Of a stretch of DNA of 64,000 bases, positions 1 through 64,000 are shown one piece after another. The position numbers were made by a program, and so were the translations under genes. The DNA is taken from contig JADYZV010000132.1 in NCBI GenBank assembly GCA_020852965.1, positions 1 through 64,000 of the forward strand, given 5' to 3'. This DNA is from Pirellulaceae bacterium. GTDB taxonomy: Bacteria > Planctomycetota > Planctomycetia > Pirellulales > Pirellulaceae. Position 1 is the stretch's first letter. Each line of letters starts with the position of its first letter. The notes under the pieces were generated by a model. The model ran no database searches. It worked only from the letters and a program-made list of their open reading frames with translations, and was not told the DNA's origin.

Positions 1-208
1 CGACGGTCGGACTGCTACCCGCCAAGTTCTTAGGCGGCGAGTCGAGAAAGCTGCCTGACTGGTCATGCGCGGCGAGCAGTGCATCGACTCGGCGACGCAA
101 CTCGCTGTCACCGCCACACTCGCGCTCCAGGAAATCAGCCCGATCGGACTCTGCTTTCTGCACGGCATCGATGAAGATCGCTTGGACTCGTTGTGGATCG
201 TTGGACAT
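1..208 (-). CDS. Serine/threonine protein kinase, N-terminal fragment (runs off left edge)
   Basis: The first 69 codons of a minus-strand gene whose ATG is at 206-208; the rest lies outside the window. The translation begins MSNDPQRVQAIFIDAVQ and continues with a DRADFLERECGGDSELRRRV-type segment, then a short helix ending in a PGSFLDSP-like stretch (here SGSFLDSP). From family knowledge this is the usual ~70-residue leader in front of the kinase domain of planctomycete Ser/Thr kinases. The catalytic domain itself is not visible, so the kinase call rests on this leader and on the gene directly upstream, an ECF sigma factor on the same strand 172 bp away. Such sigma/kinase pairs are typical of planctomycetes, and the kinase probably acts with that sigma factor. 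Confidence 0.72.
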   Translation of the reverse strand, partial: MSNDPQRVQAIFIDAVQKAESDRADFLERECGGDSELRRRVDALLAAHDQSGSFLDSPPKNLAGSSPTV

Positions 209-380
209 GACCGGTATCCAATTCTCGGCAGATGGCTCTGACCGTTATTATTAGAACTCCTACTGACCAATGCGACATCTCGCGGCCAAGCTGTCGAAAA
301 AGGAAGTAACTAATTCAAGGAATTCGCAGGCTAGGACTTGCCGTAGCGTTGATTCTGCCATGCCAGGTCCTGGCCATCCG

Positions 381-935
381 TTAATCCGACGCTGATAACT
401 TTTCACGCAGCCAAGCTCGGGCGTAGGTCCATTTCTTGCGTGCCTCGTATACCGAGACGCCTGTAAACTCGGCGATTTGCTCATGCCCAAGTCCCGTGAA
501 GTACCGCAACTTGACGACTTTGGCCGCCAACTCATCCTCGGCTGCCAACTCGGTGAGGGCTTCATCCAAGGCCTCCATATCGTCTTCCGGTCGATCCGCT
601 ACGATGTCCAGGAGGGGGACCCGTTGCAGTTCGCCCCCATGTTTTATTCGTTGCTTGCGTCGATACTGTTCAACCAACAATCGCCGCATTGCCTCGGCGG
701 CAGCGGCAAAGAAGTGCCCCCGTGAGTCCCAACGTTGGACGCGGTCTACGTCGACCAGCCGAATGTACGCTTCATGCACCAATGCGGTCGCCTGCAATGT
801 TTGCCCCGGCTTTTCTTGTACCAATTTCGCGGCGGCCAATTTGCGCAGCTCGTCGTAGACCAACGGCAAAAGTTGTTCCGTCGCCGCATGGTTCCCACGT
901 TCGATCTGATTCAGTATCTGGGTGACGTCTGTCAT
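381..935 (-). CDS. ECF-type RNA polymerase sigma factor, planctomycete subfamily
   Basis: A 184-residue sigma-70 family protein expected to redirect RNA polymerase to a regulon. Region 2 is visible at about residues 20-90 (LLPLVYDELRKLAAAKL, then ATALVHEAYIRL and RGHFFAAAAEAMRRLLVEQ). Region 4 lies at about 125-180, with the helix-turn-helix GLGHEQIAEFTGVS followed by KWTYARAWLREKL. This matches the planctomycete ECF group often encoded beside Ser/Thr kinases, as here. No anti-sigma gene is adjacent, so control may run through the kinase (inference). The ATG at 933-935 was preferred over a TTG three codons upstream (944); neither has a clear Shine-Dalgarno sequence. Confidence 0.9.
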   Translation of the reverse strand: MTDVTQILNQIERGNHAATEQLLPLVYDELRKLAAAKLVQEKPGQTLQATALVHEAYIRLVDVDRVQRWDSRGHFFAAAAEAMRRLLVEQYRRKQRIKHGGELQRVPLLDIVADRPEDDMEALDEALTELAAEDELAAKVVKLRYFTGLGHEQIAEFTGVSVYEARKKWTYARAWLREKLSASD

Positions 936-1341
936 GTAATCCAATATATCAGCCTAGGCTTCGACGCGCAATCGAATTGCATGCGTTCCACACATTTCAA
1001 TGCGACATTTGCTCCCGAAGCTGTCGATGAATTACGAATGATTGTTGAAGATATTCTGCCGACAAAGGGTCTGCAATGTCGGAAAACGTCGTTCGGTTGG
1101 CGTCGCAAATAGCCACAGTGATTTGATTTGCATGCTGATCGATGGCGACGGTGTTCTCAAATTCGACGCAGTCGCAACTGTGATAAATACTGTCATGGAA
1201 TATGTCACCGGACCAATGGAAAGTCGCTTGCTTCAAGCGTCGGAGGCAGGGTGGCTCCACACCCAACTGCGGGAGCTACCAACCACCTGGAACGAAAACC
1301 GGTAGGGGCGAGTCGTGACGGCTTAAATTTCATCCGGATCG
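936..1341. other. Intergenic region, no gene recognised
   Basis: About 400 bases between the sigma factor start and the end of the sulfatase gene. It must hold the sigma factor promoter, but I see no convincing -35/-10 pair. Short open frames on both strands have no recognisable content. No repeat family seen elsewhere in the window occurs here. Confidence 0.5.
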
Positions 1342-2667
1342 TTAGCGACCAAGGGTTGCCGGCCACCATTGATCCAGTTTCGTGAGTAGCTGAACCACTT
1401 TGTCTGGTCGCTCGCTTGCCATGTTGTGTTGCTCATGCGCATCGTCAATAACGTTATACAATTCCTTGGGAGTATCCACTCCGTGAGGGGCGATCAGTTT
1501 CCAGCGGTCGCTGATGCACCACCGGCAATTGACTGTGTCTCGCGGATCGAGAGGTTTTTCCGGCTTGGACAGAAACGTGGCACCGTAGACGGTGTCGCGC
1601 GTGGTTGGCGCTCCCTTCAGCAGGTTGATCCCTGGCAGGTCGTCTGGTGGCTCCTGACCACACGCCGCCAGGATCGTCGGCATTAGATCGACGGAATGTA
1701 CTAGCGTGTCGTGGCGCGCCGGTGTGATATGGTTTGGCCAGCGCAATAGGATCGGTGTTCGTACTCCCGCCTCGTATGGCGACAGCTTGCTCCGTTTGTC
1801 AAACCAGTTGATGCCGGGTAGTTGGATGTAACCGTTATCGACGATGAAAGCCACCAACGTATTTTCGGCGGCACTCTTTTCATCGATCAGCCGGAGCAGC
1901 TCACCACAGGTCTGATCGAACCATTCGCACATGGCCATGTACTTGGCGATTGTTTCAGGGCGATTGGCGGTCTTATACTTTTCAAGCAGCTCTGGCGGAG
2001 GATTATGTGGTGTATGTGGCAGCATCGGAGCATACCAGAGGAAGAACGGTTCGCCTTCGACCTCGTCAAGAAACTGTCGAATTGGCTGCAGACCTTCTCG
2101 GCCAATGCGCAGCCCTTCCGCGCCAGCCAAAAAGGACATGCCTCGGTCCAAGCGGCCAAGTCCCTCTCGGCCGGTTTGCGGATCGTCATTGACTCCCACG
2201 CTATCGCGCACCGCTTTCCCGGTCGTCATCCCGTGCGTAAAGCCGGCATCGCGAAAATCTCCTTCCCACCATTTCCCGGTTTGAAAGCTCCGGTAACCAC
2301 GGGAGGCAAGCAACTTCGGTAGCGTAGGGAACTGTTCAAATCTTTCGCGGACGCGCGGTGGAGCTAGTTTCAGACCATCAATGCCAACTCCCAGCCGATG
2401 CTCATGGGGATAGCGACCAGTGATCATCGTTGCCAGGCTGGGTCGGCAAACGCTCGTCGGTACGTAGCCTCGCGTGAACACAGCGCTCTGTTCGGCCAGA
2501 CGGTCAAGGTTCGGTGTGTGAATTTCCCGGTTCCCCATGAATCCGAAGTCAAACCACGCCTGGTCGTCGCATACGATCATTACAATATTCGGTCGCTCAT
2601 CCGCCACCGTCCGGGCGTGAACCAATAAGGTGACGCCGAGCGCGACCATACTCACCAGCATGCGCAT
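1342..2667 (-). CDS. Secreted sulfatase (alkaline phosphatase superfamily)
   Basis: A 441-residue arylsulfatase-family protein predicted to hydrolyse sulfate esters, probably of algal or other sulfated polysaccharides, outside the cytoplasm. The start at 2665-2667 gives a classic signal peptide (MRMLVSMVALGVTLLVHA). The frame is open up to an ATG at 2826, but that adds 53 residues that hide the signal. The mature part begins ERPNIVMIVCDDQ, with metal-binding DD, followed by the active-site motif CRPSLATMITGR, where Cys would become formylglycine. The consensus C-x-P-S-R has Leu instead of Arg here, a variant I associate with planctomycete sulfatases. Further motifs are HTPHNPP and FIVDNGY (metal-site DN). 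No maturase gene is nearby. The substrate cannot be told. Confidence 0.9.
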   Translation of the reverse strand: MRMLVSMVALGVTLLVHARTVADERPNIVMIVCDDQAWFDFGFMGNREIHTPNLDRLAEQSAVFTRGYVPTSVCRPSLATMITGRYPHEHRLGVGIDGLKLAPPRVRERFEQFPTLPKLLASRGYRSFQTGKWWEGDFRDAGFTHGMTTGKAVRDSVGVNDDPQTGREGLGRLDRGMSFLAGAEGLRIGREGLQPIRQFLDEVEGEPFFLWYAPMLPHTPHNPPPELLEKYKTANRPETIAKYMAMCEWFDQTCGELLRLIDEKSAAENTLVAFIVDNGYIQLPGINWFDKRSKLSPYEAGVRTPILLRWPNHITPARHDTLVHSVDLMPTILAACGQEPPDDLPGINLLKGAPTTRDTVYGATFLSKPEKPLDPRDTVNCRWCISDRWKLIAPHGVDTPKELYNVIDDAHEQHNMASERPDKVVQLLTKLDQWWPATLGR

Positions 2668-2997
2668 TGGTGGGACACGCAGTCTCTTCAGTTGGCAAAG
2701 TGCCACACCGGAATAGCTTTCATCAGCAGCCGCACATGCGACGAGAGAGCGAAACTTTCTCCACAGAATCGCCGCCCGAGAACATTTTCGTTCCCGCTTC
2801 ACTATCGTAAGTTTCGTTTGGAGCATTGATGTCTGCCTACGGTTAGGTCTGGTAAAATCAACTCACGTTCGCTGGTAGTGCCGCTGCATATTCTATCCGA
2901 TGTATTGCCGTTGTGGTTGTTTTGCGAATGCAGGGTCGCAAGTTGCGATTTGTTGACCCGGGGCATGTGTCGCAAAAAATAGCAACATCAAAAGAAT

Positions 2998-4131
2998 TCA
3001 CCGGATAAAGCGTTTGGCACTTAAGAAATCGATGGGTAGCGGTGTCGTACCGTGCTCTGCCAAATCAGCCAGTATCTCTCCGAGAACCGAGGCAAATTTA
3101 AATCCGTGTCCCGATAGGCCCGCGGCAAAGCAAACATTGTCATAACGAGGATGTCGATCGACGATGAAATGTTCATCCGCGGTCATGGTGTACATACAGA
3201 CCGAGTGGTGCACCACGTCCAAACGTACTCGGCTGAGATGCCGTTGGAGAAAATTCTCGACGCGGCGTCGTTCCTCGATATCCACCGATTGATCGGGATT
3301 CAGCGGATCGGACATCGATGATCCTCCGCTGTGCTCTGCAACTTTCAGTGATCGTCCGTCCAAACTTGGAAATCCGTAATAGTACCCATCGGGCGTATGA
3401 TAGAAGAACACTGGGGATCCGGCCGTTGGAAGGTAATCCGAAGCGGCATGTGTTCGATACCAATGTAGATGCTTGCGAAGCAGACGGAATTCGATGTTCA
3501 AGTCTGCCAACAGTTGTCCCGCCCAAGCACCAGAGGCCACGACTAAGCGGCGAGCCCGATAGACTTGATCGCCGCAATGGACGATTACCTGTTTCCCGTC
3601 CGACTGCCAACTTTGCACGGGGCTGCCAACAGCCAATTCCGCAGAATGTTGCGTCGCCAAATTAACAAACCTCCGAACGCAGGCTTCTACCATCAGGTAT
3701 CCCCCTTGCGGCTCGTAAACCGAGGCAGACCCATCTGGAATCCGGAAACCTGGAAAGCGAGCTTCCACCTGCCGCGGGGTCAACTCCTCTAGTGGCAATG
3801 CAAACCGACGTGCAGCCTCACGAACTCCTCGAATCAACAGCCCATCAGGCGGTCCTACCTCCAATAGACCACAGGGGTGGAACAGAGGTGTTGGAGAAAC
3901 GGCATCCAAGGAACTCCACAGCTCGTAGGCCCGCTGCATCAACGGGACGTAGCCAGGGTGTTCGAAGTAGGCTTTGCGGATGACCCTTGTCTGCCCGTGC
4001 GAGCTGCCACGGTCATGCCCGGGCGGAAAGCGATCGATTCCCAGAACTCGCAATCCACGAAGCGCCAAGTGGTAGAGCGCCGCACTACCAATCCCGCCAA
4101 TGCCGATGACGATTGCATCGTATGATTTCAA
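2998..4131 (-). CDS. Monomeric sarcosine oxidase / N-methyl amino acid oxidase family flavoprotein
   Basis: A 377-residue FAD-dependent amine oxidase. The N-terminus has the dinucleotide-binding pattern DAIVIGIGGIGSAALYHL, followed by GIDRF and the GSSHGQTR segment typical of the SolA/MSOX family. The stretch HSVCMYTMTADEHFIVD carries a Cys (about residue 312) at the place of the cysteine that binds FAD covalently in monomeric sarcosine oxidase; SGHGFKFA near the C-terminus is also conserved. The likely reaction is oxidative demethylation of an N-methyl amino acid, giving formaldehyde and hydrogen peroxide; the substrate is uncertain. No ATG fits. TTG at 4129-4131 gives MKSYDAIVIG, while the longer open frame upstream only shadows the next gene. 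It lies 29 bp downstream of the MIP18-like gene and is probably co-transcribed. Confidence 0.86.
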   Translation of the reverse strand: MKSYDAIVIGIGGIGSAALYHLALRGLRVLGIDRFPPGHDRGSSHGQTRVIRKAYFEHPGYVPLMQRAYELWSSLDAVSPTPLFHPCGLLEVGPPDGLLIRGVREAARRFALPLEELTPRQVEARFPGFRIPDGSASVYEPQGGYLMVEACVRRFVNLATQHSAELAVGSPVQSWQSDGKQVIVHCGDQVYRARRLVVASGAWAGQLLADLNIEFRLLRKHLHWYRTHAASDYLPTAGSPVFFYHTPDGYYYGFPSLDGRSLKVAEHSGGSSMSDPLNPDQSVDIEERRRVENFLQRHLSRVRLDVVHHSVCMYTMTADEHFIVDRHPRYDNVCFAAGLSGHGFKFASVLGEILADLAEHGTTPLPIDFLSAKRFIR

Positions 4132-4160
4132 TTCGATATTCGCTGCGAGGTTGGGTAGGC

Positions 4161-4490
4161 TTAGAAAATCCCAAGTTGATCGCGGGCGTCGTCGGTCATC
4201 ATGTCCTGCGTCCAGGGCGGGTCCATGACGACTTTGATTTCCACCTTGCCCACTCCCTCCATGGCTTCGACCACTTGTCGGCTGTTGCCAACTAGCTGCG
4301 GGCCAGCCGGACACATGGGACTGGTCATCGTCATTTCGACCTTCACATCCTGCTTCTCGGGGGTCTCTTCGCTAGGTACCAAGTCGACGACGTAGATCAG
4401 GCCCAAGTCGACAATATTGACGAACAGTTCAGGGTCTATCACCTGCTTGAGCTGCTCACGGACTTTATCTTCGCAAAGCGTTTCTGCCAT
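4161..4490 (-). CDS. MIP18/DUF59 family iron-sulfur cluster assembly protein (SufT/PaaD-like)
   Basis: A 109-residue single-domain protein of the MIP18 family, which helps assemble or deliver Fe-S clusters to client proteins in the cytoplasm. Recognised from VIDPELFVNIVDLGLIYVVDL, from MTMTSPMCPAGPQL with the conserved reactive Cys, and from the C-terminal VEIKVVMDPPWTQDMM ending in a short acidic tail. Length is normal for the family. The start ATG has an AGAGG sequence upstream. It precedes the flavoprotein gene on the same strand. No suf or isc genes are visible, so the client is unknown. Confidence 0.88.
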   Translation of the reverse strand: MAETLCEDKVREQLKQVIDPELFVNIVDLGLIYVVDLVPSEETPEKQDVKVEMTMTSPMCPAGPQLVGNSRQVVEAMEGVGKVEIKVVMDPPWTQDMMTDDARDQLGIF

Positions 4491-4875
4491 TTCCCAACCT
4501 CTTCTTAGATATTTCGATTTTGACCGACTTCTATAGGACCTTCAGTGTGCTAGGCCTATTCTGACGGCTCACACCACTCGACCAAGCCACGACAGTCACT
4601 ATGCAGGAGGTTATCCTATATGATCTATTCTAATCGATTGTGCCGTTGACTGGTACAGGTGTGCAAACGTGGACTAAGCACCCCTGCCCTAAGTTTTCAA
4701 CCGAATTTGGGCAACGGTGGCTAGCGCCCTGCGCTGATGATCGTCGGGAATTTATGCATATGTGCTTAGCTGGCGGGTTGGTCTTGAGCGTGAGTCTCGG
4801 TGGGGGACCACCGAGCTACTCTATTCTCGGTGGGGACCACACAGAAATTAATTTAGTTTGGCAAGGTAGACGCAC
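4491..4875. repeat. Intergenic region with two copies of repeat family A
   Basis: Divergent intergenic region of 385 bp. At about 4797-4820 and 4826-4840 it carries two copies, the second shortened, of a self-complementary unit with core GTGGGGGACCACCGAGCTA (GGTGG pairs with CCACC). The same unit recurs three times at 9234-9317. An 80-codon frame at 4640-4879 runs through the repeats and is not believed to be a gene. Promoters for the flanking genes must lie here but were not identified. Confidence 0.6.
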
Positions 4876-5472
4876 ATGACCCAACCCAAGGAGCCGCCAG
4901 CCGTCCTGCCGCCGACAAGTGCTGTGCCGATCGAGCGAGTCAAGAGTGCGGTTACAGTTTCGCATAGCGCCGAAGTGTGGATTGATCGAGTCCTAGGTGG
5001 CGACAGCTATGGTGCACCTCGCGTATTTGACCTGTTTACACTTATGGCAATCACCCTGGCCTTTGCCTTGATGTTTGCCATGTTGCGGCTCATCGAGCCC
5101 GTTCTTATGACCGACATCTCTGGTGTAGCGCTGTGCTTAGGAACGCTAGTGACCGGTGTGGCTATTTTTCAATTGGCGCTGTGGGGTGGTAAGCGACCGC
5201 GGCTAGCCTCACTGGTCGGCGGCCCATTTCTCGTGTTGGGGATGACGTTGGCGGTTAGGCTTTGGCAGCAGGGCAACCCGTTGCCCGAATTGACTCTTAC
5301 TGCTGCCCTAGGACTCTGCCAGTTTTCGCTGATTGTAGGTCTACCTACGGGTTATTTGAGTGGTGCCATGGTGGCAGGTGTGTTCCTGATTGCCGACCTG
5401 CTGAGAACCAGTTTCCTGACCCGTTCAGGTCCGCCAAAGGCAGAAAACGACGACGAAATATTTGCGGATTAG
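4876..5472 (+). CDS. Integral membrane protein of unknown function
   Basis: A 198-residue protein with a polar N-terminus of about 45 residues followed by five or six hydrophobic segments: about 52-75 (LFTLMAITLAFALMFAMLRL), 82-105, 112-130, 138-155 and 158-178. It ends in a charged tail (PKAENDDEIFAD). No enzymatic motif was recognised. It stands alone on the plus strand between repeat-bearing intergenic regions. I do not recognise the family. Confidence 0.7.
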   Translation: MTQPKEPPAVLPPTSAVPIERVKSAVTVSHSAEVWIDRVLGGDSYGAPRVFDLFTLMAITLAFALMFAMLRLIEPVLMTDISGVALCLGTLVTGVAIFQLALWGGKRPRLASLVGGPFLVLGMTLAVRLWQQGNPLPELTLTAALGLCQFSLIVGLPTGYLSGAMVAGVFLIADLLRTSFLTRSGPPKAENDDEIFAD

Positions 5473-5531
5473 TCATGGGACAATTGGGACACAGAAACAC
5501 TATCACCTATTAGATTTTCGTCCAAGCGACG

Positions 5532-5690
5532 AAAAACAGTCTGCTAGGCAATCGTAACCCGCAGCGTCAGCAAGGACGTTTGACTCAACTGCAAACGGAT
5601 TACGTAAATCCAAGGTGATTCATACTTTAAAGATTCGATTCAAATCAAACGACCTTGCTGATGCTGCGGGTTACGAATAATCCGGGTGAA
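5532..5690 (+). repeat. Repeat family R2, copy 1: ~160-bp element with ~31-bp terminal inverted repeats
   Basis: The left arm starts GTAACCCGCAGCGTCAGCAA (5554 on) and the right arm ending near 5675 is its near-complement. The ~60-bp centre is not palindromic. The reverse complement of 7936-8094 aligns along the whole length: the left arm is the same over about 31 bases, the centre is mostly the same, and similarity continues about 20 bp into the left flank (GTCTGCTA-N-GCAAT). It is therefore a defined element in two orientations and not a chance hairpin. It has no coding capacity. Confidence 0.85.
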
Positions 5691-5855
5691 ATGTCCTAGT
5701 TGCCATTGTCGAGAGGTTTAAATTAAATCTGTCGAGAGGTTTAATCCGCGTCCTGCAGCGAAGCACGGCCATGTCAGATATAATGAAACTCGGTTTGAAC
5801 TGTTTATTCGGTCGCAGGTAGTGAACCGCCACCGTGCGGATCCATTGGAGAACTG

Positions 5856-6326
5856 TTGGAAGACATGACGCGACCTCACCTATTCCCAGATCCTGCCCAA
5901 CGCCCTCAGTCGGCTGTGCTTATCTGGGATGGCCAGTGTAAATTCTGTTTGAGCCAAGTCCAGCGACTGCGGCGGTTCGACCTCTTCGGCCAACTGGCCT
6001 ATTTAAGCCTTCACGATCCGCGAGTCGCTGAGCGTTATCCAGACTTGAGCCATGCGGACCTAATGAATCAAATGTGGGTAGTGACCCGTGACGGGCGAAG
6101 GTTTGGTGGCGCTGATGCGGGTCGATACCTCAGTCGCAAACTACCTGGCCTATGGTGGCTTGCACCGCTGCTGCACATTCCGCTGAGCATGCCGCTTTGG
6201 CGTTGGCTATACGGCAGAATTGCTGAGCGACGCTATCGCATCAGCGGGATCACTTGCGACTCCGAAGATAGTTGCCGCATTCATTTGCCAGCCAACAAGT
6301 CGAGCAACGACGACCATGGCTCGTAG
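5856..6326 (+). CDS. DCC1-like (DUF393) thiol-disulfide oxidoreductase family protein
   Basis: A 156-residue protein of the DUF393/DCC family, named for its Asp-Cys-x-x-Cys motif. It opens with SAVLIWDGQCKFC (Cys pair C-K-F-C), then SLHDPRVAERYPDL, a NQMWVVTRDGRRFGGADAG strand and the amphipathic LWWLAPLLHIPLSMPLWRWLYGRIA helix; a C-terminal Cys pair follows (ITCDSEDSC). The fold is thioredoxin-like and the presumed role is redox, but no substrate is known. Two starts are possible: TTG 5856 with GGAG five bases upstream, or ATG 5865. It opens a cassette with a DUF2752 protein and a hydrolase. Confidence 0.84.
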   Translation: MEDMTRPHLFPDPAQRPQSAVLIWDGQCKFCLSQVQRLRRFDLFGQLAYLSLHDPRVAERYPDLSHADLMNQMWVVTRDGRRFGGADAGRYLSRKLPGLWWLAPLLHIPLSMPLWRWLYGRIAERRYRISGITCDSEDSCRIHLPANKSSNDDHGS

Positions 6327-6327
6327 C

Positions 6328-6463
6328 TAGTGCTTCATCCAACTTTAACTTTAAGGTTGGGGGTAGTGGACGAGGTTACGAGTCCCTAACAACTACCAAA
6401 TCAAACGAACTCGCGGGTCTCGCCCGCTACCCCCAAATTAAATGTGGACAAAGCGGTAGCTGA
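6328..6463 (+). repeat. Repeat family B, copy 1 (palindromic GTGGACGAGG element)
   Basis: Begins TAGTGCTTC just after the preceding stop codon, then runs through a T-rich stretch and GGGGGTAGTGGACGAGG into TTACGAGTCC. The right half (about 6407-6463) is a diverged inverted copy ending CTACCCCCAAATTAAATGTG. Together they can form a long hairpin that fills the gap between the DUF393 and DUF2752 genes. Other copies lie at about 19297, 22731, 47546, 53557 and 59512. Confidence 0.75.
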
Positions 6464-6478
6464 ATTTGACCTCATATC

Positions 6479-7090
6479 ATGACTAGCAATCATCACAGTC
6501 CGATTCATTGGCCGCAATCGTCGAACCGTTCGCCGCAGCGGAGTTTGTCCTATTGCTTGTGGTTGGCTAGCTCCGTTGTGGTACTGCTGCTTTCCTGGGT
6601 TATGTCGACAGGTGATGGACGGCAAGTAGTGCTGCCTGGAGTTGGGGTGATCCCCGAAACCTGCACGCTTCACACTCGATTTGGAGTCGATTGCCCTGGC
6701 TGCGGCTTGACTCGCAGTTTCATTCACTTGGCCCATGGCAATCTTCGCGCAGCTTGGTCGTTGAACCCTGTCAGTCTGCTTTTGTTCATATTCGTTGCTT
6801 CACAAATTCCGTTGGTGCTGAGCCTGATGTGGCCACGCACAAGGATCGGACGCATAATTGAGGCAAACATAGTTGAAGCAAACACAGTTCAGCGCGAAAC
6901 CATTCAAGCAGGCTACGACAACTGCTTGGATACACCATCACCCCATGCCAATACTCCGAACGCTAATCGAGTCCGGCCAACCTATCTCAGTCGTTGGGTT
7001 GATTGGAACCAGTGGATGTTGGCGGGACTGATGTTGGCACTTGTGCTGCAATGGATAGTCAAGCTCACGATGGGAGGCAGTTGGGGATGA
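6479..7090 (+). CDS. DUF2752 family membrane protein
   Basis: A 203-residue protein with membrane segments at about 24-42 (LWLASSVVVLLLSWVMS), 97-118 (LLLFIFVASQIPLVLSLMW) and 180-197. The family signature CPGCGLTRS lies at about residues 77-85, preceded by CTLHTRFGVD and followed by IHLAHGNLRAAWSLNP. DUF2752 proteins are small membrane proteins of unknown function; the CPxCG motif suggests metal binding (inference). A hydrophilic insert at about 123-160 is unusually long. The stop codon overlaps the next gene's ATG (ATGA), showing translational coupling with the hydrolase. Confidence 0.82.
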   Translation: MTSNHHSPIHWPQSSNRSPQRSLSYCLWLASSVVVLLLSWVMSTGDGRQVVLPGVGVIPETCTLHTRFGVDCPGCGLTRSFIHLAHGNLRAAWSLNPVSLLLFIFVASQIPLVLSLMWPRTRIGRIIEANIVEANTVQRETIQAGYDNCLDTPSPHANTPNANRVRPTYLSRWVDWNQWMLAGLMLALVLQWIVKLTMGGSWG

Positions 7091-7890
7091 ACAAGCTATC
7101 GTTTCTTGCCAAGCGTGGAAACTTAATTTCGGTGACAGTCGCAGGGGAGGGAATGCCTCTAATCCTACTGCATGGTTTTCCGCTCGATCATCGACTGTGG
7201 TTGCAGCAGTTCGACTACCTATCGAAAAACTATTGCATCATCGCTCCCGACCTGCGCGGTTTCGGACAATCGACACTAACGGAAGAACCCTACAGCATGG
7301 CTGATTTGGCGGAAGATGTCGAACAAGTAAGGCAACACATGACCGACGATCAGCCCGTTGCACTGTGTGGTCTATCGATGGGTGGCTACGTCGCGTTTGA
7401 GTATTGGAGGCACTATTCGAAGAGTCTCACCGCCTTAATTTTGGCGAATACCAAACCCGAAGAAGATACCGACCAGGGCCGGGCGGCGCGTCGGGCGATG
7501 AGCGAACGGGCACACCAACTGGGAAGTTGGCACGCGGTTTCTGAAATGCTCCCCAAGTTGCTATCGGAACAGCATTTTGCTCAACTTGGCTCGCAGTTTC
7601 AAGCTGCCGAGCAGATGCTTCGGTCTTGCTCGGCCGATGCCGTCTCAAGTGCTCAGCGGGCGATGGCCGATCGCGCCGATTTTATCGCCTTGCTCCCAGC
7701 CCTAAGCACACCAACGTTGGTGATTACCGGTGAAGAAGACACGATCGCTCCACCGGCGGCCACGCGAAAATGGGCTGCCGTGATTCCCAACAGTCAATGT
7801 CACGTGCTGGCCGGCGCAGCTCACCTAACGCCGCTCGAACAGCCTCAGCAATTCAATCAACTAGTGCATGAGTTTTTAGGTTCGCTGTAA
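7087..7890 (+). CDS. Alpha/beta-fold hydrolase
   Basis: A 267-residue single-domain alpha/beta hydrolase. It shows the oxyanion-hole motif LLHGFPLDHRLW (about 28-38), DLRGFGQS, and the nucleophile elbow CGLSMGGY with Ser97. TPTLVITGEEDTIAP contributes the acid and GAAHLTPLEQP the His. The cap at about 120-195 is helical. The substrate is unknown; an esterase or enol-lactonase-like activity is typical of this group. ATG 7087 was chosen because it overlaps the DUF2752 stop codon and has a GGGAGG sequence 8-9 bases upstream; the open frame starting at 7003 only shadows the previous gene. Confidence 0.88.
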   Translation: MNKLSFLAKRGNLISVTVAGEGMPLILLHGFPLDHRLWLQQFDYLSKNYCIIAPDLRGFGQSTLTEEPYSMADLAEDVEQVRQHMTDDQPVALCGLSMGGYVAFEYWRHYSKSLTALILANTKPEEDTDQGRAARRAMSERAHQLGSWHAVSEMLPKLLSEQHFAQLGSQFQAAEQMLRSCSADAVSSAQRAMADRADFIALLPALSTPTLVITGEEDTIAPPAATRKWAAVIPNSQCHVLAGAAHLTPLEQPQQFNQLVHEFLGSL

Positions 7891-7935
7891 GACCCGTGCT
7901 GTGCAACTATCTCGCGAACGGCAAATCGCGCTCAA

Positions 7936-8094
7936 ACACGGATTTTTCATAACCCGCTGCGTTAGTAAGGACGTTTGAGTCTGAATCGAATCTCAAGCGT
8001 GTGATTTACCTTGGGCTTACGCATCCCGTATGCAGTCAAGTCAAACGTCCTTGCTGACGCTGCGGGTTACGATTGCATAGCAGACTCTTTTTTG
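7936..8094 (-). repeat. Repeat family R2, copy 2 (inverted relative to copy 1)
   Basis: Reverse-complement copy of the element at 5532-5690. The conserved arm reads TTGCTGACGCTGCGGGTTAC near 8051-8070; the other arm (7948-7979) has a few changes. The centre matches copy 1 over about 59 bases with scattered substitutions. The pair brackets the DUF393, DUF2752 and hydrolase genes in opposite orientation. Confidence 0.85.
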
Positions 8095-8189
8095 CTCCTA
8101 TGACGTAAACCAATTTACTATTATCGATCACTACGCTTTCACGCCAACTCATGAATAAAGCGGGGCAAAGAAAAGCAAGCTACAGCGGG

Positions 8190-9203
8190 CTAATGTTCGG
8201 CAGGCATTCCAAGCTGCGCGGCTAGCCTTAGTGCGTGCCATAGACTATCGGGGCGCGCGAGGCCTTGCCAGGCAATGTCAAAGGCGGTGCCATGATCGAC
8301 GCTGGTGCGTACGACTCTTAGACCCAAAGTGGTGTTCACCGCCGAATCGAAGGCGAGTGCTTTGACTGGAATGTGACCTTGATCGTGATACATGCACACA
8401 AACGCATCGGTTGCCTTACGCATCCACGGCACAAAGCATGTATCCGGAGGGAGCGGCCCCACCAAGTTGATACCGCGCTGTTTGGCTTGCTGCATTGCTG
8501 GGATGATAATCGTCTCCTCTTCGCGATTGCCAAACAAGCCGTGCTCGCCCGCATGTGGATTCAAACCGCATACGACTATTTGTGGGTCCTTTCCACGAAT
8601 CTTCCATAGCGCTTCGTGTGTCAACTCGATCGTGTCCAGCACGCGTTGCTGAGTAAGAAGTTGTGGTACTTCTGCGTAACCGCAGTGAACGGTCACAAAG
8701 GAACAGGTAATCTCGGTCGAATACTGCATCATACACCAACGTGCCGCCTCGGCTCGCTCAGCAAACATCTCAGTGTGTCCGGGGTAGTGAATACCACCTG
8801 CGTGAAGCGCTTCTTTGTTAATGGGAGCAGTCGTGATTGCGTCAATCTGTCCCGCTAAGGCAGCATCCAGCGCCGCTTGGATGTAGGCAAAACTCGCTTG
8901 GCCGCAAGCACCGCTGACCTGCGCGATCTCGAATGCGGAGCGCTCAATGGCTTGTAAATTGACTACTGCCGACGTGCGAAGCGACTTGGGGAACCTAGCC
9001 AAATCACTCGCTTGGAGCAGGTCGACTTCCGGCAGTGCCAGTCCCGTTTGTGCCGCACAAGCTTGTAGGACGGCATAGTCGCCAAACACTACCAACTGGC
9101 ACAGGTCGGCAATTTCGCGACTCGCCAACGCGCGCAACACCAACTCGGGGCCGACGCCTGCCGGGTCGCCCATCGTCAAGCCTATTCTCGGTTTCGTCTG
9201 CAT
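8190..9203 (-). CDS. pdxA: 4-hydroxythreonine-4-phosphate dehydrogenase PdxA
   Basis: A 337-residue enzyme of the DXP-dependent pyridoxal phosphate pathway. It oxidises 4-phosphohydroxy-threonine with NAD(P), after which the product decarboxylates and is condensed by PdxJ. Family marks: the N-terminal IGLTMGDPAGVGPELVLRAL, APINKEALHAGGIHYPGHTE with a metal-site His, VVCGLNPHAGEHGLFG, MYHDQGHIPVKALAFD, and the C-terminal VRTSVDHGTAFDIAWQGLA carrying another metal His. Length is normal. It stands alone, convergent with the hydrolase cassette. No pdxJ is in the window. Sugar-acid PdxA2 paralogues exist, but the motifs fit canonical PdxA. Confidence 0.95.
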   Translation of the reverse strand: MQTKPRIGLTMGDPAGVGPELVLRALASREIADLCQLVVFGDYAVLQACAAQTGLALPEVDLLQASDLARFPKSLRTSAVVNLQAIERSAFEIAQVSGACGQASFAYIQAALDAALAGQIDAITTAPINKEALHAGGIHYPGHTEMFAERAEAARWCMMQYSTEITCSFVTVHCGYAEVPQLLTQQRVLDTIELTHEALWKIRGKDPQIVVCGLNPHAGEHGLFGNREEETIIIPAMQQAKQRGINLVGPLPPDTCFVPWMRKATDAFVCMYHDQGHIPVKALAFDSAVNTTLGLRVVRTSVDHGTAFDIAWQGLARPDSLWHALRLAAQLGMPAEH

Positions 9204-9233
9204 TGAAGTGTTTTAGTCCTGCTGGGTGGAAAT

Positions 9234-9317
9234 TCGGTGGGGGAGCATCGAGTTAATTTTTTTGGTGGGGGACCACCGAGCTACGTTTTCCCTTCGGTGG
9301 GGGACCACCGAGCTACG
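9234..9317. repeat. Repeat family A, three copies
   Basis: Three consecutive units at about 9234-9254 (diverged), 9263-9285 and 9293-9317 share the self-complementary core GTGGGGGACCACCGAGCTA seen also at 4797-4840. They lie in the 272-bp gap upstream of pdxA (minus) and the prenyltransferase-fold gene (plus). No coding potential. Confidence 0.75.
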
Positions 9318-9475
9318 TTGGGTTTGCAAGGAAGCTGGCGGAGAAGTGGTCAAAAACTAAGCGGGCCGAATCTTTTGCCGACAGCCGCATAGCGGTGAAG
9401 TAGAATATACCGAATTGGAAGAATTAGTCCGCGCGGGCTAGCTTCCATCGATAGCTTTATGCTGATTTTGGCGCC

Positions 9476-11107
9476 ATGTCCGTGTCCCCTCCCAACTCGA
9501 ACCCGAGCTCAGCCCACCGCAGCGGCTTGGCACCACCGGTTCGCAACAGCTCTGCGAGTTACAGCGGTGGTATTGGTCCGATGGGTGCTAACGAATCTGC
9601 CGACGCGCTCCAGGCAGACGAAGATGCGCCAGAGGGTAGCCAGTGGGCGCGACGGTGGCGAAGCTGGAGCCAGCTATGCCGTGCGCGCGGCACACCCGCG
9701 TTTATGGTCAGCTTGATCTTCCACACCTCGCTGTTATTGCTGCTGGCACTATTGACGCTAACCAGTAGCGGTGGATCGGTTCGCAGTTTTGATTTTACTG
9801 CCGCGACCAGCACCATCGACCAGCAGCCGCAGGCAGCTTCACTGTTGCTACCCAGTGGCGATGCGCCTCCGCCGGCGGACATTCAAGATGTCGACCTCGG
9901 GCCTCCTGCGGGGAGTTCCACCAGCGCATCGGGCGCGTTGTCCGAACTGTTGAGCGTCCCTGAGGCATCGGCGGCCCAGACGACCGAGAGTCCTTGGGAT
10001 CAACTGTTACAAGCGACCGGCAACAGCCTCACTGCGAGTTTCACGGGCTCTGGCGTGGCTGGAAGACAACTCGATCACCGAAAACAAATCGCGCTTGCGC
10101 GTGGCGGTACGCTCGAAAGCGAAGCCGCAGTGGAACGCGCCTTGGAATGGCTGGCTGCCCACCAACAACCCAACGGCGGTTGGTCGCTGGTTCACGATGG
10201 CGGAGCATGTCAGGGCCGTTGTCCCGACAACGGTTGTACCGACCGTTTCGATCCAGCCGCAACTGGTCTATCGTTGTTAGCATTTCTTGGAGGCGGATAT
10301 ACGCACCGCGATGGCAAGCACCGTGAGACGGTCCGCCGAGGAGTTTACTTTCTGCAGCAAATCATGGAGGAGACACCGCAAGGGTCGAGCTTCTTACATC
10401 AGAGCGAGCGTGGCATGTACAACCACGGCATAGCTGCATTCGCCTTGTGCGAAGCCTACCAAATGACTGACGATCAGGAATTGCGCAAGAGCGCACAAGG
10501 CGCAGTCGACTTTATCGTCTCAGCACAAAATTATCAAGGTGGCTGGGGCTATCTTCCGAAACAACCCGGTGACTTGACCCTCACTGGGTGGCAGATCATG
10601 GCACTCAAGAGCGCCTATGCGGCTGGTTTGAACGTCCCCCCTTCGACCATCATTCGCATCGATCCATTTCTCGATTCGCAACAAACGGCTTCGAGCTTCT
10701 TCTATGGCTACCAGAAGCCGGGCAAGTCACCGACGTGTACTTCGATCGGGCTATTGATGCGCATGTTTCGCGGCATGCCAAACTCACACCCAACACTGTT
10801 GGACGGTGCAACATTCCTTAGCAAATCGACTCGGCCCGCGTCCGATGCCTATTTCAACTACTATGCGACGCTGTTGCTATTCCATATCGGAGGGCCGTTC
10901 TGGGAACCTTGGAACAATCAAATGCGCGAGCACTTGATTTATTCCCAAGAGCAAACGGGCCACGCGGCGGGGAGTTGGTACTTTGAAGATCCCTATGGTC
11001 GTGAAGGGGGGCGTCTGTATACCACCGCCATGTGTGCGATGACATTGGAAGTCTACTATCGTTTCGCCCCAATCTATCAGCAGGCCGATGTCAAGTTCGA
11101 ATTGTAG
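9476..11107 (+). CDS. Membrane-anchored prenyltransferase/squalene-cyclase-fold repeat protein
   Basis: A 543-residue protein of the alpha6-alpha6 barrel type seen in squalene-hopene cyclases. A polar N-terminus is followed by one transmembrane helix (about 79-98, FMVSLIFHTSLLLLLALLTL), a low-complexity Pro/Ser/Ala linker (about 100-180), then the repeat domain: EAAVERALEWLAAHQQPNGGWS, GLSLLAFLGGGYTH, GVYFLQQIM, YNHGIAAFALCEAYQMT, AQNYQGGWGYLP, and GGRLYTTAMCAMTLEVYYRFAP. The QxxxGGW pattern is typical. The Asp-rich catalytic motif of cyclases is not visible, so it may be a structural or binding paralogue. The family is common in planctomycetes, with unknown role. Confidence 0.82.
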   Translation: MSVSPPNSNPSSAHRSGLAPPVRNSSASYSGGIGPMGANESADALQADEDAPEGSQWARRWRSWSQLCRARGTPAFMVSLIFHTSLLLLLALLTLTSSGGSVRSFDFTAATSTIDQQPQAASLLLPSGDAPPPADIQDVDLGPPAGSSTSASGALSELLSVPEASAAQTTESPWDQLLQATGNSLTASFTGSGVAGRQLDHRKQIALARGGTLESEAAVERALEWLAAHQQPNGGWSLVHDGGACQGRCPDNGCTDRFDPAATGLSLLAFLGGGYTHRDGKHRETVRRGVYFLQQIMEETPQGSSFLHQSERGMYNHGIAAFALCEAYQMTDDQELRKSAQGAVDFIVSAQNYQGGWGYLPKQPGDLTLTGWQIMALKSAYAAGLNVPPSTIIRIDPFLDSQQTASSFFYGYQKPGKSPTCTSIGLLMRMFRGMPNSHPTLLDGATFLSKSTRPASDAYFNYYATLLLFHIGGPFWEPWNNQMREHLIYSQEQTGHAAGSWYFEDPYGREGGRLYTTAMCAMTLEVYYRFAPIYQQADVKFEL

Positions 11108-11334
11108 ATTTCTTCGCCCGGCAGCATGACCTGGAAAAGCATCCATCCCGCCGCGCGAATCTTGGACCGCCTATACCAGCGTTGAGAGTCCGACAAATCG
11201 CAGCTCGCAATTTTGGGTGAGTCGCGTTCTGTCGTGTTGTGCAAGCGGCTTAGTCATGTTTTAATGCGTGGCACTGTCGCACTTGAGCAGCAAGTGAGCG
11301 CTTCAACGTCTTTCTTTTTCCGCAATTCCACCCC

Positions 11335-12162
11335 ATGCTCGAACTCTACAATCAAATCCAAGAAGCGTGCGCTTTTATACGTCAAGCATGGAACCAACAA
11401 CCGCATGCGGGTATCATCTTGGGGACCGGTTTGGGTCCCTTGGTAGAGCAGATCGAGGTGGAAGCGTCGATTGAATACGATTCCATACCGCACTTTCCGA
11501 AATCCACTGCGACCAGCCACCGTGGACGGTTGGTGTGTGGCAATCTTTGCGGGTTGCCCATCATGGCCATGGAGGGCCGTTTTCATATGTACGAAGGTTA
11601 CCCGCTCAAGCAGATTACGCTACCGGTGCGGGTCATGAAGGCGTTGGGGGCGGAGTTGTTGATCGTCTCCAACGCGGCTGGAGGGATGAACCCCTACTAC
11701 AGCGATGGCGACATCGTCGTCATTGAAGACCATATCAACTTGATGGGTGACAATCCCTTGATCGGGATCAACGACGATCGGCTGGGGCCGCGTTTTCCGG
11801 ACATGTGCGCACCGTACGATCTAAAACTAGTCGACGAGGCTTTGGCGATTGCGCGGCGCGAGAACATCGTGGCTCACAAGGGTGTCTTCGTAGCCGTCGC
11901 CGGTCCGAATTTGGAAACACGGGCCGAGTACCGCTTCTTGCGGGCAATCGGTGCCGATGTGGTTGGCATGTCTACCGTGCCAGAGGTAATCGTTGCCGTG
12001 CATTGCAATTTGAGAACGGTCGGCTTTTCGGTGATTACCGATATGTGTTTGCCCGATGCGTTGAAGCCTGCGGATGTTCCCAAGATCATTGCAACGGCAA
12101 ACGAGGCAGAGCCACGACTGCGCACCTTGGTGATGGGAGTGCTCGACAGCAGCAAACGCTAG
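11335..12162 (+). CDS. Purine nucleoside phosphorylase (trimeric PNP family), copy 1
   Basis: A 275-residue phosphorylase splitting purine nucleosides with phosphate into base and ribose-1-phosphate. It shows the phosphate loop IILGTGLGPL, FPKSTATSHRGRLVCG, the MEGRFHMYEGY motif, VSNAAGGMNPYY, and GPNLETRAEYRFLRAIGADVVGMSTVPE with the purine-binding Glu and Met. At the position of human Asn243 it has Asp (SVITDMC). Asp at the equivalent site occurs in methylthioadenosine phosphorylases, so 6-aminopurines may be accepted (inference). The stop TAG shares its G with the GTG start of the second copy, so the two are translationally coupled. Confidence 0.92.
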   Translation: MLELYNQIQEACAFIRQAWNQQPHAGIILGTGLGPLVEQIEVEASIEYDSIPHFPKSTATSHRGRLVCGNLCGLPIMAMEGRFHMYEGYPLKQITLPVRVMKALGAELLIVSNAAGGMNPYYSDGDIVVIEDHINLMGDNPLIGINDDRLGPRFPDMCAPYDLKLVDEALAIARRENIVAHKGVFVAVAGPNLETRAEYRFLRAIGADVVGMSTVPEVIVAVHCNLRTVGFSVITDMCLPDALKPADVPKIIATANEAEPRLRTLVMGVLDSSKR

Positions 12163-13013
12163 TGCTCCTTCCGCCATTGAAACAGCGAGTCGACGAAACG
12201 GTTGCCTACGTGCTCAGCCGGCGGCTGTGGCAGCCCACGGTTGCGATTGTACTTGGCAGCGGTCTGGGTGCGTTGGCGGAGCGCGTCACGCATCGTTCGA
12301 AGCTCGCTTACTCGGACATTCCCCACTTTTGCGCGACGCATGCTAATGGTCACGCCGGTGAGTTGGTCATGGGCTATCTGGCTGGACTGCCCGTGGTGAT
12401 TCTTCAAGGTCGCGCGCATCGCTACGAGGGAATTGCCGATCATCAGGCTCGCTATCCAGTGCGATGCATGCACGCGCTGGGAGCCAGCGTGCTGATCACC
12501 ACCAACGCTGCAGGTGGACTCAACCCGCGTTATCGCGCGGGGGATCTAATGTTGATCGATAGTCATATCGATTTCTTATGGGCTCGTAGCCGGTGGGAAC
12601 TCGCGCAACAAGAACCCGAGCTGGTTCCGCAGATGGCACCGTCACGGGCAACAGTCTACGCCGGCTGTCTACGCGAGCGCGCTCTGGCCATCGCATGCCG
12701 ATTGGCGACGCCCATGCAGCAAGGCTGTTATTTGGCCACACTCGGGCCCACGTATGAAACGCGCAGCGAGTATCGCATGTTCCGCTGGATGGGTGCGGAC
12801 GCGGTAGGGATGAGCACTCTGCCTGAGGTATTGGCTGCGCAGTCGTTGGGTATGCGTTCGCTGGCCTTTTCCGTGATCTCCAATGTGGCTTCGACCGATG
12901 TCCCACAGGCGACGACCCATGCCGAGGTGGTCGCAGCCTGCCACGCGGCTGGCCCACGACTGATGGACTTGATCGAAGGGGTGCTCCAGGAGCTTGCCGG
13001 TCAGCCAGATTAA
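12162..13013 (+). CDS. Purine nucleoside phosphorylase (trimeric PNP family), copy 2
   Basis: A 283-residue paralogue of the preceding protein, with the same motifs: VAIVLGSGLGALAERV, HANGHAGELVMGYL, LQGRAHRYEGI, TTNAAGGLNPRY, and GPTYETRSEYRMFRWMGADAVGMSTLPE. It keeps Asn (SVISNVA) where copy 1 has Asp, the residue expected for 6-oxopurine nucleosides such as inosine and guanosine. The start is GTG 12162, overlapping the previous stop by one base; the open frame further upstream is a shadow of copy 1. A tandem pair with different purine-site residues suggests divided substrate ranges. The products could feed the same pentose pool as the nucleoside hydrolase/ribokinase cluster at 34-38 kb. 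Confidence 0.92.
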   Translation: MLLPPLKQRVDETVAYVLSRRLWQPTVAIVLGSGLGALAERVTHRSKLAYSDIPHFCATHANGHAGELVMGYLAGLPVVILQGRAHRYEGIADHQARYPVRCMHALGASVLITTNAAGGLNPRYRAGDLMLIDSHIDFLWARSRWELAQQEPELVPQMAPSRATVYAGCLRERALAIACRLATPMQQGCYLATLGPTYETRSEYRMFRWMGADAVGMSTLPEVLAAQSLGMRSLAFSVISNVASTDVPQATTHAEVVAACHAAGPRLMDLIEGVLQELAGQPD

Positions 13014-13244
13014 AGCTGCTTGCTTGTTAGCAGCCCAGCGTTCGCAATAAACACGCTTACTCAAATCACAGTCCCCTCGCGCTGGGGTTGAACGAGCGTA
13101 GCGATCCGCACTCGCTACTCGTGCCGTAGCATCGCACGACTTATCACGAGCCCAATGCAGGAGAGCTATAGCGGCGAGTGGTTGAGGCTGAGCTAGTCAG
13201 TGGTTAGCCAATTCCGACTGAACGCAATCGAGCCATGCTTGATT

Positions 13245-14027
13245 TTACAGGGCGCGCAGGTACTGAATCGCATTACCAATTTCGCCGATCGCATCTTGGC
13301 TGTTGATGCGGTCGACGATGTACCAGCCTGCGTAGCGTTGTTCCTCTAATTTGCCGAGGATTAGCGGAAAATCGACCGAACCACGACCTAGCGGAACATC
13401 CACACCGCATCCGCGAGATAGGTCGCGGACCGCATCGCGCGCCGCGACGACCAAGGTCCGACTCGCACAAGATGCGATGCCATCTTCGGTGTAGCAGTCG
13501 CTGATCACCAGATTGCTGGGATTGTAGGCAATCCCGATGGTTTGATCGGCAAGGCTCGCTAATAGCCCGACCAAGCGTTCGACCGGCTCCGACCCCGTTT
13601 CGCAGGCCAGCATGGCCCCAACATGCTGTCCGAAGGCAGCCAAGTCCGCCAGGCTAATTTGCAATTGATCGTAAGCGGGGTGGTTGACGTCATCGGGAAC
13701 GTAACCGACGGCATTGATGACGTGGTTGCACCCGAGGCTGTAGGCAAATCGCATGGCTTGCTTGGTCGCATCGATACGACGATCCAAATCTTGCAAGACA
13801 TCATAACCGCGCTGCGTGGGGAACCGCACCGCTGCAACCCGCAAATTCAGGTCATCCAGCATCTTGCGCAGTTGGCGACGCCCGGTATCGGTAAGTTCCG
13901 AAGGACGAATGCCGGTTCGCGCGTCGATTTCTATTCCAGTGGCACCCAAGCGGGCTGCCGTGTGCAAAGCTTGTTTGAATGGTTGCTTCAAACTACTCAG
14001 CCCGATCCCGATCTTTAGCTCTGGCAA
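13245..14027 (-). CDS. Sugar phosphate isomerase/epimerase family TIM-barrel protein
   Basis: About 260 residues of the AP-endonuclease-2/xylose-isomerase-like TIM-barrel family. Strand motifs: KIGIGLSSLKQPFKQALHTAARLGATGIEIDAR, RVAAVRFPTQRG, SLGCNHVINAVGY, AMLACETGSEPVERL, TIGIAYNPSNLVISD, VDVPLGRGSVDFPLILGKL and YAGWYIVDR. The metal ligands typical of the family are partly visible (E in ACETGSEP; H replaced by N in IAYNPSNL), so activity is uncertain. The frame is open to GTG 14054, but TTG 14027 is preferred: it has GGGAG eight bases upstream and yields MPELKIGIG. This start lies one base from the divergent plus-strand gene. Confidence 0.8.
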   Translation of the reverse strand: MPELKIGIGLSSLKQPFKQALHTAARLGATGIEIDARTGIRPSELTDTGRRQLRKMLDDLNLRVAAVRFPTQRGYDVLQDLDRRIDATKQAMRFAYSLGCNHVINAVGYVPDDVNHPAYDQLQISLADLAAFGQHVGAMLACETGSEPVERLVGLLASLADQTIGIAYNPSNLVISDCYTEDGIASCASRTLVVAARDAVRDLSRGCGVDVPLGRGSVDFPLILGKLEEQRYAGWYIVDRINSQDAIGEIGNAIQYLRAL

Positions 14028-14028
14028 A

Positions 14029-16902
14029 ATGAAAACTCCCGATTTTACGAACACGATCTACACCGCCGTCCGGCATTTGACGAACCAAGCCGTCATTGTC
14101 TGCATAACCGCTGTTTTGGCCAGCCTAGCACAAGCGAAAGATATTCAGGCGGAGCGGGTCTACAATTGGGACTTTCAACGCGATAATGATGCAAACTTCG
14201 ATCAAAAGCCCGACGATTGGAAGCGGCGGCTCGATCGAGAGCATCCTGCCTACATCGACATGCGCATCACCTCGCGCGTTCCTGACAAGGCGCAAATAGC
14301 CCTTGAGGCTCAGGGCACGCTGGCGATTTGGATGCGCACTTGTGAGACGCGGCGCTGGCAGGGGAATTACGTAGCGGAGTCGCCCCCGCCTGAACTAGCT
14401 AAACTGCTTGATCGGACCCTGCTCGACAACTGTTTGGAGATTTCCATGGACGGTGGTGCAGCGGAGTTGGTCAGCCCCATGTTTCCCATGCAGAATCGCT
14501 ATAGCTACGCGCTGCAAGCGGAAGTGAGCTGCCAGGAACTCGATGGCCACACGGCTTGGGTCGAACTCCAACTCTTGGACGATTCGGAACAAGTGCTGCA
14601 GGTGTTGCGAACCAATGCTATTGAAGGTACGGTCGATTGGCAGACGCTGGCGACACAGATCGCCTCTTCGCCAAGTAGTGATCTACGATACGGACGGGTT
14701 CATATTAAAGTTGAACCGCACAGTTCGACCGTGCTCAAAGGGATCGCGCGCTTTGATTCTCTGCGTGTTTATCGCATGCCACGCCTTTCCTTGTCCACTC
14801 AGCTTCCCTTTTACGTGGCTCAGCCGGGGGAGGAATTCCAAGTCAATTGCATGGCTATGGGGATTCGCGAGCACAATTCGCGTGTGCGATTCGAACTTTG
14901 CAATCATGTGGGCGAGTTGATACGAGACGAGACGATCGAGCTGAACATCTCCGAGCCGCCCGCTTCCGAATCGATCGCTGAGTCGCGGCTATCCCACGCC
15001 TACAGCCCTGCGGCACAACGTGCAGAAATCGATGCTAAACCGCCCTACTATGTTTCTGCACACGTGGGACGACGCGCGGTCGATGGTCATGCGAATTGGA
15101 ACCTCAAACTCGATGAACCGGGCCTGTATCGAGTTAAAGTTAACTTGGGCAGAGAGGGCGTGCACGCGCAACTTCGTGAAATACTGATTGGAGTTATGTC
15201 TCCACAGCCGGTACAGCCTGCTGGGCCATTCGGTTGGTCATTGTCGGAATTCGGCCAACGCTTGAGCGTCGAGGAAGTTCCGGAAATGGTTCGTCGCTTT
15301 GGTGCTGGCTGGATCAAAATGCCCGTATGGTTCGATCCAAACGATACCGTTACCGCCGATAGGTTGGTCGCACTGATCGAACGTCTGCAAGGGCTAGGAA
15401 CGGAAGTCGTAGGCGTGCTTGGCCAACCACCGCAGTCGTTGAAGGAATCCTTTGGCGATAGCAGCGACCACCTCTATGCGGTGAATATCTTTCGCGATCC
15501 AGCAGACTGGGAGCCCGCCCTGGAGCCCGTACTGACACGTATCGGCATGAAGATCGCCTGGTTTCAAATCGGCAACGACCATGACAATAGCTTTGTCAAC
15601 AAGCCGAAGCTGGCGGAGACGATTGCCAATATTCGCACTCGCATGCAATCGTTCAGTCAAGAATTGAAATTGGCGCTCACCTGGACATGGAACGACCCTG
15701 CACCGGAAGCGACCGCGGTGCCTTGGACCGCCATCCAATTTGCCAATTCGCCTCAACTCACCGCCGCCGAGCTTGAGAACTACGTCAGCCACCAGGCGAG
15801 CGGCTCGGAGTTGTGGGTTACGCTCGATCCGCTTGAAGCTGCGAAATACCCACTAGTCGAGCGCGTCCGCGATTTGACCGAACGCATGGTGGCCACCAAA
15901 CGCTCGCAAGTGACTGCGGCATTTGTGGTCGATCCACTACGACCCGAGTTGCAATTATTTACCAAACGCAAGACGATTGGCGAGATGCTCATTCCTTGGC
16001 ATTCGCTAGTTTCCAGCATTGGCGCAGCGGCCTACGCGGGATCGATTGAATTCCCGGGTGGAAGTACGAATCACTTCTTTACGCGGCACCGCGAGTCGGG
16101 AGACGAAACGTTGGCGTTGTTGTGGAACGATGTACCGACCGACGAACAGATCGACTTGGGAGGTCAACTACAAGCTCGCGACGTATGGGGCAAGTCGATA
16201 CCATTGCGCACAGTCCAAACGGAGCGTGGCACGTCGGAACAGCAGATCCGTGTTGGCCCCTGGCCCATCTTCGTACATGGTGTCGATCTAAACATTGTTC
16301 GTTTTCATCAACAGTTCGAATTGCAGTTGAAGAATATGGACAATGCGTTATCGGTGGCTCAAACCATTCCCGTCTCGATAGCCAACACTTTGCCACAAAA
16401 TGCAATTGGGAAAGTGACCGTGGTCAGCTCTTCGCTGCTCAACGGAGAACGCTCCGAGAGCCCATTGCAGTTATCGAGTGGGGTGCAACAGTTCAAGTCC
16501 TTGCCGGTTTTCATTCGCAACGACGCTTCGGCGGGTAGCCACCGTTTGCGGTTTGATTTCGATCTCGTCGCCAACAAACCTTACAATTTCAGTATCTACC
16601 GCACGCTGGTCCTCGGGATGGGGGATATTGAATTGATATGGGACACCACGCGCCGCGAGGACGATTGGCTCGAATTGCGGGTCGAAATCCGTAACAATAC
16701 CGAAGATTCCGCCACATTTGATTGCAAGTTGTTCCCGGCTGGTCGCCCCTATCAACGGTTCCGACTCGATGAATCGAAGCCAGGAAATACGGTGCAGGAA
16801 ATGAGAATAAGGCTCAATCAAGTCGAGCGTGGCAGCGAAGCTTGGCTGCGTTGCGAGCAGATTGGCAGCGGGCGGGTGCTCAACTACCGAATTCAATTGT
16901 AG
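14029..16902 (+). CDS. Large secreted protein, possible glycoside-hydrolase-like barrel
   Basis: A 957-residue protein with an N-terminal signal (AVIVCITAVLASLAQAKDIQAE, cleavage near residue 36). Residues ~40-330 look like beta-sandwich segments (VYNWDFQRDNDANFDQKPDDWKR start). The middle (~395-680) begins PFGWSLSEFGQRLSVEEVPEMVRRFGAGWIKMPVWFD and includes IAWFQIGNDHDNSF, which resembles the GNE/xGND turn of clan-A glycosidase barrels; the acid/base residue is not certain. The C-terminal ~280 residues are again beta-rich. The closest idea is a carbohydrate-active or carbohydrate-binding exported protein. ATG 14029 was chosen for the signal peptide; it lacks a clear ribosome binding site. Confidence 0.72.
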   Translation: MKTPDFTNTIYTAVRHLTNQAVIVCITAVLASLAQAKDIQAERVYNWDFQRDNDANFDQKPDDWKRRLDREHPAYIDMRITSRVPDKAQIALEAQGTLAIWMRTCETRRWQGNYVAESPPPELAKLLDRTLLDNCLEISMDGGAAELVSPMFPMQNRYSYALQAEVSCQELDGHTAWVELQLLDDSEQVLQVLRTNAIEGTVDWQTLATQIASSPSSDLRYGRVHIKVEPHSSTVLKGIARFDSLRVYRMPRLSLSTQLPFYVAQPGEEFQVNCMAMGIREHNSRVRFELCNHVGELIRDETIELNISEPPASESIAESRLSHAYSPAAQRAEIDAKPPYYVSAHVGRRAVDGHANWNLKLDEPGLYRVKVNLGREGVHAQLREILIGVMSPQPVQPAGPFGWSLSEFGQRLSVEEVPEMVRRFGAGWIKMPVWFDPNDTVTADRLVALIERLQGLGTEVVGVLGQPPQSLKESFGDSSDHLYAVNIFRDPADWEPALEPVLTRIGMKIAWFQIGNDHDNSFVNKPKLAETIANIRTRMQSFSQELKLALTWTWNDPAPEATAVPWTAIQFANSPQLTAAELENYVSHQASGSELWVTLDPLEAAKYPLVERVRDLTERMVATKRSQVTAAFVVDPLRPELQLFTKRKTIGEMLIPWHSLVSSIGAAAYAGSIEFPGGSTNHFFTRHRESGDETLALLWNDVPTDEQIDLGGQLQARDVWGKSIPLRTVQTERGTSEQQIRVGPWPIFVHGVDLNIVRFHQQFELQLKNMDNALSVAQTIPVSIANTLPQNAIGKVTVVSSSLLNGERSESPLQLSSGVQQFKSLPVFIRNDASAGSHRLRFDFDLVANKPYNFSIYRTLVLGMGDIELIWDTTRREDDWLELRVEIRNNTEDSATFDCKLFPAGRPYQRFRLDESKPGNTVQEMRIRLNQVERGSEAWLRCEQIGSGRVLNYRIQL

Positions 16903-16923
16903 GGCTGCACGATTGGGGGGTTG

Positions 16924-16932
16924 TGGTATAAT
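16924..16932 (+). promoter_or_regulatory. Extended -10 promoter element upstream of rimO
   Basis: TGGTATAAT: a perfect TATAAT hexamer (16927-16932) with an upstream TG, the extended -10 pattern. No good -35 lies at the right distance. It starts 22 bp after the previous stop codon and would give a leader of about 280 nt before rimO. Confidence 0.45.
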
Positions 16933-17218
16933 CGAGCAGCCGATGTAGAACCTTTCCGTTGTTTCGAGTAATCCCCGCTATCGGGCCGTTGATCTGATCA
17001 GCCGCTTAGTTCGGATTTTGCATGGGCACCTAAATCAAGCTGCATGGTACCTTCCCGCGTGCGGGTGGGTCGTGAGTCATGCGAGCGGGGAGGGTTTAAA
17101 CGCACTGCTATCATGTTCGGCGGCCCCCTCGACTTGCATCAATCGCGACTCCTTCGCAGCGGAGTACTTGAATACTCCGGGTTTATTTCCCTTCGCCTTT
17201 CCCCCAGCCGACTACTCC
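16933..17218 (+). other. Long presumed leader of rimO
   Basis: Gap of about 286 bp between the putative promoter and the rimO ATG. The frame is open from 17018, but that part has no family match and looks non-coding. A small inverted repeat, GGAGTA-N6-TACTCC, lies at 17161-17178, about 40 bases before the start codon. No known riboswitch class was recognised. Confidence 0.35.
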
Positions 17219-18661
17219 ATGCCCGTTTCGCTCCCCATCTTCGATATCGAATCTGAACTGCGTCCAGTCCCGCAACAGGCCGACTCCGCACGAGCTGCGG
17301 TGCCGAGCCGCGGCAAGTATGCTTTCGTAAGTTTGGGTTGTCCTAAAAATTTGGTCGATAGCGAACGCATGTTGGGCTTGCTGCGCGACGACGGCTTCAG
17401 CCTTGTCCAGGACCCTGAGCAGTCCGACTTCGTGGTCATCAACACCTGTGGCTTTATTGACAATGCGCGGCAAGAATCGCTAGAGGCCATCGACCAGATG
17501 TTAGCCCTCAAACGCGAAGGGAAGATTCGCGGGCTGATTGTAGCAGGTTGTTTGGCCGAGCGCGAGAGAGATAAGTTGCTCGAAGCGCGGCCTGAGATTG
17601 ATTCGCTGGTCGGCGTGTTCAGTCGAGACGACATTACCCGCATGGCTTCGCGTTTGGTCGACGGTCTGGAAGAGCAGCGAACGATTTTTCGCCCCGCGCC
17701 AATTCGCGCTTTAGACGACACCAATCGCCTGCGAATTACTCCCAAGCACTTCGCCTATTTGAAGATCTCCGAAGGCTGCGATCGACTATGTACCTTTTGC
17801 GCCATTCCCAAAATGCGTGGCAAACATGCCAGTAAGCCGTTTGATGAAGTGCTGCGTGAAGCCCGAGAGTTAGCCGAGTCGGGCGTGCGCGAGCTGATTG
17901 TCGTCGCGCAAGATACGACCTACTACGGTCGTGACATCTACGGCGAGAGCCGCTTGAACGAATTGCTGGCCGAGCTCGAACAGGTCGAGGGACTCGATTG
18001 GATTCGGTTAATGTATTTCTACCCGATGTATATCGACGATTCGCTGATTGAGACGATTGCCGAGTCGGAGAAGATCGTGCCCTATATCGACATGCCCCTG
18101 CAGCACATCAACGCCGAGATGTTGAAGCGCATGTCGCGACGCGTCACACCTGAAAGCACTCGCGAGCTGGTCGCCAAACTGCGTGGTCGCATCGACCATC
18201 TCGTATTGCGGACGACCTTCATCACCGGCTTTCCGGGCGAGACGGAGGCTCATATCCAGGAGTTGGCGGAGTTCATCGAAGAATACCACTTCGAACGCTT
18301 AGGGGTATTCACCTACTCGTTCGAGCCAGATACACCAGCGGCCAAGTTGCCCGAGCATCTTTCCGACGAAGTGAAAGCACGACGCCGAGATCACTTGATG
18401 CAAATTCAACAACGCCTGGCATTCGACTGGTGCGCGCGCCAGGTCGGCAGCGCGATGGAAATCATCTTGGATAAAGTTGTCGACGCGTCGGCCAACGTTT
18501 GGCTCGGTCGGTCATTTGCCGATGCACCCGACGTCGATGCCGTAGTCTTTGTCACGGGTCAAAAACGACATCCACTGGCGGCGGGTCAAATAGTCCCAGT
18601 CGAGATCGTAGGGCATCGCGACTACGACCTGATCGCGGCCGCTATCGGACCGCCTCGATAG
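17219..18661 (+). CDS. rimO: Ribosomal protein uS12 methylthiotransferase RimO
   Basis: A 480-residue radical-SAM enzyme that methylthiolates the conserved Asp of ribosomal protein uS12. The N-terminal MTTase domain (about 33-170) carries the first Fe-S cluster cysteines C41 (SLGCPKN, the RimO form), C77 (NTCGFI) and C111 (AGCLAER). The radical SAM triad is C187, C191, C194 ([16 protein letters not shown]). TGFPGET and [10 protein letters not shown] follow, and a C-terminal TRAM domain (about 412-478, [17 protein letters not shown]). ATG 17219 was chosen: the family core starts at about residue 33, so a modest N-terminal extension remains. Confidence 0.95.
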
Positions 18662-18700
18662 TTCTATTCGGCTTTCAACGGAGCGAAAGAGGATAACCAC

Positions 18701-19297
18701 TTGGACACCACTGCCTCACAGCCTTTGATCCGCCCCGCTGGCGATCGGATTTGGAATGTTCCCAATGGACTCAGCCTAACGCGTTTGCTGCTCGCAGGCG
18801 CTGTCGGGTTGTTGATCGAATGCAACTGGTATCTGCTCGCACTGATTTTTTTTGCAATCGCCGCCAGCACGGATTTCCTTGATGGCTGGTGGGCGCGGCG
18901 CTTCAATCAAATAACCAAACTGGGCCGAGTTCTCGATCCCTTTGTCGACAAGATCATCGTCACCGCCGCCCTGATCGCATTGGTGGGGCAGGCGGCCAGC
19001 CAAATAGCCCCATGGATGGTGACCGTAATTCTCGGGCGCGAGTTTTTGGTCACCAGTTTGAGAGCCATGGTGGAAGGTCAAGGCGGAGATTTTTCAGCAC
19101 GGTGGTTGGGCAAGTGGAAGATGTTAGTGCAGTGCGCGGCGATCGTGTCCAGCCTATGGTTGCTGCATGCTCCCCAACCTTGGCTGCAGTTAACCACGCT
19201 CGTTTTGGCTTGGGGAGCGGTGCTCATCACCATTGCCTCGGGAGTCGATTATGTATTGCAAGCCATGCGCGTCCTGCGTTCCGTTTCCGCTCCATAG
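18701..19297 (+). CDS. pgsA: CDP-diacylglycerol-glycerol-3-phosphate 3-phosphatidyltransferase
   Basis: A 198-residue integral membrane enzyme of the CDP-alcohol phosphatidyltransferase family. It makes phosphatidylglycerol phosphate, the committed step to phosphatidylglycerol. The signature D-x2-D-G-x2-A-R-x8-G-x3-D-x3-D is complete (DFLDGWWARRFNQITKLG, then RVLDPFVD). NVPNGLSLTRLLLAG at the N-terminus is typical of PgsA. Several hydrophobic helices follow. The start is TTG 18701 with AAGAGG about eight bases upstream. It lies 40 bp downstream of rimO and is probably co-transcribed; rimO-pgsA neighbours are common in bacteria. Confidence 0.93.
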   Translation: MDTTASQPLIRPAGDRIWNVPNGLSLTRLLLAGAVGLLIECNWYLLALIFFAIAASTDFLDGWWARRFNQITKLGRVLDPFVDKIIVTAALIALVGQAASQIAPWMVTVILGREFLVTSLRAMVEGQGGDFSARWLGKWKMLVQCAAIVSSLWLLHAPQPWLQLTTLVLAWGAVLITIASGVDYVLQAMRVLRSVSAP

Positions 19298-19400
19298 TGC
19301 TTCAATCACATTAGATTTTGGGGTTGGTTTTAGTGGACGAGGTTACGAGTCCCAAACGTATTGAAAATCAATCGGACTAGTCACCTCGTCCACTACTCCA
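19297..19400 (+). repeat. Repeat family B, copy 2
   Basis: Starts TAGTGCTTC at the pgsA stop codon. It contains the left arm GTGGACGAGGTTACGAGTCC (19333-19352) and a right arm CACCTCGTCCACTACTCC (19382-19399) that would pair with it. It fills the gap before the CPBP gene. Confidence 0.75.
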
Positions 19401-19430
19401 TTTTTTAACTATGGCAGACCAATAGTCTTT

Positions 19431-19460
19431 ATCCGTGCTCCGGATTTGCCATCCGTGCAA
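19431..19460 (+). repeat. Repeat family D, copy 1
   Basis: CCGTGCTCCGG-N2-TTGCCATCCGTGC motif, found again at 24862-24890 with two differences. Short, partly palindromic, non-coding; it lies immediately upstream of the CPBP protease gene. Confidence 0.5.
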
Positions 19461-19479
19461 GTGTTTTGAAATCCTCCCC

Positions 19480-20631
19480 ATGAATGACAAGCAGACGATT
19501 GAACTCACGCCGGAACTGCTAGAGCAAAACCCCGCACTGGCCCTAGCGTTGTCAGCCATGTCATTGCTCGTGATCGCCCTGCTAGTTGGCTCGCTTGCCA
19601 GTTGGATCTATTTGATCGCTCGCGTTCGCCGTGGACAGCCGCTGTTAGAAGTCGAGCCTTGCGCACCACGTGTGTGGGGCCTGGCTGATTTAGCGATGGT
19701 AGCGGTATTGATCGTCGCCTGCCAGATATTTTTTGCTACACTCTACGCGCGGTTTTCCAGCGGAGAGATGCAGGGCGCGGTCAATGGACAAGTTTCGGCG
19801 GCGGTCGCCGCATTCGCCAGCTTAGGAAACATCGTGGCCATTGCCCTCGCGCTGGTGTGGCTGGCGTTGCGTTTCGATGTTTCTCCACAACATGTCGGCT
19901 TTCGATTTAAAGGCTGGTGGCGACAACTGCAAATCGGCGTCATCGCCACCTTGGTGGTCCTGCCAGTCGTCTATCTACTAATGGCCGCCGTTTCGATCGG
20001 TTTGCATTCTGAGTACAAGCATCCGCTGTTAGACGAGGTTCGTCGCAACGCAACTTTGACGAGCTATTTGATGGGTGTCGTGACGGCGGTGCTGCTGGCG
20101 CCGCTAGCCGAGGAGTTCCTCTTCCGGGTGATGATTCAAGGTTGGTTGCAATCCTGGTCGGTGAGTACTCCCAAGCAGATCGTATTAGGTGCGCGGCTCA
20201 ATGAACGAGGCCTGGAAAATAGCCATGCGATAGCGTTAGGACCGCCGGTTGGACAGAACGCCGAATGGGACGTAGAAGCGAAAATGGTCGAGCCGTCCAA
20301 CTCCTATCCACCGGTCATTGGCAGCGATATTCAAGCGAATTCTACGGTCGACGGGGCCGATCATGACTCGAATTCGACAGTTTTGTTCGAAACCTATCGG
20401 GGCTATACGCCGCCTTGGTGGCCGTCGGTAGCGACAGGTATCCTGTTTGGACTGGCGCATTGGGGATACGGTCTGAGCTTCATCCCGCTGATTGTATTGG
20501 GGATTGTGTTGGGGCTGTTGTATCGTGCAACGCATTCAATCTGGCCTTGTTTTTTAGTACACTTTGCCCTCAATGGCACCAGTATGTTGGGGTTAGGGCT
20601 GAGTATTTTGCTGGAGCGAGCCAAACAGTGA
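19480..20631 (+). CDS. CPBP family intramembrane metalloprotease
   Basis: A 383-residue polytopic membrane protein of the CAAX protease/bacteriocin-processing (CPBP, Abi) family. Helices lie at about 24-46, 70-90, 104-130, 150-173 and 194-208. Motif 1 is LAEEFLFRV (E211, E212, R216), motif 2 is FGLAHWGYG, and motif 3 is FLVHFALNGT; the Glu pair and the two His are the zinc ligands. Between motifs 1 and 2 sits a hydrophilic insert of about 90 residues (roughly 222-315), far longer than usual. Substrates of bacterial CPBP proteins are mostly unknown. ATG 19480 was preferred over an upstream codon inside repeat D. Confidence 0.87.
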   Translation: MNDKQTIELTPELLEQNPALALALSAMSLLVIALLVGSLASWIYLIARVRRGQPLLEVEPCAPRVWGLADLAMVAVLIVACQIFFATLYARFSSGEMQGAVNGQVSAAVAAFASLGNIVAIALALVWLALRFDVSPQHVGFRFKGWWRQLQIGVIATLVVLPVVYLLMAAVSIGLHSEYKHPLLDEVRRNATLTSYLMGVVTAVLLAPLAEEFLFRVMIQGWLQSWSVSTPKQIVLGARLNERGLENSHAIALGPPVGQNAEWDVEAKMVEPSNSYPPVIGSDIQANSTVDGADHDSNSTVLFETYRGYTPPWWPSVATGILFGLAHWGYGLSFIPLIVLGIVLGLLYRATHSIWPCFLVHFALNGTSMLGLGLSILLERAKQ

Positions 20632-20732
20632 CTCCATGCACAATTTGCCAGATGGCAAGTAAGCGTCTAACCTATAGGTAGTATTGGATCGCGGTCGACT
20701 TTTCTTTTGCCGTTTTGTGGTGAGCCCTGCCA

Positions 20733-22649
20733 GTGCCAGCTGACGACGTTTTTAACTTTCCGTGTCCACATTGCAACCATCGCCTCAAGGCGAAATGTGT
20801 TGTTGCGGGGCGTCGCGCCAAGTGCTCCAAATGCCAACAGATACTGACGGTACCTACTCCGCTGGCAAAAGCACCTGCCCCCCCACCTGCCGCTGCACCT
20901 GCCCCCACGCAGGCACCTGCCCCCTCAGCGGCAGACGCAAAACCGAAACCGGTCGGGAACATGGCTGCAGCACCCAAGCAACCGACAGCTTTGCCCTCCC
21001 TCGACAATGATGACTGGCTCCGCTTGGGCGAGCCGGCAATTGCCGATTTGTCCGATCGCCAAAAAGCCCACGAAGCCTATCAAGAAGCCAAAGAACTCGA
21101 ACGGCGATCCAAGCGAAACAAGCAACAGCAGCGAAAGCATTCGCCGGCAGCTCTCGACACGAATGGTCCGCACCCCATTGGCAAACTAGATCGATCGACG
21201 GCCCACGACGCCAACCAAGCGTCTCCAAACTTCGTCGCGACCAGCGCGTCCGAAATAGATGACCTCGAAGATGTCTTTCGCTTAGCCCCACTCGATTCGT
21301 CCGATCCCAGGATGGCTGCCCAAAAGCCCAAGTCACCCACGGACCAGGAGTACGAATCCAAGCGATCGGTTTTCGAAGACGATCTCCCTGAACTTTCGGA
21401 ACTGCAACCCAACGTCAAATCAAAACGCCAAATCGAAGACTTGCTCGCAGCCCACGCCGGAAAAGACAGGTCGCAAGCTGACCCGCTGGCGTTGTTGGTC
21501 CCCAGCCTGGAGTCGCTGCCAAAAGCCAGAGCCAACACCAACACCAACACCAACATTGCCAACCAGACGGAGGATCCTGAGTATCGCGTGACCTGTTTAG
21601 CGTGTGGCACCGCGCAGTATGTGCGGTTGTCACAAAAAGGCAAGAACGTCAAGTGCCCCGATTGCTTTTTGAAATTCCAAATTCCAGCCCCACCTCATGG
21701 ATGGATACCCGACGCGCAGGCACAGCAGCGCGCTCGTGAGAACGACTGGCATTCATCCAGTGGCGATTCGCTGCAAGACGCCGACCCGCAAACCCTGCGA
21801 CGCTCGCGCACTAACCGCATGCTCGAAAACGCCGAACGACAAGTCTCGGACGAAGATCTTGATCGATTGTACGATGGCGATTTCGACACGGCAAATTTTT
21901 TACAACGCACGTTCGGCTTTCTCAAAGACCCCGTGGCTATCGCCTACATTTTCGGCTACGCGATCGTTTTTGCAATTATCTTTGCCGTGGGGCAATACGC
22001 GGCTAACCAAGCCGACTCATCACAAGGAAAGAGCATTTTGCTGGTAGTTGTACTGGGTGCTCCGGTAGTCGGACTGCTGTTTGCCATGCCCATGCTCAGT
22101 GGTGCCATCGCCCTGATCGAGTCGGTGGCCAATCGTCAGCAGCGCGTTGCCGATTGGCCGGGCTTCAATCTGTTTGACAACGCGGGTGATATGCTGGCTA
22201 TTACCACAGCGCTGGTCGGATCAGTAATACCTGGGTTTTTTCTAGGCGCATGGCTGGGAGGGGACGATGCGGCTGCCGGTCGAATACAGATCGCCGGCAT
22301 GATGGCCAGTAGCTTCGTGCTATTTCCTGTATTCTTGCTGTCAATGCTGGACAACGGCAGCCTGTTTGCTCCACTTTCCAATTCGATTTTGCAATCATTC
22401 CACGGTGCAGCGGAGGCCTGGGGAGGATACTTTCTCAAGACTTTCATCGCCTTCGCAATCGTCATGCTGTTGTGGTTATTGTTGCTCGGCGAGGGCAAAC
22501 CGATAGCGCTGGCTGCGGTAGCAGGCTGCCTATTTCCAGTGCTCGTCTTCTTTACTTGCCAACAGATTGGTGCCTTGGCAGATAGTATCAGTGAACATTT
22601 GAGCTTTGAGTTTGTCCCACCTAGTAGCGAAGACGATGACCAAGCCTAG
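20733..22649 (+). CDS. Zinc-ribbon membrane protein of unknown function
   Basis: A 638-residue protein. The N-terminus has an MJ0042-like zinc ribbon (FPCPHCNHRLKAKCVVAGRRAKCSKCQQ, two CxxC pairs), followed by an Ala/Pro-rich linker (about 50-80). A long charged, disordered region follows (about 90-280), then a second ribbon at about 287-320 (VTCLACGTAQYVRLSQ, then VKCPDC). Four or five transmembrane helices fill about 400-620. Planctomycetes encode many such ribbon-plus-membrane proteins with unknown function. The start is GTG 20733, with an in-frame stop only four codons upstream, so no longer start exists. Confidence 0.75.
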   Translation: MPADDVFNFPCPHCNHRLKAKCVVAGRRAKCSKCQQILTVPTPLAKAPAPPPAAAPAPTQAPAPSAADAKPKPVGNMAAAPKQPTALPSLDNDDWLRLGEPAIADLSDRQKAHEAYQEAKELERRSKRNKQQQRKHSPAALDTNGPHPIGKLDRSTAHDANQASPNFVATSASEIDDLEDVFRLAPLDSSDPRMAAQKPKSPTDQEYESKRSVFEDDLPELSELQPNVKSKRQIEDLLAAHAGKDRSQADPLALLVPSLESLPKARANTNTNTNIANQTEDPEYRVTCLACGTAQYVRLSQKGKNVKCPDCFLKFQIPAPPHGWIPDAQAQQRARENDWHSSSGDSLQDADPQTLRRSRTNRMLENAERQVSDEDLDRLYDGDFDTANFLQRTFGFLKDPVAIAYIFGYAIVFAIIFAVGQYAANQADSSQGKSILLVVVLGAPVVGLLFAMPMLSGAIALIESVANRQQRVADWPGFNLFDNAGDMLAITTALVGSVIPGFFLGAWLGGDDAAAGRIQIAGMMASSFVLFPVFLLSMLDNGSLFAPLSNSILQSFHGAAEAWGGYFLKTFIAFAIVMLLWLLLLGEGKPIALAAVAGCLFPVLVFFTCQQIGALADSISEHLSFEFVPPSSEDDDQA

Positions 22650-22730
22650 CCGTTCTCCACTCTCGCCCAAGCGCTTTGTCAATGCGATAAACCGGGGAAG
22701 ACGGACTGGTGCTAGCAGGGTTGTTGGCCT

Positions 22731-22850
22731 AGTGCTCTGTCCACATTTAAATTGAGGGCAGTGGACGAGGTTACGAGTCCTTTCGACTTAGTAGGTACCA
22801 GGGACTCGTAACCTCGTCCACTATCCGCTAATCTAAGTGTTTGTATCATT
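22731..22850 (+). repeat. Repeat family B, copy 3
   Basis: A well-preserved copy. The left arm GTGGACGAGGTTACGAGTCC is at 22761-22780 and its perfect complement at 22802-22821, with a loop TTTCGACTTAGTAGGTACCAG that closely matches the loop of the 59512 copy. Outer sequence TAGTGCT...CCACATTTAAATT is shared with copy 1. It lies between the zinc-ribbon gene and the aminotransferase gene. Confidence 0.85.
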
Positions 22851-22937
22851 GTCACGCTTTCCCGCGACGACCGTCAGCCGTCGTGTCGATCCTAGATTGC
22901 AGTGAAAAGAATTAACTGTTTGGGAGTCTAGCTCGCG

Positions 22938-23798
22938 ATGTCGTCAGTCGAGATATATATTAATGGTCAGTATTTCGCCAAAGAAGATGCGAAGATCAGT
23001 GTCTTTGATCACGGTCTACTCTATGGCGACGGAGTCTTCGAAGGATTGCGTGCCTACTCCGGCAAGATATTCCGTTTAGAACAACACCTCACTCGGTTGT
23101 ACGAATCGGCCCTGGCCATCATGTTGACCATCCCCGTCTCACCCGCCGAGCTGGGGCAGGCAATCAAAGATACGTTGCTGCGCAATAACATTTCCGATGG
23201 CTACATCCGAGTCGTTATAACGCGTGGGGCCGGCTCCTTGGGGATTGACCCCGACAAGACGGCGGACCCGCAAGTCATTGTGATCGCCGATCACATTCAG
23301 CTATATCCAAAAGAACTCTATGAGAACGGCATGGAGATTGTTACCGCTTCGACGATTCGCAACCATCCCGCCGCGCTCAATCCACGTATCAAGTCGCTGA
23401 ACTACTTGAACAACATCTTGGCGAAGTTGGAAGGAAAGCGGGCTGGGTGTCTTGAAGCTCTGATGCTCAATCATCGTGGCGAAGTGGCGGAATGCACTGC
23501 GGACAATATCTTCTTGGTGCGCCGAGGAGAACTGTTCACGCCACCGACGGACGCAGGAATACTAGAGGGAGTCACGCGCAACGCAGTCATTGAACTCGCT
23601 CAACAGGCCGGCATCGCTGTACGAGAAATTACTTTGACGCGACACGATGTCTATGTGGCCGATGAGTGCTTTTTGACTGGCAGTGGTGCTGAGATCATTC
23701 CGGTCATCAAAGTCGACATGCGCACGATCGGTTCCGGCACGGTTGGCTCGATGACTCGGCAACTTAGCCAGGCCTTCCATCGCTTGGTTCGCCAATAA
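22938..23798 (+). CDS. ilvE: Branched-chain amino acid aminotransferase (class IV, PLP)
   Basis: A 286-residue fold-type IV PLP transaminase interconverting Leu, Ile or Val and their 2-oxo acids with glutamate. It starts VEIYINGQYFAKEDAKISVFDHGLLYGDGVFEGLRAY, the IlvE pattern. NPRIKSLNYLNN carries the PLP lysine K152, AECTADNIFLV the conserved Glu, and LTGSGAEIIPVIKVD the phosphate-binding C-terminal part. Length is close to typical small bacterial IlvE. D-amino-acid transaminase and aminodeoxychorismate lyase share the fold; the GVFEGLRAY and TGTAAE-like (TGSGAE) motifs favour IlvE. The gene is monocistronic by spacing. Confidence 0.88.
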   Translation: MSSVEIYINGQYFAKEDAKISVFDHGLLYGDGVFEGLRAYSGKIFRLEQHLTRLYESALAIMLTIPVSPAELGQAIKDTLLRNNISDGYIRVVITRGAGSLGIDPDKTADPQVIVIADHIQLYPKELYENGMEIVTASTIRNHPAALNPRIKSLNYLNNILAKLEGKRAGCLEALMLNHRGEVAECTADNIFLVRRGELFTPPTDAGILEGVTRNAVIELAQQAGIAVREITLTRHDVYVADECFLTGSGAEIIPVIKVDMRTIGSGTVGSMTRQLSQAFHRLVRQ

Positions 23799-23916
23799 CC
23801 ATGTGCCCCGATTTTAATGTAGCCCGACTTTAATGTAGCCCGACGCTCCGCCGTCGGATTACCTTTCGTCGCAATTACATTCCCCCTTCACCGACCAACA
23901 TAGCAGAGGCACCGAC

Positions 23917-24663
23917 GTGAAACTTCACTTGCCCCGATTGATCTTGGTGTGTTGGCTGTGCCTGAGTGCTTCCATATCCTACGCTCAGCCTGCAGCGGAC
24001 GATACTAGCATTCCACCGGCGCGGACGACCTATCTGGGGCGAAAGATCGCGCAGACCATGAGTTTCCATGGGGCGCCTTGGTTGGTGCGTGATAATCGCG
24101 AAGAGGAAGAGCGACCGAGCGAGGTACTTAAGCAGCTCGATCTCAAGCCGGGGATGGTCGTTTGCGATTTGGGGTGTGGCAACGGCTTCTATACGTTGTT
24201 GATGGCCCCACAAGTTGGGCCTGATGGTAAAGTTCTGGCGGTCGACATTCAGCAAGAGATGCTCCACTTGCTCGAGCTGCGCAGCGAGTCGCAAGGGATC
24301 GACAATGTCGAACCGGTCTTAGGCAGCCTGATTGATCCCAGGCTCCCGGCGGGCGAAGTCGATCTCGTGTTGTTGGTCGATGTCTATCACGAATTTTCAC
24401 ATCCCGAACAGATGTTATCCGCCTTGCGGGCAAGCTTGTCACCCAATGGGCTAATCGCCTTGTTGGAGTACCGCGAAGAAGACCCCAACGTTCCGATTAA
24501 GCCGCTGCACAAGATGAGTAAGCGACAGATTATGAAAGAGTATCGCGCCAACGGCTTTCGTCTTGCCAAACAATACGACGGACTGCCCTGGCAACATCTG
24601 ATGTTCTTCGAGGCCGATCCGGATTGGACTCCCTCAGCGATCAGCCAGCCAACTGACAAATAA
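23917..24663 (+). CDS. Class I SAM-dependent methyltransferase with an export signal
   Basis: A 248-residue protein. It has a signal-like N-terminus (LPRLILVCWLCLSASISYAQPAA, cleavage after about residue 24), then a Rossmann methyltransferase: MVVCDLGCGNGFYTLLMA (motif I), VLAVDIQQEM, DLVLLVDVYHEFSHPEQML (motif IV region) and GLIALLEYREED. Motifs are complete, so SAM binding is plausible, yet the leader suggests location outside the cytoplasm, where SAM is not normally available. Similar proteins occur in planctomycetes. The start is GTG 23917; an internal start without the signal cannot be excluded. The substrate is unknown. Confidence 0.82.
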   Translation: MKLHLPRLILVCWLCLSASISYAQPAADDTSIPPARTTYLGRKIAQTMSFHGAPWLVRDNREEEERPSEVLKQLDLKPGMVVCDLGCGNGFYTLLMAPQVGPDGKVLAVDIQQEMLHLLELRSESQGIDNVEPVLGSLIDPRLPAGEVDLVLLVDVYHEFSHPEQMLSALRASLSPNGLIALLEYREEDPNVPIKPLHKMSKRQIMKEYRANGFRLAKQYDGLPWQHLMFFEADPDWTPSAISQPTDK

Positions 24664-24685
24664 CCGTTTAGGAGTTAGTTCGTTT

Positions 24686-24750
24686 GTTGACCACGAAAAA
24701 CACGAAGAACACGAAGAACACGAAAAATTTGGCTCAGTTCTTCTTTAAAT
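24686..24750 (+). repeat. Repeat family C, copy 1
   Basis: Contains TTGACCACGAAAAACACGAA, then repeated GAACACGAA units and GGCTCAGTTCTTCTTTAAAT. Inverted copies of the same blocks lie at 34851-34940 and a diverged copy at 56050-56112. The CACGAAAAACACGAAGAACA core is known as a dispersed repeat in several bacterial phyla. Confidence 0.65.
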
Positions 24751-24861
24751 TGTTTGCAACCGTTCACAGACCTCATTACTTAAACGAACATTCTCAAGCC
24801 GGCTGGGCAGATGAATCTGTTGTTATCGCAGAAGTCTGACGTGCTATAGAGTGGCATTACC

Positions 24862-24890
24862 CTCCGTGCTCCGGCCTTGCCATCCGTGCG
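24862..24890 (+). repeat. Repeat family D, copy 2
   Basis: Second CCGTGCTCCGG-N2-TTGCCATCCGTGC motif (compare 19431-19460). It lies in the 275-bp convergent gap between the methyltransferase and the trypsin-like gene. No terminator with a T-run was identified here. Confidence 0.5.
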
Positions 24891-24938
24891 AGCGAACGGC
24901 CCGAGCAACTTCGGAACTCGAGAACGGTTACAGATTCT

Positions 24939-26006
24939 CTAAATGAGCAGGTGGACGATCTGCAGGGCGGTAGCCCGAAGTCGATTCCTCAGCCACTGCA
25001 GCGAAACACCGAAGCTCTGAGCAAAAGCCTCTTGAAAATCGGGGCTGATGGCGGCGATTTGGAGACCGATTGGAATACCACCGGCTACCAACACGCCTCC
25101 GCTACTTCCGGGCCCGAAAGGATATCCGTTGGACGGACTTTCGTTCGATTGGTAACGTACGATATGTCGTAGACGTCCCAAGGAGTCGATCTGAAGTTCG
25201 GGGTAGAAGGTTTGCCATCGCCAAGTGTGTGTCACGCCGTCCCCGAGGAATGTCCCGTCTGTTCCTTTGGATATCCAGTCGAGCAACTGCGATTCGCTGG
25301 CCGGAAGTAGATTGGGAGAGTTGGGACGTGGCAGTAGACCGCTGAGCCACAAGCGATCGAGACCCGTTTCAATGAGACTGATATCAGGGCCCCCAGGAAC
25401 GCGTCCGCGAGCGATGATACTTCCACGCACAGATTCAGGCCCTACCCCGCAGGTGCTCTTTCGCTCGACGCGAGCTTGAGTCGTCGTGGTGGTTAATTGT
25501 TGGGCGAACAAATGAGCTACGCACAACACTCCCCAACGCCAACGGGGATCCAGAGCTTGTTCGATTGTGTCAATTACCGGGACGGGGGCAACTTTCGTCC
25601 ATCGTACCACCACGCTGGTCGTTGCATAATTTTCGTCACTCTCAACGCGCACGCCAGTCGGCACGATACGTCCAGTTTTCTGCACATCGGTTTGAAGGTC
25701 GAGCTGTAGATAGCTGCGCGACTTACGATCGAGCAGACGTACCGACTCGACCGGGGCAACCTTTCGCGCGCTTGGCAAGCTTTGAAGTTTTCGCTGGACA
25801 TCAAATTGGGCAGTGACGGGTAGACTCAGTTGGGAATGGATCGCCGTGCGATCGGTGCGCTGCGGAGCAAAGCCTACTTGTAGAATATTGTCTTCGTCGC
25901 GCTGGACGACGCGCCGTGATAGCGTGGCTTGTAGGCGACGTAAACGATCGAAGCTCAGTGGCTCGGATCCAATCTGTGGTGGAACAGTCATTGCGAGCCA
26001 GTCCAA
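24939..26006 (-). CDS. Trypsin-like serine protease domain protein
   Basis: A 355-residue protein. Its C-terminal half carries a chymotrypsin-type triad in order: VLCVAHLFAQQ (His165), GGPDISLIETG (Asp208) and GPGSSGGVLVAGG (Ser302). This is my reading of a divergent sequence; the spacing fits the fold. The N-terminal ~140 residues contain polar strands and no known domain. No signal peptide is visible at the chosen start, which is odd for such a protease. It lies at the end of a minus-strand run after a lipoprotein and the TadE/TadG genes, and might process or monitor the secreted products (inference). Confidence 0.6.
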   Translation of the reverse strand: MDWLAMTVPPQIGSEPLSFDRLRRLQATLSRRVVQRDEDNILQVGFAPQRTDRTAIHSQLSLPVTAQFDVQRKLQSLPSARKVAPVESVRLLDRKSRSYLQLDLQTDVQKTGRIVPTGVRVESDENYATTSVVVRWTKVAPVPVIDTIEQALDPRWRWGVLCVAHLFAQQLTTTTTQARVERKSTCGVGPESVRGSIIARGRVPGGPDISLIETGLDRLWLSGLLPRPNSPNLLPASESQLLDWISKGTDGTFLGDGVTHTWRWQTFYPELQIDSLGRLRHIVRYQSNESPSNGYPFGPGSSGGVLVAGGIPIGLQIAAISPDFQEAFAQSFGVSLQWLRNRLRATALQIVHLLI

Positions 26007-26135
26007 ATTGAGAATGGTTCTACCATAGCCGTCACTTGGTAATCGCTTACCGCTCCGCCGGTCAATCGCTCTTCAGCTTACCCTCGCTCTTCGGATCACT
26101 CTCGCTCTTCGGTTCACTCTCGTATTAAACACCTG

Positions 26136-27191
26136 TCAATTCGACAGTTCGACATCGAAGGCTTGCGAGGTGTCCAAGTTGTCTTGCAACCAAGCTTGGG
26201 CGGCGCGCTGGATGGGAAGAGGAGGTATCGCGGCAGGAACATGAATACGAACTTGGATGCGATCTCCCATTGACACTGCGCGCACTTCTCCAATCGAGTC
26301 AAAGATGCTCGTCAATTGCGCGCGAAGCTGCACTTCGATACCGCGCAGTTGCTCGACGGTTAGTGGCAGCGAGAGCGGCTGGGCGGGCAGTCCAACGGCA
26401 GCCTCGCTACTTAAATCCGCGTCATGTGCCTGCGTAGACTTCGCGGTCGGCCCGTTCGAATTGGGTGTCGCCGGTATAGCCGCAGCATGGGCCATTTCAT
26501 CCAACGGCAGGAACACCATTTGACCATCAACAAAACTCAATCCGTACAGACCACTATTGGGATCATCGCAACAGGCGGACTGCGAACCGCCCATGTTGAG
26601 CGGACAGCCTGAGAAGGGAACGAAGCCGACGTAACGGAAGCCATACAGCCGCTTGCAGCCGCGTGCATCGAGCCCAATGATCGACTCATAGAAACCAATG
26701 GGAACATTGCGCGCCGGAACTGTAAAGCTAGGCGTCGCCGTTCGGTCTGCACCGCTGGAGGTCGGTACTACGTCTCCCACAGCGGACAACAGACTGGCAA
26801 AAGCCTTGGTGTTTTCATCGGTCTGACTATCGAGTTCTTGACTAATCTCCGTCAGGTTCCAACCGTCTTGGAGTTTGATGCCCACGTTGGCGATACCCAA
26901 TCCGCTACGGACATCAATCGCAAACTCTTCGCTGAAATCGGGCATATAGACCAGCGAGATGCGAACGACTCCAGGCACAATGCTAGTTTGGTTCTTGTCA
27001 ATGGCCACCTCGGCCGGCTCGACTTTCAGGTAGGGCTTCGGTCGATAGAAGCGAATTCCACGGTCGCTGGGCTGCGGGTGAGCGCGAACGATAACGCGGG
27101 GCGTGCAACCAATGGCCAGAATACATAGAAAGAAGAGCGGTACTACGCGCACCAGCCGTTTCCAATCGGCTGCACTGATTCGAAGCATCAT
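26136..27191 (-). CDS. Lipoprotein of unknown function in the Tad cluster
   Basis: A 351-residue protein with a lipoprotein signal ending in the lipobox LAIGC (Cys29). The mature part has GVVRISLVYMPDFSEEF and VRSGLGIANVGIKL segments, a Pro/Thr/Ser-rich middle at about 255-275, and a C-terminal part (PLTVEQLRGIEVQLRAQL, then AVSMGDRIQVRIHVPAAI). It carries a CGSAQ/CCDD-type Cys cluster at about residues 195-215. No family was recognised. It lies 249 bp downstream of a TadE-like gene and 129 bp upstream of the trypsin-like gene, all minus strand. Confidence 0.7.
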   Translation of the reverse strand: MMLRISAADWKRLVRVVPLFFLCILAIGCTPRVIVRAHPQPSDRGIRFYRPKPYLKVEPAEVAIDKNQTSIVPGVVRISLVYMPDFSEEFAIDVRSGLGIANVGIKLQDGWNLTEISQELDSQTDENTKAFASLLSAVGDVVPTSSGADRTATPSFTVPARNVPIGFYESIIGLDARGCKRLYGFRYVGFVPFSGCPLNMGGSQSACCDDPNSGLYGLSFVDGQMVFLPLDEMAHAAAIPATPNSNGPTAKSTQAHDADLSSEAAVGLPAQPLSLPLTVEQLRGIEVQLRAQLTSIFDSIGEVRAVSMGDRIQVRIHVPAAIPPLPIQRAAQAWLQDNLDTSQAFDVELSN

Positions 27192-27440
27192 CGCCGTTAT
27201 CCTTGGGTGCTTTAGTACTGCTACCGATTCCTCGACGGGAGCGTTTGGATGTTCGCCTTATTCTGCATGTAAGGGTTCTATCGGCTCAGTAGCTTGTGCG
27301 CACTTAGCCTTCGTTGTTCTAGATACGGTCGCGGGCTTTGGGCAAGCTGTACGGCCCGGCATGATAAGCCAGCACCTGCTCGCAAACCTCACGTGTTTTG
27401 TCTAACTCGACGAGAGGCGCCACAATGGACAGGCGTGCTG

Positions 27441-27905
27441 CTAGAGTTGTTCTCGCACGAGTTCGCACTGACGATTGATCGTCAGCAGCCGCGTAAAGGT
27501 AGGAGGAATGATGGCCGTTTGGGCATAGGGGACCGTCACACGAACTTGTACCGATGGTGTCGAAGTGTTGAGGTTGCTAGGAGTCACCGTTACGTTGGCT
27601 CCGCGAATCTTTGAAATCGCTAAGATGCGCTCTGTGGCGGCTTGGCACTCCGAGGCTTTGGCCCCCGGCACAATGCCGACACGTGCTCCTTCGTAACAAG
27701 CTGCTTCCACCGCATTGAAGGTCATGTTCGCATGACCTAGTTCCAAGGCTGCGTACAGCAGCATGAACAGCAGCGGCGCGGTCATCGCAAATTCGACGGT
27801 GGTGACACCACTTCGCAGCGGCAAGCTACCCGACAACGCACGGCGAGTCGCACGACGCCGCACGCGAATTGGTCGAGTTGGTGTGCAATGAATGGGATGG
27901 TTCAT
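27441..27905 (-). CDS. TadE-like pilus/secretion pseudopilin family protein
   Basis: A 154-residue TadE-family protein. A basic leader of ~30 residues is followed by SGVTTVEFAMTAPLLFMLLYAALELGHANMTFNAVEAACYEGAR, the single transmembrane helix with the conserved Glu and the EGAR motif. A periplasmic beta-rich part follows (VQVRVTVPYAQTAII). TadE proteins are minor pilin-like components of tight-adherence machines. It sits 25 bp downstream of the TadG/vWA gene, so an operon is likely. Confidence 0.85.
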   Translation of the reverse strand: MNHPIHCTPTRPIRVRRRATRRALSGSLPLRSGVTTVEFAMTAPLLFMLLYAALELGHANMTFNAVEAACYEGARVGIVPGAKASECQAATERILAISKIRGANVTVTPSNLNTSTPSVQVRVTVPYAQTAIIPPTFTRLLTINRQCELVREQL

Positions 27906-27930
27906 GGTCGATATTTTCCGGAGGGTTAGC

Positions 27931-28965
27931 TTACTCGACCAGGGTGACGGCTAGTGTGCGAGCGATGGACCTGAAAGCTTCAGCCAAGTCAGCGGCATCG
28001 TCAGCATGGATATGAATTCCACCTTGAGTTGATTGTGCCACTTGACGCATCAGCGTCTGGTTGGCTTGGTTGCTAAAGGTGATCGTGTGTACCGTCTGCC
28101 CTCGGGCGATGGGGGTCGCCACCGTAACATCAGGCCCTGGTCCCGTATTTTGTTGTCCATCCGTCATCAAAATGATCGTCTTAAACGCCGAAGGACGCGT
28201 CAGCGGATCACTGGCCAGCGAGTCACTCCCCATGAGCAGACCTTCACCGATGGCTGTGTAGTTTTGCGGCGTAAAACCGTCAACTGCGCTTTGCACAGCC
28301 GCGAAGTTGTTGGTGAGGTTGAGAATCTTGTGGGAAGTTGTCGAGTAGGCGGTCAGCGAAATCTGGGTCGAAGGACTCGACACGGCAACTTCGCTCAGGA
28401 AGATGCTCACCGCGTTCTTGAGTGCGTCGAGGCGATTGGTAGGGGGCATGTAATATCCCATCGAACCCGATATGTCGAGCACCAGCGCCACGTCGCGGAC
28501 ATTGGCCGAGGCCGTGGCAGCTTGTACAGGTTCGAACTGATTCGCCGAAAATACTTTTGCGAAGAATAGCGAGACAGCACCGTCAGCAGAAGTCGATTCG
28601 CGGCGACCCACGACGCGCACTGCAGTAAATGGACCGACGTCTGGAACGAAGGTAAACTTTCCCGCGCTCGGTTGCAAGCTACCTACTTGAATGTCTCCTG
28701 GGTCCAGCGTCAATCCGTTGCCAGCCACCTTATTGCGTTCGGCTACGGCGGCAGCGGCGGCGCGCGCGGCGGCGGGGCTCTGGCTTCGTGCAAGCTCCTC
28801 CGATCCTGCTCGGGCGGCTGCATCCGTCGCCGTCCGCAGTTCCGCACGAACCATGTGCATGTAAGCCACGTCGACGCTGAAAACAGCTCCAACGAGCAGA
28901 ATGATGAACGACACGGCCACAAGTATCATCATGGCACCGCGCCGATTGGGAGATTGTCGTTTCAT
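27931..28965 (-). CDS. TadG-like protein with von Willebrand factor A domain
   Basis: A 344-residue protein. The N-terminal TadG/Flp-type helix (RRGAMMILVAVSFIILLVGAVFSVDVAYMHMVRAELRTATDAAARAG) is followed by an Ala-rich stretch, then a vWA domain from about 157 on. The MIDAS motif D164-x-S-x-S (DISGSMG) is intact, with TAIGEGLLMG and IILMTDGQQNTG supplying the other metal residues. It is predicted to be anchored in the membrane with the vWA domain outside, where it may bind partners through a metal ion. It lies between two TadE-like genes; gaps are 25 and 54 bp. Confidence 0.88.
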   Translation of the reverse strand: MKRQSPNRRGAMMILVAVSFIILLVGAVFSVDVAYMHMVRAELRTATDAAARAGSEELARSQSPAAARAAAAAVAERNKVAGNGLTLDPGDIQVGSLQPSAGKFTFVPDVGPFTAVRVVGRRESTSADGAVSLFFAKVFSANQFEPVQAATASANVRDVALVLDISGSMGYYMPPTNRLDALKNAVSIFLSEVAVSSPSTQISLTAYSTTSHKILNLTNNFAAVQSAVDGFTPQNYTAIGEGLLMGSDSLASDPLTRPSAFKTIILMTDGQQNTGPGPDVTVATPIARGQTVHTITFSNQANQTLMRQVAQSTQGGIHIHADDAADLAEAFRSIARTLAVTLVE

Positions 28966-29019
28966 AGAGGGTTCTCTTAAAGCGAGACAATAGACTCGTG
29001 ACTACTATTCGATCGGTGA

Positions 29020-29424
29020 CTACTCTTTAATCATGGAGGCTTGCGCTCGAATGGTTAGCCCATTGAACGGTCCAAATCCTGTGATGCTACGTGAATCTCC
29101 AGGTACCGAGACGCTAACAGTAAAGGGAGTGCCGGGAACCAGAGCTTGTACGTCATTCGGACTGAAGGTGATGGTCGGTGTGACGACGCCGCGCGACGAC
29201 AGGACTTGCTCGCCCAAGGTGACCGCGCGCGATTGCACACCATTGGTCTTGGCAACCGATTTGGCTGTCTCGTAGGCCGACTGCACGACCGCTTGACGCA
29301 AGAACAGCATGTTCGCACCTTCCAACGATGCGAAGACCAACAGCACAATTACCGGAAGGCAGACGGCAAGTTCAACGACCGCGGTGCCGCGTTTGATATC
29401 CCATGCCGATGGAGTGAACTTCAT
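29020..29424 (-). CDS. TadE-like protein
   Basis: A 134-residue TadE-family protein: KRGTAVVELAVCLPVIVLLVFASLEGANMLFLRQAVVQSAYETAKSVAK holds the processing-like start, the transmembrane helix and the conserved Glu. The rest is a short beta-rich periplasmic domain ending VRAQASMIKE-like (IRAQASMIKE). It is 54 bp upstream of the TadG-like gene and presumably co-transcribed. It differs from the 27441 protein enough to be a separate component, not a recent duplicate. Confidence 0.85.
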   Translation of the reverse strand: MKFTPSAWDIKRGTAVVELAVCLPVIVLLVFASLEGANMLFLRQAVVQSAYETAKSVAKTNGVQSRAVTLGEQVLSSRGVVTPTITFSPNDVQALVPGTPFTVSVSVPGDSRSITGFGPFNGLTIRAQASMIKE

Positions 29425-29472
29425 AGATTCTTCTCGTAGATTCGAGTATTCGGTAGTTGCGAGGAGGGAAAC

Positions 29473-29892
29473 CTAGGCTTTGGCTTCGGAACCATGCACC
29501 CGCTTGGCTACCGCATTGAAGTCGTCGGACAGCTCGCGCCAGAAGTCATTGTCGCGGAATTTCAACTCCTCGACGCTCTCTCCTTGAGCCAAGTCGCGGA
29601 TCGATTCACGCAACCTCATTACAGGACCGGCAAATCGATTGCTGAGTTTCATCGAGTCATAGACAAAAGTTGGCAATATCGAAACCATGAGAATGACAAA
29701 GAATGCATACTTGCCCCAAAGCACACTCAGGTGGCCAGTCAACGGCAATTCCGGGTCACCCAAGAACAGCTCCAAAGCGGTGAGCGAAATCATCGACAGC
29801 GCGAAGAAGACGCACCAGTGCACTACGATTCGGCGAGCCAAAGCACCTTGAACCAAGCGATCGACGTAAACTGTTCCGCGTTTGTTGGACAT
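29473..29892 (-). CDS. Two-helix membrane protein with HAMP-like linker
   Basis: A 139-residue protein with transmembrane helices at about 22-44 (VVHWCVFFALSMISLTALELF) and 57-80 (WGKYAFFVILMVSILPTFVYDSM). A cytoplasmic HAMP-like segment follows (about 83-130: LSNRFAGPVMRLRESIRDLAQGESVEELKFRDNDFWRELSDDFNAVAKRV). No output domain is attached. ATG 29892 was chosen because GAGG lies eight bases upstream. It is the first gene of the minus-strand Tad-type run and may sense or regulate it (inference). Confidence 0.75.
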   Translation of the reverse strand: MSNKRGTVYVDRLVQGALARRIVVHWCVFFALSMISLTALELFLGDPELPLTGHLSVLWGKYAFFVILMVSILPTFVYDSMKLSNRFAGPVMRLRESIRDLAQGESVEELKFRDNDFWRELSDDFNAVAKRVHGSEAKA

Positions 29893-30318
29893 TATCTCTA
29901 CCTCGAGTGCGTGCTCGTCGAGCACTTTGCGTTGCGACCCACTGGCTTAGCGAGCCTCCATACAGGTGCCCGCAAACTTACCGTTATCGGAAACCGTACA
30001 ACACACCCACCTAAGATGTCGGGATTAAGTGAAATTTGCCTCAAGAACGATCCGTACCTCTCGGCGGATTGACAAAATATGCCGATTATTCCGCTCGTAA
30101 TCGTTATTCTCTCTGCCCAAGAAGGCCCAACATCTCATTGACTTCGGCTACACTATTCTTCTCGGGAACTGAGCATTGATGGCCGCTTTGGCTTTACGAT
30201 GCGCTCACCGTCAACTTCAGTAACCCAATAGCGACAGAAGCCGTTTTTCCGCCATCATATCGTCCCAAGCTAGGCTGCGGACAACTACGAATCTCCATTA
30301 CTACGTTTGAGGTATTCC
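29893..30318. other. Divergent intergenic region
   Basis: 426 bp between the HAMP-like gene (minus) and the DUF1080 gene (plus), so promoters for both directions should lie here. A near-perfect inverted repeat, GTGCTCG-T-CGAGCAC, sits at 29911-29925, about 20 bases upstream of the minus-strand start codon, and could be an operator. A TTGACA hexamer at about 30069-30074 could be a -35 for the plus strand, but no convincing -10 follows. No gene seen. Confidence 0.4.
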
Positions 30319-32271
30319 ATGCGAAGAAGACTCTCCCACGCTGTTAACTTCATAGTCGCCCTGAGCGCATGTTTTCTTGTCACCCCCAATCCAGCCCGCT
30401 CGGAAGTTGGCGCCAATCAGCTCACTCGGCCAGAAGCCTTGAGCGGTTGGCAATTGTTGTTTGATGGTGAATCGCTTGACGCCTGGCGCAACTATCAAAA
30501 GGAAGACATTTCTGATGGTTGGCAGATTGCCGACGGTGCTCTGGTGCGTGACGGGGACAGACCGGGGGATCTAATTACCAAGGAAAAGTATCAGTACTTT
30601 GAGCTCTCACTTGAGTACAACATCTCCGAAGGTGGCAACAGTGGAGTGATGTTTCACGTTACCGAAGATCAACCAAAGCCGTATAACACGGGTCCAGAAA
30701 TTCAGATTCAAGACAACCAAGCCGGTCGCGATCCGCAAAAATCCGGATGGCTCTATCAACTGGTCAAGCCATACCAGCGCAACGGTGCGGTTATCGACGC
30801 CACGCGCCCAGCCGGCCAATGGAACCAAGTGTTCCTGCGCGTCGCGCCCAACCAGTGCCAAGTACTGATGAACGGACTGGTATACTACAACTTCAAGTTG
30901 GGAGACGAGCAGTGGAATGAGGCCGTAGCCAAAAGCAAGTTTGCCAAGATGCCCGGCTTCGGTACTGCTGGTGAAGGCTACATCTGCTTGCAAGATCACG
31001 GCAATCGCGTCGCCTTTCGCAACATCAAAGTTCGCAAGCTGGCTGCCGACGGATCGGTACAGCAGCCCATTGATGGAAAACTAGGAATGCGTGGCGAGCT
31101 GGCGTTTCCGAAGCTCACGTTCGCCGGTTGGGAACCCGTCGATGATGCAGGCAAGGTTCGCAAACAGCGCTTATTGGAACTGACCTATGCCCCCGAAGCA
31201 CCGCAACGACTATACACAATCGATCAGGCAGGAACGATTTATACCTTTGAAAATCGACCCGATGCAACTCAAGCCGAGCTGCTGCTTGACATCCAAGAAA
31301 AGGTTTCGCAGTGGTCAGATTCAGGTGCAAACAATGAACAAGGCCTACTCGGTTTGGCCATGCACCCCAAGTTCTCCGAAAATGGATTCTTCTTCGTCTG
31401 CTACACTCGTCGCGACGACGATACTTCGGTCGTATCTCGCTATCAAATCCGCAAAGACAACCCTCTCGAAGCCGACCCAGAGTCGGAAGTGATTCTGCTG
31501 GAGCTCAAGCAGCCGTTCAAAAACCACAACGGTGGCTCGATCGAGTTCGGACCAGATGGCATGTTGTACATCGCCTTTGGAGACGGTGGTTCGGCTAACG
31601 ATCCACTCGACTCGGCGCAAGACCGTTCCATATTGCTCGGCTCCATCTTACGCATAGATGTGGATCGACATGATGCTGGTAAACACTACAGTATCCCGAA
31701 AAACAATCCTTTTGTGAATGTCGATGGCGTACGTCCCGAGATTTATGCCTATGGCATGCGAAATCCGTGGCGGATCGCCTTTGATAAAACCACGGGGCGA
31801 CTGTGGGCCGGTGATGTAGGGCAAGATCTTTGGGAAGAGGTCGACATTATTGAAAAAGGAGGCAACTATGGTTGGAGCGTTCAAGAAGGATCGCATCCGT
31901 TCGGCAATCGACCTATCCGTGGCGACGTATCCTCGCCGATTGATCCGGTTTGGGAATACGACCACGACATCGGCAAGTCGATTACTGGCGGTCGCGTCTA
32001 TCGCAGCCAGCGGTTACCCGAGTTAGCGGGCAAGTATATCTACGCCGACTACGTTAGCGGTGCGATTTGGGCACTGACTTTCGACGAGCCGAGTGGCGAA
32101 GTGACCAGGAACGAGCAGGTCATAGCTGGAGGAATTCCCGTGCTGGCCTTCGGGGAGGACGCATCGGGAGAGATCTACTATATGATCGATAGCGTCAGCG
32201 GTGAGAGCATCTATCGTCTCGCCGAAGGAAGCACACCTAAACTCCCTCCGTCGCATTGCACTTACCCATAG
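30319..32271 (+). CDS. Secreted DUF1080 domain fused to PQQ-dependent sugar-dehydrogenase-type propeller
   Basis: A 650-residue exported protein with a signal peptide (VNFIVALSACFLVTPNPARS). Residues ~35-250 are a DUF1080 (3-keto-disaccharide hydrolase-like) sandwich: GWQLLFDGESLDAWRNY, YFELSLEYNISEGGNSGVMFHV, GPEIQIQDNQ, VAFRNIKVRKL. Residues ~270-640 are a glucose/sorbosone dehydrogenase propeller: GLLGLAMHPKF, FKNHNGGSIEFGPDGMLYIAFGDGG, LGSILRIDVD, YAYGMRNPWRIAFD and WEEVDIIEKGGNYGW. The combination suggests oxidation and cleavage of sugars outside the cytoplasm. ATG 30319 was chosen for its GAGG six bases upstream; a TTG lies four codons earlier. The gene is followed by a hairpin-forming tandem repeat. 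Confidence 0.9.
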   Translation: MRRRLSHAVNFIVALSACFLVTPNPARSEVGANQLTRPEALSGWQLLFDGESLDAWRNYQKEDISDGWQIADGALVRDGDRPGDLITKEKYQYFELSLEYNISEGGNSGVMFHVTEDQPKPYNTGPEIQIQDNQAGRDPQKSGWLYQLVKPYQRNGAVIDATRPAGQWNQVFLRVAPNQCQVLMNGLVYYNFKLGDEQWNEAVAKSKFAKMPGFGTAGEGYICLQDHGNRVAFRNIKVRKLAADGSVQQPIDGKLGMRGELAFPKLTFAGWEPVDDAGKVRKQRLLELTYAPEAPQRLYTIDQAGTIYTFENRPDATQAELLLDIQEKVSQWSDSGANNEQGLLGLAMHPKFSENGFFFVCYTRRDDDTSVVSRYQIRKDNPLEADPESEVILLELKQPFKNHNGGSIEFGPDGMLYIAFGDGGSANDPLDSAQDRSILLGSILRIDVDRHDAGKHYSIPKNNPFVNVDGVRPEIYAYGMRNPWRIAFDKTTGRLWAGDVGQDLWEEVDIIEKGGNYGWSVQEGSHPFGNRPIRGDVSSPIDPVWEYDHDIGKSITGGRVYRSQRLPELAGKYIYADYVSGAIWALTFDEPSGEVTRNEQVIAGGIPVLAFGEDASGEIYYMIDSVSGESIYRLAEGSTPKLPPSHCTYP

Positions 32272-32272
32272 C

Positions 32273-32440
32273 CCCCTGCGAGCTCGACTTGCAGGGGAGT
32301 CCGTTTTGCAACCAGCAGCTTTTCCCTTAGACCCCTGCGAGCTCGACTTGCAGGGGAGTCCGTTTTGCAACCAGCAGCTTTTCCCTTAGACCCCTGCGAG
32401 CTCGACTCGCAGGTGAATCCGTTTGGTATCTAGCAGCGAT
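32273..32440 (+). repeat. 59-bp tandem repeat, three copies
   Basis: Units begin at about 32273, 32332 and 32391, with a period of 59 bases. The first two are almost identical; the third is diverged and shortened. Each unit starts with a self-complementary block, CCCCTGC-GAGCTCGACTT-GCAGGGG, able to form a hairpin with a GC stem. This could act as an intrinsic transcription barrier after the upstream gene or between it and the converging desaturase gene. No T-run follows, so a classical terminator is not claimed. Confidence 0.85.
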
Positions 32441-32469
32441 GCACCGTTGGTTCTATGCGCGGCCACGCC

Positions 32470-33519
32470 TTAATCTGTCCGAGAAGCGGCCGCTTCCGAA
32501 AACGAAACGAAGCGATCCTGCGATTCGTCCCACAGCTTCAGCCTGAGACAGCCAAAGACATCACGAAGCCGGAAAGTCGTCGTTGGTGGGGTCTGCAATC
32601 TTGGCAACTCCGCCATGGCCTCGGGGAGTCGATAGAACGGGATCTTGGCATTCAAGTGATGGACATGGTGATATCCAATGTTACCAGTCAACCAGTTCAT
32701 CACACGCCCCATTTCCAAGTAGCTCGAAGAGCTGAGGGCAGCCTGACAATAGCTCCAACCTTCGATGCCACGAAGCCGAACCCCTGGGAAATTGTGCTGC
32801 ACGTAAAAGAGGTACGCTCCCAAGGTCGTTGCGATCCACGTTGGCATAACAAATACAAAAAGCGTAGTTGGCAAACCGGTGAACCACAGGAGGCAAGCGA
32901 TGATTGAGGTGTGGGCGCATAAGGACAGAGCGGCATCCCAGTGCTGACGGGGGTCTGCCAGAAGTGGGCGGACGCACATTAGATACGCAAAGACCGTCAG
33001 GTAACCGAGTAATAACACACTAGGATGGCGCGCGGAGCGATACCACAGTCGAGTTCGCCAACCCGCTGCCCGGTAATCCCCGGTCGTCAATATCGGAAAC
33101 GATCCAACATCGCTTCCAAACAGTTGCGAATTGTTTCGATGGTGGTGGTCGTGTGACTGCTTCCAAATGCTGGGCGGGGTCAGCATCAAATACCCATAGA
33201 GATCGAGCAGCTTTCCCGCCAGTCGCGAGCCACGGAAAATGGCTCTGTGCTGATAGTCATGGTAGACGACAAACAGACGGACTATTACCAACCCCGTAAG
33301 TAGACTACCCAGTCCACGCATCCAGATGTGTTGCGAAAAGGCCGCGACGGATCCGAAAAAAGCAAGTGCCGAGAGGGTGCTGAGCAAGTTCCACCAACTT
33401 CTAAATCCCGTCTCTTGTGCAAAGCGGCGACTGGCGATCATTAGCTCTCGATCCGCTTGGCGGCTACTGCTCAACGGAAGTGGTGGGATTGTGGCTAGCT
33501 TCGGAATTGTCTCAGTCAA
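32470..33519 (-). CDS. Membrane fatty acid desaturase
   Basis: A 349-residue integral membrane di-iron desaturase. The three histidine boxes are present: HDYQH (87-91), HDHHH (123-127) and HHVHH (about 283-287), with hydrophobic segments at about 45-80, 165-190 and 200-235. Such enzymes introduce double bases into acyl chains of lipids or carotenoid-like substrates; regioselectivity cannot be read from the sequence. The gene is convergent with the DUF1080 gene. The ATG start at 33519 follows a run of weak ribosome binding signals. Confidence 0.88.
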   Translation of the reverse strand: MTETIPKLATIPPLPLSSSRQADRELMIASRRFAQETGFRSWWNLLSTLSALAFFGSVAAFSQHIWMRGLGSLLTGLVIVRLFVVYHDYQHRAIFRGSRLAGKLLDLYGYLMLTPPSIWKQSHDHHHRNNSQLFGSDVGSFPILTTGDYRAAGWRTRLWYRSARHPSVLLLGYLTVFAYLMCVRPLLADPRQHWDAALSLCAHTSIIACLLWFTGLPTTLFVFVMPTWIATTLGAYLFYVQHNFPGVRLRGIEGWSYCQAALSSSSYLEMGRVMNWLTGNIGYHHVHHLNAKIPFYRLPEAMAELPRLQTPPTTTFRLRDVFGCLRLKLWDESQDRFVSFSEAAASRTD

Positions 33520-33756
33520 ATGATTTCCAATTTATTACTTCCAACTCGGTGTCGACTAAGCTGATTCTAAGAAGATTTCTAAGTCCTTGATATCCCCCAG
33601 CTTCCGCGCTGGCGGTTGCTGGAACTATCCACTGCAATGGCATGAGAACCCTAACTATTCATGAGTTGGCGCGAAAACGCAACAATTCCCACCGGCCTTC
33701 AATGGGGAGTAGGGGAAAGAGGGCGGCGGAGCATCGGGTCACATGAAGGCAGGGAT

Positions 33757-34728
33757 TCAGGTGGAAGCTCGCTCCCAACGGCGGCGGGCAGTGTCAATCA
33801 AAACGGCAATGATGATCACTACGCCAGTGATAATCTGTTTGTTGGCGTCCTCCACCGACATGCGACTTAGACCGGTTTGCAAAACTGCAATAACCAATAC
33901 GCCAAGCAATGTACTGATGACGTTGCCGCGTCCCCCCATCAAACTCGTGCCACCAATCACGCAGGCCGCAATCGCGGACAGTTCAATGCCGATACCAGCT
34001 CCAGGATCAGCGGCTTCCATCAACGAGGCGGGGGCCAAGCCGGCCAGCCCGCAGAGCAAGCCGCTGAGCGTGAAGACGCCGATCGAATAGGGTGCGGTGC
34101 GAATCCCCGACATGCGCGCCGCGGCCAAGTTGGTGCCGATCGCAATGCAATAGCGTCCCATGACCGTTTTGGAGAGCACGAACTGCACCGCCAAGACGGC
34201 AAGGATGGCGAGCAGGAAAGCAGGTGACAATCCAAGGCCGCCGATCGGTTCGCTGATTACCGCGACGTCCGAACCGATGGTCAGCGTATTGGAATTAAGA
34301 ACCCTGCGCGTCGCTCCGCGTGCAACTTCCAACATGCCGAGCGAAACAATAAAGGAGGGAATGCGAAACCAAACCGAAATGGCTCCGGTCGTCCATCCGC
34401 AGGCGGCACCAGTCAACAGGCTGCCGAAGATCGCCGCCCACAGAGGCCAATCGTACTTGGCCATCAAAACGCCCAGCACAGCGCCCGACAGTGCCATGAC
34501 ACTCCCGACCGACAAGTCGATCTGTCCGATCATCAGCACCAACGTCATGCCAATCGCCACCAGCGTCAGTTCTGGAATCTGGTTGGCAATTAGTCGCGCG
34601 GTTCCAATTTGAAAGAAACTATCGGTCTGCAAACTAAAAAATGCAATCAAGATCGCCAGAGCTGTCAACAAACCGCCGTACTGCAACAAGATCGAACGTA
34701 AGTGTTTTGTGTTCACGCTAATATTCAC
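33757..34728 (-). CDS. ABC transporter permease, ribose/sugar type (RbsC family)
   Basis: A 323-residue membrane permease of the BPD_transp_2 family, with about ten hydrophobic segments. Motifs: LTLVAIGMTLVLMIGQIDLSVGSVMALSG near the N-terminus, FRIPSFIVSLGMLEVARG, and GAGIGIELSAIAACVIGGTSLMGGRGNV, the EAA-like loop typical of RbsC/XylH. It should form the channel for the periplasmic binding protein encoded next. The start codon is GTG. It is separated from that gene by ~297 bp holding a repeat, with no ATPase gene between or around it. Confidence 0.92.
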   Translation of the reverse strand: MNISVNTKHLRSILLQYGGLLTALAILIAFFSLQTDSFFQIGTARLIANQIPELTLVAIGMTLVLMIGQIDLSVGSVMALSGAVLGVLMAKYDWPLWAAIFGSLLTGAACGWTTGAISVWFRIPSFIVSLGMLEVARGATRRVLNSNTLTIGSDVAVISEPIGGLGLSPAFLLAILAVLAVQFVLSKTVMGRYCIAIGTNLAAARMSGIRTAPYSIGVFTLSGLLCGLAGLAPASLMEAADPGAGIGIELSAIAACVIGGTSLMGGRGNVISTLLGVLVIAVLQTGLSRMSVEDANKQIITGVVIIIAVLIDTARRRWERAST

Positions 34729-34850
34729 CCACGCATAAGTTTTCTAGCATTTTGAGTAACCGTGGCTAGTAACCAAACAATCAATTGCGGCAATCGTTCG
34801 CGATGTTCGAGTTTAACGAAGAGCAAATTGAAGAATTGTTATCTAAGAGT

Positions 34851-34940
34851 TTCTGAGGATGAAATCGCAGGATGCACTAAACCATTAAAGAAGTCTAGAG
34901 CCAGCCTTTCGTGTTCTTCGTGTTTTTCGTGGTCAACCAA
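34851..34940 (-). repeat. Repeat family C, copy 2 (inverted)
   Basis: Read on the minus strand: TTGACCACGAAAAACACGAA, GAACACGAAAGGCTGGCTC, TTCTTTAATGGTTTAGTG and CATCCTGCGATTTCATCCTC. It combines the blocks seen separately in the copies at 24686 and 56050. It occupies part of the 297-bp gap between the permease and binding-protein genes, a place where transporter operons usually carry the ATPase gene. Confidence 0.7.
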
Positions 34941-35025
34941 CTAGCCGTGGCTGGCGGTGCTCAATCCCTCCCGCGCGCAGGAGAGTAGTTGAAGCTTGAA
35001 CTAGATGCTCTTGAATCATTGGGGC

Positions 35026-35997
35026 TCATTGGGCCAGCAGCGATTGGACGGTAACCAAGTCGACGGGAGTCTCGACATTTTCGACAGTGGCGTTTCGGTC
35101 GCCGATCAGCTTCAGCGCAGTCTCGACTCCGAACACGGCCAATTGATCAGCGTGTTGATCGACAGTTGCCAGCAGCTTTCCGTCGCGTATTGCATCTTGC
35201 GCAGCGGCGATATTGTCAAAGCCAACAATCAGTAGATCTTCACTGCGGCCAACACTCTTGGCTGCTGCAATGGCTCCCATGGCCATGTTGTCGTTGGCGG
35301 CCAAAATGGCTTTGATTTCAGGGTGTTCGCTCAAGCTGGACGAAGCGACCTCGTTGGCTTTGGTCATCTCCCATTGGGCCGACTGACTGTCGACAATTTT
35401 CATGCCCGCCTCGGCCATTGCCTCTTCAAAGCCGGCTTTGCGAGCCTGCCCATTTTCGGAGGTCTGCAAGCCCTCCAAGATGGCGACGCCATCTCCTTTG
35501 GAAAGTTTGCCGGCAAGAAACTCGCCAACCGCTTTGGCGCCCGCTTTGTTGTCGGGGCCAACGAATGGAATCCGCAAGTCCTCTTTGGCCAACATGTCGG
35601 CGTCAAGGCGGTTGTCGATATTGACTACTACAATTCCGCTTTTGGCCGCGCGTCGCAGCGCAGGAATGAGGGCTTGGGAGTCGGCGGGGGCGATGACAAT
35701 TGCGTCTACATCGTTGGCCACCATCTCCTGCACGAGCGCTACCTGTCGCGAGATGTCGCGTTCGTCCTTGATGCCGTTGACGATCAGCTCATACTGGTCG
35801 GAGTTGGCTTGCTGATGCTTGGTCGCTCCGTCGGCCATGGTGGAAAAGAATTCGTTGGCGAGCGACTTCATAATCAACGCAATCTTGGGCTTGCCTGCCG
35901 GACTTGATGACGCGGAATCGGTTTGCTTTGACTGGCTACAGCCCACTATAAAGCTAGCCAGCACAAACAGACTCAGGGGAGCGTAACGTTGATTCAT
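35026..35997 (-). CDS. Sugar ABC transporter substrate-binding lipoprotein (RbsB-like)
   Basis: A 323-residue periplasmic-binding-protein type 1 family member. Its signal peptide ends in a lipobox (FIVGC, Cys20), so it is membrane-anchored. Motifs: KIALIMKSLANEFFSTMADGA, DVDAIVIAPADSQALIPALRRA, GIVVVNIDNRLD, FVGPDNKAGAKAVGEFL and IVGFDNIAAAQDAIRDGKLLATVDQ, the pattern of ribose/galactose binding proteins. The ligand is most likely ribose or a related pentose, given the ribokinase gene upstream. Its ATG overlaps the ribokinase stop codon by four bases, so the two are translationally coupled. Confidence 0.93.
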   Translation of the reverse strand: MNQRYAPLSLFVLASFIVGCSQSKQTDSASSSPAGKPKIALIMKSLANEFFSTMADGATKHQQANSDQYELIVNGIKDERDISRQVALVQEMVANDVDAIVIAPADSQALIPALRRAAKSGIVVVNIDNRLDADMLAKEDLRIPFVGPDNKAGAKAVGEFLAGKLSKGDGVAILEGLQTSENGQARKAGFEEAMAEAGMKIVDSQSAQWEMTKANEVASSSLSEHPEIKAILAANDNMAMGAIAAAKSVGRSEDLLIVGFDNIAAAQDAIRDGKLLATVDQHADQLAVFGVETALKLIGDRNATVENVETPVDLVTVQSLLAQ

Positions 35998-36932
35998 GTT
36001 TGTTTCCTGCGTATTTCGATTTCGTTTCGAGTAGCGATACTAGGTTGGGCACCGTGCCGCGTGGCAGCGATGGCACCGGCGACACTGGCAAACCGGACGG
36101 CTTCCAAAATATCATCCGTCTCCGCCCAGCGTACGGCAAAAGCACCGGTAAAGGCATCCCCGGCAGCCGTGGTGTCGACAGCTTGAATCGTCGTCGGCTC
36201 GATGTGGTGCAGTGTGCCGCCTGCCAAGAGGATGGTCCCGCGCTCGCCAAGCGTGATCGCGACATTCTGGGCACCACGCTGTTGCAATTGTTTGGCCGCT
36301 ATTTCAGCTTCTCCAATGCTTTTCACTGGCAGTCCGGTAATGGCGGACGCTTCCGTTTCATTTGGGCAGACGAAATCGACTTGCAGCAATTCGTCACTCC
36401 AGTCGCTGGCAACCGGGGCCGGATCCAGAATGCATCGAACTCCTGCGTTGTTGGCAATCTGCACCGCGGCCAGCACGCTTTCAGTGGGAATCTCTAACTG
36501 CAGCAGTAGCACGTTGGCGGATTCGATCACGTGTCGAAAGGCATGGGCATCCGCTGCAGAAACTCTAGCATTGGCACCAGCGACAAGCATGATTGAATTC
36601 TGTCCAGAAGCTTCCACCGCCACGATGGCCAGTCCACTCGCGCAATTACTCGTTTGGCTAACAGCAACAGTATCGACTTGGTGGTCGCCTAGGTTTGCAA
36701 GCAAACGTTGGGCGAAGGCATCGTCGCCGACTCGACCGATCATCTGCACGTCACCACCGGCTTTGGCTGCGGCGACAGCTTGATTGGCCCCTTTTCCGCC
36801 GCAGACTTCGCTGGCTGAGTCTGCGGAAATGGTTTGCCCGCCGACTGGCAGCGAGTGGCAGCGAACGACGAGGTCCATGTTGATGGAACCGAACACGGCA
36901 ACTATTGGCGGCTTTGAATCGGGATCAGTCAT
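35994..36932 (-). CDS. rbsK: Ribokinase
   Basis: A 312-residue PfkB-family kinase phosphorylating ribose to ribose-5-phosphate with ATP. N-terminal motif VAVFGSINMDLVVRCHSLPVGGQT, then GGKGANQAVAAAKAGGDV, binds the sugar. The C-terminal signature VDTTAAGDAFTGAFAV carries the catalytic Asp in GAGD-like form (AAGD). Length is typical. ATG 36932 with GGAAG five bases upstream was preferred over the in-frame GTG at 36938. It lies between an exported nucleoside hydrolase and the pentose transporter genes, and its substrate is probably ribose released from nucleosides. Confidence 0.93.
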   Translation of the reverse strand: MTDPDSKPPIVAVFGSINMDLVVRCHSLPVGGQTISADSASEVCGGKGANQAVAAAKAGGDVQMIGRVGDDAFAQRLLANLGDHQVDTVAVSQTSNCASGLAIVAVEASGQNSIMLVAGANARVSAADAHAFRHVIESANVLLLQLEIPTESVLAAVQIANNAGVRCILDPAPVASDWSDELLQVDFVCPNETEASAITGLPVKSIGEAEIAAKQLQQRGAQNVAITLGERGTILLAGGTLHHIEPTTIQAVDTTAAGDAFTGAFAVRWAETDDILEAVRFASVAGAIAATRHGAQPSIATRNEIEIRRKQT

Positions 36933-36988
36933 GTACACTTCCGCAGGGAGTATGTGGGGGTAAGGCCCTCCCCGGGCCCGATAGCCCG

Positions 36989-37010
36989 ACCATCCCGCAA
37001 GCGGGATGGT
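36989..37010. promoter_or_regulatory. Intercistronic hairpin between nucleoside hydrolase and rbsK
   Basis: Perfect 10-bp inverted repeat ACCATCCCGC-AA-GCGGGATGGT in the ~115-bp gap. No T-run, so it is more likely an mRNA processing or stabilising hairpin, or a dispersed REP-like unit, than a terminator. Confidence 0.55.
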
Positions 37011-37047
37011 ACAAGAACAATCCGAGTTGAAATGGCAGCATCAGAGC

Positions 37048-38133
37048 TCACTTCGCTTCAACTCCGGAGAAAGTTGCTGGAGGCTGACTAGAAAGTTGCA
37101 CCAGCGCTTCGATGGCTCGTCCCTTCTGTTCGTCGCGCAGAATCAAATACCGGTCGCGGCCATCGGCCGACTTCTTAAACACGGTCAGCCCCTCCTCGGT
37201 CACACTGACTCGACCCGGTGGTGACACATCAAAATAGCCACGATCTGGCCGAAGTGCATACAACACGGATGTCAAATCCCAAGTCGGTCGGTTGTGAGGT
37301 GGCGGTATGTAGATCGTATAGGCCTCGGACAATGGATGATGTTTGACATAGTTATAATCTTGCAGGATGCTCTCGTGGGGATAGGGCAGATTTAGTCCGA
37401 TCTCAAATCCACTCCACACGATCGGCGTTGGCCAATCGCGGCTGAGCTCTTGCGCGGCGGGAATGTCTGTGACGACGTTGTATTCTTTGTGATCATAGAG
37501 CTCCCCTTTGTCCCCTTGGAGCTGTTGGAACGCACCGGCCATGATGGACAGCAAGGCGACCTTTTGCTTGGCCAAATCGACTCCATTGAGCGGACTGATA
37601 TCGTCAGGTTCGGATTTCAACAGATTGGCCAAGTTGGTTGAAAAGCCGACTTGTGCAATGACCACGCTCCCATCGGCTTGAGAGGCGAGTGTCTTGCGAA
37701 GTACGGCTACGGCGTCCGGCGCGTCCTTACCGCTGCGTAGATCGTGCGGATAGCGGTCCTGCCCATCGTCTTGTTGAGCGGCAAGCACATTGAACTTCCC
37801 CGCTGCGGTGGCGATGTTACTGCGACAGACGCCGATCGGTATATTTCCACGACCGTAGAAAGTGTTTACGGCATCCGTGAATGGAGCGGCCAATTCGTGA
37901 TCCTTGGTAATAGTGACCGCCAGCAACTCGCACTCGCCACGCGTCTGCAAGGCGTGAATAACCCCCAGCGCGAGCACGTCGTCGCAGTCGTTTCCGATGT
38001 CCGTGTCGAAGATCAGCGGAATTGGTTTATGCGTGTTATCTTGGGCAGCGGCGTCTTGGGCAACGAGCTGAGGGACAATGACAATACTGTTGCAGGCAAA
38101 AGCGAACATCGAAAGGACTAGGACTAACTTCAT
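37048..38133 (-). CDS. Exported inosine/uridine-preferring nucleoside hydrolase family protein
   Basis: A 361-residue protein with a signal peptide (MKLVLVLSMFAFACNSIVIVPQLVAQ). The calcium/active-site motif is IFDTDIGNDCDDVLALG (DxDxxxDD), followed by TITKDHELAAPFTDAVNTFYGRGNIPIG, QVGFSTNLANLL, and GFEIGLNLPYP near the ribose-binding region. It should hydrolyse nucleosides to base plus ribose outside the cytoplasm. Its position upstream of ribokinase and a ribose-type importer fits a scavenging pathway: cleave, import, phosphorylate. The length exceeds typical cytoplasmic hydrolases mainly because of the leader and C-terminal additions. Confidence 0.9.
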   Translation of the reverse strand: MKLVLVLSMFAFACNSIVIVPQLVAQDAAAQDNTHKPIPLIFDTDIGNDCDDVLALGVIHALQTRGECELLAVTITKDHELAAPFTDAVNTFYGRGNIPIGVCRSNIATAAGKFNVLAAQQDDGQDRYPHDLRSGKDAPDAVAVLRKTLASQADGSVVIAQVGFSTNLANLLKSEPDDISPLNGVDLAKQKVALLSIMAGAFQQLQGDKGELYDHKEYNVVTDIPAAQELSRDWPTPIVWSGFEIGLNLPYPHESILQDYNYVKHHPLSEAYTIYIPPPHNRPTWDLTSVLYALRPDRGYFDVSPPGRVSVTEEGLTVFKKSADGRDRYLILRDEQKGRAIEALVQLSSQPPATFSGVEAK

Positions 38134-38440
38134 GACGTTTTAACTCGTGATTGTGGGGGAGACTATTTAGGTGATGGGGAGACTGATTCGTTGACACGAA
38201 TCTTGCTGAGGTAGGTAGCCTCGCATGTGCTTTCAGTCAACTTAGGCGACGTGGTAGCGGGCTGTTGGCTTTGTGAACCACAGACGCAAATTGGGCGGAG
38301 AACTTACGCACGGAACCTTCACCTACATATCCTAGCATTGTAGCAACATTGGGGCAGGCTGGTTTTCGCTTCGCTGCCAGCTAAAATAGAAGGTTAGATG
38401 AGGCCCGGAATTCGAAAGCGAAAGTGAGAGCAAGTGAAGA
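38134..38440. other. Divergent intergenic region
   Basis: 307 bp upstream of both the nucleoside-hydrolase cluster (minus) and the Uma2 gene (plus). The cluster promoter should be here. GGGGAGACT occurs twice near 38156-38185 as a short direct repeat. No clear operator palindrome or gene was recognised. Confidence 0.35.
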
Positions 38441-39115
38441 ATGAATGCGGCGTTGACAACATCTCTAGCGGAGCGAATCGCGGATTTAGGGGGAATCGCC
38501 TTTGAGCGCATACGCAGTGTGCCTCAGCCGGGCACCGCGACTATCGAGGATTTGAACCGCGCCAATGCTGCTCATGACGTGCGATGTGAACTCGTTGACA
38601 ACACGCTGGTGGAGAAGGCTATGGGATGGCGTGAATCCTTGCTGGCAGCGGTTTTGTTGCATTGGTTAAAAACGCATCTCGATTCAAACAATGTCGGCGT
38701 TGCCACAGGTGCTGATGGGTTGACGCAGCTGTTTCCGGGAGTTGTACGCGGACCGGGCGTAGCATTGGTATTGTGGGGAACCTTACCTCAGGGGCAACTG
38801 CCCGAAGATGCCGTACCAGCACTCGTGCCTGACTTCGTTATTGAGATACTTTGCCTTGGCAATACGCGGGCCGAGATGGCTCGCAAGCGAAGGGAGTATT
38901 TTCAAGCAGGTGTGCAATTGGTATGGATGGTCGATCCAAGAAGTCGCACAATCGCCGCCTATCAAACTCCCGAGGATGTGACTGTCTTTGCGGGCAGGGA
39001 AAGTATTAGCGGAGGCGAAGTTTTGCCCACGTGGACCTTTAGCGTTGCAGCGCTTTTCGCAGAGCTCGACCGAACGGCTCCTACGGAAGAATTGCAAGAC
39101 GGAATGTCGAGCTAG
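38441..39115 (+). CDS. Uma2 (DUF820) family restriction-endonuclease-fold protein
   Basis: A 224-residue protein of the Uma2/DUF820 family, a PD-(D/E)XK-like fold common in cyanobacteria and planctomycetes. Family pattern: ATIEDLNRANAAHDVRCELVDNTLVEKAMG at the front, VPDFVIEILCLGNTRAEMARKRREYFQAGVQLVWMVDPRSRTIAAY in the core (PDFVIEI supplies the acidic metal residues, K in the ARKRREY segment), and a VFAGRESISGGEVLPTWTFSVAALF tail. Whether these proteins cut DNA in vivo is unknown. It lies about 110 bp upstream of lepA on the same strand. Confidence 0.87.
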   Translation: MNAALTTSLAERIADLGGIAFERIRSVPQPGTATIEDLNRANAAHDVRCELVDNTLVEKAMGWRESLLAAVLLHWLKTHLDSNNVGVATGADGLTQLFPGVVRGPGVALVLWGTLPQGQLPEDAVPALVPDFVIEILCLGNTRAEMARKRREYFQAGVQLVWMVDPRSRTIAAYQTPEDVTVFAGRESISGGEVLPTWTFSVAALFAELDRTAPTEELQDGMSS

Positions 39116-39226
39116 CCGACGCAAACGTGCGCATCCATCGACTACGATGGCTGTCAGTAAGGAGCTTCTTTCATTAGAATGCTGGGTTCGACGGACGCAC
39201 CGACCCCCTGCAACAGAACGCTGGCG

Positions 39227-41023
39227 ATGAAACACATTCGGAATTTTTGCATTATTGCCCATATCGACCATGGCAAGTCGACGTTGGCGGATCGACTGAT
39301 TCAAGCTTGTGGGGGGGTGACACAGCGAGAATTCCACGATCAGATGCTCGATTCGATGGATATCGAGCGCGAGCGAGGAATCACGATCAAGAGCAACACG
39401 ATCACGTTGTCGTTCACGGCCCCCGACGGACAACTGTATCAATTGAACTTGATCGACACGCCGGGCCACGTCGATTTTTCGCATGAAGTTCGCCGCTCAT
39501 TGATGGCTTGTGAAGGTGCCTTGATCGTCATTGATGCTTCTCAAGGGGTCGAGGCACAGACGGTGGCGAACCTCTATTTGGCGCTGGAGTACGATCTGGA
39601 GCTATTGCCGATCATCAACAAAATCGATTTGCCAGCGGCCAACATCGATCGAGCTCGCGAGGAGATCGATGCGGATCTGGGGCTTGATCCCTTCGCTGCC
39701 ATTCCCATCTCGGCCAAGACAGGTGTGGGGATTGACCTCGTGTTGGCCGGGATTGTCGCGCATCTGCCGCCCCCCAAAGGAGATCCGGATGCACCGCTCA
39801 AAGCGCTGGTCTTCGATGCTCACTTTGATAAGTTTCGTGGTGTGATTTTACAGGTTCGTGTGATGGAAGGGACGCTCAAGCCGCGCGATGTCATTCACTT
39901 CATGCATGCCGGTCGCGACTACAAGGTCGATGAGTTGGGCTACAACCAATTCAAACTTGTTCCCAAAGAAAAGCTCAGTGCGGGTGAAGTCGGTTACATA
40001 GTGGCTGGGGTGAAGAGCGTGCAAGATATCGAGATTGGTGACACGATCACTCTGCTCGATCGCCAGGCCGCAGAGCCAGTCCCCGGCTATCAACCGGCCA
40101 GACAAGTGGTCTTCTCATCGGTCTATCCGATGAGTACGGACGAGTATCCTGACTTGACCAAGGCGCTGGAGAAACTAGCGATTAACGATGCGGCCCTGAC
40201 CTTTGAGAAGGATAGCTCGGCGGCGTTGGGCTTCGGCTTTCGCTGCGGTTTTCTCGGACTGCTGCACCTGGATGTGATTCAAGAGCGCTTGCAACGCGAG
40301 TTCGATATCGGGTTGGTCATTTCAGCCCCCTCGGTCAAGTACATTTTGACATTAAACGATGGCTCCACGGTCGAAGTCGACAACCCCAGCTACTGGCCCG
40401 ATCCTTCAACGATCGACTCGGCGGCCGAGCCTTATATCAAAGCCTCGATACTTATTCCCGAAGAGTACGTGGGGCCAGTGATGGAGCTTTGCCGCGAGCA
40501 TCGTAGTGAAAGCCAAACCATGAATTACCTATCGGCCGGTCGTGTCGAGGTGAGCAGTGAGATGCCGCTTGGCGAGGTACTGTTTGACTTCTATGGCAAG
40601 TTGAAGATGATCACGCGTGGTTATGGATCGTTTGACTACGAAGCCACCGAGTATCGCTCGACCGATATCGTCAAGGTGGACATCCTGGTCAACAAAGAAC
40701 CGATCGACGCGCTGGCCTATTTGGTCCACCGAGACAAGGCGCGCACGCGTGCCCTGCACTACTGCGAGCAGCTTGCGGAAGCGATTCCGCGACACCAGTT
40801 CAAAATCCCCATTCAAGGCGCTATTGGTGGTTCGATCATCGCCCGCTCGACGATTCAGCCATACCGCAAGGATGTCACCGCGAAGCTCTACGGTGGCGAC
40901 GTCACGCGCAAGAAAAAGTTGCTCGAAAAACAGAAGAAGGGTAAGGCTAAAATGAAACAGTTTGGCAGCGTCAACATCCCGCAAGAAGCCTTTATATCGG
41001 TGCTGCGCGCTGAGAAGGATTGA
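39227..41023 (+). CDS. lepA: Elongation factor 4 (LepA), ribosome back-translocation GTPase
   Basis: A 598-residue translational GTPase. G1 is CIIAHIDHGKSTLADRL, G2/switch around RERGITIKSNT, G3 is DTPGHVDFSHEVRRSL, G4 is NKIDLP. Domain II, FRCGFLGLLHLDVIQERL (domain III) and the LepA-specific C-terminal domain follow (TRKKKLLEKQKKGKAKMK, ending VNIPQEAFISVLRAEKD). Length equals the family norm. ATG 39227 was chosen because it gives the canonical start MKHIRNFCIIAHID; the open frame goes 16 codons further upstream. It binds ribosomes under stress and is often dispensable. Confidence 0.96.
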   Translation: MKHIRNFCIIAHIDHGKSTLADRLIQACGGVTQREFHDQMLDSMDIERERGITIKSNTITLSFTAPDGQLYQLNLIDTPGHVDFSHEVRRSLMACEGALIVIDASQGVEAQTVANLYLALEYDLELLPIINKIDLPAANIDRAREEIDADLGLDPFAAIPISAKTGVGIDLVLAGIVAHLPPPKGDPDAPLKALVFDAHFDKFRGVILQVRVMEGTLKPRDVIHFMHAGRDYKVDELGYNQFKLVPKEKLSAGEVGYIVAGVKSVQDIEIGDTITLLDRQAAEPVPGYQPARQVVFSSVYPMSTDEYPDLTKALEKLAINDAALTFEKDSSAALGFGFRCGFLGLLHLDVIQERLQREFDIGLVISAPSVKYILTLNDGSTVEVDNPSYWPDPSTIDSAAEPYIKASILIPEEYVGPVMELCREHRSESQTMNYLSAGRVEVSSEMPLGEVLFDFYGKLKMITRGYGSFDYEATEYRSTDIVKVDILVNKEPIDALAYLVHRDKARTRALHYCEQLAEAIPRHQFKIPIQGAIGGSIIARSTIQPYRKDVTAKLYGGDVTRKKKLLEKQKKGKAKMKQFGSVNIPQEAFISVLRAEKD

Positions 41024-41165
41024 ATTTACTCGATCCACCCATGACTCACTCGGACGTGACCAATTTGGATGGACCAGGCCTGAAATGCGATATCCGGCTA
41101 AGCACGTCAACGTCAGTCAGCTAATCGTGCTTCTATGTGAAGAAAACCGCGCATGGGTGCTTGAA

Positions 41166-41858
41166 TCATCTGTCTAAGACTGGCTTGAGCGCCGCTTTGA
41201 TAATCTGTGCCCACAGTTGGTAACCATTGCGATTCTGATGCAATCCATCTTTGATGAAGTAGTCTTTGATGGGAGTGCCATCGGCATCCAAGTAACTGCT
41301 GACGGTGTCGATGTAGTACACTCCCTCGTGCTCGTGAGAGTACTCGGACATCAGAGTGTTGACTTGATTGATCTGTTCCCACGCACCAAAGCGAGCAGGG
41401 GTCGGGGTAATTGCAATCAGGAACACTGAAGCATCCGGCGCATGTTCTTTGATCTTGTTGACGGTAATATCCACCAATCGCAAAACCTCCTCGGGCGTTT
41501 TGTCTGTTTTACTTCCTGAAATGTCATTTGCGACAAATAGAGCAACGGCATCGAATTGGTGCGGCTTGACCAAACGGTCGATATAGACGGCCACGTCGGA
41601 AAACTTCGACCCTCCAAAGCCGCGACGAATTGTGGCGTAGGGTGCCATATCCTGCGCGATATCTTTCCACAAGACTATCGAAGAGCTTCCAACAAACAAC
41701 ACGGCGTGTTCGGGATCGGTTTGCTCTTGGTCGAGTTTCTCAAGTTTCTGTATGGCGTTTTCCCACTTGGCAATCGCGCCAGCGCGATACTGCTCCAGCG
41801 GATCTGTGGCTTGCATGGGACTGAGGACGGTCAGTAGCCAAATTAAATGTATCATCAT
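41166..41858 (-). CDS. Secreted SGNH/GDSL-family hydrolase
   Basis: A 230-residue SGNH hydrolase with a short signal peptide (MIHLIWLLTVLSPMQA). Block I is VLFVGSSSIVLWKDI, with the nucleophile Ser in GSSS instead of GDSL; block II Gly is in RRGFGGSKFSD; block III Asn in FVANDISG; block V Asp-His in IKDGLHQNRNGYQLW. The set is complete, so an esterase or lipase activity is plausible. ATG 41858 was chosen for the leader and an AGGAA upstream; the frame is open to 41975. It is followed on the same strand by nothing close. Confidence 0.85.
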   Translation of the reverse strand: MMIHLIWLLTVLSPMQATDPLEQYRAGAIAKWENAIQKLEKLDQEQTDPEHAVLFVGSSSIVLWKDIAQDMAPYATIRRGFGGSKFSDVAVYIDRLVKPHQFDAVALFVANDISGSKTDKTPEEVLRLVDITVNKIKEHAPDASVFLIAITPTPARFGAWEQINQVNTLMSEYSHEHEGVYYIDTVSSYLDADGTPIKDYFIKDGLHQNRNGYQLWAQIIKAALKPVLDR

Positions 41859-41955
41859 GGAAGTTCTTCCTGTTGTAAGTAACTCGGTCGTCAATTGGCA
41901 AATTAGAGCAACAGATCGTATGCAATTTGTTCTACGATATGCGTCAATTGCAACT

Positions 41956-42819
41956 CTAGTAAATGCTGCCGTCAATCGGCAGATTGTGCTCTTTCAGCCA
42001 TTGAAATTCTTTGTCAGCTTCCTCGTCCCGTCCAAGTGCTTCGAGGATTTTCGCGCGATGGTAGTGTAGCGTTGCGATCCTCCAAAGTCGCTCGCCTGCT
42101 TCACGGCGAGTGAAGAGCTTCGTCGGCGTCTGCGGTTCACGTGGCGTGAGCACGTTATCCTCAAGCCACGTTAGCGAGCTATCGAGCCAGCCGGCATCGG
42201 CCGTGGCCGTTAACGAGTTCACAGCAAAATCGGCGTCCTCGATCGCAGTTTGTGGATTGCCCATTTGAAACAATACCCAAGCTCGCGTATCGCGTGCATC
42301 AGCCGCATTCGGAGTTTGATCCAGCACGCGATTGATGTCGCTCAAGGCTTGATCCAGATCGATCCCTGCCAAGGCGCGGAAATAGGCCAAGTTATTGAGC
42401 CACTGGGGATTGTCTTCGAGCTCTGGGATCTTTCCAGCTTCGAGTACGTCCACCGCCTCAGCAAATAGACGACGGCTCGCAAGCTGCATCGAGTAGGTAT
42501 TGGCCAGAAAGGCATTCGATTTCCGTTTCGCTACCGCCTCGGCGATCACCGCCGCGACCTTCTTGGGCGAGTCAGCCAGGGCCTGTTCGGCGCGGAAAAT
42601 CCAATAGTCACGCAATTCAGTGATATCCCCTGCCCAGCGGCGAGCTTGCTCGAGTTGATGGCTGCTGTCTCGCTCAGCTACAAGCCGATTGGACGCCTCG
42701 GCCAAATACCAGCGGGCCACTTCGGTGCGAAACTGATCTGCAACTACCGGCGCAGCCACGATCCCGATCGTCGCTAGTACGATCAGTGTTGTCGAAATTG
42801 TCGATTTTCCCGATTTCAT
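41956..42819 (-). CDS. Exported TPR-like repeat protein
   Basis: A 287-residue protein with an N-terminal hydrophobic signal or anchor (about 8-28, STTLIVLATIGIVAAPVVA). Helical pairs resemble tetratricopeptide repeats: NPQWLNNLAYFRALAGIDLDQALSDINRVLDQTPNAADARDTRAWVLFQMGNPQTAIEDADFAV and LYHYHRAKILEALGRDEEADKEFQWL-type segments. TPRs mediate protein contacts; no enzymatic site is visible. The partner is unknown. It lies about 100 bp upstream of the SGNH hydrolase gene on the same strand. Confidence 0.75.
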   Translation of the reverse strand: MKSGKSTISTTLIVLATIGIVAAPVVADQFRTEVARWYLAEASNRLVAERDSSHQLEQARRWAGDITELRDYWIFRAEQALADSPKKVAAVIAEAVAKRKSNAFLANTYSMQLASRRLFAEAVDVLEAGKIPELEDNPQWLNNLAYFRALAGIDLDQALSDINRVLDQTPNAADARDTRAWVLFQMGNPQTAIEDADFAVNSLTATADAGWLDSSLTWLEDNVLTPREPQTPTKLFTRREAGERLWRIATLHYHRAKILEALGRDEEADKEFQWLKEHNLPIDGSIY

Positions 42820-42956
42820 AAAGCTATCTGTCTGGTAAATTAGCTACTAATTCCACGATGCTGGGCAAATTCCGCTAGTCGAACTTCACACCCATCGCAG
42901 TCGTAGGTTATGCTAGAGTTAAGGCCTTCGCGGAGTACCCGTTCACGGATCAAATC

Positions 42957-43280
42957 ATGCCATTGTACGAAATTGAAACCGACTCACATATTATCATAAC
43001 CTGGGCCAGCGACGAACCAGCGGCTCGCGAAGTGGTGAAGGAAGCCTATTCGGAAGATGCCGTCATTCGCATGACCAAACGCCCGCGAGACACGTGGGTT
43101 ATCTCCAAAGGAGTGTTGGGGCTCACATCGCGGATGGATATCTGTGGTGTGGCACGCGAATGTCTATCGAAGTCGTCGGGTGACAAGCTGCATGCGATTC
43201 GGCTATACATGCACGAGACCGGCAGCGACTTGGAAAAGGCGCGAAAGGTCATCGAAAGCAATATGGTCATGGGTTGGTAG
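42957..43280 (+). CDS. Small conserved-looking protein of unknown function
   Basis: A 107-residue protein, MPLYEIETDSHIIITWASD at the start, then EPAAREVVKEAYSEDAVIRMTKRPRDTWVISKGVLGL and a helical C-terminus ending VIESNMVMGW. No known domain recognised; the regular alpha/beta pattern and codon structure suggest a real gene. Its last 14 bases overlap the 3' end of fmt on the other strand (convergent). Confidence 0.65.
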   Translation: MPLYEIETDSHIIITWASDEPAAREVVKEAYSEDAVIRMTKRPRDTWVISKGVLGLTSRMDICGVARECLSKSSGDKLHAIRLYMHETGSDLEKARKVIESNMVMGW

Positions 43281-44301
43281 TTGGCAATTGAAACTGAGCG
43301 TTCCCCTCTATGGGATGCCCGCGCAGGAAATCGTCGACACTCATATCCCGCCGGCCCGCCGGCCCGACGCGAGCGATAAGCAGCGTCCCATCGCCTGTGG
43401 CGACCCCCAACATGCGCTTCCAAGGTGCCGTCCAGTCGTTTCCACGCAATTCTTCGGGATCTAAACTCTCAGCGGTAACGACCACGGCCGTACCAACCGG
43501 GACATTCTGCAAAGCTGGGATCGTCCCGCTCGTTGCCCGAGCCGATTTGATGAGCAGTCGCATCTGCTTGCCATCCCGCCACGCCAACTCGGCAAATGTG
43601 CTGGGCCAGGGCTGGCACGCTCGGACCTGTCGCGCCAGCATCTTGGCTGGGCGGCGAAAGTCGAGTTGGCCGTCGCTCTTGGCAAATCGCGGTGCTTTGG
43701 TCACCAGACTACGATCTTGAGTGGCGCCGATGGGACTGTTGCCATCCCAGTTCGATAGCAGTTCGACAGCTTCCAGAGTAGCTGCCACCCCGAGCTCGGA
43801 CAAACGCAGTTCGAGCTGCTCTGCCGACTCGTCAGGGCCAATCGTCGTGCGGGCGACCGCCAGAGACGGGCCGGCATCGAGCCTCGGAGTCATGTGGATC
43901 ACGGTCACTCCCGCTTCGGTATCGCCGCTGAGCAAGGTCCATTGCACCGGTGCGGCCCCACGATGGCGTGGCAGCAGGGAACCGTGTAGATTGATCCCTC
44001 CCAATCGCGTCGTCCTCAAGCATTCGTTTGACAGAATCTGTCCATAGTCGCAAACGAATAGTAGATCGGCGTGTAGACCGGCCAACTGTGCGATCGCTTC
44101 GGGGGCATTAATACTTGCTGGCTCAAAGACGCCCAAGCCGGCCTCGCAGGCCCACTGGTAGACCGGACGTGGCGGTTGCTTCTTGGCCTTTGGATCGGCC
44201 ATGGGGCGGGTGACAACCAACGGGATATCGTGCCCCTCGGCCAGCAGTCGTTGGCAGGTAGGGACTGCAAACGGACCTGTCCCCAAAAGAACGATTCGCA
44301 T
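43267..44301 (-). CDS. fmt: Methionyl-tRNA formyltransferase
   Basis: A 344-residue enzyme that formylates initiator Met-tRNA using 10-formyltetrahydrofolate. N-terminal RIVLLGTGPFAVPTCQRLL, then the signature GGINLHGSLLPRHRGAAPVQW with the catalytic Asn and His, and MTPRLDAGP with the Asp. A C-terminal OB-like domain begins around 215 (FRRPAKMLARQVRACQPWPSTFAEL). The usual AYGQILP appears here as DYGQILS. Peptide deformylase is not adjacent; instead proC lies 4 bp upstream on the same strand, so the two form an operon. Confidence 0.94.
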   Translation of the reverse strand: MRIVLLGTGPFAVPTCQRLLAEGHDIPLVVTRPMADPKAKKQPPRPVYQWACEAGLGVFEPASINAPEAIAQLAGLHADLLFVCDYGQILSNECLRTTRLGGINLHGSLLPRHRGAAPVQWTLLSGDTEAGVTVIHMTPRLDAGPSLAVARTTIGPDESAEQLELRLSELGVAATLEAVELLSNWDGNSPIGATQDRSLVTKAPRFAKSDGQLDFRRPAKMLARQVRACQPWPSTFAELAWRDGKQMRLLIKSARATSGTIPALQNVPVGTAVVVTAESLDPEELRGNDWTAPWKRMLGVATGDGTLLIARVGPAGRRDMSVDDFLRGHPIEGNAQFQLPTTNP

Positions 44302-44305
44302 GAGA

Positions 44306-45112
44306 CTACTCCAATTCGGCGCTACGGGCAGCGGCGCGCTGCACGGCGTGGATCAGCGCACCACGCACAGCAGCAGCTTCTAAGCTTGCCAGCGCGGCGA
44401 TGGTGGTTCCGCCGGGACTGGTCACTTGGTCCTTGAGCTGTCCTGGATGCAAGCCGGTCTCGAGTACCATCTGAGCTCCCCCCAGCACGGTTTGGGCCGC
44501 CAGTTTTGTAGCGATGTCGCGGGGCAATCCGGCTGCAACGCCTCCGTCGGAAAGCGCTTCAATAACGAGATAGACGTAAGCTGGTCCGGAGCCGGAGAGG
44601 CCGGTGACGGCGTGCATCAATCGATCGGGTACGTGGACGGTCCTCCCCACTGCATTGAATAGTTGCTCGACCCACCGCAAGTCTCCGTCGGCCAAATCAT
44701 CGTCGGCTGCGATGGCCGCAGCTCCCACACCGACTTGTGCCGGCGTGTTGGGCATGACGCGGACCACGCGTCTGGTGCCAAGTAGACTTTGGAGCTTGTC
44801 CAGCGAAATTCCTGCAGCAATCGATACCAGCAAATGCTGCGGCTGCAACAGTCGAGCCAACTGGGGAGCCAATTCTTTCAGGATGTGCGGCTTGACCGAA
44901 AGTACCAAGCGCGTAGCCTCCGCCACCCCCTGCGCCAGTTGATCCGTTACGCGACAGCCCGCGAAGCGATCGCGCAAAAGTTGCTGTTGCGGTTGGCTCG
45001 GTTCGACAAATAGCAGTTGCTCTGCAGTCAGCACGTTCGCCGCAATAGCACCGCTCGCCAATGCCTGAGCCATCTGGCCGCCGCCAATAAAGGTCACTAT
45101 TTGTATGGCCAT
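44306..45112 (-). CDS. proC: Pyrroline-5-carboxylate reductase
   Basis: A 268-residue NADPH-dependent enzyme catalysing the last step of proline synthesis. The Rossmann start is VTFIGGGQMAQALASGAI. VMPNTPAQVGVGAAAIA and the C-terminal P5CR signature LSGSGPAYVYLVIEALSDGGVAAGL, then GGAQMVLETGLHPGQLKDQVTSPGGTTIAAL, are complete. Length is normal. It is the first gene of a two-gene minus-strand unit with fmt, and is divergent from the MBL-fold gene. Confidence 0.96.
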   Translation of the reverse strand: MAIQIVTFIGGGQMAQALASGAIAANVLTAEQLLFVEPSQPQQQLLRDRFAGCRVTDQLAQGVAEATRLVLSVKPHILKELAPQLARLLQPQHLLVSIAAGISLDKLQSLLGTRRVVRVMPNTPAQVGVGAAAIAADDDLADGDLRWVEQLFNAVGRTVHVPDRLMHAVTGLSGSGPAYVYLVIEALSDGGVAAGLPRDIATKLAAQTVLGGAQMVLETGLHPGQLKDQVTSPGGTTIAALASLEAAAVRGALIHAVQRAAARSAELE

Positions 45113-45310
45113 AGGAGAACCTAACAGCAGAAGAATGGGTCGATAGGTTGGTCAGTGTTTGCATCTCGTTTATACCCCCGACTATATCCTCGACCGCAAA
45201 ATCACGAAAGGCGTAGGGCGGTCGGCAACCCGCAATCGACATTTCGAGCAAATGCCGTTAAGCTGCCTCCCCTGGAAAACGCCCTAGCTCCCACTATTAG
45301 ATCCGCCGGT

Positions 45311-46150
45311 ATGTTAGACAATGCTCCCTTTTTGACTCACACCCACCGCAGCCTGACGATCGAAGGCTATTCGCGGGCGGCGGTGCAATCGTACTGGAGA
45401 ATTCCCGAGCTGCGGATCGGTTTCGATCTGGGGGCACAACCGTGGGACTTCATGGGGACAGCGACCTGGGCCATTACGCACGGCCACTTGGACCATATCG
45501 CCGCCTTGCCTGTGTTTATAGCGCGGCGCAGGATGATGAAAATGGAGCCGCCCACGATCTACCTGCCTGGGCATATCGTAGCTGGGGTCGAAGCCATGTT
45601 ACGCACTTTCTCGCGGCTCGATCGTGGTCGTTTACCCTGCGATTTAGTCGCAGTCGAAGCGGGCGACGAAATCGAATTGTCACGTGAATTGGTTATGACC
45701 GTGCACCGCACGACTCACTCGGTTCCCAGCGTCGGCTATTTGGTCTGGGAGCGCCGCTTCAAGCTCAAGCCCGAATATCAAGGGCTGGCTGGAACCGAAA
45801 TCCGCGATTTGCGTTTGTCCGGAACCGAAGTTAGCGCCGAAGTGCGTATGCCCCTCCTGGCTTATACAGGTGATACCAGCCCAGGCGGCCTCGACAACAA
45901 CCCCGATCTATATCGCGCCCAAGTACTGATCACCGAGATGACCTTCGTCAGCCCCAAGCATCGACGCGAGAAGATTCACAAGCACGGCCACATGCATCTA
46001 GATGATTTCGTAGCTCGACGCAACGAATTTCAAAACGAGCTGGTGATCGCCGGACACTTTAGCGTGCGTTACAACCAGCAGCAGGTACTGCGCGAGATCG
46101 AAAAGAAAATCCCAGGTCTATGGGACGGGCGGCTCAAGCCCTGGCTGTGA
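45311..46150 (+). CDS. MBL-fold metallo-hydrolase (RNase Z-like)
   Basis: A 279-residue metallo-beta-lactamase-fold hydrolase. The metal motif THGHLDH (His57, His59, Asp61, His62) is complete; further ligands are in [26 protein letters not shown] and [12 protein letters not shown]. The family resembles tRNase Z-type nucleases and plant-type RNase Z short forms, but the specific tRNA-binding exosite is not obvious. The substrate is unresolved: tRNA 3' ends or a small ester. ATG 45311 was chosen because the family pattern starts there; the open frame reaches further to 45155. Confidence 0.84.
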
Positions 46151-46202
46151 GCGAGTTTGGTTTGGCAATACGCTGGTCGGCTTAACCGCGAAGCGCGGAC
46201 CA

Positions 46203-47396
46203 TTATTGATACTGGCGTACGGGAGCGGGCCGGCCGAAGTGAAATCCCTGCGCGGTGTAGAAGCCCAAGTTGCGGCACGCCTCAGCCTCTGCGGACGTCT
46301 CAACTCCTTCGGCTAATGGATTGACCCCCAAGTCGATGACCATATTGACCAACGAGGCGAGCATCTTTTGCCGTTCGGGAGGGGCGCTATCGATCCCACG
46401 AATCAACGAGATGTCGAATTTGAGATAGTCGGGGGGCGCTTCGATCAACTCGGTTAGTCGCGTTTGACCCGCTCCAAAGTCATCGTAGGCGATGCCGATA
46501 TTTAGTTCTTTCAATTGCGCCCGCAATTCGCGCATTTCCTTGGGATCGGTAATAGCCGCTTCGTGCACTTCCAAGATAATCGGCACTTCAGCCGACAACT
46601 GACGTGCCGTGGCCATCGAGTCGACCAGTCCTTCGTGACGAATTTCGAGCGGGTGTGTGTTGACAAACAATGTCGAATTGTTGGGCAAGTTCAAGCCCTC
46701 GCGGACCCCTTCCCAACGCAACATACGACTCAACTCGACTTCCATGTTCAATCGCGAGGCCGCATCAAACATCGCCGCACACGACTCGAGACCAAACAAT
46801 CGACTGCGCGCCAAGACCTCGTATCCACGGAACTGGCCGGTTTTCATGTCGATGATTGGTTGGTAGTAGGGTGTCACCAAGCGATTCTCCATCATGCGAT
46901 CAAACTGCACCAGAGCTAGCGCTCGGTCGCACATGTCCTCCTGCATGGTTTGGCAAGTCGTCGAACGTTTCTCGCTTTTGACTCGAAAGGCCATGTCCGC
47001 GAACTGCAGCAAGTCCTCTTCGCGCAAGGGAGTCGATTCTTCAATCCGACGGCCGTTTACATAGGTGCCGTTGGTGCTATTCAGGTCGGTAACCCACAAC
47101 TGACCATTGTCGAGTGTCAATTCCGCGTGATTGCCAGAAATCGTCTTGAAATTGAGCTGTAGCGAGCAGCCAGGGCGTCGTCCCACCGTGAACGGAAGTG
47201 GGTTGACCAAAATCGACTGCTCATCGTGCTCTTTCGATTTGCCGGTTCCATGCAATAGCGTCCACGACGTCTCGCCGGCGTCGCTGGCGACCGACAGCGG
47301 CCCAGTCGGATGACTTAGCGGTGCTGAGATTTTTACTGAGTCCATGGAAACCATGCATCTATATAGGTTGGTGCTTGGATCTAAATCTAAATACAT
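46203..47396 (-). CDS. FHA domain fused to EAL-type c-di-GMP phosphodiesterase domain
   Basis: A 397-residue cytoplasmic protein. FHA domain at about 60-140: FTVGRRPGCSLQL (Gly72, Arg73), ISGNHAEL (Ser87, His90) and DLNSTNGTYVNG (Asn109, Gly110), the phosphothreonine-binding residues. EAL domain at about 165-395: YEVLARSRL (EVL for EAL, Glu193, Arg197), VNTHPLE (Asn246), LEVHEAAI (Glu276, Glu279), YDDFGAG (Asp305, Asp306), LKFD (Lys326), LAEGVET and AQGFHFGRP. All catalytic residues seem present, so hydrolysis of c-di-GMP is likely. It could couple Ser/Thr phosphorylation to c-di-GMP turnover. The start is uncertain: ATGs at 47354 and 47345 are alternatives. Confidence 0.9.
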   Translation of the reverse strand: MYLDLDPSTNLYRCMVSMDSVKISAPLSHPTGPLSVASDAGETSWTLLHGTGKSKEHDEQSILVNPLPFTVGRRPGCSLQLNFKTISGNHAELTLDNGQLWVTDLNSTNGTYVNGRRIEESTPLREEDLLQFADMAFRVKSEKRSTTCQTMQEDMCDRALALVQFDRMMENRLVTPYYQPIIDMKTGQFRGYEVLARSRLFGLESCAAMFDAASRLNMEVELSRMLRWEGVREGLNLPNNSTLFVNTHPLEIRHEGLVDSMATARQLSAEVPIILEVHEAAITDPKEMRELRAQLKELNIGIAYDDFGAGQTRLTELIEAPPDYLKFDISLIRGIDSAPPERQKMLASLVNMVIDLGVNPLAEGVETSAEAEACRNLGFYTAQGFHFGRPAPVRQYQ

Positions 47397-47822
47397 CGAG
47401 AAAGATCACCTTGAAACCTAGGTTACGTTTTACCGAGTGAACAAGAAAAATTTACTTTTTTTTGACGCGTCTCGTTGAAAGCCAACACGTGAGCAACAAA
47501 TAACATGGCGGTTAAGGAAGCATCTCTTTGAATCTCTAACCGTTTGGGACTCGTAAACTCGTCCACTACCGTCAAATTGTCCCTTGACCGACCGCTAGGT
47601 TTCATTTTGATCACGGCAGAGACCGCCGAGCAACTTTACCGGTTCCCCCCAGACGATCGGTATATTCGGCGTTTTGGTTAGAAGTGATACGGCTTTCGAA
47701 TCAAAGTCGGCTGGAATCTCTTTCTTCATTGATACGGTTCCCGCAGGCGATCATGTCGTGTTGTATAGTTCTGCGGAAAAAAGACTCGCGCTCAGCCGCT
47801 CGAACCGAAGCCACATGTGACT
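47397..47822. other. Divergent intergenic region with a repeat B half-copy
   Basis: About 420 bp between the FHA-EAL (minus) and AAA+ (plus) genes, holding promoters in both directions. A right-half copy of repeat family B lies at 47546-47569 (GGGACTCGTAAACTCGTCCA). A short open frame on the minus strand crosses the repeat and is not counted as a gene. A T-run near 47455-47463 is not preceded by a stem. Confidence 0.5.
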
Positions 47823-49442
47823 ATGCATACTAACCGACAAAGCCAGATAACTCGCGACACCGCGTCGATCTCACAGCACGAACTGCCATCGGTCCTTCAC
47901 GATGACCACTATTGGCCGGCCGAGCCGACGTGTCTGGAAGACGCTGGGCTGAGCGAGTCATTGGTCGAGTCGTTGTTGTGTCAAATACTCATGGCGACTG
48001 GGACCATGAGTGGACGCAAACTGGCCGAAGCGATTGGCCTTCCGTTCGGGATCATCGATCAACAGCTTGGCGGTCTGCGCACGCGGCAGCTCGTCGCGCA
48101 TGCGCGCGCCGCGCCATTGAATGACTACTACTACGCGCTGACGGAAAACGGGCAGCGTCGGGCACTGCATCACCAACAGTCGTTCACATACACTGGCCAT
48201 GCTCCAGTTCCGCTCAACGAATACTTGCTATCAGTCGAAGCCCAAGCCAATCAGTTTTCACCCGTTGAGCGCGCTCAACTGATGGATGCTCTGTCGGAGA
48301 TTTCGTTTGAAACCAGTTGGCTTGACTTCCTGGGACCAGCGGTCAACAGTAATGGCGGGATCTTTCTCTATGGACCTCCCGGCAACGGCAAAACCACATT
48401 GGCTAAGTGCCTGACGATTCTGCGCGGAGAAAGCATTTGGATTCCCCATGCGATTATCGACGACGGCATGATTATCAAGTTATATGATGCAGCCTACCAC
48501 AAGCGCAAAGAGGTGGACAACGACGAGAGCCTGGTCAATCTACAGAACTACGATCGCCGTTGGGTGCGCGTTGAACGACCGACCGTAGTCGTTGGTGGCG
48601 AGCTGACGTTAGACAACTTGGAGATTCGACACGATCCGCGCACCAATACCTGCGAAGCGCCCATTCAGCTCAAGAGCAATTGCGGAAGTCTGTTGATCGA
48701 CGACTTCGGACGCCAGCGAGTGGCTCCGGCGGAGTTGCTCAATCGCTGGATCGTACCCCTGGAAAGCAAGATAGATTTCCTTACCCTGCCGACAGGTAAG
48801 AAGATCAGTGTACCGTTCGAACAAATCATACTTTTTTCAACGAACTTGCAGCCATACGATCTGGTGGACGAAGCCTTCCTGCGCCGCGTACCGTTCAAGA
48901 TCGAGATCCGCGATCCGGGCGTAGAGGAATTCGTCGCCCTATTCGAGAAGGCTTGCTTGACGATGGGCTTTCCTTGGCGTCCCGAAGTGATCAAGCAACT
49001 GCTAGATGTTGTCTTTCGAGGAGGAAATCGTCCACTGAGGCGTTGTTACCCCCGCGACTTGTTGAATCAAGTGCGCGCCTATTGCACCTATCGCGGTGAG
49101 CCGCTCGACTTGCGCATCGACTACTTGCAACATGCGTGTCGCAACTACTTCGGCAATCTCAGTTCGCTGACCGGTCGCAGCATGCCTGAGTCGGCTACCA
49201 CTCGTCGGCCCAATAGTCAGCCGGCAGCTTCTCCGAATCGCAATTCCATTCCAACTCCACAGCATTCACAACCGGCCACCTACTCGCCGACTCAACAGGT
49301 TCCAGCAGCGGGAGCTGCGGCACCGACTCCGTCGCCAACCCATGCATTGCAAGCGTCTGCGGTGCAAAGAGCAGCACCAGCCGCCCCTGCCCTTCCGTCT
49401 ATCGCGATCGACGCAACGCAGGCTCTGCCTGCTAACAGCTAA
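47823..49442 (+). CDS. AAA+ ATPase with N-terminal winged-helix-like domain
   Basis: A 539-residue ATPase. Residues ~48-120 look like a winged helix (MSGRKLAEAIGLPFGIIDQQLGGLRTRQLVAHA). The AAA+ core starts near 165, with Walker A GPPGNGKTTLAK (about 184-195), Walker B-like SLLIDDFGRQ, sensor-1 region ILFSTNLQP and an arginine-rich AFLRRVPFKIEI; VFRGGNRPLRRCYPRDLLNQVRAY forms the lid. A Pro/Ala/Ser/Gln-rich tail of ~85 residues follows. It is 38 bp upstream of the kinase-tubulin gene, so co-transcription and joint action are likely. A GTG at 47817 is an alternative start. I do not know a characterised relative. Confidence 0.82.
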   Translation: MHTNRQSQITRDTASISQHELPSVLHDDHYWPAEPTCLEDAGLSESLVESLLCQILMATGTMSGRKLAEAIGLPFGIIDQQLGGLRTRQLVAHARAAPLNDYYYALTENGQRRALHHQQSFTYTGHAPVPLNEYLLSVEAQANQFSPVERAQLMDALSEISFETSWLDFLGPAVNSNGGIFLYGPPGNGKTTLAKCLTILRGESIWIPHAIIDDGMIIKLYDAAYHKRKEVDNDESLVNLQNYDRRWVRVERPTVVVGGELTLDNLEIRHDPRTNTCEAPIQLKSNCGSLLIDDFGRQRVAPAELLNRWIVPLESKIDFLTLPTGKKISVPFEQIILFSTNLQPYDLVDEAFLRRVPFKIEIRDPGVEEFVALFEKACLTMGFPWRPEVIKQLLDVVFRGGNRPLRRCYPRDLLNQVRAYCTYRGEPLDLRIDYLQHACRNYFGNLSSLTGRSMPESATTRRPNSQPAASPNRNSIPTPQHSQPATYSPTQQVPAAGAAAPTPSPTHALQASAVQRAAPAAPALPSIAIDATQALPANS

Positions 49443-49480
49443 TGCATCATCCATTCCCGAGTAGTTAGGCCCGACCGACA

Positions 49481-52400
49481 ATGTCCATTCGTCCAGCAAC
49501 CAAGAGCGGCTCGGAACCGATTCCCGGTTACACGCTGCGCAAACGACTCGGAGCGGGTGGCTATGGCGAAGTCTGGTTAGCCGACGCGCCGGGCGGATTG
49601 CAAAAAGCGGTGAAGCTGATCTATGGTACTTTGGATCAGTCACATGCAACGAGCGAACTGCGCAGTCTGCAGCGCATTCGCCAAGTCTATCACCCGTTTT
49701 TGTTGTCGATCGAACGGATCGAGATCGTTGATAGCCAAGTCATCATAGTGACCGAGCTGGCCGAAAGCAGCTTGCTGGATCGATTCGAGCAATGTCGTCG
49801 CAAAGGTGCGCCAGGCATCGAGCGATCTCAACTGCTGGACTTCATGCGCGACGCCGCTGACGCTCTCGATTACCTATCGCAAAAGCACGCGTTGCAGCAC
49901 TTGGACATCAAGCCAGGCAACTTGCTAGTCATAGCCGACCGTATCAAGGTCGGCGACTTTGGCTTGATCAAAGACTTGCACGACCAGAATCAATCGCTGG
50001 TAAGCGGCCTAACGCCGACGTACTCTGCACCTGAGATCTTTGACGGACGGCCCGACTATCGCAGCGACCAGTATTCGCTGGCGATTGTCTATATGGAGAT
50101 GCTGGCGGGGCAGGTTCCGTTCAATGGAAAATCGACGGGTGAACTAGCACGTCAGCATTTGACCCAACAACCGGACCTCGACTCGCTACCACCGGCCGAT
50201 CGACCGGTAGTTGCGCGAGCGCTGTCGAAGAATCCGCTAGATCGCTTCGGCACATGCCGGCTGTTTATCGAACAGTTGCTGAAGACGCGGGGCGCGGTAC
50301 TGCCGGCCTCCCAATTCCGCTCCGATTCAACCGTCGAGCAAGAGAGCGTCGAGGCGTTGACGCGGATTGAGGATCGCAAGACTTCCACTGCATCGTCACT
50401 GTCTGACCAGCATGTTCTGCAACCCGCGATTGATATGCGTAGCATGGCAAGTCGCTGGAACAATCCGCGCGCGATGTTCATTGGACTCGGCGGACTCGGT
50501 GGGCAAGCATTGAGCCGCATCCGGCAACTGGCAAAGCTCGATTGCGACAATCGACTCGACATGGACGACCATGCTTGGTCGGTGATCGACACCGACGCCG
50601 AATCGCTTAATTCCTTGACGAGCGATGAGCAAGAGCACTGTCTTCCATCACAAGTTGCTTTTGAATTGCGGATTTTTCACCCAAGCGAATACCGTGATGC
50701 CAATCCGGAACTGTTTTGTCCGCTCTCGCGCCGCTGGCTATACAACATCCCGCGTTCGCAAAAAACGGAAGGGGTGCGGCCCCTGGCGATCCTTTCGCTG
50801 CTCGATCACTACGGCCCTCTGCGCAATCGGATGAGCAAAGACCTGGCAGATTTGATTCAAAAACACGAGGCGGACGCTGACTGCCAAGAGCCGCTTCGCA
50901 TCTACCTGCTGTCATCATTGCATGGCGGCACGGGTAGTGCGCTCCTAGGCGAACTGGGGCTGATGATTCGCCGAATCATGTCTGAACGAGGATTCAGTAA
51001 CTATCGTCTATGCGCGATTGCGTCGGCAGCAACCACGGCAAACAATTCGAACGCTAATTTACATTCGGCGGCAGCGATTGCCACGCTGTCAGAGCTGACC
51101 TACCTGATGGATCGCGACAACGAAGTGGCCCCATTGCATTTCGGAGACAAACTCCATGCCGCCTCGTCACACAAACCGTTCGATTGGGTCACGCTGGTCG
51201 AAGGGGGCATGCATGGAATGAAGAGCGATGCTGACAAAGCTGCGGCAGAGCTCGCCAGTGTTGCTTGGATCGACGCACAGTCCGCGCTCGGCTCCGCCAT
51301 GGCAGAAGCACGACTCGAAGCAAGCCAACAGGCTGCCGAGTCGAACGCCTGGCTGCGCTCTGCCGACTATGTTTCATTGAGCGTATCGGCAAATGTCACA
51401 GCAGCTCGATTGGCGCGTTGGTGCTGTGAACAGACACTCACGCTGGCACTCCAAGCCTTCGCTGGGCCTCGAGGCCTCGCAACCAGTTGCACTCGGAGTC
51501 CGGAGCCTGTGTCTTCGAACTTGGCAACTGCGAGCGGCGACTTTCCGTTGACGCTACAAGCCAGCGAGGATTTTTCGAATCGTTTCATGGCGGAATTGGG
51601 GCTCAGCACCAACGATTCTCCCAACCAGGCCGAGTCTGCAACGTTAGGCGATCCGGCCAACGCCCAGCATCGATGGGCGCGGCGTATCGCAGAGGATAGC
51701 GACGTGGTCAGACTGCAGTTGCTTGAAGACCTTGTGACCTGGAAAGACACCATTGCCAAAATTGTTAAGCTTCGCATCTACAATTGGAAGCAGATCGAAC
51801 AGATTCAGCTTCACACGATCGAGGCCATCATCGGCTTTTACGAGCGGCAGGCTTCTCAAATTGCCGAAGATCTGCGCCCTACCAACTCGCATCGTCGCTC
51901 CACCGATGAATTGTCCAATGCCGTTCGTGACTATCTGAAGGTCTTCAGTGAAAAGTGTTTGGAACAGCTTCAAGAGTTCCAACGCGGCGGACGCACATTG
52001 GCGCGCAAGGTGCGCAGTTGGTGCGATTCCATCGGTGCCGAAAAAGCTCTCAACGAAACCTCGTGGGATGTGAACTTGTCGGGCTTGCCTCCCAAGCTGC
52101 AATTGTTGGCCAATCGAGTCAGTGCAGTTCTCGAGTCGACAATCCACCGCATGGCCGCACAACAAGTCGGCCTGGAGAAGGTCTCTCGCCAACGAGATCA
52201 AGCCGACATACTACTCAGTGATTCCTCATTTAACCTCAAAACCATCTTGTCGTTATCGACCGATCTGACCTCGCGACTTTCGGGCGAAATGGGAATCACC
52301 CCCGAGGAGCTCAATGGCTCACAGGAAACAGACGAACCGATGCTTTCGTTTAAGCAAATCGACAAGTATTTCCCTGCAATAACGCAAAGTGCCTCACAAC

Positions 52401-52780
52401 TCCATCGTTTCGTTATCACCCCGGTAGAGCAGGAACAAGTCGCACTACGCGCGCTCAAGCGGGAGAAACTCGACGGTAAGACAACGCTCATCGCCGCTCG
52501 TAGAAGTCTCGATTCCTGTCTGCTGTGCGAAGGCGGCAGGCTCAAACTGTATCAGCTCGTCAGCTCCTTGTGGCGTCCTTGCCCCAAGACACTGCAGCTA
52601 GCCGAACGATTGAGAACGCGCATTGACGTGGAATGGTATCCGGCCACTCGCTTGCTCGATGTGACGCAAGAGGAAGATGTGCACCTCCAGGTCGCCGCCG
52701 CCGCACCGGCTAGCCTACCGCTTAGCAACGTGGCCGTCAGTAGCCTACCCGTCGCCAGTAGCGGCACCCCTGCGTTGTAA
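49481..52780 (+). CDS. Serine/threonine protein kinase fused to tubulin-like domain
   Basis: A 1099-residue protein. Kinase domain about 16-268: Gly loop GAGGYGEVW (24-32), Lys45 (KAVKLIY), HLDIKPGNLL (140-149; HLD in place of HRD, so a non-RD kinase), DFG (159-161) and APE (183-185). A linker follows. A tubulin/FtsZ-superfamily-like part starts at about 329 with AMFIGLGGLGGQALSRI and has HGGTGSALLGELG (481-493), resembling the GTP-binding GGTGSG loop; I assign it to the Tubulin_2-type family. The remaining ~500 residues are helical (linkers around EQIQLHTIEAIIGFYERQ). Cytoplasmic; no membrane segment seen. Substrates unknown. It lies directly after the AAA+ gene. Confidence 0.87.
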   Translation: MSIRPATKSGSEPIPGYTLRKRLGAGGYGEVWLADAPGGLQKAVKLIYGTLDQSHATSELRSLQRIRQVYHPFLLSIERIEIVDSQVIIVTELAESSLLDRFEQCRRKGAPGIERSQLLDFMRDAADALDYLSQKHALQHLDIKPGNLLVIADRIKVGDFGLIKDLHDQNQSLVSGLTPTYSAPEIFDGRPDYRSDQYSLAIVYMEMLAGQVPFNGKSTGELARQHLTQQPDLDSLPPADRPVVARALSKNPLDRFGTCRLFIEQLLKTRGAVLPASQFRSDSTVEQESVEALTRIEDRKTSTASSLSDQHVLQPAIDMRSMASRWNNPRAMFIGLGGLGGQALSRIRQLAKLDCDNRLDMDDHAWSVIDTDAESLNSLTSDEQEHCLPSQVAFELRIFHPSEYRDANPELFCPLSRRWLYNIPRSQKTEGVRPLAILSLLDHYGPLRNRMSKDLADLIQKHEADADCQEPLRIYLLSSLHGGTGSALLGELGLMIRRIMSERGFSNYRLCAIASAATTANNSNANLHSAAAIATLSELTYLMDRDNEVAPLHFGDKLHAASSHKPFDWVTLVEGGMHGMKSDADKAAAELASVAWIDAQSALGSAMAEARLEASQQAAESNAWLRSADYVSLSVSANVTAARLARWCCEQTLTLALQAFAGPRGLATSCTRSPEPVSSNLATASGDFPLTLQASEDFSNRFMAELGLSTNDSPNQAESATLGDPANAQHRWARRIAEDSDVVRLQLLEDLVTWKDTIAKIVKLRIYNWKQIEQIQLHTIEAIIGFYERQASQIAEDLRPTNSHRRSTDELSNAVRDYLKVFSEKCLEQLQEFQRGGRTLARKVRSWCDSIGAEKALNETSWDVNLSGLPPKLQLLANRVSAVLESTIHRMAAQQVGLEKVSRQRDQADILLSDSSFNLKTILSLSTDLTSRLSGEMGITPEELNGSQETDEPMLSFKQIDKYFPAITQSASQLHRFVITPVEQEQVALRALKREKLDGKTTLIAARRSLDSCLLCEGGRLKLYQLVSSLWRPCPKTLQLAERLRTRIDVEWYPATRLLDVTQEEDVHLQVAAAAPASLPLSNVAVSSLPVASSGTPAL

Positions 52781-52856
52781 TCGCGATGGCGAGCACTTTG
52801 GCCACTTCCGCCTGGCGGCGGTAGCTACGCTGAGACAAAAGGCAGCGGGACAAATA

Positions 52857-53342
52857 TTAGCCGATGCGCATCGCCACCATTTGCTGATTCCCTTCAGCTA
52901 GTGCCGAAAGATAGAGTAGTTCCGAACGACCGCATTTCTTGACGCGGCTTAACTCGATCACCCTCCGCATCACGTCGCGACGGCTGATTTGTCCCAGCAA
53001 TCGACCATTTTCCAGCACTGGCAAGCGCCGTGTCGCTTGATCCAAGAAGGTTTGACAAATGGTGAGCATCTCCGTGTCAGGTTCGATGGTAGGTGCCTGC
53101 AAGTCCACAAAGGGCATCAGCCCTGCGTCTGGCAAATTGTCATAGGCCGCGTTGACGATCACTCGCATGCTCGAGCTCTCTGAAAACACTCCTAGATATC
53201 TCCCTTGGGAATCGACCACGGGTGCGCCCGAAATCCGCTTGCGCAATAGAATGTCAATGGCCGAAAAAACATCTAGATCTGGTGAGAGAGTCACCAAATT
53301 CTGCGTCATCATGTCACGCGCGAGAATTGCCGTACCGGTCAT
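52857..53342 (-). CDS. CBS domain pair protein
   Basis: A 161-residue protein made of two CBS domains: about 8-60 (ARDMMTQNLVTLSPDLDVFSAIDILLRKRISGAPVVDSQGRYLGVFSE) and 80-130 (APTIEPDTEMLTICQTFLDQATRRLPVLENGRLLGQISRRDVMRRV). CBS pairs bind adenosine-type ligands such as AMP, ATP, SAM or c-di-AMP and act as sensors. No effector domain is attached. Start ATG 53342 has AAGGAG eight bases upstream; a second in-frame ATG lies two codons earlier at 53348. The gene converges on the kinase-tubulin gene 77 bp away. Confidence 0.88.
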   Translation of the reverse strand: MTGTAILARDMMTQNLVTLSPDLDVFSAIDILLRKRISGAPVVDSQGRYLGVFSESSSMRVIVNAAYDNLPDAGLMPFVDLQAPTIEPDTEMLTICQTFLDQATRRLPVLENGRLLGQISRRDVMRRVIELSRVKKCGRSELLYLSALAEGNQQMVAMRIG

Positions 53343-54080
53343 CTTCATATCTCCTTCGAAAGGTTGAAAAGGTGCTGCTGTTGGAAAAACAACGGCCAAG
53401 GAGCAATGCGGCTGCGGCAGGAATCTGGCTGGCTAATAACCAAGGCCAATCGCCGAGTAGCGCATCGTTCACCTTACCAATTGGCAGAGGGCATTACAAA
53501 TCAATTCAACGCGTTCGAACACTTAGTTTGTGAAAGGTTGGTTCATCCAGGCGATTCATTACCTCGTCCACTACACCAAACCCTAAGATTAAAAATGGTC
53601 GAAGCACTAGTCGTTATCTCTACGACAAGCCGAGTGTCTCAATCGAACTCACCCTACCCAATTGCTGCTCGAAGTTCATTCTCAAGTTGGAGTCGCTGCT
53701 CTACCTCTCGCTTGAGACGGTCATCGAAAACGGAGCGACCTGCCTTTTCAAATTCGCTATCTTGACATATTGAACGGTTTGGGATAGAAAAGCGTCGATG
53801 AGTCCACCATAACAATTAACTTTCTGGCCCCCAACCGCCGTGCAGTATTATTTGTGCTGGACACGCGGCTTCTCAGTGGCCTTGACGCTTTTTTTTCGCG
53901 TAAACTCCGGGTCCGTCACATCGCATCTTGTCGAATACTACGTGACGTGAGCCTACGTTACTTTTCGTCTTAGCGACGATGCTGCACGATGCCGAGCCAC
54001 TTCCCGCTCGTTGTTCCGGCGTCAATGAGAAACAAGTAGCGGCAGACTTCTTCAGTTAATTACTTGGTCGGAACCATGCC
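53343..54080. other. Long intergenic region with repeat B half-copy and a possible gene relic
   Basis: About 740 bp. Right-half copy of repeat family B at 53557-53611 (ACCTCGTCCACTAC, then TCGAAGCACTAG). A short minus-strand coding-like stretch at 53654-53815 is listed separately. The rest, including an AT-poor stretch up to 54000, shows no gene, RNA gene or other repeat that I recognise. The promoter for the 54081 gene and prfC should lie near its right end. Confidence 0.45.
53654..53815 (-). pseudogene. Possible C-terminal relic of a lost gene
   Basis: A ~53-codon minus-strand frame without a proper start. Its last residues (DSEFEKAGRSVFDDRLKR, then EVEQRLQLENELRAAIG) look like a real helical protein end with normal codon use. 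No family recognised. It may be the remnant of a gene destroyed by insertion or deletion around the repeat B copy. A chance open frame is equally possible. Confidence 0.25.
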
Positions 54081-54251
54081 ATGGACAAGAAAACGCAGAA
54101 GCGAATCACAATCGTTCGTGCACGAGTACAGCAGCTTCAACGGATGCTGGCTGGGGTCAAGCTACAATCGGATGAATCGGATGAGGTCAAGCATGCTGAG
54201 CAGGAATTGCACAAGGTGAAAGCTGAGTTAGCTGATCTTTTGAACCGGTAA
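54081..54251 (+). CDS. Small coiled-coil protein (56 aa), unknown function
   Basis: A 57-codon frame: MDKKTQKRITIVRARVQQLQ, a short turn, then a second charged helix with DESDEVKHAEQELHKVKAEL. The heptad-like spacing of hydrophobic residues predicts a helical hairpin or dimeric coiled coil. I recall similar tiny MDKKT-type proteins in planctomycetes, but cannot confirm it. It ends 50 bp before prfC on the same strand and is probably co-transcribed. Confidence 0.62.
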   Translation: MDKKTQKRITIVRARVQQLQRMLAGVKLQSDESDEVKHAEQELHKVKAELADLLNR

Positions 54252-54301
54252 ATTACCGCAATCATTCAACTCTCCGACGCGCCAACTAAGGACTGGACTT
54301 C

Positions 54302-55972
54302 ATGACCGGATTTTCAAAGCTGATTGAGCAGCAAAGGGTTCGGCGTCGAACATTTGCGATCATTTCTCACCCGGATGCGGGCAAGACGACGCTCACAGAA
54401 AAGCTTCTACTGTTCGGCGGGTCGATCGAGGTTGCAGGAGCGGTGCGTGGGAGGAAATCTCAACGCGCAGCCAAGTCGGATTGGATGGAGTTGGAAAAGC
54501 AACGCGGAATCTCCGTGAGTTCGACGGTACTAACCTTCGAGTATCAGGGAAAGCAGATCAATCTATTGGATACTCCTGGGCACCATGACTTCAGCGAGGA
54601 CACCTATCGAACGTTGATGGCAGCCGACGCGGCGGTCATGGTGATTGATGCGGCCAAAGGCATAGAGGCTCAGACTGAAAAGTTGTTCCGAGTTTGTGCG
54701 GCTAAGAATATTCCAATTATCACATTCGTTAATAAGGTGGATCGCCCCGGACCGTCGCCGCTGGAAATCCTCGCCGAAATCGAAGAGAAATTCGGGATTC
54801 AAACGGTTCCCTACAACTGGCCCATTGGGAACTCTCGCGAGTTTTTGGGAATCGTCGATCTTGCCAGTGACCAGTTGCATGTGTTCGACGACCGAACAGG
54901 AGACGGACGCAATAGTACGCGGCAACTCGATTGGAGTTCCATAGCCGGTCCGCCTGCTAGGTCGATTGAGTTAACTGAAAGTCTTACGGTAGCAGAGCTT
55001 GGGCAATCGCTCGCAGGTGAGGTCATTGCACATGCCAAGGAAGAGCTCGAGTTGATCCGTTTCGCCGGCCACGACTTTCAAAGCGACGAGTTTCTGATAG
55101 GAAGACAAACGCCGGTTTTCTTCGGAAGCGCTTTAACCAATTACGGCATCGAGCTGTTTCTCAATGGGTTTATCGAGCTGTGCCCGCCTCCAGCCATGCC
55201 CACTGCACTGTCGGAATTCGGCCACGTAGCGGACGACTTTTCTGGTTTTGTTTTCAAAATCCAAGCTAATCTCGACCCTATGCACCGTGACCGCGTTGCG
55301 TTTGTGCGGATTGGCTCCGGTAGATTTGAACGCGACATGGACGTGATTGTCGAGCGCACCGGCAATCGCGTCCGACTTCCCAGAGCACTCAAGATTTTCG
55401 GCAGAGACCGCCACACCATGGAGGAAGCTTTTCCGGGTGACATTATTGGCGTCGTGTGCCCAGGCGAATTGCGACTGGGTGATACGCTTTATCAAGGCGA
55501 GCCAATTCGCTACCCAGGCGTTCCACAGTTCTCGCCGGAAGTATTCGCCAACGTGACTTGTCCTGATACTTCGCGGCGTAAACAGTTCGATCGCGGGCTG
55601 CAGCAACTCGTTGAGGAAGGGGCGATCCAGCTATTCCATACCAAGGGACGTCAGAAAGATGCAATTCTGGCTGCCGTGGGAGAACTGCAGTTTGACGTCG
55701 TTCAGTTTCGACTCGAGAACGAGTACAAAGCGCCATCGCGAGTTCAGTGGTTGCCGTACAAACATGCAAGATGGTATCGAGCCGACCAAAGCGATGTGGC
55801 CATCAAGCCCCCCTACGGAGCCAAACTGGTCGCTGATTCCTTTGGAAGTGACGCCGTTTTGGTTCAAACCGAATGGGATCTACGAACCCTGATACGCGAG
55901 AACCCTACCTTGAACTTTGAAGCGATCCACGAAACACGACTGGCAACGAATGTAACAACCAAATCGTCATAG
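54302..55972 (+). CDS. prfC: Peptide chain release factor 3
   Basis: A 556-residue class II release factor GTPase that removes RF1/RF2 from the ribosome after termination. G1 FAIISHPDAGKTTLTEKLL, RF3-specific AVRGRKSQRAAKSDWMELEKQRGISVSSTVLTFEY, G3 DTPGHHDFSEDTYRTL, G4 NKVDRPGPSPLEILAEIE. Domain II and the RF3 C-terminal domain follow (FANVTCPDTSRRKQFDRGLQQLVEEGAIQLF, VGELQFDVVQFRLENEYKAP). The KSDWMELEKQRGISV motif separates RF3 from EF-G. Length is slightly above the usual ~530. Confidence 0.95.
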   Translation: MTGFSKLIEQQRVRRRTFAIISHPDAGKTTLTEKLLLFGGSIEVAGAVRGRKSQRAAKSDWMELEKQRGISVSSTVLTFEYQGKQINLLDTPGHHDFSEDTYRTLMAADAAVMVIDAAKGIEAQTEKLFRVCAAKNIPIITFVNKVDRPGPSPLEILAEIEEKFGIQTVPYNWPIGNSREFLGIVDLASDQLHVFDDRTGDGRNSTRQLDWSSIAGPPARSIELTESLTVAELGQSLAGEVIAHAKEELELIRFAGHDFQSDEFLIGRQTPVFFGSALTNYGIELFLNGFIELCPPPAMPTALSEFGHVADDFSGFVFKIQANLDPMHRDRVAFVRIGSGRFERDMDVIVERTGNRVRLPRALKIFGRDRHTMEEAFPGDIIGVVCPGELRLGDTLYQGEPIRYPGVPQFSPEVFANVTCPDTSRRKQFDRGLQQLVEEGAIQLFHTKGRQKDAILAAVGELQFDVVQFRLENEYKAPSRVQWLPYKHARWYRADQSDVAIKPPYGAKLVADSFGSDAVLVQTEWDLRTLIRENPTLNFEAIHETRLATNVTTKSS

Positions 55973-56049
55973 ATTTTTTGTGAACAATCACAAGTTAGTT
56001 CTCTTTTTGGGCCACGATACACGGCGATACATATGAACAGCGCGGAAAA

Positions 56050-56112
56050 CTGGCTTAGTTCTTCTTTAATAATTTAGTGCTTTGAAAGTTCATCCTGCGA
56101 TTTCATCCTCAA
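56050..56112 (+). repeat. Repeat family C, copy 3 (diverged)
   Basis: Blocks TGGCTTAGTTCTTCTTTAAT, TTTAGTG and CATCCTGCGATTTCATCCTC match the inverted copy at 34851-34940. A TTTAGTGGACGAC remnant of family B follows at 56119-56131. This junction of repeats lies at the left boundary of the putative defence island. Confidence 0.55.
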
Positions 56113-56206
56113 AAGTCTTTTAGTGGACGACTGGTATGCGGACGACGTAGGCGTTCGAGGAATTACATCTTGCCGGGTGGATTGAAGTAAACTCCGTTTC
56201 TTCTAG

Positions 56207-57079
56207 TTAAAAAGACTCGCTAAGCTCTCGGCGAATTTGGGAGCGGCGCGACATGAGGTCTACTAGTTCTTCGATTTTTGTGTTGGGAGTTGCTGTATCC
56301 ACCAGGAATATGACAATTTCTCCAGGCTCTGCGGGTAGCTCAGAGGTTCGAACGGCCAGTGCGTCGGCGAGCTTGCGCGGAACAATTTTGCCTGACTTGT
56401 GGTAGATCGAAAGCATCGAATGGTAGGTATATCGTAGTAGCGCGTTCTGGAAATCATCTTCCTTCAGACGAGATTCAACCATAGGAATCAACGAGTCTTC
56501 GACCATCAACCGCGACAGCAACTTGCGCTCAACTGACTCGAGCAACTCGTGGAAAAAATTTGCGGGCTTCTCAGGTGATGCGAATGCCCTGCTAGCCGTC
56601 ATGCTCCATGCTTTGAATCCTTCTGACGGCTTCGACTCAGAATGTCCGGAAGACTTCTCCAACCAGTTGTTCTTCCAGACCGTGTCAGCGGGGTGCTTGA
56701 AGAACATTCTCAGCAATCGGTCCGTGCTAACAGATTGAATAAGCGCACCGGTCTCCCAACGTGAAATGGATTCCTTTGCTGCCCCAATGCACTCGCCAAG
56801 CTGTCCCTGGCTTAGCCCAAGGGAATTTCGCTGTTGCTTGATCTCTTCCGGCGACAGTAAGCCAACCTGCTCTCGAAGCGCCTTCGTAACCTTGTCCCCG
56901 ATCTCGATCCCTGTCTGTACTGTGCCGCAGTTCTGGCAAGTCGGTATCTCGACCTGTGAGAGAACGATGTCGTACAGCTTTCCATCGTGCTTGAACTGCG
57001 TTGCGTAATCCCCAATTACTGGCTCGACTTTCTTTTGAGCACAATTGCCGCAAGTCCACGGATAGGGTTTATCTGCCAT
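56207..57079 (-). CDS. MqsA-like zinc-finger/HTH regulator with extra C-terminal domain
   Basis: A 290-residue protein. The N-terminal YgiT/MqsA-type zinc finger has two CxxC pairs (Cys10, Cys13, Cys48, Cys51). An XRE/MqsA-type HTH follows at about 75-130 (SPEEIKQQRNSLGLSQGQLGECIGAAKESISRWETG). MqsA itself ends here (~131 residues), but this protein goes on for about 160 residues of a charged, helical domain (SVERKLLSRLMVEDSLIPMV, IVPRKLADALAVRTSELP, VIFLVDTATPNTKIEEL) that I do not recognise. It is the second gene of a pair, 19 bp after the putative toxin, as in mqsRA. Likely DNA-binding autorepressor and antitoxin. Confidence 0.78.
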   Translation of the reverse strand: MADKPYPWTCGNCAQKKVEPVIGDYATQFKHDGKLYDIVLSQVEIPTCQNCGTVQTGIEIGDKVTKALREQVGLLSPEEIKQQRNSLGLSQGQLGECIGAAKESISRWETGALIQSVSTDRLLRMFFKHPADTVWKNNWLEKSSGHSESKPSEGFKAWSMTASRAFASPEKPANFFHELLESVERKLLSRLMVEDSLIPMVESRLKEDDFQNALLRYTYHSMLSIYHKSGKIVPRKLADALAVRTSELPAEPGEIVIFLVDTATPNTKIEELVDLMSRRSQIRRELSESF

Positions 57080-57098
57080 AGGTAGGTATTCTTTTTAA

Positions 57099-57488
57099 TT
57101 ATTTGTTCCAACGACTCCACGCGACATCATCAGGTGGATGCACGCTGACGACGACGATCTCACGCTTGTCCAAGTGAGGGGCGTCTACGAAGCGTGTTTC
57201 CACATACAGTTCCTTTGCCGCAATCTCGGGCCACATGTCGAAATGAAAACGCCACATGTGCTTCCACCGATCTCCCTCCTCGTCCACCCGGTCCAGTCTG
57301 CCTCCCAATCGCAAGTACTTGATCATCAGGTCAATGAAGCCCTTTTCATCCAACCCGAGATATTTCGCGATGGGATCGGTGGCCTGATTCTTGTCAAAAA
57401 TCACATAACCATTGAACCGGTACCCGTTCTCCAGTGCTTCCAGATACCGGTCCCGTTCCTCGTCACCTTCTTCTAGCTTCTTTGCCAC
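57099..57488 (-). CDS. Putative toxin partner of the MqsA-like regulator
   Basis: A 129-residue protein, charged and with a C-terminal beta-rich part (KELYVETRFVDAPHLDKREIVVVSVHPPDD), which faintly resembles the end of MqsR/RelE-type ribonucleases. The front is helical (EERDRYLEALENGYRFNGYVIFD, FIDLMIKYLRLGGRLDRV). No catalytic residues can be assigned. The toxin role is inferred from position: first gene of a two-gene unit whose second gene is MqsA-like, 19 bp apart. Start GTG 57488 was chosen for AAGGAG six bases upstream; a GTG at 57503 is an alternative. Confidence 0.55.
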   Translation of the reverse strand: MAKKLEEGDEERDRYLEALENGYRFNGYVIFDKNQATDPIAKYLGLDEKGFIDLMIKYLRLGGRLDRVDEEGDRWKHMWRFHFDMWPEIAAKELYVETRFVDAPHLDKREIVVVSVHPPDDVAWSRWNK

Positions 57489-57542
57489 CTGGCACTCCTT
57501 CACAAGAGGGGGTCCCAGTGGCCAGCACCTTTCAAGTCATCG

Positions 57543-57571
57543 ACTCTACTCAGTTGTTGACTTAAGTCAAC
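57543..57571 (-). promoter_or_regulatory. Promoter with embedded 16-bp palindrome upstream of the toxin/antitoxin pair
   Basis: The perfect palindrome GTTGACTTAAGTCAAC lies at 57556-57571, 68 bp before the chosen GTG of the toxin-like gene. On the minus strand it contains a -35-like TTGACT (57565-57570), followed after 16 bp by TAGAGT (57543-57548) as -10. A repressor at the palindrome would block RNA polymerase. A similar imperfect site, TGACCTGAGATCAAC, lies at 57599-57613. The MqsA-like protein is the obvious candidate to bind here. Confidence 0.6.
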
Positions 57572-57662
57572 CTCCAGAGGGATTCTACGTCACAAAATGA
57601 CCTGAGATCAACATCATGCCGTCGGATTGACATATTTGTAATGCTGCACTTCCAAAAAATCA

Positions 57663-57683
57663 ACACAATGTCTATTATTGTGT
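57663..57683 (+). promoter_or_regulatory. Inverted repeat upstream of the specificity-like gene
   Basis: ACACAAT-N7-ATTGTGT, 7-bp perfect arms, ending 33 bp before the ATG of the 57717 gene. TTGACA at 57627-57632 could be the -35 of the plus-strand operon, with no clear -10. Possible second operator in this 228-bp divergent region. Confidence 0.4.
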
Positions 57684-57716
57684 AGTCACAGAAACAAACA
57701 TTCGCGAGCGGCGAAG

Positions 57717-59090
57717 ATGCAATTGGCCAAAGTAACCCCAAATATGCTGGAAAACGAAGGATCGTGGGATCCGGTCGTCCTGTGCGGGCCTATGTCTAGC
57801 CTTTTGGGGGATTCCTGCGCTGGCTCGTTGGACACTTGGGATGCAAGCATCTCGGATGGCAGCCGAGTCGCCGAGCGCTCAACTTTTGGAGCTGCCGATA
57901 TCGGCTTCGCTGAACTGCGGATTAGCCACGAACGCCAGACCGCCCCTGCGAGCAGTCGCCATTCGGTTCGAACCGGTGACGTGCTGCTGGCGAAAGCCCC
58001 GCCAATCAAGGCAGCTTGGATCTCGCCATCGGTTCAACAACTGCGCTTTGATGCAACCTGCTATGCAGTCCGTAACCTTGATACTGCGCAAGGTGTGTGG
58101 CTGACCTTTCTGTTGAATCAAAAGGAGTATGCTTTCTGTTTGGCTCGACGGTCGGTTGCGTCGGCTATGCCGCGGATTAACACCAACGAGTTGCGGCGTT
58201 TCCCCATTCCTGAGGTCCCGGAGGGATTCGAAAGGATCGCAAGTGGTATCGCGAACTGTCTCGACAAACGATCGATCAATAGCCTGGAGCTTGTACGACT
58301 GCAGGGTGAAGTTGCGTCGCTAGTCGAGTCGATGATCCCGGCAGTCGTTTTTGACAATGTCGATGAAGGACACGATCGAACCGAAAGTTGGTATCGAAGG
58401 TTTCATGCTCAGACGCTCGAGGATTCGCTAATTCCTGGACACGTGAAGGCAGGTGAATTTCAGCAGATCCTAAAGCGCAATGGTGACTGGCGACCTATCA
58501 ATAGCCTTGTATCGCTCGCAAGGGGTCATGGCGAGCGTTTAGGGCAACTGGCAACACAATACCATTGTTTACGGCTGTCCGACGTCGGTAGTGATCTACG
58601 TGTTCCAATGACCTTGTCTCGAGGGCTGGCTGGCAATCGGAATGTTTATGCTGAGCCGCTGCAAATCGACGAAGTGCTCCACTCCTTGTTGGCGACTAGC
58701 CCTCGAACTGCTTTTGTCTGCGAACGTCCAGACTACGACGTCTATCCAACCGACCACTGGGTTCGTCTAAAGTTCAATGAGACGCCGGGGGCCTGGGCAT
58801 TGGTGATGCAAACGGAAGCGATCGCAAGGCAGTTACGATCGATGACCACAGGCTTGACTCAACAATTCGCGACACCTATCGCCGTGCAGCAGTTGGTGTT
58901 GCCTCCGCTACCGCCTGCGGTTCGGCAATCATGGGATAGCCGAATGCGTCGGTGGCAACGACAGCGAAACGAACTCGATTTGGAATGGTTCGAATTAGTC
59001 GATCGAGTTTATCGATTGCTAAAGGATACGGAAGCGAAATATGGACCCTGGGTAACCCCTTACTTTCAGGAGGCGATTGATGACGCCTGA
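57717..59090 (+). CDS. HsdS-like DNA specificity protein
   Basis: A 457-residue protein organised as two similar halves. The first ends with CLARRSVASAMPRINTNELRRFPIPEVPEGFERIASGIANCLDKR, the second with FATPIAVQQLVLPPLPPAVRQSWDSRMRRWQRQRNELDLEWFELVDRVY. A strand motif such as the INTNEL(R)FPIP element, followed by a long helix, is typical of type I restriction S subunits, in which each half recognises one half-site. The target sequence cannot be told. The weaker second half lacks the INTxxL motif. It opens the operon facing the toxin-antitoxin pair. The ATG at 57717 was preferred over TTG 57678, which lies inside the inverted repeat. Confidence 0.66.
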   Translation: MQLAKVTPNMLENEGSWDPVVLCGPMSSLLGDSCAGSLDTWDASISDGSRVAERSTFGAADIGFAELRISHERQTAPASSRHSVRTGDVLLAKAPPIKAAWISPSVQQLRFDATCYAVRNLDTAQGVWLTFLLNQKEYAFCLARRSVASAMPRINTNELRRFPIPEVPEGFERIASGIANCLDKRSINSLELVRLQGEVASLVESMIPAVVFDNVDEGHDRTESWYRRFHAQTLEDSLIPGHVKAGEFQQILKRNGDWRPINSLVSLARGHGERLGQLATQYHCLRLSDVGSDLRVPMTLSRGLAGNRNVYAEPLQIDEVLHSLLATSPRTAFVCERPDYDVYPTDHWVRLKFNETPGAWALVMQTEAIARQLRSMTTGLTQQFATPIAVQQLVLPPLPPAVRQSWDSRMRRWQRQRNELDLEWFELVDRVYRLLKDTEAKYGPWVTPYFQEAIDDA

Positions 59091-59466
59091 GATTTTCCGA
59101 TCACTAGCAGATACATCGAAAGGCGACTCGCTTCCATTGCGGCAGTTGCATGCCGCGGCGCGGGATGGTGGAAGCAATTGGTCAATTGATCAGTTGCACC
59201 TCATGCTTGCGTGCCTAGGTGACTGGGAGGTTAAGGATCAAGGCAACGATTGGATCGTCAAGCGTGCTGGACTGTCTCAAGAAGAAGAACTTGAGGACGC
59301 CATCGTCGCAGCGGTTCAATCGCAAGGCGGAAAGCCAATGCCGGCCAGCGTTGTGATGTCGCTACTCCCTGGGAAGTTCACGACATCAGAAGCCCAGATT
59401 CGGAAACTGGCGAAGGAGTCATCCAGCCTACAAGTCATCGGCCCCGGGTTGATCGCTACGAAGTGA
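59080..59466 (+). CDS. Small winged-helix-like protein of unknown function
   Basis: A 128-residue protein overlapping the preceding gene by 11 bp; ATG 59080 has a perfect AGGAGG six bases upstream. It appears to hold two small winged-helix-like modules: about 10-65 (LPLRQLHAAARDGGSNWSIDQLHLMLACLGDWEVKDQGNDWIV) and 72-128 (EDAIVAAVQSQGGKPMPASVVMSLLPGKFTTSEAQIRKLAKESSSLQVIGPGLIAT). DNA binding is plausible but unproven. Tight coupling to the specificity-like gene suggests they work together. Confidence 0.65.
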   Translation: MTPEIFRSLADTSKGDSLPLRQLHAAARDGGSNWSIDQLHLMLACLGDWEVKDQGNDWIVKRAGLSQEEELEDAIVAAVQSQGGKPMPASVVMSLLPGKFTTSEAQIRKLAKESSSLQVIGPGLIATK

Positions 59467-59511
59467 ATGAAGGCATTTGCCTACGAATGGCGCGAATAGG
59501 GCTTATTGTCG

Positions 59512-59578
59512 GTAGTGGACGAGGCAACGAGTCCGTTTGACTTGGTAGATGCCAGGGACTCGTAACCTCGTCCACTAC
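59512..59578 (+). repeat. Repeat family B, copy 6
   Basis: GTGGACGAGG-CAACGAGTCC left arm and GGGACTCGTAACCTCGTCCA right arm with a loop matching that of the 22731 copy. It is nested between two ATTCGCG-type flanks (about 59477-59500 and 59611-59642) that are roughly inverted to each other. Confidence 0.85.
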
Positions 59579-59660
59579 CTCAAACCCAAAAGATTTACAA
59601 TGGCTTGGCTGATTCGCGTTCATTCGCGTATTTGGCGGGCAAAAAGAATAGGAATAGGAC

Positions 59661-61724
59661 ATGGTAAAGACGAAAGACGTTAAACCAAAGAAGAAGGCGG
59701 GCAAGCCGACCGCTGAGAAAAAGGGTAGCGGGACGCTTGAGTTACTTGAAGCCAAATTGGCTAAGTCGCAATTTGACCAGCGGTTGGCGATGGAGCCGGC
59801 GGAGGAAGGTCAGGCTTGCTCGATGGTTTGGGGCGACCACAAAGGGGAAGAAACCCCTCGCATCTTTGTGTTAGCGTTACCTGTGGGATCGTGGGAGAAG
59901 GCGAATGCTGAGTATGTGCAGCAATTGAGCTATACGCAGGCGCCGACAGGTTTGGCAGCGGATGAGTACGCCAAGTTTGCGCTGGTTGGCGATGGCAAAA
60001 ACGAGGCGATGTTCGATCTCGAATACCCGGCGCACGAAGTCGATCGTCTGCCGAGCATCGAGGAGATCAAAGAGTACAAGCGGATCAAGGCCGATCCGAC
60101 TCGGCGCTGGTCGTTGAAGATGTATGACCGGCTGATGAATGGCTTCAATGCCTTTCACGAGCAGGTCTACCAGACGGTCAAAGACAAGGTCGATGGCAAG
60201 AACGCGATCATTCTGGAAGTGGCCAAGCTGCTGTTCCTCGAGTCCTTCCGATTGCATCACGACGGCAAGATGCTGGAGTTCACGCATGAAGGTAAGAAGC
60301 TGAACCTGAGCGATGTGTTTACGTTCGAGTACGTCCAGAAACATGGCAAACAGGCGGTGGCTGAAATTCAATCGGCCTTTGATCTGCTCAAGACAAACGC
60401 GGACTATGTTGTTACGGACGACAAAGGAGATTCGCATCCGATCTTCGATAGAAACGAGCACTTGCGATTGGAGCAACCTCGCAACTACGAGACGATTCTG
60501 GAACTCATTCAGAATCTTGGGCCGGTTCTGGATAACTCGGACAAAGTGCTGAAGGAGAAAGCGTCGCTCAAGGATGTGGCCAACGATGTGTTGGGTCGAG
60601 CGTTCGATGTGTTTTTGCGAGCGAACTTCGATTCGAAGGGTGGCCTGGCGATCTATTTGACACCGGCGCCGGTGAAGCAGGCGATGTTGGAGATCGCGTT
60701 TCATGACATTCTGGAAGAGACGCCGGAGATCTTGTCGGCTCGTGACGCGGATGGCAAGCCGTCGTTTCGTTATTGCGACCCGGCGTGTGGTACGTATGGT
60801 TTTGGCGTTGTGGCTCACGGCCACTTACGACGTGCGTTGAATGAGATTGGCGGGCGGGAGACGAGCAACGATCGAGCCCGGGAGAAGTTGTTCAATGATA
60901 TGTGCGAGCAGAGTTTTGTCGGCGCGGACTCAGCACCGATCATGGTGACGCTGGCTCGTGTGAACATGGCAATGTTGGGCGCACCCAAGGCTCGTATCTT
61001 CTATTCGACCAACTCGCTGATCAGCGAACAGTTGCAACCGTGCAGCTTTGACTTGATATGCACCAATCCGCCGTTTGGAACCCCCAAGTTTAAGAAGGGG
61101 CAGGAAAACGCGAAACGCGACTATGAAGAAAGAATGAAGGAGATTCTGGCGTTCTATCGCAGCGATCTCGAAGCGAAAGAAGGCAAGTCGAAGACCAGTG
61201 GTTACGAATACAAGCCGCGCGTGGATGGTCTGGCGATGGGTGGCAAGCCGAACAGCAAAGGCGTGTGGCAGGAGTCGAAGGCGACGAGCGTCGATCCGGC
61301 GGTGTTGTTCCTCGACCGTTGTTTGCAGTTGCTCAAGCCCGGCGGGCGATTGCTGATCATTCTACCCGACGGTGTGTTGTGTAACAGCGGCGACCGCTAT
61401 GTCCGCGAATACATCATGGGCAAAAAGGATGAAACGACTGGCCAATTCCATGGCGGCAAGGCGATTGTGAAAGCGGTCATCAGCTTGCCGTCCGATACGT
61501 TCAAGCTCTCAGGCACGGGAGCCAAGACCAGCGTGCTCTATCTACAGAAACGCCACGAACGCGATGACGGATCGAAACAATTCATGGACGAACCGCAGAC
61601 CGATGTCTTCATGGCCGTCGCCGATACGCTGGGTTACGAGGTCAAGAACAACGTTGAGGACTACAGCAAGGGATTGTCCAATGATCTCGCCAAGATCACC
61701 GGCGCGTATGTGAGGGGCGAGTAG
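59661..61724 (+). CDS. Type I-like DNA adenine-N6 methyltransferase (HsdM family)
   Basis: A 687-residue methylase. A Lys-rich start is followed by an N-terminal domain of ~170 residues (RIFVLALPVGSWEKANAEYVQQLSY, FALVGDGKNEAMFDLEYP) unlike standard HsdM. Helical HsdM-type region at about 155-330 ends in LAIYLTPAPVKQAML. Motif I is DPACGTYGFG (373-382) and motif IV is NPPF (469-472), the gamma-class adenine N6 signature. PGGRLLIILPDGVLCNSGDRYVREYIM and KAVISLPSDTFKLSGTGAKTSVLYLQK follow. It should methylate adenine in the site chosen by the S subunit encoded next. No HsdR is inside the window. Confidence 0.9.
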   Translation: MVKTKDVKPKKKAGKPTAEKKGSGTLELLEAKLAKSQFDQRLAMEPAEEGQACSMVWGDHKGEETPRIFVLALPVGSWEKANAEYVQQLSYTQAPTGLAADEYAKFALVGDGKNEAMFDLEYPAHEVDRLPSIEEIKEYKRIKADPTRRWSLKMYDRLMNGFNAFHEQVYQTVKDKVDGKNAIILEVAKLLFLESFRLHHDGKMLEFTHEGKKLNLSDVFTFEYVQKHGKQAVAEIQSAFDLLKTNADYVVTDDKGDSHPIFDRNEHLRLEQPRNYETILELIQNLGPVLDNSDKVLKEKASLKDVANDVLGRAFDVFLRANFDSKGGLAIYLTPAPVKQAMLEIAFHDILEETPEILSARDADGKPSFRYCDPACGTYGFGVVAHGHLRRALNEIGGRETSNDRAREKLFNDMCEQSFVGADSAPIMVTLARVNMAMLGAPKARIFYSTNSLISEQLQPCSFDLICTNPPFGTPKFKKGQENAKRDYEERMKEILAFYRSDLEAKEGKSKTSGYEYKPRVDGLAMGGKPNSKGVWQESKATSVDPAVLFLDRCLQLLKPGGRLLIILPDGVLCNSGDRYVREYIMGKKDETTGQFHGGKAIVKAVISLPSDTFKLSGTGAKTSVLYLQKRHERDDGSKQFMDEPQTDVFMAVADTLGYEVKNNVEDYSKGLSNDLAKITGAYVRGE

Positions 61725-63373
61725 TGTTTATTTCTCGTGTTACGACGTCGCTACTATTCGATCGCCTAAACGCTGAGTCGAACGCGCCTGAAATGTTGGC
61801 CGCCGACCGAAGAGTTCAATTGTCGGGACTGCCGACTGCGACACTTGGGCAACTGGTCACGTCACCGATCAACAATAGCATACGCAATGTCTCAGACCAA
61901 TATGACGTTGAAGGGGCAAATGTGCCGCTGTTTCGCCCCGCAGACATTCAGGGCATTTGGTTAAACACGGCGAGCGCACTTCGCGTTACGCGTGAGTTTG
62001 AGAATCAACATGAGAAAGCAAGAGTGTATCCTGGAAATATCGTAATTGCAGCTGCTGGGACAGTTGCCGCAGTTGCACGAGTACCTAGTGATATCGAATA
62101 CGGCGGCATAAACGGATCATTCGCTCGAGTAGTTCTAAAACGCGAATGCGATGGGTTCATTGTCAGCTACCTAGCATCAAAATACGGCTATCAATCAATG
62201 ATGCGATGGGCGGTGGGTTCCGTGCAAAAGCATCTAAATTTGGAAGATCTGCCTAAAGTCAACGTCGTTTTCCCAAAAGCACCAGTTCAAAAATACGTCG
62301 GCGACAAGGTGCGCCAGGCGGAGCGATTGCGGACGTTTGCAAGACTAGAACAATCAGTTGGTATCGAGCTGCTTGAGTTGTTACTTCGCAAGAAACTCAC
62401 GGAAGAAGGATTGATTTCCAAGATCGGCGAAAACAATATGCCGACCTCCTATTACCGAGATTTAATTGCGAGGCTTAATTCGGACGGGGCATCTATTGCG
62501 AGGGAATCCCGAAAGCAGTCGCGAGTCACTAGAAAGGATTTGACAGAAAGACTTGACGCTGGATTCTATCGTCCTGATTTCCTGGAGAATGCCAAGGAGC
62601 TTCAAGCTTGCGGAGTCTCACTCGACAACATCGAAAGTCTATCCGAGAAATGCAACTGCGGGGCGACACCCGTCGATGTAGCGTATGAAAGCGACGGGCA
62701 AGGCTTGATAAGAACATCAGACGTGCGTCCCAATCGCTTCAACGCTAGGAGCGTTTTGCGCACTCGAAGACTTAACGTCGTTATCGGGTCACCTGTTGCT
62801 GCAGTTAATGGCGATCTGCTTTATACGATGAGCGGAACAATCGGCTACGCCGCCGTTGTTCCCGCAACAAATGAGGTCTTCAGTTTTAGCAACACAATTG
62901 CTCGCGCAAGAATAAAAGCTCCCCACAATCCTTGGTATATCGCGGCATTCTTTAACTCTTCCATCGGTTACAAGCAGTCACTCCGTCTAACCAGTGGAGG
63001 AATCCAAGGTCACGTTATGCCAAATCCATTCAAACGGCTTACCGTCCCAGTTCCAGATCCACGAATTCAAGATTTCATAGGTGGGAAACTTCAAGTTGCG
63101 GATTCTGGCAATCGCCTGTCAGAACAACTTGTTGCCGCAGCCAAGCTACTCGTCGAAGCACTCATCGAACGCAAAGTCACGGAAGCTGAACTCATTGATG
63201 CTCAGACGCGACTTGAGCAAGGCGACGATTCGGGAGATCGGGCAATTTTGAGCCGGCTCTACGAGGGTGGCTGGGATGAGACGGAGACGCGAGCATTGTT
63301 TCCTGATTTGGACGCGTACTACGAGACGTTGCGAATGGTCGATCAGGCTCAAGCCGACGGAGCCAGCAAATGA
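61724..63373 (+). CDS. Type I-like specificity (HsdS) subunit
   Basis: A 549-residue protein starting at GTG 61724, whose G is the last base of the methylase stop, so the two are coupled. Two target-recognition halves: the first ends KHLNLEDLPKVNVVFPKAPVQKYVGDKVRQAERLRTFARLEQSV, the second begins about residue 265 (DLTERLDAGFYRPDFLENAKEL) and ends GHVMPNPFKRLTVPVPDPRIQDFIGGKLQVADSGNRLSEQLVAAAKLLVEALIER. A C-terminal tail of ~70 acidic residues is extra. S subunits set the DNA sequence recognised by the methylase complex. Confidence 0.88.
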   Translation: MFISRVTTSLLFDRLNAESNAPEMLAADRRVQLSGLPTATLGQLVTSPINNSIRNVSDQYDVEGANVPLFRPADIQGIWLNTASALRVTREFENQHEKARVYPGNIVIAAAGTVAAVARVPSDIEYGGINGSFARVVLKRECDGFIVSYLASKYGYQSMMRWAVGSVQKHLNLEDLPKVNVVFPKAPVQKYVGDKVRQAERLRTFARLEQSVGIELLELLLRKKLTEEGLISKIGENNMPTSYYRDLIARLNSDGASIARESRKQSRVTRKDLTERLDAGFYRPDFLENAKELQACGVSLDNIESLSEKCNCGATPVDVAYESDGQGLIRTSDVRPNRFNARSVLRTRRLNVVIGSPVAAVNGDLLYTMSGTIGYAAVVPATNEVFSFSNTIARARIKAPHNPWYIAAFFNSSIGYKQSLRLTSGGIQGHVMPNPFKRLTVPVPDPRIQDFIGGKLQVADSGNRLSEQLVAAAKLLVEALIERKVTEAELIDAQTRLEQGDDSGDRAILSRLYEGGWDETETRALFPDLDAYYETLRMVDQAQADGASK

Positions 63374-63415
63374 TCCACGGATTCTACTCCCTCTTCATTC
63401 GCGTCAATTCGCGTG

Positions 63416-63446
63416 ATTCGCGGGCAAACCATGACTGCCCGCGAAT
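63416..63446. repeat. Hairpin repeat between hsdS and the next gene
   Basis: Perfect 11-bp inverted repeat ATTCGCGGGCA-N9-TGCCCGCGAAT, preceded by further ATTCGCG units from 63397. Related ATTCGCG units flank the 5' side of the methylase gene (59611-59642), so the hsdM-hsdS pair is bracketed by this repeat family. Low-complexity repeats of this type occur in many genomes. Confidence 0.65.
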
Positions 63447-63479
63447 GAGCGCGACTGGCTTTAGAATTGGAGGAGGGAA

Positions 63480-64000
63480 ATGAGTGTGACGCTTCCTCGG
63501 GTTAGCGAACTGTTTGACTTGTTGCATGATGGCGAGATCGTCGCTTCAGCGAATGCCTACGCTGGATTGCAAAGTTGTGGGTTGGTTTGGTGCGATGCAG
63601 TCATCGAGCGGGTGGTGATCACGGAAAGTGGGCTACGAGTCGCTGGCACATTGCCGAACGATGCCGAATCTGTCGCTGGGCTGCTGGCTTGCTTGCCTGA
63701 GTTGCGAACGGCCTGGATGCGGATCGTGGCGGCACGCTTAAAAGAAGCTGGCCAGCGGCGCGATGTGGGCGAACTTTGCAACGCGATTGAAACGCTCGGG
63801 GCGGCAAGCGGCCGGGTACGCGAGCGGCTGCCCCATGCTTCGCTTGAGTCGACGGAATTCAACAACATCGAAGTCGAGTTGTTTGGTAGCGGAGCGGAGC
63901 AGCCAGTGAATTATCCGAAATTGCTGCGAGTGCTGGGACAGACGGCTGTGGTGGTAGAACGTGCTGGTGAGAGCGTGGGGAAGCAACTTGAATTAAAGCC
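63480..64000 (+). CDS. Unknown protein, N-terminal part (runs off right edge)
   Basis: An open frame from ATG 63480, with a strong GGAGGAGGG ribosome binding site, to the end of the window (173 codons, no stop). It begins MSVTLPRVSELFDLLHDGEI and continues with LACLPELRTAWMRIVAARLKEAGQRRDVGELCNAIETL and IEVELFGSGAEQPVNYPKLLRVLG. No domain recognised. Its position in the modification operon suggests a component of the same system; the restriction or helicase subunit may lie further right. Confidence 0.7.
   Translation, partial: MSVTLPRVSELFDLLHDGEIVASANAYAGLQSCGLVWCDAVIERVVITESGLRVAGTLPNDAESVAGLLACLPELRTAWMRIVAARLKEAGQRRDVGELCNAIETLGAASGRVRERLPHASLESTEFNNIEVELFGSGAEQPVNYPKLLRVLGQTAVVVERAGESVGKQLELK

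Follow-up and report, generated by a model that had tools for sequence, protein, structure and literature searches.

The window, a stretch of 64,000 nucleotides from a Pirellulaceae bacterium (contig JADYZV010000132.1), encodes a protein, here called KT, in which a Ser/Thr kinase is followed by a glycine-rich region that a first-pass annotation read from its motifs as belonging to the tubulin/FtsZ superfamily. What would such a fusion do in the Planctomycetes, described in PMC11032199 as a phylum without FtsZ? The features of KT are as follows.

49481..52780, + strand: KT, 1099 aa, ATG start (open reading frame and Pfam)
49529..50251, + strand: non-RD Ser/Thr kinase domain, KT residues 17-257 (Pfam and residue conservation)
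49898-49906, + strand: HLD of the kinase (residue conservation)
50477..51262, + strand: Tubulin_2 (FtsZl1) profile match, KT residues 333-594 (Pfam; AlphaFold2 and Foldseek)
50483..50503, + strand: T1-type glycine loop GLGGLGG, residues 335-341 (sequence and alignment)
50921..50941, + strand: T4-type loop HGGTGSA, residues 481-487 (sequence and alignment)
51554..52165, + strand: predicted helical region, residues ~692-895 (AlphaFold2 secondary structure)
52379..52696, + strand: C-terminal alpha/beta region, residues ~967-1072, with a conserved AxRLxTRxDVxW motif (alignments and AlphaFold2)

The kinase was annotated as complete save for HLD in place of HRD, and this reading held: Pkinase matched residues 17-257 (E 5.7e-29), and the catalytic Lys, Glu, HxD Asp, Asn and DFG were all present (K45, E59, D142, N147 and D159), the HLDIKP and VGDFG motifs starting at residues 140 and 157. 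Leu141, which occupies the place of the Arg that defines RD kinases, was found in all 35 KT sequences of the family and in 97 of the 98 rows of a larger KT set, with a gap in the remaining row; because it is common to the KT family, HLD is, judging from the alignments, no defect peculiar to the window copy. The remaining checked catalytic residues were kept in 34 or 35 of the 35 family sequences, so that by its residues KT is a complete non-RD Ser/Thr kinase with predicted activity.

The tubulin-like half was likewise confirmed, by the profile search and the structure comparison that the annotation had proposed. Over residues 333-594, Tubulin_2 (PF13809) scored 67 bits (cut-off 27; E 2.3e-18), and residues 308-1099, modelled with AlphaFold2 (mean pLDDT 83.9, pTM 0.74), retrieved tubulin/FtsZ-superfamily chains, by title, as all of the best 50 of 586 Foldseek matches in the PDB (E up to 10), with CetZ at the top (6e-5; TM 0.45 by target length and 0.21 by query length). 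A tubulin/FtsZ fold is therefore supported by the predicted structure, and a NAD-binding or other Rossmann family was rejected, as Pfam gave no such match at E up to 1 and Foldseek gave tubulins. FtsZ proper was rejected as well, since PF00091 matched neither KT (E up to 1) nor anything in the genome (E up to 0.001), the same genome search being positive in 13 of 14 control genomes. Searched by sequence against the PDB, KT from residue 324 onwards had no hits (E up to 1). KT shares with FtsZ the superfamily and the loops at residues 335 and 481, which we take to be of T1 and T4 type, but differs by the missing PF00091 match, the N-terminal kinase and a helical region after the tubulin-like core. 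HGGTGSA is a near match to the FtsZl1 GTP-binding loop GGGTG(S/T)G; because this T4 loop varies among KT relatives (GGTGS to GGFGS, GGTAS, GATGS and others), GTP binding may not be universal among them. No T7/H7 counterpart was identified in KT. FtsZl1 proteins typically have a coiled-coil and mostly helical C-terminal part; in KT, helices are predicted at ~692-895, followed by a short alpha/beta piece.

The kinase–tubulin fusion itself is not new. KT belongs to the FtsZl1/Tubulin_2 family of Makarova and Koonin (2010, PMC2875224) and carries the same N-terminal kinase fusion, noted there on four planctomycete FtsZl1 proteins. In that account FtsZl1 is tied, commonly but not universally, to vWA, OmpA-like and GTPase genes, whereas KT lacks that link among its three nearest neighbours scanned and its conserved neighbours. 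What appears to be little known is the actual setting of KT, which comprises the following features.

46203..47396, - strand: FE, an FHA–EAL protein of 397 aa, divergently transcribed (Pfam and orthologues)
47001..47189, - strand: FHA domain of FE, residues 70-132 (Pfam 4.2e-20; checked residues conserved)
46227..46904, - strand: EAL domain of FE, residues 165-390 (Pfam 5e-41; eight of eight checked catalytic residues present)
47397..47816, no strand: divergent intergenic region of 420 nt between FE and the ATPase gene (gene coordinates)
47817..49442, + strand: AAA-1, a winged-helix-like plus AAA+ ATPase of 541 aa, 38 nt upstream of KT (alignments of 23 and 33 sequences; AlphaFold2 and Foldseek)
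47934..48176, + strand: winged-helix-like N-terminal region of AAA-1, residues ~40-120 (helix-helix-helix-hairpin in the model)
48372..48395, + strand: Walker A GPPGNGKT of AAA-1 (alignment)

The three nearest KT neighbours scanned encode FHA-EAL, AAA and CBS proteins, and nine GGDEF matches above cut-off were found in the same genome. At eight positions that we take to be catalytic in EAL domains, the window FE carries ENEDDKEQ, predicting a c-di-GMP phosphodiesterase. For AAA-1, a candidate for the MoxR/helix-2-insert type of AAA+, Pfam gave only weak Walker A matches, none above cut-off, and Foldseek ranked 8p49, archaeal Lon, BchI, RuvB, CbbQ and NorQ among others; its putative winged helix is our own reading of the predicted structure, with no Pfam HTH match in that region. 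FHA does not occur in the main text of PMC2875224, in which a reviewer pointed to a single neighbour, a diguanylate phosphodiesterase in Pirellula staleyi, to which the authors replied that genes of this sort were restricted to one or several closely related organisms; our literature searches returned no account of the gene set fuller than this remark.

The gene set proved to be widely conserved. From 119 loci (the window, 38 regions and 80 named loci), 103 distinct loci with kinase and Tubulin were retained after leaving out 10 duplicates, L054 (without a local Tubulin match), L040, L045 and L067 (without kinase) and L123 and L128 (cut at contig ends); near-identical but not exactly copied loci stayed and were counted. 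The Tubulin_2 ORF of L054 lies at L054:7086-10451, and its row in alignment A1 is a different ORF (a VWA/PKD protein); a spurious L053 row was left out of alignment A2, and row L038, by its sequence apparently a sulfatase-type ORF, out of the profile. FE was located within 2.3 kb of KT in 90 of the 103 loci and AAA within 5 kb in 80, in 79 of them on the KT strand. The order divergent FE-AAA-KT was seen in 52 loci, FE-AAA-KT in 3 and AAA-KT-FE in 6, while in 27 the FE-KT pair adjoined a receiver-GGDEF-CBS gene, with AAA present as well in 11 of the 27; partial sets consisted of AAA-KT only (8), FE-KT only (2) and KT alone (5). Moreover, an intact RxGGDEF cyclase was encoded with FE, AAA and KT on one strand in five distinct loci (L148, L189=L191, L192, L193 and L205), two of which belong to the 103. 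A comparison of 39 regions gave matches in 21-29 other loci for FE, in 23 for AAA and in 33-34 for KT, but in at most 12 for any other flanking gene, except for one of 278 aa (in L066) that was matched in 32, most likely via a putative kinase domain. In the KT tree (102 rows) the gene-order classes did not form single clades, with class I needing 9 changes and class II 8. Because the loci and genomes counted are related, any p-value would overstate these associations, and gene linkage alone does not prove contact between the KT, FE and AAA proteins.

The set was not invariable. AAA was absent within reach in 23 of the 103 loci, 16 of them with at least 6 kb of upstream sequence, and FE in 13, of which three extend beyond 6 kb on both sides; neither lay near KT in 8 of 19 regions, from families f17 and f20 and one f18 genome. 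The sole KT with an altered catalytic Asp (L046, D142N) lies at a locus lacking both FE and AAA, which counts in favour of the module. Away from KT, 11 FE-type proteins with intact EAL were examined, and neither in these 11 regions nor in 20 regions around an AAA paralogue was any neighbouring gene matched in more than three other regions. Four genomes that lack the fusion (G012, G016, G042 and G046) also carry strong FE relatives (421-525 bits).

At genome level, 35 of the 60 genomes compared within the family had the fusion, and AAA-1 was present in 30 of those 35 versus 0 of the 25 without fusion. In the class as a whole, 248 genomes were compared. The 47 whose tubulin domain scored highest, judged on that domain alone and not on kinase presence in each, were the same 47 that carry AAA-1, which was found in none of the other 201, at score cuts set for both after the lists were seen and with an AAA-1 profile built from KT-adjacent genes. 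The gene set spans eight family codes of the class. Another 63 class genomes had weaker tubulin-domain matches and no AAA-1; because of these genomes and of the f17, f20 and f18 loci without FE and AAA, KT-type proteins can work outside the module.

Active-site states differed between the partners. The eight checked FHA residues were unaltered in 88 of the 90 FE neighbours, and the eight EAL residues were intact in 58, none of which stood beside a receiver-GGDEF-CBS gene. In all 27 FE that did, the EAL residues were altered, and GG(D/E)EF was missing from all 27 adjoining receiver-GGDEF-CBS genes. This pairing of degraded EAL with degraded GGDEF, the FHA residues remaining intact, shows which part of FE stays under steady selection. 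The FE tree (99 rows), which has long branches, is compatible with EAL decay once or more than once.

The computational results (domain content, the fold predicted for KT, conserved gene linkage, co-occurrence across genomes, and active sites intact in some proteins and degraded in others) are brought together by one reading to which we give an even chance, namely that KT is a planctomycete FtsZl1 with an N-terminal non-RD kinase, in a conserved module tying Ser/Thr phosphorylation to c-di-GMP via FHA–EAL and AAA+ proteins. The tubulin-like domain would most likely bind GTP and assemble or dimerise KT, bringing kinase domains together for Thr phosphorylation of KT itself or of partners; the FHA domain of FE would dock on this phospho-Thr, and the EAL domain of docked FE, in some lineages along with the co-encoded diguanylate cyclase, would change local c-di-GMP, while the linked AAA+ ATPase may remodel or reset the KT assembly. 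Inspection by eye of the linker between kinase and tubulin-like domain in nine close KT sequences showed no conserved FHA-target Thr or phospho-site. A partial precedent is Bdellovibrio DgcB, in which phosphopeptide sensing by an FHA domain switches on a GGDEF enzyme (PMC6733907), a coupling of FHA sensing to a c-di-GMP enzyme like that proposed for KT and FE; DgcB differs in being one protein with GGDEF instead of EAL, activated by its own N-terminal region, and no tubulin-like kinase or AAA+ partner appears in the abstract of that paper.

The two roles suggested by the first-pass annotation fared differently, as the neighbourhood favours a signalling scaffold, while a part in cell structure or in place of FtsZ gained no direct support and 25 of the 60 family genomes do without the fusion. 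On the evidence of the gene set, KT looks more like a hub for signalling than a replacement for the missing FtsZ. A cytoskeletal, filament-forming KT that serves membrane remodelling, the 2010 proposal for FtsZl1, with kinase and c-di-GMP partners only tuning it, is possible but doubtful: it accords with the predicted tubulin-like fold, the genome without an FtsZ match and the preference of the FtsZl1 authors, who judge filaments likely (PMC2875224), but the same authors could not recognise T6-H7 elements in FtsZl1, the T4 loop is variable, and among the conserved neighbours FHA-EAL and AAA stand where that model has vWA, OmpA-like and GTPase genes. Somewhat less probable still is that kinase output is the main point, the tubulin-like region being a nucleotide-sensing or dimerising module without polymerisation, and FE, AAA and KT being co-regulated with separate targets. 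Kinase residues are indeed better kept than the T4 loop, intact FE relatives occur away from KT, and AAA-1 lies elsewhere than KT in some genomes; yet, at the cuts used, every one of the 248 genomes with AAA-1 also had a high-scoring KT-type tubulin domain, and the set stays together while gene order changes.

We regard an anti-phage or other conflict system as very improbable. Published MoxR-vWA and GTPase-tubulin systems, in planctomycetes and others, resemble the KT locus in joining AAA+ (MoxR) or GTPase machines with tubulin-family proteins (PMC7159879), but they hold vWA or GTPase and effector genes where the KT locus has FHA-EAL, in some cases along with a diguanylate cyclase. The fusion is not universal in the family (35/60), and the best PADLOC matches of the kinase part were MAD6 and PD-T4-6 kinases; however, the best 25 of 26 PADLOC matches all lay within KT residues 1-313 (kinase and linker), the set reaches across eight family codes, and no effector-like gene was widely common among the neighbours compared. 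Kinase-based phage defence was rejected for KT on the same ground, the PADLOC matches listed falling in the kinase part.

For the module tying phosphorylation to c-di-GMP, a broader biological role can be sketched only speculatively and seems unlikely to hold in full: in these FtsZ-less bacteria, a GTP-dependent tubulin-like assembly with its own kinase may form a spatial hub, whose phospho-Thr, read by FHA–EAL and in some lineages accompanied by a cyclase, would set local c-di-GMP to steer budding or the swarmer–sessile cycle, with the AAA+ ATPase resetting the assembly. With its conserved partners, what was only a fusion of domains becomes a pathway open to testing, running from the kinase through an FHA reader to c-di-GMP; if true, such a coupling of phosphorylation to c-di-GMP by way of a tubulin-like protein would be wiring of a new kind.

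The kinase–tubulin protein (KT) of the window is encoded next to an FHA–EAL protein (FE) and an AAA+ ATPase (AAA):

46203-47396, minus strand: FE gene, divergent and upstream of KT
47817-49442, plus strand: AAA ATPase gene, 541 aa, ending 38 nt upstream of KT
49481-52780, plus strand: KT open reading frame, 1099 codons
KT residues 17-257, plus strand: Pkinase domain (Pfam, 5.7e-29)
KT residues 333-594, plus strand: Tubulin_2 match (Pfam, 67 bits versus a cut-off of 27)

The first-pass annotation had described a complete kinase carrying HLD, and this held: besides the Pkinase match, the alignment of family members displayed the ATP-site Lys (K45), Asn147 and the DFG Asp each in 35/35, the helix-C Glu (E59) and the catalytic Asp (D142) each in 34/35, and Leu at position 141 in 35/35, a family-wide trait. 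In a larger KT set of 98 rows, Leu141 was found in 97, with a gap in the one other, and the activation-segment Thr178 in 96. With the catalytic residues and Leu141 conserved, the KT kinases form a non-RD family that, by sequence, looks active rather than broken. The sole KT of the 35 with an altered catalytic Asp (D142N; L046:8129-11482) lies at a locus also devoid of FE and AAA. No conserved phospho-site stood out by eye in the kinase–tubulin linker of nine close sequences.

The tubulin-like reading of the C-terminal half, formerly based on motifs, was likewise supported by the Tubulin_2 profile match and by the predicted structure. An AlphaFold2 model of residues 308-1099, built with 52 sequences, had a mean pLDDT of 83.9 and a pTM of 0.74, and the best 50 of its 586 Foldseek matches in PDB all belonged, by title, to the tubulin/FtsZ superfamily, with CetZ 3zid as the top one among those listed (6e-5, TM-score 0.45 by target length). 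The TM-scores by query length were only about 0.2, because much of the model is taken up by a helical region and by an alpha/beta piece at the C-terminus. T1-type and T4-type loops were found, the latter differing between relatives. PF00091 (FtsZ/tubulin) had no Pfam match in KT, nor any in the source genome (99.5% complete; the same search was positive in 13 of 14 control genomes). A second Tubulin_2 protein of the source genome, without kinase (contig C80, L067:7323-10424; 1034 aa, 80 bits), has ABC-transporter, solute-binding and helicase genes as neighbours. One genome of the source's family has a Tubulin_2 protein without kinase (L054:7086-10451) that adjoins a VWA/PKD-domain protein (10516-13728), a pair close to the FtsZl1-vWA setting of the 2010 paper (PMC2875224).

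The fusion itself is already known, since such proteins are reported in three papers: FtsZl1 (Tubulin_2) was defined by Makarova and Koonin in 2010, with an N-terminal kinase on four planctomycete members (PMC2875224), this kinase is restated in PMC9871819, and the tubulin-like domain is the commonest partner of purely cytoplasmic planctomycete kinases in PMC11032199. One diguanylate phosphodiesterase neighbour, in Pirellula staleyi, is named in a reviewer report of the 2010 paper (PMC2875224). For a KT–FE–AAA type module, that paper was the only relevant one among the matches listed by a full-text search, at the level of titles and abstract openings and with subscription journals mostly outside its coverage.

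Tubulin_2 was detected in 37 of the 60 family genomes, in 39 proteins, 35 of them kinase-fused. Joining the family loci with 80 named loci (of 157 relatives) and removing duplicates yielded 103 distinct kinase+Tubulin loci, with FE within 2.3 kb of KT at 90 and AAA within 5 kb at 80. The majority of the 13 loci without FE stop at a nearby contig edge, and only at L046, L053 and L137 was FE absent despite at least 6 kb on both sides of KT. Among the 23 loci without AAA, 16 have at least 6 kb of upstream sequence, so AAA is truly not next to KT there; in several genomes without AAA beside KT, it sits elsewhere. The FE/AAA/KT order varies by group, yet the set remains together; other flanking genes are much less conserved, and the gene-order classes do not form single clades in the KT tree. 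A two-CBS-domain protein (52857-53399, minus strand) lies directly downstream of KT in the window, and no similar gene was found in the 38 other regions compared.

Outside the family, 19 further regions (L191 and L208 among them repeat named loci) all have kinase-bearing KT, with FE in 11, AAA in 9 and neither in 8. Neither FE nor AAA lies close to the kinase-bearing KT relatives at L198-L204 (family codes f17 and f20), whose genomes often show multiple matches. Another relative occupies a short contig labelled Candidatus Nealsonbacteria (L159, 3260 bases), likely a binning error because it groups with planctomycete sequences in the KT tree.

Many genomes carry both the linked ATPase (AAA-1) and a paralogue, which in 20 regions showed 35-49% identity to the window ATPase and no constant neighbours. 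Of the 35 KT genomes in the family, 30 had AAA-1 scoring at least 690 bits, against 0 of the 25 remaining genomes; as for the five KT genomes below the cut, G034 and G052 have contig-cut pieces beside KT and FE, G008 and G020 unassigned fragments, and G004 the paralogue only. In the class (248 genomes), the 47 genomes whose tubulin-domain score reaches 238 bits, spanning eight family codes, were identical to the 47 whose AAA-1 scores at least 646 bits. We state this as counts without a probability because both cuts were chosen after the lists were seen, the profile for AAA-1 came from genes next to KT, the 47 were picked by tubulin-domain score alone, and relatedness inflates a p-value. Any tubulin-domain match occurred in 110 class genomes, 63 of which score lower and are without AAA-1. 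The predicted structure of the ATPase shows a winged-helix-like fold at its N-terminus, and Foldseek places it close to archaeal Lon, BchI, RuvB, CbbQ and NorQ.

Eight FHA positions were unaltered in 88 of 90 FE proteins; of the other two, one carries a single change and one is truncated at a contig end. The eight catalytic EAL positions were all kept in 58, none of these beside a receiver-GGDEF-CBS gene, a cyclase-like neighbour at some loci, and altered in 27/27 beside it; three were altered without this neighbour (L038, L043, L170) and two are truncated. The 11 FE proteins outside the family all had unaltered FHA residues, with EAL intact in the 7 without that gene and changed in the 4 with it. 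GG(D/E)EF is absent from 27/27 receiver-GGDEF-CBS genes; domain make-up, tested on five (L048, L061, L062, L142, L207), gave all three domains over the cut-off in two, GGDEF accompanied by weaker matches to receiver or CBS in two, and a CBS match only in L062. A different kind of cyclase, with its RxGGDEF intact, is followed on one strand by FE (EAL intact), AAA and KT at five distinct loci, two from the 103 and three from the 19 outside regions; the arrangement is operon-like at L192 (mechanical ORFs; gaps of 29 and 25 nt, one overlap of 4). Further RxGGEEF GGDEF genes lie near KT (L044:4229-5149 and L141:1794-3452), one directly downstream of it, and the source genome has nine GGDEF matches over cut-off. 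Intact FE relatives also exist at sites apart from KT, as well as in four genomes that lack the fusion. Branches in the FE tree are long. Our best reading is that the FHA part is a constant reader, the enzyme part being intact in one group and decayed jointly with the cyclase-like neighbour in another.

The tie of KT with FE and AAA is read from gene linkage and co-occurrence, neither of which implies contact. A precedent for the FHA control proposed for FE is Bdellovibrio DgcB, whose FHA controls a c-di-GMP enzyme according to PMC6733907. On our best reading, KT would be a hub on a putative tubulin-like GTPase, its own C-terminal half, from which the kinase output would pass to the FHA of FE as reader and change c-di-GMP, and which the AAA+ machine may reset.
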